A stretch of 32,701 bases of DNA from NCBI GenBank assembly GCA_031279255.1, contig JAITIW010000039.1, positions 1 to 32,701 of the forward strand, read 5' to 3'. The stretch comes from Puniceicoccales bacterium. Lineage in GTDB: Bacteria; Verrucomicrobiota; Verrucomicrobiia; Opitutales; JAIRLG01. A model generated the notes under the pieces. The model did no database searches. It was not told the DNA's origin and was given only the letters and a program-made list of their open reading frames with translations. Of this stretch, positions 1 through 32,701 are shown in pieces. The number at the start of each line of letters is the position of its first letter. The first letter of the stretch is position 1. A program made the translations under genes and the position numbers.

Positions 1-117
1 TCAATCTTGGCATCTAAAGCGTCTATGGACTGCCGTAGCCATCACTCCAAATCCGCAGACCGGGAGCAAAACAATAGCGACCAGGGAACATAAAAATCTA
101 GGGGCTAAACGATTCAT
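1..117 (-). CDS. Possible short membrane or signal-bearing peptide (38 aa)
   Basis: A minus-strand reading frame starts with ATG at 117 and ends with a TGA that occupies the first three bases of the window. The predicted 38-residue product begins MNRLAPRF, followed by a hydrophobic stretch of about 17 residues (about 9-27) like a signal peptide or membrane anchor, then a short basic tail (HRRFRC). It could be a true tiny membrane peptide or the 5' end of a longer secreted protein interrupted by a frameshift outside the window. No ribosome binding site was recognised and no family is known to me. It is divergent from the LysM lipoprotein gene. The remaining bases up to 367 hold AT-rich sequence with a short direct repeat (AATGATAAA at 186 and 206) and no other gene I can support. 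Confidence 0.25.
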   Translation of the reverse strand: MNRLAPRFLCSLVAIVLLPVCGFGVMATAVHRRFRCQD

Positions 118-367
118 AAATATATTAGGGTAATATGTCGATTTTTATATGTTAAGCAGCTGTGCCGGAGACTGTCAAGGGTAAAAATGATAAAATTTTA
201 TTTTAAATGATAAATTTTTGTATCGTTTGTGGGAAAATGGCTTCTGGAGCGGGATAAAGAATATTCTAATGCCAAGCTTATGGGGTGAAAATTTACGGAT
301 AGAATCTCAATTATTTCCTGGCAAGCGATCTCTCTCTTGTTTTTATGGCTTGGAGAAAGCTCGTTTT

Positions 368-1120
368 ATGCGACCGTCAGAGGACAAAATTTCCCATCAT
401 CTGGAAGGAAGTGAAATACTTCGGATTTCGATCGCGTTTATCGTGTTGTGCTGTCTCGTGGCTTGTCAGAAAATGACCGAAACATGGACAGAAGAGGGGG
501 ATCCCCTTTATAGGCAGGGCCAGCAATTGCTTCGAGAGGGTCGTGAAAAGGAAGCGCTGGAGAAGTTTTTAGAAGTGATTCAGCCATGCCATTCGTCGCC
601 GCAGTCGCATCTCTTTTGTGGTAAAATTTACTGGGAAACCTTACAAGATCCCATTTTCGCCATCTACCATTTTCGCCAATTTTTGATCTGTGCTCCAGAA
701 GATGCCAAGGAACGCGAATGGGTTCCACAGTGGATCGATTCAGCCCAGAAGTTATTCATGAAACAGTGCCATAATCGTTCGCTTTACACCCAGTATGCCC
801 ATGATTTCCCCATCTTACTTCGAGGATTGCGAGCCGAAAATGCTCAACTCAAGCGTCGAATCCTGGAGTTGGAAAAGCCATTGAATCCCGTATCTCGTAC
901 CGATGCCGCCAGAGGAATGAATCATATTTTGCCCGAAACATCCGCGACTTATAGGAAAACTTATGTCGTCCAGGAAGGAGATACCTTGTCGATTATCAGC
1001 CAAAAAATCTTTGGTGATGCCAATCATTGGCCTGCTATTTTCGAAGCCAATCGAGATCAATTATCTCAACCGGATCAGGTACGCGTCGGCCAACGGCTCC
1101 TGCTGCCATCTGTCGAATGA
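368..1120 (+). CDS. LysM-domain lipoprotein
   Basis: Predicted 250-residue envelope lipoprotein. I start it at the ATG at 368 rather than the longer open frame from 218, because this places a lipoprotein signal near the N terminus: a hydrophobic run (about 18-32) ends in LVAC, with Cys33 as the lipidation site. A GGAG lies about 12 nt upstream of this ATG. Residues about 40-130 look like a short TPR-like helical region (GDPLYRQGQQLLREGREKEA). A short helical segment near 150-170 may form a coiled coil. Residues about 198-247 form one LysM domain (YVVQEGDTLSII ... VRVGQRLLLPS), a fold known to bind peptidoglycan. The stop codon overlaps the recF start (ATGA), so the two genes are probably translated together. 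Role inferred: anchoring or organising at the cell wall; the exact function is unknown. Confidence 0.85.
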   Translation: MRPSEDKISHHLEGSEILRISIAFIVLCCLVACQKMTETWTEEGDPLYRQGQQLLREGREKEALEKFLEVIQPCHSSPQSHLFCGKIYWETLQDPIFAIYHFRQFLICAPEDAKEREWVPQWIDSAQKLFMKQCHNRSLYTQYAHDFPILLRGLRAENAQLKRRILELEKPLNPVSRTDAARGMNHILPETSATYRKTYVVQEGDTLSIISQKIFGDANHWPAIFEANRDQLSQPDQVRVGQRLLLPSVE

Positions 1121-2220
1121 AACTCGAAATTCTGAGGTTAGAATGCTATCGAAACATCGCATTTGCCGAGTTAATTTTTGAACCCCGATGTGTTTTTTTG
1201 AGAGGCCCTAATGGCCAAGGGAAGAGCAATGTTCTGGAATCCATCGGCCTCTTGACGGCATTGCGTTCCTTTCGCGGACATGCATTGCCGCTGTGGATTC
1301 AGCACGGAAAGGATCAGGCACAATTGTATTTCCAGGGGCGGCATGATACCGAGGATTCTTTTGATCTGCGGATGAAATTTCGACGAGAGGGGAAACAGCT
1401 CTGGCGAGATGAGGAATGTGTCCGACGGATGACCGATTGGATCGGGCTCTATCCGGCCGTTGTTTTTTCCAATCGCGATAAGATTTGGATCTACGGTGGT
1501 CCTAGAGAACGTCGGCAATTTTTTGACATTCTTCTGAGTCAATTAGATGCCCACTATCTTCGGTCATTGCGAAATTATTACACGGCATTAAAACAGCGCA
1601 ATGCGGCCCTGAAGCAATCGCAATTTTCCATCTTATCGAGTTTCGAATCCATTCTGTCGCAGGAAGCTGTCGTCATAGCTGAAAAGCGTCAGCAGTGGCT
1701 CGAGCTTTTTAATCAGCATTTTGTTTTTTGCTACAAAGTGGTCAGTCCTCAAGGTTTAGAAGAACCGCATCTACGTTACGAGGGCGATACTGAAATAGCG
1801 CTTCTGTCCTCTGAAGACTTTTGGTATCGATCTCGCGAAAAGGATAAACTGTGGCAAACGACACAGCACGGCATCCATCGCGATGATTATTCACTGGAGC
1901 TTTGTGCCCATCCTGTTCGTTCTTTTGCTTCCGAAGGTCAGCAGAAAAGTATCGTTCTCGCCATGAATCTAGCTCAGGTAGAGCTGATAAAGTCCTATAA
2001 AAAGGAAGCTCCACTGATTCTTTTAGATGATGTTACAGGTGAATTGGATCCTAGTCGGCGCCGAGGTTTATGGGACGCATTGCCTTCAGAATGCCAGATT
2101 TTTGCCTGCGGGACAGAATTTCCTCAGGAGCTCACCGTAAAAGATTGGCAGATATGGAACGTCCATGAGGGGACGTATCGCCTGGCGGAGGCACTACGGC
2201 ATAGCCGCGTCATGCTTTGA
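1117..2220 (+). CDS. recF: DNA replication/repair protein RecF
   Basis: RecF is an SMC-like ABC ATPase that acts with RecO and RecR to load RecA at gapped DNA. The 367-residue product matches the usual family length. Walker A is GPNGQGKS at about 30-37, the ABC signature is SEGQQKS near 272-278, and Walker B with its acidic end is LILLDDVTGELD at about 300-311. The N terminus (MKLEILRLECYRN) is typical of RecF. I start at 1117 because this ATG overlaps the stop of the LysM lipoprotein gene (ATGA) and gives the family's normal N terminus; the open frame upstream would add 30 residues without family character. recF is not beside dnaA/dnaN here. Its 3' end overlaps the convergent prc gene by 11 nt. 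Confidence 0.95.
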   Translation: MKLEILRLECYRNIAFAELIFEPRCVFLRGPNGQGKSNVLESIGLLTALRSFRGHALPLWIQHGKDQAQLYFQGRHDTEDSFDLRMKFRREGKQLWRDEECVRRMTDWIGLYPAVVFSNRDKIWIYGGPRERRQFFDILLSQLDAHYLRSLRNYYTALKQRNAALKQSQFSILSSFESILSQEAVVIAEKRQQWLELFNQHFVFCYKVVSPQGLEEPHLRYEGDTEIALLSSEDFWYRSREKDKLWQTTQHGIHRDDYSLELCAHPVRSFASEGQQKSIVLAMNLAQVELIKSYKKEAPLILLDDVTGELDPSRRRGLWDALPSECQIFACGTEFPQELTVKDWQIWNVHEGTYRLAEALRHSRVML

Positions 2221-4741
2221 TCTCATCGATCCAATCCCTCATAATGCGCAAGGATTCCCGTAGGTGCGTGTCGTATTCTTTAGAGGTCGAGGTGGATGCG
2301 GGATTGTCTTCCTCAAATGGATCTTCAGACATATGGTAAGTTTTTTCTGGAACCGGATGATCGGATTGAGAAGGAAGCTTAATGGGAATGGATGCATAAA
2401 AAGATTGGGCAGAAGTCACATCCATTTCTTCTTGAATCCTGCGCTGTATTTTGGTATCTTTACGGCGCTCTTGCAAGCGCTGGAACATATCCAGCGAAAA
2501 CTCCTCGTGATTTAGTTTTTGACGGAAGAGTTGTATGCGGGTATCTAAAAGCATAAACTCCGAAAGAGTCTGCTGACGCGATATGCTCCGTTGGTGCAGC
2601 TTGGCGATGAGCTGATCAAATGCATGTTTACACTCATCGGATACGAAGGGTTTACTGGAACTCGGTGGAATAATCGCGTCCCATGGTAAGGCATGTGGCA
2701 GGTCAGATTCTCCGATGGGAACCCATTCATCGAAAGATGGGAGCGGAATGTCAGAAGCTACGCCATGGAGTTGGATGGAACTGCCGCTGGGACGGTACCA
2801 TTTATTAACCGTAACGCGTGCAGCTCCCATGCTTCCTTTGTGTGGGCCGAGCCAAGAGCCTAGAAAATTTTCAAGAGGAATGAGAACTTGTACACTGCCT
2901 TTTCCATGAGTACTCTTGTCGCCTACGATGATACTGCGGCCGTGTTCTCGAAGCGCACCGGCTAGAATTTCAGAAGCTGATACGCTCTGTCGTGAGATGA
3001 GCGTAATCATGGGTCCGTCCCAAGCCAGTGTTGAATTATGGCTGCTGTAGATCTCGGTCCGTCCTTCGGGATCACGGACTTGAACGATGGGGCCATTGGG
3101 GATAAAGAGACTCGCAAGCGTAATGGATTGCTCCAAAAGTCCTCCGCCGTTGCCACGAAGATCGAGGATAAGCCCCTGCATGCCTCTGGATTTCAATTCT
3201 TTTAGGAGCTGCCGCACATCTTCTGTACAGCCTAGCGATACTTTGGAATTCTCATCGGGTCCGTAAAAGGAAGGTAAGTAGATGTAGCCCACTCGAAGAT
3301 GTTTGTCCTGATCCGTTAACGTGAAAAGTTTAGCACTTGCATGAGCACTTTCGATGGAAATGGTGTCGCGGACAAGCGTAATGATTCTTCGGTCGGCCGC
3401 ATCTCCTTCAGCTGGTTCTATCGTGAGATGTACGCGAGTTCCCTTGGTTCCACGGATAAGGCGAACGCTTCTGTAGGAAGGCATACCGGTGATTTCCACC
3501 GCTTCCTGACCGTCTTCCGCCACCGCTACGATACGATCGCCGGGATGAAGTTGTTGACTACGAGCCGCAGGACCTCCCGGAGTAAGTTCTTTGATGGTAC
3601 AATAGCCATTATCGTAATAAAGGTAAGCGCCAATGCCTACGAGGGCATTGTGCAAGATGACATTAAATTCTTCAAAGGAATCTTTGGAAAGAAAACTCGA
3701 ATGTGGATCATAGAGCTGCGCAAGGCTATTGATAAAGAGTTCCTGAACGAACCACGGTTCAATGTCGGAGAACAAGCACTGAAAGCTTTCATAACGTTTC
3801 GCAATATGGGCTTTGGCTTGGTCGATGATTGCCTGAGAAGGAAGCCTCTCCGGAGGCTCCGGAACCACTTTCAGCGTATGGATCCACGAGATGAAATGCG
3901 ATGTGGTACCGTCATAGGAAACGAGTGAGAATGGAATGTGTTTCTCATCATGGAAAGTTTTCAGCATTGAGAAAATATGGAGAGGATTGGGTTCATTCGT
4001 CTTGGGATCGTCAGTGATGTGAATGAAAATACCACAAAAAGGCGTTCTTTCCGAGAATGTGGATTGGGAATTTTGTAGGGAAAGAATTTCACTCTGAATT
4101 TCATAGATAAGACGTTGTTTCCACAAATGATCCGCTGCCGCTGTGTCTTGAGGCCATGGTAGTTCTTCGCGATAGGGGCGGAAATTTTCTTTGGAAAGAG
4201 ATTGGAGATCCAAATGAGGAATTTCGCGTAAAATCCATTCGATGCGTTCCCATATGTGGCGGCGATAGAGATCGAAAATTTCAAAGGCTTTCGTCAGATC
4301 TCCTCTTTGCAGAAAGGAGTGCAACTTCGGCGATAAATCTTGCGTAATTTTTCGGATTTCTGGTTCTAGGAAAAGCATGTGCGAATTGTCGATATGGGTG
4401 AAATAATTTTCTAAAATATCTTCAGCGGCTAATTGATAAGTTGGCTTTTTGGCGTAGTGAATGTTTTCAAGACAGTGCTTCATGGCGAGTGTTTCGCCCT
4501 TCATATTGGCTGAAGGTTTCAGCAATGCCCATGGGAAATGTGCCGATGTTTTGGTTACATCCTGATGCTCTGGTACTGTCGGCGATATTACTGATGAAGA
4601 AGAATCGCTGGCTGTTGTGGAGATGACAGCACTAGGTTTACCATAGGCATCGCGATGAAATGTATGGCTGAAGGAAATGATCAGGAGCCAGCAAGAGAGA
4701 TGTAGTTTCGTGAAAAAATATTTCCCGTTCTTATTTTTCAT
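2210..4741 (-). CDS. prc: Tail-specific periplasmic protease Prc (S41 family)
   Basis: Carboxy-terminal processing protease of the Prc/Tsp type, which cleaves periplasmic proteins from their C-terminal ends. The start at 4741 is chosen because it gives a signal peptide (MKNKNGKYFF, then a hydrophobic run, about 10-27); the frame upstream would bury it. The product is 843 residues. Domains: N-terminal Prc region (about 60-360), a PDZ domain (about 367-448, with GGPAARSQQLHPGDRIVAV), the S41 core (about 483-640) and a C-terminal helical extension. The S41 serine is in SVSASEILAGAL (about Ser590) and the catalytic lysine in STHGKGSVQ (about Lys614). It is longer than E. coli Prc (about 680), with a Ser/Thr-rich linker after the signal peptide. 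It converges on recF, overlapping by 11 nt. Family assignment is secure. Confidence 0.93.
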   Translation of the reverse strand: MKNKNGKYFFTKLHLSCWLLIISFSHTFHRDAYGKPSAVISTTASDSSSSVISPTVPEHQDVTKTSAHFPWALLKPSANMKGETLAMKHCLENIHYAKKPTYQLAAEDILENYFTHIDNSHMLFLEPEIRKITQDLSPKLHSFLQRGDLTKAFEIFDLYRRHIWERIEWILREIPHLDLQSLSKENFRPYREELPWPQDTAAADHLWKQRLIYEIQSEILSLQNSQSTFSERTPFCGIFIHITDDPKTNEPNPLHIFSMLKTFHDEKHIPFSLVSYDGTTSHFISWIHTLKVVPEPPERLPSQAIIDQAKAHIAKRYESFQCLFSDIEPWFVQELFINSLAQLYDPHSSFLSKDSFEEFNVILHNALVGIGAYLYYDNGYCTIKELTPGGPAARSQQLHPGDRIVAVAEDGQEAVEITGMPSYRSVRLIRGTKGTRVHLTIEPAEGDAADRRIITLVRDTISIESAHASAKLFTLTDQDKHLRVGYIYLPSFYGPDENSKVSLGCTEDVRQLLKELKSRGMQGLILDLRGNGGGLLEQSITLASLFIPNGPIVQVRDPEGRTEIYSSHNSTLAWDGPMITLISRQSVSASEILAGALREHGRSIIVGDKSTHGKGSVQVLIPLENFLGSWLGPHKGSMGAARVTVNKWYRPSGSSIQLHGVASDIPLPSFDEWVPIGESDLPHALPWDAIIPPSSSKPFVSDECKHAFDQLIAKLHQRSISRQQTLSEFMLLDTRIQLFRQKLNHEEFSLDMFQRLQERRKDTKIQRRIQEEMDVTSAQSFYASIPIKLPSQSDHPVPEKTYHMSEDPFEEDNPASTSTSKEYDTHLRESLRIMRDWIDEIKA

Positions 4742-4895
4742 GGTATACGGTTGTATAAGTTGGTGCTTTCTAACAAAAATTCCTGTTTTGTCGATGCAAA
4801 TGGTGAACGACTGAGTTATCATAACTAACTGTCATCATCCGGCTCTAGGAGTAGTCTTCCGAATTTTGTTCAAGATGTTCCTATGTATGACCATC

Positions 4896-5000
4896 GTGGG
4901 TGAATTCCGATCATTTTGGTATCCTTGCGAGCGCCGTAGGTGAATTTTGGTCATTTTGGTGTCTCTATGGTCATTATGGGTGAATTCTGGTTATTCGAGT
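4896..5000. repeat. Three 25-nt imperfect direct repeats with exact 40-bp period
   Basis: Copies begin at 4896, 4936 and 4976 and share the core GGTGAATTnnnGnTCATTTTGG; the third copy is the most degenerate. The 15-nt spacers differ, apart from a related GGTCATTATGG just before the third copy. They lie between the prc start (4741) and the toxin-antitoxin genes (5289), with a cloverleaf element immediately downstream. The 40-bp phase is close to four helical turns, as in some operator arrays. Repeated end motifs also occur in IS21-type insertion sequences. I cannot tell which applies. No gene is supported between 4742 and 5288. Confidence 0.6.
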
Positions 5001-5061
5001 AGTCCGTCGTCCGGTTTGGGGTAGAGTGACGTCTTCAGTTTTTCGAACGTGTTGGTTACTG

Positions 5062-5163
5062 CCCCGCCTTTGAGCCCTTCGGGCTCGCCCGCGCAGCGAG
5101 CCAGCAGCCTGGGAAAAATGAAAGCCGCAGGGCCTTCATTTTTTCTAGTCTGCAAAGGCAGGG
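5062..5163 (+). repeat. Cloverleaf palindromic element, copy 1
   Basis: Predicted four-way fold. The closing stem is CCCCGCCTTTG (5062-5072) with CAAAGGCAGGG (5153-5163), with one C-A mismatch. Hairpin 1 is GAGCCC-TTC-GGGCTC (5072-5086). Hairpin 2 is GCCCGC-GCA-GCGAGC (5087-5101), with one mismatch. The long hairpin (about 5104-5151) pairs GGAAAAATGAA with TTCATTTTTTC plus a looser base. This is the most degraded of the five copies; its orientation matches copies 2 and 4. Confidence 0.8.
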
Positions 5164-5251
5164 AGAACGGTTCGGAAAGTCAGTCACACGGAACTACGGA
5201 TGCACTTTCCGCAACACAAAAAATAGCCGTGAGATTTTCCTTTAAGGAAGC

Positions 5252-5274
5252 TTGACAAATGTGAAAAGCACATT
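5252..5274 (+). promoter_or_regulatory. Toxin-antitoxin promoter -35 and overlapping operator
   Basis: A consensus TTGACA lies at 5252-5257. It is immediately followed by a perfect inverted repeat, AATGTG-AAAAG-CACATT (5258-5274), that fills the spacer where RNA polymerase would bind. The -10 is less clear: TATAAA at 5281 is too far, and TTAAAC at 5273 is slightly too close. The antitoxin ATG is at 5289, so the leader is very short or absent. YefM/Phd antitoxins are known to repress their own operon by binding such palindromes. The operator role here is inferred from position and symmetry. Confidence 0.55.
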
Positions 5275-5288
5275 AAACAATATAAAAT

Positions 5289-5558
5289 ATGATCAATGTA
5301 TGTGCTACTAATTTACGTCGCGACTTTCTCAAAACCATCAAACAGGTTACCGATTTTGATGCCGTACGCATTGTCAGTAGGAATGGCAAAAACTTCGTGA
5401 TCATGACGGAAAACGAATACGATAGCTTAATCGAAACCCTTCGCATCTTGAGCAATTCCATAGAACGGGGAAAAATCCTGCATCCCGATAGGACAGATTG
5501 TCCTATATTCGATACGATTTCTGATATGGTATCGCACATTGAAAATCATCCTTCATGA
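5289..5558 (+). CDS. Phd/YefM-family antitoxin
   Basis: An 89-residue protein with the layout of the Phd/YefM family: an N-terminal DNA-binding and dimerisation fold (about 1-55, INVCATNLRRDFLKTIKQV ... FVIMTENEYDSLIETLRIL) and a C-terminal segment that in this family wraps the toxin. It neutralises the YoeB-like toxin encoded directly downstream and, as is known for the family, probably represses its own promoter through the palindrome at 5258-5274. The last codons overlap the toxin start by 4 nt (ATGA), which fits coupled translation. No Shine-Dalgarno sequence is visible. The ATG at 5289 is the only sensible start, since the promoter lies just upstream. Neighbouring repeats and an IS end suggest this pair sits in an accessory insertion between core genes. 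Confidence 0.88.
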   Translation: MINVCATNLRRDFLKTIKQVTDFDAVRIVSRNGKNFVIMTENEYDSLIETLRILSNSIERGKILHPDRTDCPIFDTISDMVSHIENHPS

Positions 5559-5818
5559 GAACTTGGAAGATTACTTATTCCCAGCAGGCTAAGAAAGATC
5601 TCAAGATTCTGCTCGCGAGTCCTTATCGGCATAAGGCAATTGCGTTATTGGAAATCATTTTGTCGGATCCTTTCCAAACGCCGCCGCTATTCGAAACGCT
5701 TTTGGGAAATAACAAATACTCCCGGCGCATCAATCATCAGCATCGCCTAGTCTATGGAATCGATTCTGAAAACGGTATCATCATCCTGCTATCTTGTTGG
5801 ACACATTACCACGAGTGA
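5555..5818 (+). CDS. yoeB: YoeB-family mRNA interferase toxin
   Basis: An 87-residue toxin of the RelE/ParE superfamily, YoeB (Txe) branch. YoeB proteins bind the ribosomal A site and cut mRNA. Visible hallmarks are LFETLL (with a Glu matching the YoeB catalytic acid), SRRINHQHRLVYGI (basic residues including the conserved Arg) and the C-terminal WTHYHE, matching the catalytic His-Tyr pair at the end of YoeB. The length matches E. coli YoeB (84). The gene begins inside the antitoxin stop and is followed after about 100 nt by a solitary IS end and then a cloverleaf element. No truncation or missing key residue is visible, so it is probably active. Confidence is high for the family and moderate for activity. 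Confidence 0.9.
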   Translation: MRTWKITYSQQAKKDLKILLASPYRHKAIALLEIILSDPFQTPPLFETLLGNNKYSRRINHQHRLVYGIDSENGIIILLSCWTHYHE

Positions 5819-5925
5819 GTTTCGTAGGGGATTTCAACATCATGATTCATAAATTGGGAAAAGTTTTATGTCGGGTTACACTTCCTGTTTAAAGGGAATT
5901 ACAAATTTTCTTAGCCTTTTAGAAA

Positions 5926-5940
5926 CTAGAGGGTGTCGTT
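5926..5940 (+). repeat. Solitary IS5-like terminal inverted repeat
   Basis: CTAGAGGGTGTCGTT repeats the left end of the miniature element at 8496-8631 (TA then GAGGGTGTCGTCA). No matching opposite end was found within the following few hundred bases; only a weak GGTGTCGTT at 5979. It is probably the scar of a decayed or partly deleted insertion. The rest of 5819-6131 holds cloverleaf copy 2 and no gene I can support. Confidence 0.4.
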
Positions 5941-6022
5941 ACCCTTCCCGTAATAGGGCCTTTCCCATCGATGACTCAGGTGTCGTTGCTTGATGGCTTC
6001 CTGGAAAGTGTTTTCCCCGTTT

Positions 6023-6119
6023 GCCCGCCTTTAGAGCCCGAAGGGCTCTCGCCCGCTATGCGGGCTACCCTAAAGGGAAAATGAAAATTTTTCATTTTTC
6101 CTTTAGGGTAAAGGCGGGC
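6023..6119 (+). repeat. Cloverleaf palindromic element, copy 2
   Basis: The closing stem GCCCGCCTTTA (6023-6033) pairs perfectly with TAAAGGCGGGC (6109-6119). Hairpin 1 is GAGCCC-GAA-GGGCTC (6034-6048). Hairpin 2 is GCCCGC-TAT-GCGGGC (6051-6065). The long hairpin spans 6068-6108, with arms CCCTAAAGGGAAAATGAAAA and its near-exact complement. It sits between the convergent yoeB and LptF/G genes, where it could also end transcription in both directions. Confidence 0.88.
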
Positions 6120-6131
6120 GGGTAACGAGAT

Positions 6132-7262
6132 TCAAATGTATCGGCGATAGCTGGGTATGACGCAGAAAAGTAATAACAAATAGGGGCACATGGCCGCTAG
6201 TAGAGGGGATAGAGCTCCATGAAGGCCAAGGGCGCGACAGCAATGGGAGAGAAGATAGAAGGCGAAGAGAAATCCCGTTGCTTTGGAGATACTCGCCATG
6301 GAATGCGCCCGACTTCCTATGGCGGCGCATGGAAGAGCTATTATGAAGATGATCCAGCAGGACCATGGCGAGAAGATGCGACTCCAATAGAGAATACGTT
6401 GCGGTTTCGATTTATCTCCGGATGGAAGCCAAGAATTTTCTTTTTTTGAGATTTCTTGCTCCCGGTACAGTATCATTCGTAATTCCTTAAACGTCAATTC
6501 CTCTGGTTTTTTATGATAAAGCGTGAAGAGTTCCGGAGAGCTCCAAGAATCTTCCATATCGTAGCGATCGAATACGACATTGGATAATGGATAATAGCTT
6601 TGAGGATCGAAGGTGACGATTCGACCCTGATAGAAAGTCCAACATTTTGTCGCTTCATGAAAGATAGCCTTAGAAGCAGAAATACGCCTGAGTTCATGCC
6701 CATCGGAGTCCTTTTCATGCAGATTAACAGCTGTGGCGATTCCCTGTAAAGGTTCTAATTCCCGCATATACCAAAGTCGATGTTGTTTCGTGTCATTCCA
6801 GCCTACGTGATGAAGTATTTTCTCGGTCGGATCATAGCCCGTTGAAGCCGCCAAGTGTCGCTGATATTCCCGAAAAATTTCCTGAGTATAGGGGATGAGA
6901 TGGCATTGGAAATAGGTTAGGAGTAATGATAGCAGAATACTGACACAGGCTAGCGACCGAGTTATTTTCCCTAAAGATATTCCGGATACTTGAAGAGCTG
7001 TAATTTCGTTATGTTGACGTAGTTCTCCCAATGCGAGCAATAGCGATAGGAAAAAAGCTATCGGAATGACAAGTGGAGAGAGTTGCGGACAGACCAGGAG
7101 ATAATAATATCCGATTTGAAGTAATGTCGCGTCCTTTTGCAGTAGTCCGTGGAGGTGATTGTACATGTCTTCCAGGAGCAGGATGCCGAGAGCAAGAGAT
7201 AGGCAGAGCCAAAAATAGCGCCACCATATGGCGAAAATATAGCGATCGGAGCTACGGATCAT
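6132..7262 (-). CDS. LptF/LptG-family LPS export permease
   Basis: A 376-residue inner-membrane protein of the YjgP/YjgQ family. LptF and LptG form the membrane part of the ABC system (with LptB) that extracts lipopolysaccharide and passes it to the LptC-A-D bridge. The layout fits: an N-terminal membrane segment (about 10-30), two more between about 55 and 125 (YYYLLVCPQLSPLVIPIAFF ... ITRSLACVSILLSLLLTYF), a periplasmic beta-rich domain (about 130-280, including RRISASKAIFHEATKCWTFYQG) and three C-terminal membrane segments (about 290-372). The motif LSPLVIPIAFFLSLLLALGELRQ is split here only for description; it matches the family's conserved second helix. Only one such gene is present, and I cannot distinguish LptF from LptG. 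The gene ends 13 nt from cloverleaf copy 2. Confidence 0.85.
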   Translation of the reverse strand: MIRSSDRYIFAIWWRYFWLCLSLALGILLLEDMYNHLHGLLQKDATLLQIGYYYLLVCPQLSPLVIPIAFFLSLLLALGELRQHNEITALQVSGISLGKITRSLACVSILLSLLLTYFQCHLIPYTQEIFREYQRHLAASTGYDPTEKILHHVGWNDTKQHRLWYMRELEPLQGIATAVNLHEKDSDGHELRRISASKAIFHEATKCWTFYQGRIVTFDPQSYYPLSNVVFDRYDMEDSWSSPELFTLYHKKPEELTFKELRMILYREQEISKKENSWLPSGDKSKPQRILYWSRIFSPWSCWIIFIIALPCAAIGSRAHSMASISKATGFLFAFYLLSHCCRALGLHGALSPLLAAMCPYLLLLFCVIPSYRRYI

Positions 7263-7356
7263 CCTACTATGAGAAAAATTTTGGACGCGATGGAAATAAG
7301 GAAGATAGGACTATTTTCATTTCGGGTCTGAGCATGCAAAAAAATAGAGTAGACTC

Positions 7357-7498
7357 CTTTCGAAACGATGAAAAAGGCCTATAAAGCGTTATAAAGAGAT
7401 AGCAGTTTAGAGAGCTAAGTATGAGATATTTGAGTTTAAAGGATTTATCGACAGAGGGATTTTGTTGTTTAATAGGCGTCTCAATACCGTTTCGAAAG
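7357..7498. repeat. Spaced 11-bp perfect inverted repeat
   Basis: CTTTCGAAACG at 7357-7367 and CGTTTCGAAAG at 7488-7498 are exact inverted copies separated by 120 nt. They lie in the 358-nt region between the divergent LptF/G permease and the OleB-like hydrolase. The enclosed sequence has no gene. They could be ends of a small decayed element or distant operator half-sites. Apart from this and the promoter-like sequence near 7517-7552, I see nothing in 7263-7620. Confidence 0.35.
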
Positions 7499-7516
7499 AA
7501 GTTTAATGAGGAATAA

Positions 7517-7552
7517 GTGTAATGAATATAGTATAGGTGTAATAAGTATAAT
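7517..7552 (+). promoter_or_regulatory. Candidate promoter region of the OleB-like gene
   Basis: Two adjacent imperfect repeats (GTGTAAT then TATA-rich sequence, starting near 7517 and 7537) each end in a -10-like hexamer; the second is a perfect TATAAT at 7547-7552. No convincing -35 box is present. The GTG start of the hydrolase lies about 70 nt downstream. Confidence 0.3.
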
Positions 7553-7620
7553 GGATCATGAAATTTGTGAAAAAAGAATCTATCCTTGTGCCATGAGGCG
7601 TTTTATCTTTTTTCTATCCG

Positions 7621-8496
7621 GTGGAAAATGATTTACCGGTAGGATTGAAGAAGGAGTATCCCTTTGAGGCCCACATCCTGAAAACAGCCGAGGGACATCG
7701 GTTGCATTATGTGGATGAGGGCAATGGCGAGTGTGTCTTTATGTTTCACGGCAACCCGACGTGGTCATTTTATTACCGCCGTCTCATAGGGCACTTGCGT
7801 GAAAATTTTCGCTGCATTGCACTCGATCATATCGGCTGCGGATTGTCCGATAAGCCTCAGCGATATTCCTATTGTCTGGACAATCACATCGCCAATGCCT
7901 CGGCTCTCATCGAGAAGATACAGCCCAGTACGTTTCATGTCATCGTACATGATTGGGGTTGTCCGGTCGGCATGGCCATCGCCGAACTCTACACCGACCG
8001 AGTCCAACGCATCATCATCACGAATGGTGCGGCCTTTGCTTCTCGACATATTCCGTGGCAGATCGCATTGGCCAAGACCATTTTCCCGGGAACATTTTTG
8101 ATAAAAGGACTCAACATATTCGCGCGATCGGCGACTTATAGCTGCGTCCAGAAGCCGCTTTCAGAAGAGATACGTAAAGCCTATCTTTTCCCCTATGATT
8201 CGTGGGCCAATCGCGTGGCCATCGATGCTTTTGTGAAGGATATTCCCATGAGGGCCTCTCACAAGACCTGGAAGACACTCCAGGCCATCGAGCGACAATT
8301 GCCAACGTTGGAAGAAAAGCCTATTCTCCTCGCTTGGGGGATGAAAGATTTCTGTTTTACGGAGACATTTTTCAAGGAATGGCAAAAAATATTTCCCCAG
8401 GCGCAGGCACTGCCATTTTCCGATGCCGGTCATTATGTGCTGGAAGATGCCGGTCCGGCACTTGTGGAAAATATTCAGAATTTTCTGATGGCCTAG
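7621..8496 (+). CDS. OleB-like alpha/beta hydrolase (haloalkane dehalogenase family)
   Basis: A 291-residue alpha/beta hydrolase. HGNPTWSFYYR (43-53) carries the oxyanion region, HDWG has the nucleophile Asp111 followed by Trp112, Asp243 is in WGMKDFCF and His271 in DAGHYVLED. An Asp nucleophile is typical of haloalkane dehalogenases and of OleB. The segments HIGCGLSDKP, PYDSWANR and KDIPM are the pattern I associate with OleB, which converts a beta-lactone to a cis-olefin plus CO2 in long-chain hydrocarbon synthesis. OleA, OleC and OleD are absent from the window, so the substrate is uncertain. GTG at 7621 is the only reasonable start because a TGA lies 27 nt upstream in frame. The TAG stop is formed by the TA target site and first base of the miniature element at 8496, so the last residue or two may have been altered by the insertion. 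Confidence 0.85.
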   Translation: MENDLPVGLKKEYPFEAHILKTAEGHRLHYVDEGNGECVFMFHGNPTWSFYYRRLIGHLRENFRCIALDHIGCGLSDKPQRYSYCLDNHIANASALIEKIQPSTFHVIVHDWGCPVGMAIAELYTDRVQRIIITNGAAFASRHIPWQIALAKTIFPGTFLIKGLNIFARSATYSCVQKPLSEEIRKAYLFPYDSWANRVAIDAFVKDIPMRASHKTWKTLQAIERQLPTLEEKPILLAWGMKDFCFTETFFKEWQKIFPQAQALPFSDAGHYVLEDAGPALVENIQNFLMA

Positions 8497-8631
8497 AGGG
8501 TGTCGTCAAATAAAAGGTTAACAGAGGAAAAAGAGAAGAAAATGGAGGAAATGACACATAGGGGATACGAGATATCCGATGAATTGTGGAACAAGACGAA
8601 AAAATTGCCGCCTGATTCTGACCGCACCCTC
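8496..8631 (+). mobile_element. Miniature IS5-like element (MITE or internally deleted IS)
   Basis: Imperfect terminal inverted repeats GAGGGTGTCGTCA (8496-8508) and TGACCGCACCCTC (8619-8631) are flanked by TA on both sides, as is typical of the IS427-type branch of the IS5 family. The interior (ATG at 8541) reads in frame as a fragment, GYEISDELWNKTKKLPP, which resembles the start of IS5-type transposases, and then runs through the right terminal repeat to TAG. The catalytic core is missing, so movement would need a transposase supplied from elsewhere. It begins within the stop codon of the OleB-like gene. Confidence 0.7.
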
Positions 8632-8737
8632 TAGACATGATGCCTAGCGGTAGCCATGAGAGACGGGGCAGTAACTCCGAAAGTAAGACCTCTATATCTT
8701 TTATTTCTCTATATTTTATATTTCCGAAGCAGCCTTT

Positions 8738-8765
8738 GTTTGATTTTTGTCTTAAACTATAGAGA
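8738..8765 (+). promoter_or_regulatory. Possible dprA promoter
   Basis: TTGTTT (8738-8743), a 16-nt spacer and TATAGA (8760-8765) resemble a sigma-70 promoter about 85 nt before the dprA start. The sequence around it is AT-rich, so chance matches are likely. The remainder of 8632-8850 holds no gene that I can support. Confidence 0.25.
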
Positions 8766-8850
8766 ACGAAAGAGCCTGAAGAGGCAAATTCCGACGAGGT
8801 GCTATTTTTGTCTAGACAAGAAAGAAAAAGTATGACAGACCATTCGCTTC

Positions 8851-9999
8851 ATGGAACAGCTCTCAAAAGTTCAAGCCTGTCTATTGCTCAATGCACTTCC
8901 AAAAATCGGTCCCGTGACCTATCGCAAGCTCTGTTCCCATTTCCATAATGACCCTAGGCTCATCTTTGAAGCCAGTCAAGAGGTATTGCAGAATGTTTCG
9001 GAATTGTCAGCGGCGACGCGGGAAATTATTCTCCATTATGACCGTTACTTTTCCCTCGAGGAAGAATGGAAGAAGATGCAACAGCAGGGGATTCTCTTCT
9101 TCACGAGCGATGATGATCTTTATCCTCCTTTGCTTCGCGAAATTTACGATCCTCCGATAGGGCTTTACAGCCGAGGTCATTGGGTGGCCACGGATGCGTG
9201 CATTGCCATTATCGGAAGTCGACAAGCGACGCCTTACGGGCTGAAAGTAGCTCATCAACTGGCCTATGAGTTGGCGCAAAAAGGTTATACCATTGTGAGT
9301 GGCATGGCTCAGGGAATCGATGCTGCGGCCCATGAGGGAGCGCTGGATGCCAAGGGGAGTACTATTGCGGTGCTTGGGACGGGCGTCGATGTCATCTATC
9401 CGCGTCAGCATTCTAAACTTTACCAAAGAATCATTCAGGCACCGGCTAGTGCTGTGCTGTCCGAATTTTCACTGGGTTGTTCGGCAGAAAAGCATCATTT
9501 CCCGATGAGAAATCGCATCATTTCCGGATTGTGCCAGGCGATCATCATCGTCGAGACCACTTGTCATGGCGGGAGTATGATCACCGCTCGTATGGCGGCT
9601 GAACAGGGCAGACAGGTATTTGCCATCCCAGGACGCATCGACCATCCCACGAGTCAGGGATGTTTGGAGCTTATACGTGATGGAGCGACACTACTTTGTA
9701 AGGTGGAAGATATTTTTGAAGAACTGCCTTTTCTCAGAGGAAAACATTTTTTGTCCGATGCGATGGCGTCGCCGAATGCTTTTCCCAAAACAACTCGAGC
9801 ACCCGTGACGGAACTTTTAAAGACAGAGCTCGAAAAAACTCTCTACGATCTCATTTTTCAGCATGAAAAATTGACGATCGAGGATATCTTTCAGAAACTC
9901 GAGCATCATCCACAGCCCATCATATCGAGTCTTCAGATGTTGGAGTTGCAGCAGATTATCTCCAAGTCTCCTTCTGGGCATTACGAGTGTTTGGCGTAG
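8851..9999 (+). CDS. dprA: DNA-processing protein DprA
   Basis: DprA binds incoming single-stranded DNA during natural transformation, protects it and loads RecA; it is also widely kept in bacteria not known to be transformable. The 382-residue product has the expected three parts: an N-terminal helical/helix-hairpin-helix region (about 1-65, LLNALPKIGPVTYRKL), a Rossmann-like core (about 80-290) and a C-terminal winged-helix-like domain (about 315-380). Core motifs are IGSRQATPYG (121-130), VSGMAQGIDAAAH (149-161), VLGTGVDVIYPRQH (174-187), FPMRNRIISGL (217-227) and GGSMITARMAA (240-250). The start at 8851 gives the family's N terminus directly; the ATG at 8832 is out of frame. No clear ribosome binding site is seen. 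A cloverleaf element follows 88 nt after the stop. Confidence 0.95.
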   Translation: MEQLSKVQACLLLNALPKIGPVTYRKLCSHFHNDPRLIFEASQEVLQNVSELSAATREIILHYDRYFSLEEEWKKMQQQGILFFTSDDDLYPPLLREIYDPPIGLYSRGHWVATDACIAIIGSRQATPYGLKVAHQLAYELAQKGYTIVSGMAQGIDAAAHEGALDAKGSTIAVLGTGVDVIYPRQHSKLYQRIIQAPASAVLSEFSLGCSAEKHHFPMRNRIISGLCQAIIIVETTCHGGSMITARMAAEQGRQVFAIPGRIDHPTSQGCLELIRDGATLLCKVEDIFEELPFLRGKHFLSDAMASPNAFPKTTRAPVTELLKTELEKTLYDLIFQHEKLTIEDIFQKLEHHPQPIISSLQMLELQQIISKSPSGHYECLA

Positions 10000-10087
10000 G
10001 GGTGCAGCGTAATTTTTTTCGTTTTAGAGAAATCTCGGAACGGTACTGAAGATTGGAATATGCTCCTTCTCGCGTCTGTGGTTTATG

Positions 10088-10185
10088 TTACCGCCTTTGC
10101 GCTTTCAGGAAATGAAGGGGCCCTTCATTTCCTGAAAGCGCCGCTCGTGTAGCGAGCAAGAGTCCAAAGGACTCAAAGGCGGTAA
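10088..10185 (-). repeat. Cloverleaf palindromic element, copy 3 (inverted orientation)
   Basis: The closing stem TTACCGCCTTTG (10088-10099) pairs perfectly with CAAAGGCGGTAA (10174-10185). The long arm (10100-10140) is a 20-bp perfect hairpin around one base. It is followed by GCTCGT-GTA-GCGAGC (10143-10157) and GAGTCC-AAA-GGACTC (10160-10174). The arm order is the reverse of copies 1, 2 and 4. It lies between dprA and the RNA methyltransferase gene, ending 12 nt before the latter's longest possible start. Confidence 0.92.
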
Positions 10186-10197
10186 AGTAATGGCTCG

Positions 10198-11064
10198 ATG
10201 ATCGACATCACTCGAAAAATTCACCTGCTGCTTCCTATGGACGACATCCTTTCCAGCCGAAAGAATCCGCGGATTCAGTTCCTCGACAAACTAAAAAAAC
10301 GCTCGGCCCGCGATGAGCACAAGCTTTACCTCGTGGAAGGCCTGCGGGAACTCATGCGAGCTTATCAGGCACATTGTCTCCGCGAAATCTATTGCTGTCC
10401 GGCTTATTTCTCCTCACCGGAATATCATGCTTTTCGAAAACATCTGCTGTCGGAAGCCCTCATCCCCGTTTATGAAGTTTCGGCCTATGCCTTTGAAAAA
10501 ATCTCCCTACGCGAGGGAATGGATGGCCTCATGGGTATCGGTTTACCTTTACCAAGCAGAGATTGGCAGTTACTGGATCACCTTGCGGCTCCATTGCTGC
10601 TGGTCGTCGACCATATCGAAAAACCCGGTAATTTGGGGGCGATGATGCGCAGTGCCGATGCGGTCGGAGCCGATGCGATGATCGTCCTGGATCCTTCTAC
10701 CGATCTCTATAATCCCCACTGCATCCGAGCTTCTCAGGGAGCCATTTTTTCTATCCCTGTGATCCTGACTCACTTCCAAGAATGGGAACATTATAGCCAG
10801 ACAAAAGAATGGCAATGGATTGTCATGACACCTCATGCTAAGGTCGATTTTTGGTCCATCGATATGACGCGAGCGACGGCCATTATCCTCGGATCGGAAA
10901 AGGACGGCCTTGCGGATCATTGGTTTCAGCATTCATTGTCGAAAAGTGCCAAAATTCCTCAGCGTGGCCTGTCAGATTCACTGAATGTTTCCGTTGCGGC
11001 CGCTGTGGCGCTCTATGAAGCGGTACGGCAGCGTACGTATTCGGCTACAGACGTCGCATTGTAG
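10198..11064 (+). CDS. SpoU/TrmH-family RNA 2'-O-methyltransferase
   Basis: SPOUT-class methyltransferase predicted to transfer a methyl group from S-adenosylmethionine to a ribose 2'-OH in tRNA or rRNA. Motif 1 is EKPGNLGAMMRSADAVGAD (141-159, with the Asn and Arg used in catalysis), motif 2 is ILGSEKDGL (230-238) and motif 3 is IPQRGLSDSLNVSVAAAVAL (253-272). Residues about 15-115 form the usual N-terminal substrate-binding domain (SSRKNPRIQFLDKLKKRSARD). The listed start is the longest (288 residues). An alternative ATG at 10237 gives MDDILSSRKNPRI, closer to the usual N terminus of the family, and is equally possible because neither start has a clear ribosome binding site. The specific RNA target cannot be read from the sequence. 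Confidence 0.9.
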   Translation: MIDITRKIHLLLPMDDILSSRKNPRIQFLDKLKKRSARDEHKLYLVEGLRELMRAYQAHCLREIYCCPAYFSSPEYHAFRKHLLSEALIPVYEVSAYAFEKISLREGMDGLMGIGLPLPSRDWQLLDHLAAPLLLVVDHIEKPGNLGAMMRSADAVGADAMIVLDPSTDLYNPHCIRASQGAIFSIPVILTHFQEWEHYSQTKEWQWIVMTPHAKVDFWSIDMTRATAIILGSEKDGLADHWFQHSLSKSAKIPQRGLSDSLNVSVAAAVALYEAVRQRTYSATDVAL

Positions 11065-11084
11065 GTTCTGATCATGTTCTGCTG

Positions 11085-11116
11085 ATGCTGTTCCTAAGAT
11101 TTCTAGGACACAGCAT
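11085..11116 (+). terminator. Hairpin downstream of the RNA methyltransferase gene
   Basis: ATGCTGTTCCTA (11085-11096) pairs with TAGGACACAGCAT (11104-11116) with a single bulged C, giving a 12-bp stem and a 7-nt loop. It sits 21 nt after the stop of the methyltransferase gene. The following bases (TTGACTTT) are only moderately T-rich, so termination is plausible but not certain. Confidence 0.4.
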
Positions 11117-11165
11117 TTGACTTTCGCGTTTACTTCTCTTATTTCTGCTGGGAATTAGCAAAGCT

Positions 11166-11822
11166 ATGATCCATCGTAACGCCAATGATCCTTCGAAAGT
11201 CATCGATGTCGCCTTCAGGAAAGAGATCTCCTTTGAAGAGAGGTGTTGGTTCTTTTTAAAGGAACATTCGCAGTATCTGACTTACGCTCTCGGTTTTCTT
11301 TTGACAGCTGGAGTTATCGTGGCCGTGACGCTGTGGGTAAAGGACTTCCATGGCCGACATATTCAAAAACGTTTTGCTGCACTTCAAGATCAGAAAGCCA
11401 AGGCTTCATTTGCCGAACAGCATGTGTCGCATCCCTTAGCGGGCATTTGTTTTTTGGAATCGGCTGATGCGGCCTATCAGGCTAAGGATTATTCCTTGGC
11501 TGCCAGATACTATGAACAGGCTCAGACGGGCTTAAGGCATACGGTTTTTGGTGGCCGTGCGGCACTCGGGAAAGCCATGAGTCTCCTATCCAGTGGCGAC
11601 AAGGAGGAGGGACGTATCGCACTTCTCTCGACGGCGACCGATATGCATTATCCACAATCGATACGGGCCGAGGCATTTTATTTATCCGCTATTCTTAACC
11701 TAGATCGCGGAAAGCCTCATAAAGCCAAGCAATTGCTTCAGTATCTCGTCAACGGCGATTACGGAGAGATGTGGAAGGGACAGGCGGAGGAATTAGCCAA
11801 AAATTATCATCTGGAATTCTAG
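11166..11822 (+). CDS. Membrane-anchored TPR-like protein
   Basis: A 218-residue protein with a cytoplasmic N-terminal tail (about 1-38), one transmembrane helix (about 39-58, LTYALGFLLTAGVIVAVTLW) and a C-terminal helical region of TPR-like repeats (about 85-215, with DAAYQAKDYSLAARYYEQA and a repeat near AEAFYLSAILNLDRGKPHKA). This architecture resembles YfgM-like proteins, single-pass TPR proteins associated with the SecYEG translocon and periplasmic chaperones in enterobacteria. That link is an inference from layout, not from diagnostic residues. The gene is followed 36 nt later by an M24 peptidase and then signal peptidase I, so a role near protein export would fit. The start is the first ATG in the frame. 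Confidence 0.75.
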   Translation: MIHRNANDPSKVIDVAFRKEISFEERCWFFLKEHSQYLTYALGFLLTAGVIVAVTLWVKDFHGRHIQKRFAALQDQKAKASFAEQHVSHPLAGICFLESADAAYQAKDYSLAARYYEQAQTGLRHTVFGGRAALGKAMSLLSSGDKEEGRIALLSTATDMHYPQSIRAEAFYLSAILNLDRGKPHKAKQLLQYLVNGDYGEMWKGQAEELAKNYHLEF

Positions 11823-11858
11823 CTTGTAAGTTATCTATGCTTTGAGAAACTGTCATCT

Positions 11859-12983
11859 ATGGAACGTAGCGCCAAAGTGATCTTTTCCGATACCCATCGT
11901 GATGCGAACATGCTCTATTGGGCCGGAATTCCCGTCACAGATCCTTTTTTGGCGATAGAATGCGAAGATCGTCGAACGGCTGTCATTCATACGCTCGAAC
12001 GCGATCGGCTCAAGCAGCACTCTCGATTTCACGAGGTATTCCTATGGGAGGATTGTCTTTCTCCACAGGAACTCGCTTGGCCTATTTTTGAAAAAGTTGT
12101 CCAGATCCTATCGCTGTTTCAGGAAAAAAATCAGATCTCGCGATGGCATATCCCGTCCTATTTCCCAAGTGCTATTTTAGTCCTTTTGCAGAAATATAAT
12201 CTGTCCTTTGAAGTCCTTCCGAATCCCTTTCTGCCGGAAAGAGTGCTGAAGAAAGAGCCTGAAATAGAAGAACTTCGCCGTGCGGCTCACATCACATCAG
12301 AGGCGATGGACTCGGCGCGTCAGATCATAGCCCAAAGCCAAATAGCGCCTGATCATACACTTTTGTTTCATGGGAATCCGCTCACGGCTGAATTTTTAAA
12401 GAATCACATCGAACTTTTCTGTTTCCAACAGGGAGCTCTGGCAGAAAATACCATCGTGGCTTGTGGGCCACAGAGTGCTTCACCTCACGAGGAGGGACAC
12501 GGTATTCTCTACGCGCATTATCCCATCGTCATCGACATTTTCCCTCGATTGAAATCCAGCGGCTATTTTGGAGATATGACGCGTACCTATATCAAAGGTA
12601 ATCCTTCGTCTCAGCAGCAAAAGCTTTATGACTGCGTTCTAGAGGCACATCACCAGAGTATTCTACGTCTGCGTGATGGTGCCTCTGCCGGCGATATCCA
12701 CGATCATAATGTCACATTTTTTGAAGAACAGGGTTTTTTGACCCAGTCTTCGCCGGAAGGTTGTACGGGATTTATCCATGGTACGGGACATGGAGTAGGC
12801 TTAGATATTCACGAAGAGCCGAGACTTGCGCATAAGTCCGGTCAGCTCTCTCGAGGGATGGTGGTAACCGTTGAGCCGGGCCTCTATTATCCTGATGGCG
12901 GTGTGCGCATCGAAGATACTCTGCTGGTGCGCGACGAAGATGCTGAACCCTTAACTCATGGGAGTTATAACTGGATACTCTGA
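11859..12983 (+). CDS. M24-family Xaa-Pro-type aminopeptidase
   Basis: A 374-residue metallopeptidase of the pita-bread fold, related to Xaa-Pro aminopeptidase/prolidase. It probably removes N-terminal residues preceding proline, or cleaves Xaa-Pro dipeptides, in the cytoplasm. All five dinuclear metal ligands are visible: Asp226 (VIDIFPR), Asp239 (GDMTRTY), His311 (HGTGHGVG), Glu339 (TVEPGLYY) and Glu352 (RIEDT). The N-terminal creatinase-like domain (about 1-130) is present but poorly conserved. The stop and the next gene's start share a base (TGATG at 12981-12985), implying coupled expression with signal peptidase I. The exact substrate class is not determined by the sequence. Confidence 0.88.
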   Translation: MERSAKVIFSDTHRDANMLYWAGIPVTDPFLAIECEDRRTAVIHTLERDRLKQHSRFHEVFLWEDCLSPQELAWPIFEKVVQILSLFQEKNQISRWHIPSYFPSAILVLLQKYNLSFEVLPNPFLPERVLKKEPEIEELRRAAHITSEAMDSARQIIAQSQIAPDHTLLFHGNPLTAEFLKNHIELFCFQQGALAENTIVACGPQSASPHEEGHGILYAHYPIVIDIFPRLKSSGYFGDMTRTYIKGNPSSQQQKLYDCVLEAHHQSILRLRDGASAGDIHDHNVTFFEEQGFLTQSSPEGCTGFIHGTGHGVGLDIHEEPRLAHKSGQLSRGMVVTVEPGLYYPDGGVRIEDTLLVRDEDAEPLTHGSYNWIL

Positions 12984-14278
12984 TGCCTATGTCTCATCCT
13001 GGTTCTAAGAAGGCAGTCACGACTCTTTTGCGTGAACATAAAAAAGAGATCAAGACGCTTTTGGTCACGATCCAGAAGGTCATCCTCTACCGCAAGGATT
13101 GTATTCCGGCAGAGGGAATGCTTTTTTATCAAAAAGCACAGATTACACTTCGAGCACTTTTGGAAGAGAATAAGCCATTAGAAGGAAAAGATTTAAACTA
13201 TTTCCATGAAGTTCGAGGAGAGCTCAAAAAATATGGCGGAGATATTTATCCTCAGGGATTTTGGACCGAGAATGCCGAAGTTTTTCTGGTAGCGGCCATC
13301 GTGGCTCTCAGCATTCGGACATTCTTCTTCCAACCCTTCCAAATCCCGACGAATTCCATGTATCCCACCTATGCCGGTATGACGTTCGAGGTTTTTTCCA
13401 AAAAAAATCCAGATCTGGCAAAATGGCGTGCTTTTTCCCGTTTTTTTCGATTAGGGACAACTTCCTATCGCATCAAATGTCCCCGTAGGGGAGAAATCTT
13501 TCTTCCCCTTGCGATGTATGACAAGCATCCTACCCCATATGGAGGTTTGTTGAGTTACCGCATCGTCGATAGCCGGAAATGGTTCGGGATCCTCCCCACT
13601 AAGTTACGTTCCTATCGATTCTATGTCCATAATATTCCCATCGATGTTCGAGTTCCTCTTGAATTTTCACTCGATGACGTCGTTTTGCAAGCACTTTACC
13701 CGAAAAAAACTTCATGGTCACAGGTGTTGCAAGGCGATATATACCGTCATATTCAGTATAAGGATAGTAAGGCTTATTTTCGGACTTCCATCAAAAAGAA
13801 GCGCGACGAAGCATTGTTGGAGTTTGATATTCTCACAGGGGATATGCTCTTCGTCAACCGCATGTGTTATCATTTCATGAAACCGAAAATTGGCGATCCT
13901 TTTGTATTTCGCACGCGCAATATTCCCAAGCTTGCAGAGAATGATAAGTATTACATCAAACGTATTGTCGGCCAAGGTGGTGATGTATTGACCATTCAGG
14001 ATTTAAAACTTTCCCGCAACGGGAATGTCCTCGATGATTGCCTCGCTTTTCGCAAGAATAATGCTCAAGTTCCGCCTTATCGAGGTTATACCGCATCGGG
14101 AGCGTTTGTCGATGGAGAGGCTGTAGAGGTTCCAGATGGTCATTTTTTTGCCATGGGGGATAATTCGCCCTATAGCGGTGATAGTCGTTATTGGGGGCCC
14201 GTTCCGCAGAAAGAAGTGATCGGAAGGGCTGGCTTTATCTTTTATCCCTTTACTTCTCGCTGGGGCATCGCCCGATGA
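12983..14278 (+). CDS. lepB: Signal peptidase I with large insertion
   Basis: Signal peptidase I cleaves signal peptides from exported proteins at the outer face of the inner membrane. The 431-residue product has a cytoplasmic N-terminal region (about 1-95), one membrane helix (about 98-114), the catalytic serine in FQIPTNSMYP (Ser125), the catalytic lysine in KYYIKRIVG (Lys326), and the conserved box GDNSPYSGDSRYWG (392-405). The Ser-Lys spacing is about 200 residues, against about 55 in E. coli LepB, because of an inserted domain (about 135-295) of unknown function. Long signal peptidases are known in Bacteroidetes and PVC bacteria. The start overlaps the preceding peptidase gene by one base, and the stop overlaps truA (ATGA). 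Confidence 0.93.
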   Translation: MPMSHPGSKKAVTTLLREHKKEIKTLLVTIQKVILYRKDCIPAEGMLFYQKAQITLRALLEENKPLEGKDLNYFHEVRGELKKYGGDIYPQGFWTENAEVFLVAAIVALSIRTFFFQPFQIPTNSMYPTYAGMTFEVFSKKNPDLAKWRAFSRFFRLGTTSYRIKCPRRGEIFLPLAMYDKHPTPYGGLLSYRIVDSRKWFGILPTKLRSYRFYVHNIPIDVRVPLEFSLDDVVLQALYPKKTSWSQVLQGDIYRHIQYKDSKAYFRTSIKKKRDEALLEFDILTGDMLFVNRMCYHFMKPKIGDPFVFRTRNIPKLAENDKYYIKRIVGQGGDVLTIQDLKLSRNGNVLDDCLAFRKNNAQVPPYRGYTASGAFVDGEAVEVPDGHFFAMGDNSPYSGDSRYWGPVPQKEVIGRAGFIFYPFTSRWGIAR

Positions 14279-15054
14279 TGCGTTGGTGTGCTCGTTGTGC
14301 TTACGATGGGACTTCATTCTACGGCTGGCAGAGCCAGATCGGTGGGAATACTATTCAGGATCTTATCGAGGCTCGCCTAGAGCAAATTTTTCATCATCCG
14401 GTTCGTATTCACGGGAGCGGCCGTACGGATGCCGGTGTCCATGCGAAGGATCAGGTCTTCCACTTCGATGCTTTTTGGAACTATGGAATTCCTGCATTTC
14501 TGCGGGCATTGCGTTCCGGACTCCCGTCTGGGATTCAAATCTGGGGTATTTATCCGGTGGATGATACGTTTCACGCGCGTTATTCCGTTCGATGGAAACG
14601 TTATATCTACTATGTTTACGAAGGATTCCCATCACCTTTTCAATCGCGTTATGTCTATGGTATTGGAACACGTAGACTTTCGCTGGAACTCCTGAAGGAT
14701 TTTGGCCCATCGCTTGTGGGAACCCATGATTTTACGGCCTTCGGAGCCTCACGTGAAGCTCCACAAGAGGATCCCGTGAAAACTGTACGGCGACTTGAAT
14801 TTATCCGCGAAGGAGCACGAGTTGAGATGATCATAGAGGCCACTGGCTATCTCTACAAAATGGTCCGTCGCATAGCTGGAGCCGCCATCGAAGTGGCTCT
14901 TGGACGACTGACTTCGGAAGAAGTCCTAAAGGCCTTTTTTCATCGAGAACGGACGGAGAAAATTGTCACAGCTCCCGCCAAAGGCCTTTTTTTGGACTAT
15001 GTTTCCTATGCCGAAGGCACTTACCAGGACATAAGTCGTCCAGGATGTTATTGA
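14275..15054 (+). CDS. truA: tRNA pseudouridine(38-40) synthase TruA
   Basis: TruA converts uridines 38-40 of the tRNA anticodon arm to pseudouridine. The 259-residue protein begins MMRWCARCAYDGTSFYGWQ, the normal TruA N terminus. The catalytic aspartate is Asp52 in GSGRTDAGVHA. Further family segments are TFHARYSVRWKRYIYYV, GTHDFTAFGAS and FLYKMVRRIAG-like YLYKMVRRIAGA. The ATG at 14275 overlaps the signal peptidase stop; a second ATG follows at 14278. Longer upstream frame is rejected because it lies inside lepB. The 3' end overlaps the convergent broken gene by 7 nt. Confidence 0.95.
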   Translation: MMRWCARCAYDGTSFYGWQSQIGGNTIQDLIEARLEQIFHHPVRIHGSGRTDAGVHAKDQVFHFDAFWNYGIPAFLRALRSGLPSGIQIWGIYPVDDTFHARYSVRWKRYIYYVYEGFPSPFQSRYVYGIGTRRLSLELLKDFGPSLVGTHDFTAFGASREAPQEDPVKTVRRLEFIREGARVEMIIEATGYLYKMVRRIAGAAIEVALGRLTSEEVLKAFFHRERTEKIVTAPAKGLFLDYVSYAEGTYQDISRPGCY

Positions 15055-15566
15055 ACAGAGCATCCTTTTTCTTGCGAACCGTTCATAAAAGCATTTAGTG
15101 TGAGACCTATGGCGTCTTCCGTCGATAAAAGGGGCAATGATGACGTAAAATAGAGGCTCACTACGGCTTTGTAGGTTCCATCGGCGCGGTATACGCACAT
15201 CACGGCGAAATGTTGTAATAGTACACGTGGAAGCTCTTCTATTATATCTAAAGCGACGGGTATCGGAGTAGAAATAGTATCTCCATGGCTGAGATTTAAA
15301 GGCTTCATAAGTCCCCAAGGGAGTGAACGACACCTTAGGCCTAGAGACTTACTATCTCCATCGTAATCATCCACAAAACGAACGCCTGAGCCATAACATT
15401 TCACGACACATGTATCTCCTTGGATGTCTTCTGGCATAAAAGCCTTTTCTTTTTCACCGAACTTGTGCTGATCCAAATAAGGAATTAACACGCATTGTTC
15501 AGGAAATTGTGAAACACAGTAACATCCTATTATGAGACTATAATCTGGATATGAACCAAAGCCCAA
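15048..15566 (-). pseudogene. Downstream part of a frameshifted secreted protein
   Basis: This 172-codon frame can only begin at TTG (15566). It probably continues the frame that ends at 15592. Reading the minus strand in its own frame further upstream gives IYKEILNDLGRLGFGSYPDYS, which continues sensibly from the sequence at the end of the upstream part; a one-base difference in the AAATATATAA run near 15595-15605 would join them into one protein of about 267 residues. No domain is recognised. It has several cysteines (GCYCVSQFPEQC, CVVKCYGSG), fitting an exported protein with disulphides. It may be a true pseudogene, a sequencing error, or a site of programmed slippage. It overlaps the 3' end of truA by 7 nt. 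Confidence 0.5.
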
Positions 15567-15591
15567 ACGTCCGAGATCGTTTAGAATCTCC

Positions 15592-15852
15592 TTATATATT
15601 TGAGATAGTCACTGACCAGTAATGGATTAAAGTATCTGCCGTATTTTGACCTGTCTTTATATAATCTTTCAGATTTTCCGGATCACTTAATAAACCTCGC
15701 ACTTCTCGTTGTTCAAAAAGTATATGATCTCCTGGATAAAATATATGCCTACACTTTTCTCCGGGATTTTGGTAAGAGAAAAATAAAGTAATGGCCTCAA
15801 GGTCTTCATAACATAACGGCAACAAACAACAGAATAACAGTATAAACCTCAT
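15592..15852 (-). pseudogene. Upstream part of a frameshifted secreted protein (signal peptide)
   Basis: An 86-codon frame starting MRFILLFCCLLPLC, a short cleavable-type signal peptide, followed by a Cys-containing segment (NPGEKCRHIFYPGDHILF). It ends in TAA at 15592, about 26 nt before the downstream part can start. With the 15048-15566 part it appears to be one gene broken by +1 frame shift. I do not recognise a family. It lies about 100 nt downstream (in its own direction) of cloverleaf copy 4. If intact, the product would be a periplasmic or secreted protein of about 267 residues. Confidence 0.5.
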
Positions 15853-15949
15853 TTTAGGTAGCTCCTAAAAGCTACCCTCTCATATATCTTTATTTACGTC
15901 AAGCGGAAAATCCTTCTGCTGATTTCTGAGATTCTTCCCTGCGCTCTGC

Positions 15950-16039
15950 GCTGTCTTTGGAGCCCGTAGGGCTCAGCTCGCTTTGCGAGCCTCAGGAAGG
16001 GAATGGCCTGAAAGGCCATTCCCTTCCTGCAAAGACAGC
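15950..16039 (+). repeat. Cloverleaf palindromic element, copy 4
   Basis: The closing stem GCTGTCTTTG (15950-15959) pairs perfectly with CAAAGACAGC (16030-16039). Hairpin 1 is GAGCCC-GTA-GGGCTC (15960-15974). Hairpin 2 is GCTCGC-TTT-GCGAGC (15976-15990). The long arm (15993-16029) is a 16-bp perfect hairpin with a TGAAA loop. This is the cleanest copy. It lies 14 nt after the nrdD stop, where it may serve as a terminator. Confidence 0.93.
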
Positions 16040-16053
16040 ATAGACCTGGCGGA

Positions 16054-18180
16054 TTATACAAATTTTAAGGTTTTCCGCAGCTTGAATTCCGCTTGTTTCC
16101 CGTCATTCCATTGCTGGATAGGCCTTAAGTAACCGACGACGCGGGAATAAATCTCTGTCGTTTTGTTGCATCGTGGACAAAGTGCCTGTTCTCCCGAGAG
16201 GTAACCATGATCGGAGCAAACGGAAAATGTCGGCGTGAGCGAAAAATAGGGCAAGTGGTAGTTCTGCGCGACTTTTTTCACGAGTCCCTTCACGACATTG
16301 AGGTCTTGTATACGCTCCCCTAGGAACAGGTGTACAACCGTACCGCCGGTAAACTTTGTCTGCAATTCATCTTGGTGTTCGAGGACTTCGAATGGATCAT
16401 CCGTATAGTTAACCGGTACATGGATGGAGTTCGTGTAAAACGGTTCACGTCCGGTGGTATTGCGATGATGATCATTGGCCGCTTCGATCACATCACCAAA
16501 GTGTTTTTTATCCTTCTTGGCCAAGCGGTAAGAAGTCCCTTCGGCCGGAGTCGCTTCCAGATTATAGTGATGTTTCGTTTGATTCTGGTAGGCCACGAGG
16601 CGTTCTCGCATGGAATCCAGCACTTCCAAAGCAAATGCCTTACCTTCTTCGGAGGTGATGGGTTCGCCTAAGAAATTCAAACAGGCTTCATTCATCCCCA
16701 CCAGACCGATCGTCGAAAAATGATTCTGCCAATAGGTCCCGAAACGCTGCTTTATTTGCCTGAGATAGAACGAAATATAGGGATAGAGATTCCGTTCCGT
16801 CAACTGCTCCAGGAATTGGCGTTTGATTTCAAGGCTATCACGGGCAAGGTCCATCACTTGTCCCAGTCGTGTGTAAAACTCTCCCTTGCTTTGGGACAAA
16901 TAAGCTATCCTGGGTAAATTGATAGTCACTACGCCCACACTACCGGTTAGTGGATTTGCACCGAAAAGACCACCGCCGCGCTTTTCCAACTGAGTATTAT
17001 CGATTCGCAGACGGCAGCACATCGAACGCGTATCTTCCGGATTCATGTCGGAATTGATGAAGTTCGAGAAGTAGGGGATGCCGTATTTGCCGGTCATTTC
17101 CCAAAGGCCGTGTAGATTCTCGTTGTCCCAATCGAAATCCTTCGTCAGATTGATCGTCGGGATGGGAAAAGTCATGATCCTTCCACGGGCATCTCCCTGA
17201 GTCATGACCTTAAAGAGCGCTCGATTGAAGATATTCATCTCTTCCTGGAACTCTCCATAGGTCTTCGGTTGTAATTCTCCTCCGATGATCACGGGTTCTG
17301 AAGCTAAATGTTTAGGACAGAAGAGATCGAGCGTAATATTGGTGAAAGGTGTTTGGAATCCGACCCGTGTCGGGACATTGATGTTGAAGATAAATTCCTG
17401 AAGAGCTTGTTCCACGCGCGTTTCGTCCAGATGATCATGACGAATAAACGGCGCCAGTAGGGTATCGAAGTTGGAAAATGCCTGTGCTCCGGCGGCTTCT
17501 CCCTGCAGTGTATAGAAAAAATTCACCACTTGGCCCAATGCTGTTCGAAGATGCTTCGGTGGATGAGCCTCTAATTTTCCAGCAACGCCGCAAAATCCTT
17601 CTCTTAAGAGATCCGCTAAATCCCATCCGACGCAGTAGACGGATAACTGACTCAAGTCGTGGATATGAAAATCACCCGATTCATGTGCTTTTCGAATCTC
17701 TGCCGGATAGACGCTATAGAGCCAATAGTTTTGACTCATCTCTCCGGAGAGGTAATTATTCAATCCCTGCAACGAGTAGGACATATTGCTGTTCTCCCGG
17801 ACTTCCCAGTCGGAACGTGAGAGATATTGATTGACGCTCTCGATATCCCGTTGACGCGTGATTTCTGGAGCTCGGCTACGACGATCACGAGCGATCACAA
17901 ACGTCTTGGCGGTCAGTAAAAATGGAGAACACATCAAGCTGTTTTCGATCAATTCTTCGACAATTTGAGATGTGATCTCGGCGCCTGAAGCCGCTCTTTC
18001 CCATAGTTTGGAAATGACTTCTCGAGCTAGCTCCATGGCCTTAGCGCTGTCGTATTCCTGTGTCGCGCGACCAGCTTCTGCAAGAACTTGGTAGATTCGG
18101 CCGTACAATGCAGTGTCGTCTTTTATCGATCCGAAATGTTCCGGAACTTTGGAATTCGGCATAGTGAGTGAATGTGTCAT
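16054..18180 (-). CDS. nrdD: Anaerobic ribonucleoside-triphosphate reductase (class III)
   Basis: Class III ribonucleotide reductase makes deoxyribonucleotides without oxygen using a glycyl radical. The 708-residue product has the glycyl radical site RVVGYLRP (Gly683), the zinc-binding CSDHG...CPRC segment (655-671), a cysteine pair in SMCCRLRIDN (388-389) and typical core sequence (FHIHDL, FNINVPTRVG, FTNITLDLFCP). Residues about 15-100 match the second half of an ATP-cone (AREVISKLW ... LLTAKTFVIARDRR), but the usual opening KRDG strand is missing, so dATP control may be lost or changed. A stop lies four codons upstream, so no longer start exists. No NrdG activase gene is in the window. It indicates anaerobic or facultative growth. 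A palindrome at 18226-18250 precedes it. Confidence 0.95.
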   Translation of the reverse strand: MTHSLTMPNSKVPEHFGSIKDDTALYGRIYQVLAEAGRATQEYDSAKAMELAREVISKLWERAASGAEITSQIVEELIENSLMCSPFLLTAKTFVIARDRRSRAPEITRQRDIESVNQYLSRSDWEVRENSNMSYSLQGLNNYLSGEMSQNYWLYSVYPAEIRKAHESGDFHIHDLSQLSVYCVGWDLADLLREGFCGVAGKLEAHPPKHLRTALGQVVNFFYTLQGEAAGAQAFSNFDTLLAPFIRHDHLDETRVEQALQEFIFNINVPTRVGFQTPFTNITLDLFCPKHLASEPVIIGGELQPKTYGEFQEEMNIFNRALFKVMTQGDARGRIMTFPIPTINLTKDFDWDNENLHGLWEMTGKYGIPYFSNFINSDMNPEDTRSMCCRLRIDNTQLEKRGGGLFGANPLTGSVGVVTINLPRIAYLSQSKGEFYTRLGQVMDLARDSLEIKRQFLEQLTERNLYPYISFYLRQIKQRFGTYWQNHFSTIGLVGMNEACLNFLGEPITSEEGKAFALEVLDSMRERLVAYQNQTKHHYNLEATPAEGTSYRLAKKDKKHFGDVIEAANDHHRNTTGREPFYTNSIHVPVNYTDDPFEVLEHQDELQTKFTGGTVVHLFLGERIQDLNVVKGLVKKVAQNYHLPYFSLTPTFSVCSDHGYLSGEQALCPRCNKTTEIYSRVVGYLRPIQQWNDGKQAEFKLRKTLKFV

Positions 18181-18225
18181 GATATTTAATTTTTAAGGGC
18201 TATATGTAGTATCTTATATATTAGA

Positions 18226-18250
18226 TAAGAATATATATATACTATTCTTA
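18226..18250. promoter_or_regulatory. AT-rich palindrome upstream of nrdD
   Basis: TAAGAATA (18226-18233) and TATTCTTA (18243-18250) are perfect inverted arms around a 9-nt TATATATAC centre, 46 nt before the nrdD start. This position suits an operator for oxygen- or nucleotide-responsive control. It does not match the FNR consensus and only loosely resembles an NrdR box. Its centre also offers -10-like TATA sequence. Confidence 0.4.
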
Positions 18251-18327
18251 TTCCGAGGTCGAGCTTTTTTAATAAAAATTTATTCACAATGGAAAAGAAG
18301 ATATAAAGGATGCTTTTTCCCTCTATT

Positions 18328-19401
18328 CTAGAGCGTAAGGAGGCTTTGGGGATCGCAAAAATCAGGAGCTACGGCGTGGCGTATATAAAAGCTGGCATAA
18401 TAAACCCCTTGGAGGAGAGCCTCACGGGGAGTCTTCCCCTGCAACAAAGCCAGTAAAAATCCGGCATTGAGGTTATCTCCGGCTCCGGTTAGAATTTTCG
18501 GCACTTCGACGAAGAGGCCCTGCTCCCGGTAGTCGATCCCATAAGTATCTCCTTGACTGGCCACAACGGCGTAGGAGGTCGGATGAATGAACAGTGTGTG
18601 AATATCCAAAGCTTTGCGCAATTGTTCCGCCGTTGACATCAAAAGCTCAGGAGAATCGCCATCGCAAGATATGTTAAGCCACAACGATATGACCTGCTGT
18701 GCTTCTTTGAGATTGAGCCCTAAAACGACGCGACCTTTTTGATTCCAATGGGATAAATTTTTTAGGAAATGACAAAGGTCCTCTTTCGACCGCTTACAGG
18801 GATCTGCGAGATCGAAAAAGATCCAGGGGCGATGCGTTTCTGCTTTAGGTGATAAAATTTCCGATAAAATCCATGCGACAATGGGGTTCATTTCGGGAGT
18901 CATGGTCCAGTTCACGAAAGCCAGTAGATCCATGGAGGCTATGGATTCTCGAAGCGATGCAGATGCTATAAGTTTTTTCACGGCCTCGAGGGAGATATCC
19001 GATAAAGAGGACATTTCGCCGAGCAAAAGTTTGCCATCTTTGAATTCCAGAGCATGCGTTGTGCCGGATTCGGCTATCGAGTAAACGTGTGCTTCCCGCT
19101 CTAAAGCGGCGAATAATGGGCCTATCGGGTTTCCCAGCGCTCCGATATAGGTCACGTCGACATGACCTTTCAGTAGGGCATTGGCCAGAATAGGGCCATT
19201 TCCGCCCATGCGTTCTTCCCGCAGAACCAGTTCGATGTTGGTGCTCTTGCCGATAGCATCTTGTACACGTTGAGCGAGACATTCGATCGTTTCCATCGGC
19301 TGAAAGTGGTCACCACCTCCCCAACGACGTTCGACGACCGATAAAATGCGGTCGACAAAGCCGTCGAATCCTACGAACGCACGCCACTTGTACTCTGTCA
19401 T
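18328..19401 (-). CDS. PfkB-family sugar kinase
   Basis: A 357-residue ribokinase/PfkB-family kinase, predicted to phosphorylate a sugar or nucleoside hydroxyl with ATP. The diagnostic C-terminal motif is TGAGDNLNAGF (305-315), with catalytic Asp309. The N-terminal glycine-rich region is RMGGNGPILANALL (64-77). FVGFDGFVDRI at the start and WIFFDLADPCKR in the middle are not typical of fructokinase or ribokinase, so the substrate is unknown. The gene is divergent from hldD. Because the kinase domain of HldE is also of this fold, a role in heptose activation is possible but not shown. It lies upstream of nrdD on the same strand with a 147-nt gap. Confidence 0.85.
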   Translation of the reverse strand: MTEYKWRAFVGFDGFVDRILSVVERRWGGGDHFQPMETIECLAQRVQDAIGKSTNIELVLREERMGGNGPILANALLKGHVDVTYIGALGNPIGPLFAALEREAHVYSIAESGTTHALEFKDGKLLLGEMSSLSDISLEAVKKLIASASLRESIASMDLLAFVNWTMTPEMNPIVAWILSEILSPKAETHRPWIFFDLADPCKRSKEDLCHFLKNLSHWNQKGRVVLGLNLKEAQQVISLWLNISCDGDSPELLMSTAEQLRKALDIHTLFIHPTSYAVVASQGDTYGIDYREQGLFVEVPKILTGAGDNLNAGFLLALLQGKTPREALLQGVYYASFYIRHAVAPDFCDPQSLLTL

Positions 19402-19587
19402 AATTTTTATAAGTTTATCATAACGACTTTAAGAGAGAATGGACAGTCCTATCATCATCTGTGAATGATTTTTTTCAAATGATGCACCCGAGTGTCCAAG
19501 TAATGCGCCCTGGAGCGATGTTGTCATGAACAATAAATGCCTTCGAGGAACATTTGACTTTTCCCCTATTTAATTACCCATGAAGAG

Positions 19588-20625
19588 ATGAAGGCTTGGA
19601 ATCAGGGACAGGTGGTGATTACAGGAGCTGCTGGGTTTATCGGCAGTGCCATCCTGTGGGAACTCAATCGCCGAGGATTTGATCGCATTCTCGTTTGCGA
19701 TGATCTCGGAAAAGATGAGCGTTTTCGGAATCTCATTCCGTTGCATTTCGCTGACATCATCTCGCCGCAAGGATTTTTGGAGGGTATCAGGAACAACGAT
19801 GCGAGGTTCGAGGACATTAGCTGTGTCTTTCATCTGGGTGCTTGTGCCAACACAACCGAAGCCGATGCTGGTTTTCTGATCCGAAATAATTACGAATTCA
19901 GCAAAAGTTTAGCCGAGTGGGCCGTGTCTAAAAATATCCGCTTTGTTTATGCTTCTTCGGCTGCAACTTATGGGAATGGTATTTGTGGCCTGTCGGACGA
20001 CGAGAAAGAGCTTCATACGTTGCATCCGCTCAACATGTACGGTTACTCCAAGCATCTCTTTGATCTCTATGCACGGCGTAGGGGATTTTTGCCTTATATT
20101 TATGGTATGAAGTATTTTAATGTTTTCGGGCCCAATGAATACCATAAGGGTTCCATGATGAGCTTCGTTCCACGCGGTGTTTGGCAACTTTCCGAAATGG
20201 GAGCTCTGCATCTTTTTAAGAGTTATCGCCCGGATTGTGCTGATGGCGAACAGACTCGTGATTTTCTTTATGTCAAAGATGCGGCCAAAATTTCCATTTT
20301 TTTGGCGGAGATTCCACAGGATCTAGATCAGCCCAATGGCGGCATTTATAATATTGGCTCTGGTGTTGCCTCTCGATGGATCGATTTGGCTCAGGCCATT
20401 GCCGATGCCATGAACTTTGCTTCGCCTCGGATTGAGTACGTGGATATGCCGGAAAATTTAAAGGCGCAGTATCAATATCACACCCAGGCTGATATTCGAA
20501 AATTGAGGAAGATGGGCTATGATCGGGAGATCACACCTCTGAGAGAAGCCGTACAAGACTATGTGCAAAATTATCTTCTTCCCTCCAAAAAATATCTCGG
20601 GGAGGTTTTGGAAAAGCCGTTGTGA
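19588..20625 (+). CDS. hldD: ADP-L-glycero-D-manno-heptose 6-epimerase
   Basis: HldD (RfaD) is a short-chain dehydrogenase/reductase-type epimerase that makes ADP-L-glycero-beta-D-manno-heptose, the precursor of the LPS inner core. In the 345-residue product the NAD(P)-binding glycine motif is TGAAGFIGS (12-20), followed by FHLGACANTTE (81-91), the YASSAATYG serine region (121-129) and the Y-x3-K pair at Tyr151/Lys155 (MYGYSKHLFD). FNVFGPNEYHKG and RDFLYVKDAAK are strongly characteristic of HldD. It is a little longer than E. coli HldD (310). The upstream ATG at 19580 is out of frame. It shares a 186-nt divergent region with the PfkB kinase; a GmhA-like isomerase lies about 3 kb further on. 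Confidence 0.94.
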   Translation: MKAWNQGQVVITGAAGFIGSAILWELNRRGFDRILVCDDLGKDERFRNLIPLHFADIISPQGFLEGIRNNDARFEDISCVFHLGACANTTEADAGFLIRNNYEFSKSLAEWAVSKNIRFVYASSAATYGNGICGLSDDEKELHTLHPLNMYGYSKHLFDLYARRRGFLPYIYGMKYFNVFGPNEYHKGSMMSFVPRGVWQLSEMGALHLFKSYRPDCADGEQTRDFLYVKDAAKISIFLAEIPQDLDQPNGGIYNIGSGVASRWIDLAQAIADAMNFASPRIEYVDMPENLKAQYQYHTQADIRKLRKMGYDREITPLREAVQDYVQNYLLPSKKYLGEVLEKPL

Positions 20626-20722
20626 CATTTCTTGTTTCTCGGTTTCTTGTATAGCTGCTGATATAATTTGTGCTTCTGGTGTAATCTGTTATTCAGGTGA
20701 CATTGTGGTGACGCAATTTAAA

Positions 20723-21490
20723 TCACCCGCGTGCCAACGTTGCGACATCGATATGTTTGAAACCATTTTCCCAAAGTACCGTCGCACATGCCTGAAGCGT
20801 AGCTCCCGTCGTCATGACGTCATCGACGAGGATGATGCGATAGTTACGATCGATGTTCTTCGCTTTGCAGTTCAAGGAGAATGCATTTTGGACATTACGA
20901 AATCTTTCATGCCCTCTTAGTTCGGTCTGTGACTGCGAAAATTTACATCGGCTCAATAGTGAGGTGACAGATGAACCGGATACTTTGGCCATAGCGCGGG
21001 CGATCAAGTTACTCTGATTATAGTCACGCTGCCAATACCGTCGCCAGTGTAATGGTACGGGGACCAAAATGGCGGAACTTAAGTATTCGCGCCATTCAGA
21101 ATTACGGACGAGAATTTTGCCAAGGTCGGCTACGAGATACTCTCCATCGTGATATTTTAATTTATGAATCCATTCTCGTGGTAGTCCTTGGAAATTCCAG
21201 AGACATTTGGTGTTGGAGAATAGAAATTTTCTATTCCAGCAATGGGAACATCGCGTCCCTTTCATCAGAGATGAAACGCCGGGCTGTGCATCATTCTTTT
21301 TCGAAAAGCCGCAGCGCTGACAGCTGCTCATCGAATCCCTCGGAAGCAATTCATGGCGGCAGGATTCACAGATATGAAGACTGTCCGTAGTTTGAATATT
21401 CTGAAGACAGAAGATGCAGTAGCGTGGATAGAGAAAATCGAGGCAGCGATGTGCAATCCCCCAAAAACACTGCCGAACCCTTCCCTCCAT
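20723..21490 (-). CDS. comF: ComF-family phosphoribosyltransferase-like protein
   Basis: ComF proteins are PRTase-fold proteins required for natural transformation in several bacteria, where ComF is thought to act on single-stranded DNA uptake. The 255-residue product has a Cys-rich N-terminal zinc ribbon (CIFC 25-28, CESC 41-44, CQRC 57-60 and CSHC 81-84) and the PRPP-type loop RIILVDDVMTTGATLQAC (218-235). The segment VPVPLHWRRYWQRDYNQSNLIA is shown here only in part (VPVPLHWRR, 143-151) and is typical of the family. AGGA occurs seven bases before the ATG. It follows the long GreA gene by 67 nt on the same strand and may be cotranscribed. Confidence 0.9.
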   Translation of the reverse strand: MEGRVRQCFWGIAHRCLDFLYPRYCIFCLQNIQTTDSLHICESCRHELLPRDSMSSCQRCGFSKKNDAQPGVSSLMKGTRCSHCWNRKFLFSNTKCLWNFQGLPREWIHKLKYHDGEYLVADLGKILVRNSEWREYLSSAILVPVPLHWRRYWQRDYNQSNLIARAMAKVSGSSVTSLLSRCKFSQSQTELRGHERFRNVQNAFSLNCKAKNIDRNYRIILVDDVMTTGATLQACATVLWENGFKHIDVATLARG

Positions 21491-21557
21491 CTCGTGTCCT
21501 AAACAAAGTTAAGATTCTTCAGCTTTTTTTCAGAGATTAAGCTTCTGAAGATCATAT

Positions 21558-23432
21558 TCAATGGCTTTGGGAGTCGATCCAGCGACCGATGGCTTCAATA
21601 GTCCATTCGGAAACGTCATGATCTTCCGATCGGGAGATGACTTGCCTTACTTTTTTCCCCATCAATTCTTTCCCCAAAGGAGATTGATAGGAGAGGATAT
21701 TTTTATCCGGATTGCTATCCCAAGCGCCCAATATGGAATATTCTTCTATTTTTTGTGTTTCGCAGTTCTGCAGTTTAACCGTCGAACCGACAGAAACGGC
21801 TTCTGTACTAGCTTCTTCGAAGTTAATGACCTGGGCATGAGCAAGATCTGTTTCGAGTTGAGCTTTGAGCGCCAGCAGCATCTCTTGATCCTGTCGAGCC
21901 ATCTTGTACTCAGAATTTTCTCGCAAATCGCCCTGTTCTTTAGCGACCTGAATGGCCAGTTTGTTTTCGGGAATTCTGCGCGAAATGAGGTCTTCGTATT
22001 CCTTCCGCTTTATTTCTAGACTTTCCTGCGAAACTTTTAGAGAATTCTGTTCCTCAGCGACTTGCTGGACATCCTTCATGACCAAGCTCTGAATCTGAGG
22101 GAATATCTTGATGAATCGGGCCAGGAGTGATTTCTTGGTCAAAGCATTGAATCCATGGCTCATCCACAACATCTGGGCCACATCGCGGGCTTCTTCCAGA
22201 GATGCGGTAGCCAGTAAATCCTGGATGAGGTTGTAATCCTTACTCAGTAATTCAGCCAAAGGAATGCGTTTATTGCCCGTCATATGGAGGGCCTCGACAT
22301 CAACGGTACGAAAAACAGTCCTTAACAATTCGATACCGATCAGATGTTCATCGATGACATCGGCGAATCGGCGCGCATGGCGATTTTTGAGAATCCAATA
22401 AAGTACAGGAGCTTTTAGAGTATGTTCGCGTAGCCATCGCGCGAAATATCCCGCCACGACCTCGGGGCAGCCGCGTTCTATGAAGAACAGGACGCATTCG
22501 CTGGTAAATTTCCCTGTGCTATTTTTCAATAATTGTGCGCAACGCTCTTCCCATTCATCGGGATAAACGCAGGCTACGAGGTCCAAAAATTGAGAAGTAT
22601 AATGTGGAGGTAATTGTTCTACGATAGAACTTAAATTATGGTTAGCTTCCAACAGGATCGATTTGGCAGAAGGCTCGACAAATTCTGCACCTTCTCCCTG
22701 CATCTGCAGTAAATGATCGCGGATAAAGCAGGCCTGCAGTTTTTTAGCCACAGGAAGTTGTGAATCCTTCGCGATAGCTACTTGCAGAGCGTCGATAAAG
22801 ACCGGAATATGAGGAATCATGTTCTGTCGATGCTCATCGGAGAGGTGGAGAACTTTTTCCAGAACCGCGATTTTGCTTACGGGATCGCGATACAAATCAA
22901 ATTGCTGCAGTAATTCGATAGCGGTATTCATGGGTTCCGCGCATAGGGTAAAAGTATTAACGTTCCCTTCCACGGGATGGATTCTTTCGTCATCGGCTAT
23001 TAATTTCCGAGTACGATTCCACCAACTGCGATAGGTAGCAATACCGATAATGGGCTTAAAATTGCGCTCGATTTCACTGGCGACGATTTCCGTCTGGTGA
23101 TTCTCCTGCATCATCTGTAAAATGACGGTGATCGGATCCTCTTTGATCTGCTTTCGTAATTCATCAGGATCCTGGTAAAAACGGACCAATAGATGTTGGG
23201 GATCGAGAATCTCTAATTTCCGAATACAGAATTCCGGCGTCATGAGATGTTCCTTAGGCCCATCTTCAAAATCGATCACAAAGCGATCGAGTGTCGCATC
23301 ATAGGACTTGATTTTTCCAAATCCCCAGCTCGCATGTAGACAATACGTACCTTCCAACATGCGTTCTAATTTTTCTTTAGAGGATTCTAGTACGGGGTAT
23401 TTCCTCAGTATTAATTCCAATGAATCATCCAT
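21558..23432 (-). CDS. greA: Long GreA-type transcription elongation factor
   Basis: GreA enters the RNA polymerase secondary channel and promotes cleavage of backtracked RNA. The C-terminal ~155 residues of this 624-residue protein form GreA: a coiled coil with the acidic tip AKEQGDLRENSEYK (conserved Asp and Glu) and the globular domain (VSVGSTVKLQN ... YQSPLGKELMGKKV). Residues 1 to about 465 are an added region: an N-terminal part with GTYCLHASWGFGKIKSYD and DGPKEHLMTPEF, then a long helical repeat-like section. Chlamydial GreA has a similar long extension, which supports PVC affiliation. The role of the extension is unknown. A purine-rich GGAACGAAAGAACG precedes the start. Confidence 0.9.
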   Translation of the reverse strand: MDDSLELILRKYPVLESSKEKLERMLEGTYCLHASWGFGKIKSYDATLDRFVIDFEDGPKEHLMTPEFCIRKLEILDPQHLLVRFYQDPDELRKQIKEDPITVILQMMQENHQTEIVASEIERNFKPIIGIATYRSWWNRTRKLIADDERIHPVEGNVNTFTLCAEPMNTAIELLQQFDLYRDPVSKIAVLEKVLHLSDEHRQNMIPHIPVFIDALQVAIAKDSQLPVAKKLQACFIRDHLLQMQGEGAEFVEPSAKSILLEANHNLSSIVEQLPPHYTSQFLDLVACVYPDEWEERCAQLLKNSTGKFTSECVLFFIERGCPEVVAGYFARWLREHTLKAPVLYWILKNRHARRFADVIDEHLIGIELLRTVFRTVDVEALHMTGNKRIPLAELLSKDYNLIQDLLATASLEEARDVAQMLWMSHGFNALTKKSLLARFIKIFPQIQSLVMKDVQQVAEEQNSLKVSQESLEIKRKEYEDLISRRIPENKLAIQVAKEQGDLRENSEYKMARQDQEMLLALKAQLETDLAHAQVINFEEASTEAVSVGSTVKLQNCETQKIEEYSILGAWDSNPDKNILSYQSPLGKELMGKKVRQVISRSEDHDVSEWTIEAIGRWIDSQSH

Positions 23433-23617
23433 CGTTCTTTCGTTCCTTCCAAATTATCCGTTTAAAAGTTTTTTGTTTTTATGATTATCCTACCTGGTCA
23501 ATGTTTTTCACAATTTTTGTTTTGTACAAGAAAAAAATATCTCCTCTTTCTGTTGAGATGTCGGAATGTTAAAAATTTTGCTTTTCATCCGGTGAATAGG
23601 ATTTAGAAAAGAAGAAC

Positions 23618-24253
23618 ATGGTACTCATTCAAGCTGTTCGGGATATTCTTGAAGATTGTATCCAGCGTTATCCATGCCTTTCCGTCTGCCAGCAGTCGAT
23701 GGAGACGGCCTATCATGAGTTGTGTAGCTCTTTTCAGAAGCAGGGGAAGCTTTTAATCTGCGGCAATGGTGGAAGTGCTTCCGACAGCGGGCATATTGCC
23801 GGAGAATTACTGAAAGCTTTCCGTTCACGACGTCCACTTACATCCCGTGAACGAGATACATTGGGAGAGGAACTTGCTTCGAAGCTTCAGGGAGCATTGC
23901 CAGCCTTATCGCTTCCGGATTTCGTCGCCATCAATACGGCTTGTATCAATGATAATGATCCTCGCTATCACTTCGCACAACTCACATGGGCTCTCGGAAA
24001 TCCGCCGGATGTTTTTTGGGGAATCAGCACTTCTGGCCATGCGAAAAATGTGTGTTTAGCGGCTCAAACAGCTCGAGCTAAGGGAATGAAGGTCATAGGT
24101 CTTTCGGGTGAAACAGGCGGTAACTTGAAGACATTCTGCGATGTCTGTATCTGCGTGCCCGAACGAGAGACTTACAAGATTCAAGAGCTTCATCTTCCCG
24201 TTTATCATGCCTTATGCGCCATGTTGGAACAAAATTTTTTTGCTGAAGTATGA
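23618..24253 (+). CDS. gmhA: GmhA-like phosphoheptose isomerase (SIS domain)
   Basis: A SIS-domain sugar isomerase, most similar to sedoheptulose-7-phosphate isomerase (GmhA), the first step toward ADP-heptose. In the 211-residue product the motifs are CGNGGSASDSGHIAGELLKAF (split: GNGGSASDSGH at 49-59 and Glu63), the phosphate-binding STSGHAKN (137-144) and the C-terminal YKIQELHLPVYHAL region with Gln189, Glu190 and His192. An insertion near 72-98 (SRERDTLGEELASKLQGA) is longer than in E. coli GmhA (192 residues). With hldD in the same window the heptose assignment is reasonable, but other SIS isomerases cannot be ruled out. It shares a 56-nt gap with the downstream diadenylate cyclase gene. 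Confidence 0.85.
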   Translation: MVLIQAVRDILEDCIQRYPCLSVCQQSMETAYHELCSSFQKQGKLLICGNGGSASDSGHIAGELLKAFRSRRPLTSRERDTLGEELASKLQGALPALSLPDFVAINTACINDNDPRYHFAQLTWALGNPPDVFWGISTSGHAKNVCLAAQTARAKGMKVIGLSGETGGNLKTFCDVCICVPERETYKIQELHLPVYHALCAMLEQNFFAEV

Positions 24254-24308
24254 AATCTTGGTTGAAGGTATGCTTTTATTTTACAAACTGTAAACTTTCT
24301 TTCGCATC

Positions 24309-25223
24309 ATGGACATCCATCTTTTAAAGACTCAAGAGGAAAATAGTTTAATATTTCTCGAGGCCGTGAGGATCGCCGAGGCATCACGCTGTACGACGAT
24401 CATGATCTTTGGGGATGTAATGGCTTCCTCTCCTATTATTCTCGATGAGGTTTTTCGAAAATATAAAACGGTTCTCGTGACGAAACGCGATGTAGCGACG
24501 ATGGACGAGGAAGAGAAAAGCTGTTTTACGCATATTATATCCGTTGCATCTCTGGCGTCTCGGCGTTTTGCCCAATGGCGTAGTGCTGCCATTGTAGGTC
24601 TGACGCATGGGATGTTTTCTCCTGATGAAAAAATCTGCCGGATTTCCGGTTTGGTGGGTAGTAATCGTTTTGATACGTTATCGATCGTCGAGCTCATGAA
24701 TGAGTTCAATTTTGCCATACCTTTGCAAAAGGATTTCTTGCCGAGGGATATTCGTCCAGAAGTTTTTGAACGCGTCCTGTCAATCAGTTCCGATATCGCC
24801 GTGGAGGGCCGAGAAGGTAAGCCGATCGGTTCACTCATCATCCTAGGGGCTATCGAACGCATTCGTCCTTATATACGACCATTGGTCCTCAATCCCTTTC
24901 AGGGGCATGCGGAACAAGATCGCCACATTCTCAATCCATTCATGGCAGAAATTATTAAGGAATTTTCGGCCATCGATGGGGCATTCGTGGTTCGCGGCGA
25001 TGGTGCCATCGAAGCGGCGGGGATGATGATTCAGGCTCCTCATAACGAGCGTATTTCTTTGCCACCTGGTCTTGGAACACGGCATATGGCCGCTGCCAAT
25101 ATTTCTGCCATTGCCGACTGCATTGCTGTTGCTGTCTCGCAGAGCACGCGACACGTCACGCTTTTCCATCACGGCGAGATGTTGGCATTATCGGAACGAA
25201 GTTTCCTAAAGGCGGAAATTTAG
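24309..25223 (+). CDS. Diadenylate cyclase (DisA_N/DAC domain)
   Basis: The C-terminal half (about 160-290) is a DAC domain, which joins two ATP into cyclic di-AMP. The key motifs are GREGKPIGSLIILG (167-180), RGDGAIEAAG (229-238) and LGTRHMAAANISA (255-267). In the usual RHR motif the third residue is here Met. The N-terminal ~140 residues (FLEAVRIAEASRCTTIMIFG and following) look like an alpha/beta domain similar to the pyruvate-kinase C-terminal fold seen in archaeal DacZ-type enzymes. There is no transmembrane part, so this is not CdaA, and no HhH DNA-binding tail, so not full DisA. c-di-AMP usually controls potassium, osmolytes and wall stress. The 304-residue start at 24309 has no clear ribosome binding site. 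Confidence 0.88.
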   Translation: MDIHLLKTQEENSLIFLEAVRIAEASRCTTIMIFGDVMASSPIILDEVFRKYKTVLVTKRDVATMDEEEKSCFTHIISVASLASRRFAQWRSAAIVGLTHGMFSPDEKICRISGLVGSNRFDTLSIVELMNEFNFAIPLQKDFLPRDIRPEVFERVLSISSDIAVEGREGKPIGSLIILGAIERIRPYIRPLVLNPFQGHAEQDRHILNPFMAEIIKEFSAIDGAFVVRGDGAIEAAGMMIQAPHNERISLPPGLGTRHMAAANISAIADCIAVAVSQSTRHVTLFHHGEMLALSERSFLKAEI

Positions 25224-25396
25224 GGGGAAAATTTTTCTTTTCTAGTCGTGGTTTTGTGAAAATGGCCTGTGTGTTGTATTTTACGGCCTCTTATGTCATA
25301 GGGAAGAGTATAAGAGAAATATTGGCTCTGACAGCGGTAAATATAAAATATGCCGTTTTACGGGCTATTCTGTAGAGGGTAAAATTTTGATTTATT

Positions 25397-25471
<75 letters not shown>

Positions 25472-25615
25472 ATGTATGACGCCTGAGGAGAAAATTTTGC
25501 CAACGCTTGTCAATGTGATTTCCGACAATGTTCGGGATATGTATTTTTGGGGATTAGTGTGATTTTGCGGTGTAAATCAATGGGAATGAGGGAGGTATTC
25601 ATGTTGCATTTATGC

Positions 25616-25722
25616 TGCCGCCTTTCGCCGCCCGGAGAAGCTAAACGCCCGGGAGGCCTTCTAGCTTCCCGGGCGGCAGGCCCGCTGTGCGGGCAAGCCC
25701 GAGGAGGGCTTGAAAGGCGGCA
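25616..25722 (-). repeat. Cloverleaf palindromic element, copy 5 (inverted orientation, GC-rich)
   Basis: The closing stem TGCCGCCTTTC (25616-25626) pairs perfectly with GAAAGGCGGCA (25712-25722). The long arm (25627-25677) begins GCCGCCCGG and ends CCGGGCGGC, with about 16 bp and one bulge. Next come GCCCGC-TGT-GCGGGC (25680-25694) and AAGCCC-GAGGA-GGGCTT (25695-25711). Arm order matches copy 3. A 72-codon open frame across it is an artefact of the palindrome. Confidence 0.9.
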
Positions 25723-25770
25723 GGTCTGTGTAACCTGGGAAGTTGTCGATCGGGTAGGGGAGTGATGTGG

Positions 25771-25880
25771 CTTAAACTTGAAGCGAAATAGAGCGGTGAC
25801 GCATTCTTAAGTGTTCTTAAATTTGGAGACGGTGGTGCATCCTAAGCCCAAAGCGAAATGGAGCGTCGATACATCTTAGG
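25771..25880. repeat. Two degenerate ~40-nt repeats, each with inverted ends
   Basis: Copy A (25771-25811) and copy B (25841-25880) start 70 nt apart and share AAGCGAAATRGAGCG. Each is bounded by an inverted repeat: CTTAA..TTAAG in A and CCTAAG..CTTAGG in B. The bounding bases differ between copies but still pair. No gene is supported in 25472-25926; besides the cloverleaf and these repeats there is only the 22-bp tandem repeat at 25892. Confidence 0.45.
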
Positions 25881-25891
25881 GCTGCAGCATC

Positions 25892-25932
25892 GTGATGTGA
25901 AATATCAGATATTGTGATGTGAAATATCAGAT
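25892..25932. repeat. 22-bp-period tandem duplication across the tgt stop codon
   Basis: GTGATGTGAAATATCAGAT occurs identically at 25892-25910 and 25914-25932. The second copy contains the tgt stop (complement of TCA at 25927-25929) and its last codon, so the end of the gene appears to have been duplicated downstream. The tgt reading frame is not changed. Confidence 0.75.
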
Positions 25933-27135
25933 TTTTTCTCGCTGCCATGCGGCTCGAGCTTCTGCGAATCGATCCTCTCGAAGCGATGCTCGAATATGGT
26001 GCATCAGACGTGCCATGAAACTGACATTATGGATCGTCAGCAATTGGCCGCCCAATGATTCATGAGCCTGAAAGAGGTAGTGCAAATAAGAACGCGTAAA
26101 GTGCCGACAGCTGTAGCAGGGACATTCCATCTCTAGGGGAATATCTTCCTGAGCGAAACGATGGTTCTTTAAATTGAGAGATTCCTTTCCATCAGCTACA
26201 GAAGGATGGACCAGGGCCACACCATGTCGCGCGATACGCGTCGGATGGACGCAATCGAAGGTATCGATCCCGTAGGCAACGCCATTCCAGATATCATGGG
26301 CTCCGCCGATGCCGAGTAGGTGTGTCGGCCGTTCCGGATGGAGATACTGACAGGTCATCGCGACCACTTCATGCATCTGCTCAGCGCTTTGGCCCAAACT
26401 TCCGCCAATGGCCTGGCCGAAGTAGGGACGATTGGCAGTATAATAGCCACTTCTCTCTCTCAAGTCCTCGTAGATACCTCCCTGCACGATTCCATAGAGG
26501 GCCTGTCGCCCATCGTGGCTTTTTTGAAAAGCAGCTAGGCTGCGGTCTTCCCATCGATGGCTGCGCTCCATCGACCGCTCTGTTTCGCTCTTTTCCATGT
26601 GAAATGCTGTACATTCGTCCAGGGCCAGTACTAAGTCAGCGCCGAGTTTTCGCTGAGTTTCTATCACCATTTCCGGCGTTAGACGCTGCAACTGTCCATC
26701 GACGTAGGAGCGAAATACGGCACCTTCTTCTTCAATTTTTATCAGAGTTTTGGGATAATTCATACCGGACGAGCGATTGCCCTTGATCTCATGAGCCACA
26801 CCTCCGTGGCCGAGGCTGAAGATCTGAAATCCACCGGAATCGGTCAGAATGGGGCCTTGCCAATCCAGCATATGATGTAGACCGCCCCAGCGCTCGATCA
26901 CATCTCCTCCGGGGCGTAATAGCAGGTGGTAGGTATTGGACAAGATGATCTCGGCGCCGGCTTCGCGCATTTGCTGCGTCGTCACAGATTTCATCGCCCC
27001 TTTGGTCGCACAAAAGATAAAATTTGGTGTCTCAACACTTCCATGTGGCGTCCGTAAAGATCCCAGTCGTGCTAAACTTCCTTTGGCGCGATACGTAATC
27101 TGAAAACTAAAATTCGGGTAAAGTAGGTCTTTCAT
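25927..27135 (-). CDS. tgt: Queuine/preQ1 tRNA-ribosyltransferase
   Basis: Tgt exchanges guanine 34 for the queuosine precursor preQ1 in tRNAs with GUN anticodons, which includes the tRNA-Asn(GTT) encoded nearby. The 402-residue protein is a TIM barrel with SNTYHLLLRPG (66-76), LTDSGGFQIFSL (97-108, Asp99 catalytic), YGIVQGG (214-220), GIGGAHD and the nucleophile Asp291 in GIDTFDCVHPTR. The zinc site is CPCYSC (338-343) with His369. The segment after the nucleophile reads RIARHG instead of the more usual RNARNG. The start gives the usual length. Downstream is a tandem duplication that includes its last codon. The MFS gene lies 44 nt upstream on the same strand. Confidence 0.95.
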   Translation of the reverse strand: MKDLLYPNFSFQITYRAKGSLARLGSLRTPHGSVETPNFIFCATKGAMKSVTTQQMREAGAEIILSNTYHLLLRPGGDVIERWGGLHHMLDWQGPILTDSGGFQIFSLGHGGVAHEIKGNRSSGMNYPKTLIKIEEEGAVFRSYVDGQLQRLTPEMVIETQRKLGADLVLALDECTAFHMEKSETERSMERSHRWEDRSLAAFQKSHDGRQALYGIVQGGIYEDLRERSGYYTANRPYFGQAIGGSLGQSAEQMHEVVAMTCQYLHPERPTHLLGIGGAHDIWNGVAYGIDTFDCVHPTRIARHGVALVHPSVADGKESLNLKNHRFAQEDIPLEMECPCYSCRHFTRSYLHYLFQAHESLGGQLLTIHNVSFMARLMHHIRASLREDRFAEARAAWQREKI

Positions 27136-27179
27136 CCATCGAGTACATCTACATTCACATTGTTATTTTTCTCATGCCG

Positions 27180-28472
27180 CTATGCCCTAGGTGCCAGAGT
27201 TTCTCTCTTCACAAAAGTGATCGTCAGCGCCATCATGGTAACTATTCCCAGGATGAGGTATTGCATCATGGGCCGATAAGTATCCCATACGAGATGAGAA
27301 GCGCTGAATAGCCAAGGTCCTGCGGCACTCCCTAGCATTGTCTGGGCGTAGACCCAACCCAACGTACGGCCTTGATAGGGTTTGGCTACGAAACGCGACC
27401 ATGACGTGGTCAGCAGGATACCGTAAAGGCTCCAGGACATCCCCATGGTCATCGCAAATACACAAAAACTCCATCTTTCGTGGGTAATGAAAAAAGAGCT
27501 CAGTATGGCCAATTGCAGAGCCTGCAGCATGAATAATCCATACTTCAGGGATATCGCATCGCATAGACATCCCAGGAGTGGGCCACTCAGGGCACCGATG
27601 ATTCCGATCGGAATGAAGACATTGAAAACATGCTGAAACTGAGGATGTAATTCGCCGTAGATATCGACGATGTGGAAAGAAATCCCGTTGGCGATGAGGA
27701 GTTGCACGGTCACACCCATCGACAGCATCCAGAATTCCCAAGAAGCGATAACGGTTCGAAAAAATGAAGCGCTGGCTGGAGTATCATTTATGGGAGATGA
27801 ACGAGAGATTTCGGCAAGAGTAAGGGGGGAATTTTCATGAATTCCGAAAAAAATGATGGGTAAGAGGATTAGCCATGATAAGAAGCACCAAACTCCCCAT
27901 ACCCGTGGCCATCCGTAGCTGGCGATGCCCCAGTCGAAGCATTTGGCTGCAAAACCAAAAACAAATGTCGTGATGAGGCCTGAACATCCCACAGCCAACG
28001 CCTTATGCCCGGGAAACCACTGAACATAGATGGCTCGGGCGGCTAGGGGGATCAAATTATGCCCTAGAAATTTCAATCCTATAAATCCGACTGTAAGACC
28101 GGTGAACCAGTACGTTCTGTCACCTAGAGCTGAAAAATATCTCCGGCCGTAGGGCAAAGCACTCAGGATCCCAAAAGTAGCTCCGAACGCAAGGGCTGCT
28201 TCGAGTAGAACCCTTCGCATGCCGATCTGATCGCACTTTTTTCCGCCATAGGTCGTCAGTAACGCCGCCAGAATCGTCGCCAAGGCATAGATCGTGCTCA
28301 GATCATGGCGCGTCAGGGGCAAATCCCTCAAAAGTGGTTCGGTAAAAGGGCAAATCCCGGCGGTATGCCCCGGGACGCAGCACAGGATGACCAAGGTGCA
28401 TAGGCCCAACGTCAACCAGGAACGGCTGGATAGGCCATGATCATGAGATCCGTCGGATTGATGAAGCATCAT
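27180..28472 (-). CDS. Major facilitator superfamily transporter
   Basis: A 430-residue inner-membrane carrier with about 12 predicted membrane helices. The conserved loop between helices 2 and 3 appears as YGGKKCDQIGMRRVLL (79-94; usually G-x3-D-x2-GRR). The second half has a related loop, GPLLGCLCDAISLKYGLF. There is a central cytoplasmic linker with Ser/Pro-rich sequence (about 225-240, ISRSSPINDTPAS). The first ~18 residues are His/Ser-rich and cytoplasmic. Substrate cannot be predicted; the general look is of OFA/nitrate-porter-like MFS members. The gene is followed by tgt on the same strand and is divergent from the DapF-like gene. Confidence 0.85.
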   Translation of the reverse strand: MMLHQSDGSHDHGLSSRSWLTLGLCTLVILCCVPGHTAGICPFTEPLLRDLPLTRHDLSTIYALATILAALLTTYGGKKCDQIGMRRVLLEAALAFGATFGILSALPYGRRYFSALGDRTYWFTGLTVGFIGLKFLGHNLIPLAARAIYVQWFPGHKALAVGCSGLITTFVFGFAAKCFDWGIASYGWPRVWGVWCFLSWLILLPIIFFGIHENSPLTLAEISRSSPINDTPASASFFRTVIASWEFWMLSMGVTVQLLIANGISFHIVDIYGELHPQFQHVFNVFIPIGIIGALSGPLLGCLCDAISLKYGLFMLQALQLAILSSFFITHERWSFCVFAMTMGMSWSLYGILLTTSWSRFVAKPYQGRTLGWVYAQTMLGSAAGPWLFSASHLVWDTYRPMMQYLILGIVTMMALTITFVKRETLAPRA

Positions 28473-28565
28473 GGGACATTATCTAGGGAGAGCTCCGTGA
28501 AAAGACAAGAGCAATGCCTCTTATGCTTGTCAAATATCACTGTCAGCCTTAGTTTTTTCGTCATG

Positions 28566-29372
28566 ATGTTTTTCTACAAGTACACGGCAATTGGGAATGA
28601 TTATTTGATTTTGGATGCACGTCATGATTCCTTACCGGCCAAGGATGTCGTAGTTTGCGTCTGCGATCGGCATTTTGGGATTGGTTCCGATGGCTTACTC
28701 TTTGGCGGTATCGAACAGGACGGATGCTTTCCCTTGAGGATTTTCAACCCTGATGGCTCAGAAGCGGAAAAAAGTGGAAATGGGATTCGTATTTTTGCAC
28801 AATTCCTATGGGATAAAAATTATGCTACAGGAACTTCCTTGACCGTACGCGTCCCGGCAGGGGAGGTATCCTGTTGCCGAGCTGAAGGCGATTCCGATAT
28901 TACGACAGCCATGGGAATCCCCCAATGGAATTCACCGCAGCTTCCTTCGCCCTGTGATCAGCGAATAGTGCTCGATGGGTGTTCGATGGAAATCCATGCC
29001 GTCTCCATGGGAAATCCTCATGCCGTTGTGTGTTTCCCTTCCGCCAATCGGGAAGATATTCTGCGTTATGGTCCATTGCTGGAATGCCATCCTCTTTTCC
29101 CGGAAAGAACCAATGTTCAGATCATCCATGTGCGCGATTCGCAGTATATCGACATGCAGATTTGGGAACGCGGCGTAGGGTATACCCTTGCTTCTGGTTC
29201 CAGCGCATGTGCCGCTTTTGCTGTTGCCCGTAAATTAGGTCTTTGCGATCCAGCTGCGGTGGTACAGATGCCAGGCGGTATTTTAAAAATGCGACAGGAA
29301 GCCGATGCTTGTATTTACCAAACGGGACCTGTGACTCGTATCGCGGATTGCCAATGGTATGATTCCCTATAG
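28566..29372 (+). CDS. dapF: DapF-like protein with both catalytic cysteines replaced by serine
   Basis: By fold and motifs this is a diaminopimelate epimerase family protein, which makes meso-DAP for lysine and peptidoglycan. The start at 28566 gives MFFYKYTAIGNDYLILD, the normal DapF N terminus; a second ATG is three bases upstream, and the longer open frame from 28437 lies over the divergent MFS start. The product is 268 residues, the usual length. NPDGSEAEKSGNGIR has Ser70 where DapF has its first catalytic Cys (usually xCGNGIR), and ERGVGYTLASGSSACAA has Ser210 where the second Cys is expected (usually ACGxGACA). Other ligand residues (Asn11, GNG, the NPH segment at 150-152, ERG) are kept. 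It may belong to a serine-type branch, a different activity (as Cys-to-Ser changes do in proline racemase relatives), or be catalytically weak. Confidence 0.85.
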   Translation: MFFYKYTAIGNDYLILDARHDSLPAKDVVVCVCDRHFGIGSDGLLFGGIEQDGCFPLRIFNPDGSEAEKSGNGIRIFAQFLWDKNYATGTSLTVRVPAGEVSCCRAEGDSDITTAMGIPQWNSPQLPSPCDQRIVLDGCSMEIHAVSMGNPHAVVCFPSANREDILRYGPLLECHPLFPERTNVQIIHVRDSQYIDMQIWERGVGYTLASGSSACAAFAVARKLGLCDPAAVVQMPGGILKMRQEADACIYQTGPVTRIADCQWYDSL

Positions 29373-29398
29373 CAGCCAGATCATTAGCAATAGTGATC

Positions 29399-29426
29399 AA
29401 AAAAAAGGCCGCCATAAAGCGACCTT
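29399..29426 (-). terminator. Rho-independent-type terminator for minus-strand transcripts
   Basis: On the minus strand AAGGTCGC-TTTATG-GCGGCCTT forms an imperfect stem (29405-29426) followed by a run of T (29399-29406). It points toward lower coordinates and so best serves the XRE regulator gene, whose stop is 124 nt away. For the DapF-like gene on the plus strand the hairpin is not followed by T residues. Confidence 0.55.
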
Positions 29427-29549
29427 CTCAACAAACCACAAAACCACATGAAACATTCCGTTTCTGTGCTATTATAAGATGCAGGAACGCCCTTTTATGT
29501 TCAAAAATTTTCTGAAAAATTTATCGATCTCAAAAGAGAGGGCAGAATA

Positions 29550-30011
29550 TCAAATATCATCCAGTGTAAATTCTTTTTGGATTTGAACCCACATGTGTTC
29601 CAAAAGATAGGGTGAGGTGGAAACCTTGCGGATGTAATCCTGCAGATAGGTGGTGATTTTATCAGCCAAAATAATGGAAGAAGGGGATGGGCTGGACAGT
29701 TTTTTCCCTTCGCTCTGACTCCTCTGCACCAGTGCCGATACTTCTTCCAGGTCATGCTGGAAAGGACATGGGGCATCATGACTGCCGTATAGTAAAAACG
29801 ACGGCGTGACGTGGAATTGTTTAGCTAGACATTCGATCGCTCGAAAGGAAGCCGGGATGCGACCATTTTTCCATGTGCTGACGGTCGAAACCGCATTTTG
29901 TGTCGCAGTGGCAATTTCCCTGAGCGTCAGATCATGATAACCCATGAGCAGCCGAAACCGCAGTCCGAAGCTTGCGCTCATCTCTTTTTTATCCTTTTTC
30001 GAAATTTTCAT
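29550..30011 (-). CDS. XRE-family HTH regulator
   Basis: A 153-residue DNA-binding protein. Residues about 15-75 form a Cro/cI-type helix-turn-helix (LMGYHDLTLREIATATQ, VSTVSTWKNGRIPASFRAIE, LAKQFHVTPSFLLYG). Residues after 85 are a polar linker (SEGKKLSSPSPSS) and a helical tail that may dimerise or sense. It is divergent from two small genes, with clustered palindromes between them, which fits auto-regulation and control of the neighbours. The cargo is unlike a phage lysogeny module and no integrase is present. An internal Met at position 11 could also start. The minus-strand terminator at 29399-29426 closes the unit. Confidence 0.85.
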   Translation of the reverse strand: MKISKKDKKEMSASFGLRFRLLMGYHDLTLREIATATQNAVSTVSTWKNGRIPASFRAIECLAKQFHVTPSFLLYGSHDAPCPFQHDLEEVSALVQRSQSEGKKLSSPSPSSIILADKITTYLQDYIRKVSTSPYLLEHMWVQIQKEFTLDDI

Positions 30012-30062
30012 AAATTTTTTTAAAATAATAATAGAATTTATTTGATTTTTTAAATCATCAAG

Positions 30063-30104
30063 TGTAAAATTTACATTTGTAAGCTATATACTGTATAACG
30101 TTAT
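30063..30104. promoter_or_regulatory. Cluster of small palindromes between divergent regulator genes
   Basis: Within the 146-nt region between the XRE gene and the 72-aa gene lie TGTAAA-A-TTTACA (30063-30075), the overlapping TTACA-TT-TGTAA (30071-30082), TATAC-T-GTATA (30087-30097) and ATAACGTTAT (30095-30104). XRE repressors commonly bind such paired sites. Use as operators is inferred from symmetry and position. Confidence 0.5.
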
Positions 30105-30157
30105 GAGAAAAGTTCTCAAGGCAGTATTGGCGTTCACAATTTATTTTAGGATATCTG

Positions 30158-30376
30158 ATGGGACACCACGAAATATGTCGATTCATGGCATTCGTTTTCG
30201 AAAAACTCGAGGACGAACCGCTCAGAAAACGTATAGAATTATGCGAAATTATATCGGAATTAATTCCCGATGAACATCTATCGCGGCAACTGCGAATCCA
30301 TTTGCAGGAATTGCGTCTGCTCGAACAAAAGTTCAAAAACCTAAAACTAGGTATGAATCCTAATATCCTTCCATAA
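30158..30376 (+). CDS. Small helical protein of unknown function
   Basis: A 72-residue, largely helical and charged protein (EKLEDEPLRKRIELCEIISELIP and onward, shown in part: FEKLEDEPLRKRIEL) with no recognised family. AGGA lies seven bases before the ATG, one of the few clear ribosome binding sites in the window. It is followed after 6 nt by the helix-turn-helix gene at 30383, so the pair is likely one transcript, divergent from the XRE regulator. Confidence 0.65.
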   Translation: MGHHEICRFMAFVFEKLEDEPLRKRIELCEIISELIPDEHLSRQLRIHLQELRLLEQKFKNLKLGMNPNILP

Positions 30377-30382
30377 ATCACC

Positions 30383-30742
30383 ATGAATACCACCCGCCTG
30401 TCCTATTTTGACTTTTTAATCCCAGAAGGTCAAGAATGGTTCTCGCCAAAAGAAGTCGCTATGATTATCGGTAGAACGGATCAATATGTGCGTGATGCCT
30501 TCGACAATCAAAAAATTCTCGGGCATACCGTGAATGGTCGTGCGCCAAAAGGGGAAGAAAAACGTAAATCGTATCGCATTCATCGGGAAAGTGTTCTGCT
30601 TTATTTGCTGGAAACGGCGAATTTTGAACCGATGGATTTTCTGCAACGTGTGGCGCATCTTCTCCGAAAACGAGATGCGGAACAGCTCCAAATACTGCGG
30701 GATTACATCGATAAAATTCTGGCACATCGTCGTTTTCAGTGA
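30383..30742 (+). CDS. Small helix-turn-helix protein
   Basis: A 119-residue protein. Residues about 18-65 resemble a winged-helix/excisionase-like DNA-binding unit: WFSPKEVAMIIGRTDQYVRDAFDNQKILGH (in part SPKEVAMIIGRTDQYVRDAF), a turn with NGRAPKGEEKRKSYRIHRESV forming the wing. The C-terminal third is helical (LQRVAHLLRKRDAEQLQILRDYI, partly given). It has no clear ribosome binding site; spacing suggests translational coupling to the 72-aa gene. Its 3' end overlaps the convergent radC gene by 7 nt. Function is not known; it may act with the XRE regulator as a small control circuit. Confidence 0.75.
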   Translation: MNTTRLSYFDFLIPEGQEWFSPKEVAMIIGRTDQYVRDAFDNQKILGHTVNGRAPKGEEKRKSYRIHRESVLLYLLETANFEPMDFLQRVAHLLRKRDAEQLQILRDYIDKILAHRRFQ

Positions 30743-31446
30743 AATTGTAGCTTCTGTTGATGGTTTTGCCGCATCGAATAACAGCGCGTAGTACCGAAGA
30801 TCAGGTGATCGATACAGCGCATCTCTAGACTTTCGGCCGCTTCTAAAATTTTTTGCGTCAGGAAATAATCTTGATCAGATGGGGAAGGGTCGCCGGAAGG
30901 GTGATTATGTACCATGATAAAGGCAGATGCTCCGCGCTGTAATGCCATTTCCATGATTTTTCTCGGCCATACGACGACACGGTCGACAGTTCCTTCTTCC
31001 AGAGAATAAATCCCGTTCTTCAGGAGCTGTAACCGATTGTCCAGTAGTGCGATTTCGAAACATTCTTTGCGGATGCCTTTGAAGCGGATGCGCCAGTAAT
31101 GTTCGAGGGCAGAGCTGTTGTCCAAGACGATCTTATTTTCGGCGCATTCTTCCAGATAAAGTTCTAGTGACTGGCGGATAATTTGCAGAGCGATGGGTGC
31201 GACTTCGCCGATGCCAGGAATGGTCTGTAATTCCTCTGCCGTCGCCTCGAGAATAGCTTTTAAATGACCGAAGCGGGTGAGGAGAGCTTTGGCCAAAGGC
31301 TTCACATCTCTTCTCGGCAAACAGAGCGTCAGTAATAATTCTACTTTTTCGTAGTCGGCAAATCCGCGTAGGCCATGTTTCAGGAAACGTTCGCGCAAGT
31401 GCCGGCGATGTCCCTCCAAAGTGTTACGATTGGGTTGTCGATTCAT
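30736..31446 (-). CDS. radC: RadC-family JAB-domain protein
   Basis: RadC proteins carry an N-terminal helix-hairpin-helix region and a C-terminal JAB/MPN metalloprotease-like domain. Their role is debated; a role in recombination during transformation has been suggested. In the 236-residue product the N-terminal part (about 10-95) includes LRGFADYEKVELLLTLCLPRRD and the hairpin TIPGIGEV (94-101). The JAMM motif HNHPSGDPSPSDQD (185-198) supplies His, His and Asp metal ligands, with the upstream Glu in YSLEEGTVDRV (about residue 150). The start at 31446 overlaps the LysR stop (ATGA), so the two are probably co-expressed. It converges on the small HTH gene by 7 nt. Confidence 0.92.
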   Translation of the reverse strand: MNRQPNRNTLEGHRRHLRERFLKHGLRGFADYEKVELLLTLCLPRRDVKPLAKALLTRFGHLKAILEATAEELQTIPGIGEVAPIALQIIRQSLELYLEECAENKIVLDNSSALEHYWRIRFKGIRKECFEIALLDNRLQLLKNGIYSLEEGTVDRVVVWPRKIMEMALQRGASAFIMVHNHPSGDPSPSDQDYFLTQKILEAAESLEMRCIDHLIFGTTRCYSMRQNHQQKLQFH

Positions 31447-32390
31447 AGAGGTTCTTCCATGATTTCAGAAGCTTTGCGAAATTCCGTCTGGATCGCTTTG
31501 GGCAACATGCAGATATCACCCACGAGAAGTGCCAATAAGCTTCTCACGCATGGCGTCATAAAGCGATTGGTCTTGCGGATGACGGCAATGGGCATTCGGA
31601 GCAATAATCCTTCTAGGGGCGAGGCCTTTAGAAGATGTTGTTCACATTCCCGCTGGATGCTCGATTTTGGTACAATCGCTATTCCTTGCGAGGCCTCAAC
31701 GGCTAACTTGACCAATTCGATGTGAGCGAATTCTTTTTCTATTTTATGAGGCAACGAATGCTGCGAGAGGAATAAGTCCAACCATGATTTTAGGGGATGT
31801 TCTTTGGTAAAGCTGATCCATGGCGCATTCTCCAAATCCTTTAGGCAGAGATTTTCGCCCTTCCATCGTGTATCCTGAGGGGAGCGGATCACGATGAGGT
31901 CTTCTTCGGCGAAGTTTCGAGATTCGATGTCGTCATGGTTTTGAGGCAATGACACAAAGCCGATGTCGGCGATATTGGAGACAATGGCATTGTAGACCAG
32001 CGAATGCCGAAAAAAATCCATGCGGATCGATACACTTGGGAATGCTCGGAAGAAGTCGCGTAAGTAGTGGGGTAGGATGTAGTAGCCGACATCGTAGCTG
32101 GCCGCTATGGTGAGATCACCCGCGATCTGGGTCTTGAATTCCTGAACATCGGTCAGAAGTTCGTTGTAATCCTTGAGCATCTGCTTAGCGCGGCGGTAGA
32201 GGCGCTGTCCTTCCGGCGTTAGACAAAAGCGTTTTTGTTCGCGATCGACAATGCAGACACCGAAGTGCTTTTCCATCAATCGGATCTTCTGACTGACGGC
32301 CGATTGCGTCACACGGTTCATCTTAGCCGCACGCGAAAAGCTCTCACTCTCCACGAGGTCTAGAAATATCCTGAGGTTCTCAATATGCAT
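31443..32390 (-). CDS. LysR-type transcriptional regulator
   Basis: A 315-residue LTTR. Residues 1-65 form the winged helix (MHIENLRIFLDLVESESFSR, AAKMNRVTQSAVSQKIRLME), followed by a linker helix (about 66-88) and a periplasmic-binding-protein-like effector domain (about 90-295, starting AGDLTIAASYDVGYYILP). The spread of residues is like CysL/CysB-type regulators, but the effector is not evident. It is divergent from an unidentified gene starting at 32530, and LTTRs often control the divergent neighbour; the 139-nt region between them contains a tandem promoter-like repeat. The gene overlaps radC by 4 nt. Confidence 0.93.
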   Translation of the reverse strand: MHIENLRIFLDLVESESFSRAAKMNRVTQSAVSQKIRLMEKHFGVCIVDREQKRFCLTPEGQRLYRRAKQMLKDYNELLTDVQEFKTQIAGDLTIAASYDVGYYILPHYLRDFFRAFPSVSIRMDFFRHSLVYNAIVSNIADIGFVSLPQNHDDIESRNFAEEDLIVIRSPQDTRWKGENLCLKDLENAPWISFTKEHPLKSWLDLFLSQHSLPHKIEKEFAHIELVKLAVEASQGIAIVPKSSIQRECEQHLLKASPLEGLLLRMPIAVIRKTNRFMTPCVRSLLALLVGDICMLPKAIQTEFRKASEIMEEPL

Positions 32391-32441
32391 TTCCCATCCG
32401 CTTTCCCAATATAAGAAAAACGTGCCCGATGGAAAGATTTC

Positions 32442-32492
32442 TTGTCAAGGGCGAAGAAAATGTTAGGATAATGCTAAGAATGTTAGGATAAT
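32442..32492 (+). promoter_or_regulatory. Promoter-like tandem repeat between LysR gene and divergent gene
   Basis: TTGTCA (32442-32447) is followed after 16 nt by TAGGAT (or after 19 nt by GATAAT, 32467-32472). The block AATGTTAGGATAAT occurs at 32459-32472 and again at 32479-32492, 20 bp apart, so a -10-like sequence is duplicated. This could be tandem start sites or a pair of regulator half-sites for the LysR protein. Confidence 0.4.
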
Positions 32493-32529
32493 CGCTAGGT
32501 CTTTAATAACTCGAAAAAAAAGGGAGAAT

Positions 32530-32701
32530 ATGGTAGACCAACTAGGACTAAGAGCAACAAATACTCCGCCAAGAGTAACCGATGCGGGAGCGGCAGGCAG
32601 AGCAAGCGCTTTTCCGCAGATTAGACAAGCTGCTGGAATCCAGATGGCAGCTCAAAATGCCGGCCAGCCGTCGGTTGTGCCGGTGGCATTGAGCCTAAAA
32701 G
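32530..32701 (+). CDS. Unidentified gene, 5' part only
   Basis: An open frame begins with ATG at 32530, three bases after GGGAGA (a good ribosome binding site), and stays open to the end of the window (57 codons). The N-terminal sequence (MVDQLGLRATNTPPRVTDAG, then Ala/Gln-rich AAGRASAF and AAQNAGQPS) is low in complexity, without a signal peptide or membrane helix. No family is recognised. Disordered Ala/Pro/Gln-rich N termini occur in secreted effectors and in needle- or sheath-associated proteins, but nothing here shows that. It is divergent from the LysR gene and a likely regulatory target. Confidence 0.65.
   Translation, partial: MVDQLGLRATNTPPRVTDAGAAGRASAFPQIRQAAGIQMAAQNAGQPSVVPVALSLK

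Follow-up and report, generated by a model that had tools for sequence, protein, structure and literature searches.

DapF homologues with serine at both catalytic cysteine positions: a widespread subfamily of putative diaminopimelate epimerases

The window analysed here, a stretch of 32,701 nucleotides from the draft genome of a Puniceicoccales bacterium, encodes a DapF homologue that carries serine at both catalytic cysteine positions. From our point of view, this protein is probably a diaminopimelate (DAP) epimerase of an old and widespread Ser/Ser subfamily, in which the serine pair carries out the proton transfer. For the broader proposition, namely that a deep, multi-phylum DapF subfamily epimerises DAP via a serine pair without a catalytic thiol and, in many bacteria, serves both peptidoglycan and lysine as their sole epimerase, we consider the chances to be about even. 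Both views build on the directly observed sequence, fold, conserved pocket, clade and genome context of the Ser/Ser proteins, from which we infer the epimerase activity and that the serines themselves act as base and acid.

The window gene and its active site

The reading frame is open throughout, and its start corresponds to the aligned Met at which two same-genus relatives begin (Table 1). Profile searches with Pfam- and TIGRFAM-type models matched DapF families only: the protein scored 213.8 bits against the DapF equivalog TIGR00652, thereby passing the cut-off of 114.65, and 163.7 bits against PF01678, and it did not reach the cut-off of NF038284, the model for bifunctional DapF (58.6 vs. 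350 bits). In a phmmer search against the PDB, Ser70 and Ser210 align to the catalytic cysteines of solved DapFs, meaning that the cysteine pair by which a DapF is usually recognised is replaced at both positions. The claim of the earlier note that serine occupies both sites within an intact frame is hence confirmed by the PDB alignment, the codons and the 90 best or strongly matching members of the order (Opitutales in GTDB) that were read, a degree of retention far above what chance would give.

Table 1. Positions of the dapF homologue and of selected residues within the window.
Feature	Position	Strand	Remarks
dapF homologue, Ser/Ser subfamily, 268 aa	28566..29372	+	profile matches, AlphaFold2 model
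Lys69, subfamily marker	28770..28772	+	K in 93% of Ser/Ser; M or Q in Cys/Cys
Ser70 (codon AGT, EKSGNGIR)	28773..28775	+	corresponds to H. influenzae Cys73, Anabaena Cys75; begins helix 71-83 of the model
Glu201-Arg202, invariant DAP-binding pair	29166..29171	+	corresponds to H. influenzae Glu208-Arg209
Tyr206, subfamily marker	29181..29183	+	Y/F/W in 97% of Ser/Ser; E in 81% of Cys/Cys
Ser210 (codon TCT, LASGSSACAA)	29193..29195	+	corresponds to H. influenzae Cys217, Anabaena Cys224; begins helix 211-223 of the model
Ser213, subfamily marker	29202..29204	+	S in 99% of Ser/Ser; G in all Cys/Cys

Both serines are retained in two same-genus relatives with 67% identity, and between the same-genus genomes G025 and G058 the gene is under purifying selection (NG86; dN 0.075, dS 0.33, dN/dS about 0.2). 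Given that the window genome is a draft of just 0.885 Mb, one could imagine that the serines stem from a sequencing error, from gene decay or from a pseudogene confined to this lineage with its reduced genome, but the intact frame, the dN/dS ratio between the relatives, and the occurrence of identical residues across many phyla, isolates included, as well as in 90/90 order members refute this explanation and leave it practically no probability. A selenocysteine or frameshift reading was likewise ruled out, as there is no in-frame stop. An in-frame TGA does occur in a distant Cys-type dapF, that of genome G300 (L089:1-774), at a site other than the two catalytic positions. Within genus g123, to which G300 belongs, many genomes gave no match to DapF.

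The AlphaFold2 model of the window protein (pLDDT 96.3, pTM 0.93) predicts a DapF fold in which the residues at the catalytic positions sit at helix starts, with helices 71-83 and 211-223 beginning directly after Ser70 and Ser210. Its top structural matches in the PDB are DapFs, with a TM score of 0.92 to 9mro from Anabaena, and the C73S structure 2q9h also matches. Proline racemase folds rank below every DapF entry, and since DapF families are also the only ones matched by sequence, we rejected the assignment as a dehydratase of the proline racemase superfamily.

Within the pocket, N11, N61, G71, N72, N150, H152, N183, E201, R202 and G211 are invariant in a set of over 90 diverse Ser/Ser proteins as well as in 60 additional members of the order. 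The subfamily thereby keeps, without variation, every DAP-binding residue of DapF (N11, N64, N75, N157, N190, E208 and R209 in H. influenzae numbering; PMC8225329). The diaminobutyrate racemase PddB has lost the distal-carboxylate residues (PMC8225329), whereas the Ser/Ser group keeps exactly these, which we count in favour of DAP as the substrate.

Consistent differences between the Ser/Ser and Cys/Cys proteins are found at positions 6, 57, 69, 70, 76, 185, 199, 206, 210, 213 and 235. Ser213, three residues after Ser210, takes the place of Gly227 of Anabaena DapF, which adjoins Cys224 and whose amide hydrogen-bonds the catalytic sulphur (PMC12039745). Two further candidates for a catalytic base were considered, namely (i) Lys69, which was set aside because I or L is found in about 7% of the Ser/Ser proteins; and (ii) Tyr206, which was rejected because about 10% of them have F or W there.

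Distribution and phylogeny of the Ser/Ser subfamily

An order-wide search yielded a DapF match in 224 of 273 genomes. The best 30 of these 224 matches and 60 more strong matches from other genomes were read, and Ser/Ser was found in all of them (30/30 and 60/60). Order members with weak matches (families f8 and f25; genera g83 and g35) carry a Cys/Cys DapF, which is also what genomes without the Ser/Ser protein usually have in its place. In genomes G064, G209 and G568 both types were read, with the Cys copy of G209 being possibly a contamination; G371 has two DapFs, of which the one read is Ser/Ser. Family f28 (L056:1-3741, L057:1-3687 and L058:1-3726) has a mixed Ser/Cys DapF that is nested inside the Ser/Ser part of the tree and possibly represents a return to Cys at the second position.

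Beyond the order, a scan of GTDB genomes was run with an alignment as the query, a single-protein query having given no match, and revealed 80 loci, 44 of them Ser/Ser and 36 Cys/Cys. The Ser/Ser loci include isolates (Pseudomonas sp. 21, Ewingella americana, Tangfeifania diversioriginum, Lacrimispora xylanisolvens, Clostridium sp. LS and Anaeromicropila populeti) as well as metagenome-assembled genomes assigned to Dadabacteria, Nitrospira, Sulfurihydrogenibium, Rokubacteria, SAR324, Spirochaetes, Chloroflexi and others.

A phylogeny of the Ser/Ser homologues, as proposed in the earlier note, was calculated twice without the motif columns; as both trees are unrooted, they give no order of the Ser and Cys states. 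In the tree of 117 sequences, a single branch (SH-aLRT 99) separates the Cys/Cys proteins from all others, the Ser/Cys proteins are nested within Ser/Ser, and loci named Opitutia or Opitutae group with the order members, which points to an Opitutia-like verrucomicrobial origin. The tree of 82 sequences, from which long-branched rows including Ser/Cys were left out, shows the same split with a bootstrap/SH-aLRT support of 100/100. The Ser/Ser DapF is hence a deep clade across many phyla and not a quirk of one lineage. From the three options of the earlier note (a serine-type DapF used by this lineage, another reaction, or another DAP route), the first is the best supported, although "this lineage" proved too narrow for a clade of such breadth.

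A literature search covering few subscription papers returned no report of a Ser/Ser DapF and none with an assay or proven activity, so that the branch, although widespread, has apparently gone unremarked so far. Regarding the possibility raised before that Ser/Ser is common in proven DapF enzymes, it is thus common among DapF homologues, but none with proven activity was found.

Pathway context and alternative functions

The window genome is a draft of 885 kb in 68 contigs with 93.6% completeness. Searching it for a second dapF and for dapL or ddh, as the earlier note had suggested, gave a mixed outcome: no second DapF was found in this draft and no Ddh by profile search, while an aminotransferase has the LL-DAP aminotransferase model NF004937 as its best match (530.2 bits, under the cut-off of 585). 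LysA was not found in the three same-genus genomes searched, including that of the window. These absences from the window genome could be gaps in the draft. MurE is present with 468 bits and a DNPR motif, which we take to be the mark of a DAP-adding MurE. The genome consequently combines a putative LL-DAP source with a putative meso-DAP user, no bypass having been found in the draft, and as LysA was not found in the genus, meso-DAP is likely used there for peptidoglycan. Another DAP route is unsupported, since neither a second DapF nor Ddh was found in the draft; the product of the DapL-like aminotransferase would be LL-DAP, and an epimerase would still be needed to obtain meso-DAP.

There is no dap operon in the window neighbourhood of the gene. 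The window also encodes a protein of 624 aa (21558-23432, - strand) with a GreA/GreB domain at its end and a long N-terminal part without Pfam match, and a DisA_N-type (DAC) diadenylate cyclase domain (24309-25223, + strand; PF02457, 74.9 bits) with a weak match to the DacZ_P sensor.

Among 30 sampled genomes that carry a Ser/Ser DapF, it is the sole DapF in 20, with lysA alongside in some, and Ddh exceeded the cut-off in only 3 of the 57 genomes searched. Full-scoring LysA and MurE, with no Ddh found, occur in the sole-Ser/Ser genomes G605 (Sulfurihydrogenibium), G607, G610, G611 (the Tangfeifania isolate), G619 and G626 (Nitrospira). A lysA homologue adjoins the Ser/Ser dapF in Bacteroidales; in Spirochaetes the gene is followed by alr, an M20 amidohydrolase gene and a lysA homologue; and in Lacrimispora (L129:4961-6840) the D-Ala-D-Ala ligase gene ddl abuts it. 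Being the sole DapF in many bacteria, the one of the window included, the Ser/Ser form probably does the same job as the canonical enzyme by a different acid-base chemistry. Both types coexist in, for example, Pseudomonas sp. 21, Ewingella and Lacrimispora, whose genome with the ddl neighbour also has Ddh, and in such genomes the Ser/Ser copy may do something else.

This coexistence would fit with the idea that DAP, or an amino acid resembling it, is turned over by the Ser/Ser protein in another reaction, such as a one-sided deprotonation with elimination, as in the Ser/Thr 3-hydroxyproline dehydratases, or the racemisation of another substrate. Within the proline racemase superfamily, loss of Cys goes along with dehydratases (the Ser/Thr t3HypD; PMC4113996), and Cys-to-Ser racemase mutants retain elimination on halogenated substrates (PMC8142540). 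However, the DAP-binding residues show no variation within the Ser/Ser group, many genomes with Ser/Ser as the only DapF have LysA and/or MurE with Ddh not found, and the genes next to it (lysA, alr or ddl) are not catabolic ones. Weakened by the pocket and the lysA neighbours, this second option of the earlier note appears unlikely to us.

A further alternative is that the protein is catalytically dead and binds DAP as a regulator or partner, in the way that E. coli DapF partners with RppH, while the cells build their walls with LL-DAP. Cys-to-Ser exchange cripples the studied DapFs, and, according to PMC5303756, subdivision 4 Verrucomicrobia have long been described as lacking DAP. The same paper reports for Lacunisphaera and Opitutus terrae low DAP together with ornithine by GC/MS, a method blind to stereochemistry, and no DL-DAP by TLC, and we count these data on related Opitutaceae against the epimerase reading. 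The TLC result may nevertheless reflect low sensitivity, as argued in the paper itself, the entire catalytic pocket is retained over many phyla, and LysA-bearing lineages with only a Ser/Ser DapF would additionally need a LysA that accepts LL-DAP. We hence regard a dead protein as distinctly improbable.

The question also arises whether the Ser/Ser DapF additionally racemises glutamate to provide D-Glu for MurD, as reported for the DapF of Chlamydia trachomatis. PVC bacteria are often devoid of MurI, and DapF has been proposed as a substitute (PMC5885031). In G000, G025 and G058, the genomes searched from the window's genus, which possess MurE, no MurI, no protein of the Asp/Glu racemase family (PF01177) and no PF01063 D-amino-acid transaminase was found, making the window protein similar to the bifunctional enzyme in being the DapF of a PVC bacterium without MurI. 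Yet the chlamydial DapF retains and requires both cysteines, for which reason descent from a chlamydial lineage was also rejected, the window protein stays far under the NF038284 cut-off, and D-Glu could come from the host or another enzyme. As MurI or PF01063 proteins coexist with a Ser/Ser DapF elsewhere in the order, glutamate racemisation is not a general role of the subfamily, and a dual role of the window protein seems very unlikely.

Putative mechanism and comparison with known enzymes

If the Ser/Ser protein acts as a DAP epimerase, LL-DAP from the aminotransferase route would be bound between the two domains by the usual DapF residues, and domain closure would exclude water. The alpha proton would then be removed by Ser70, where one helix begins, and a proton would be returned from the other face by Ser210, where the opposite helix begins, yielding meso-DAP for MurE. 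Ser213, Tyr206 and Lys69 near the serines may re-tune the site for oxygen acid/base chemistry. The direction is assigned by position from Anabaena DapF, where Cys75 captures the LL inhibitor and Cys224 the D,L inhibitor (PMC12039745).

That serine can function in such a site is indicated by an enzyme of the same fold, a natural Ser/Cys 4-hydroxyproline epimerase, which is active (PMC4113996). Like this enzyme and the Ser/Thr t3HypD, the window protein has a DapF-like fold with Ser replacing catalytic Cys, but those two belong to another family and act on other substrates, and the active epimerase has one Cys left. Counted against a serine mechanism are the Cys-to-Ser mutants of DapF (PMC12039745) and HisR (PMC11602996), which are employed because the change hinders catalysis, and the acidity of a serine hydroxyl, which is far lower than that of a thiol.

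Compared to canonical DapF (TIGR00652, PF01678; H. influenzae 1gqz, Anabaena 9mro), the window protein shares the fold, the DAP-binding residues, the His152/Glu201 pair and the pathway context, and differs by both serines, nine further diagnostic positions and its separate clade. To our knowledge, every studied DapF relative has two reactive cysteines. The DapF-related racemases PddB and HisR/CntK, and presumably also DcsC, keep Cys/Cys, unlike the subfamily of the window. The thiol-thiolate pair is the textbook account of how DapF deprotonates the alpha-carbon, and DapF inhibitors have been designed around it. If the Ser/Ser form truly is the sole epimerase of its hosts, this account would change, bacteria insensitive to thiol-directed DapF inhibitors would be predicted, and the natural sequences would reveal through which surrounding changes oxygen succeeds, in contrast to simple Cys-to-Ser mutants. 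Should it instead be inactive, LL-DAP must be what these bacteria use; this, too, would be notable and relevant to the puzzle posed by the cell wall of subdivision 4 Verrucomicrobia.
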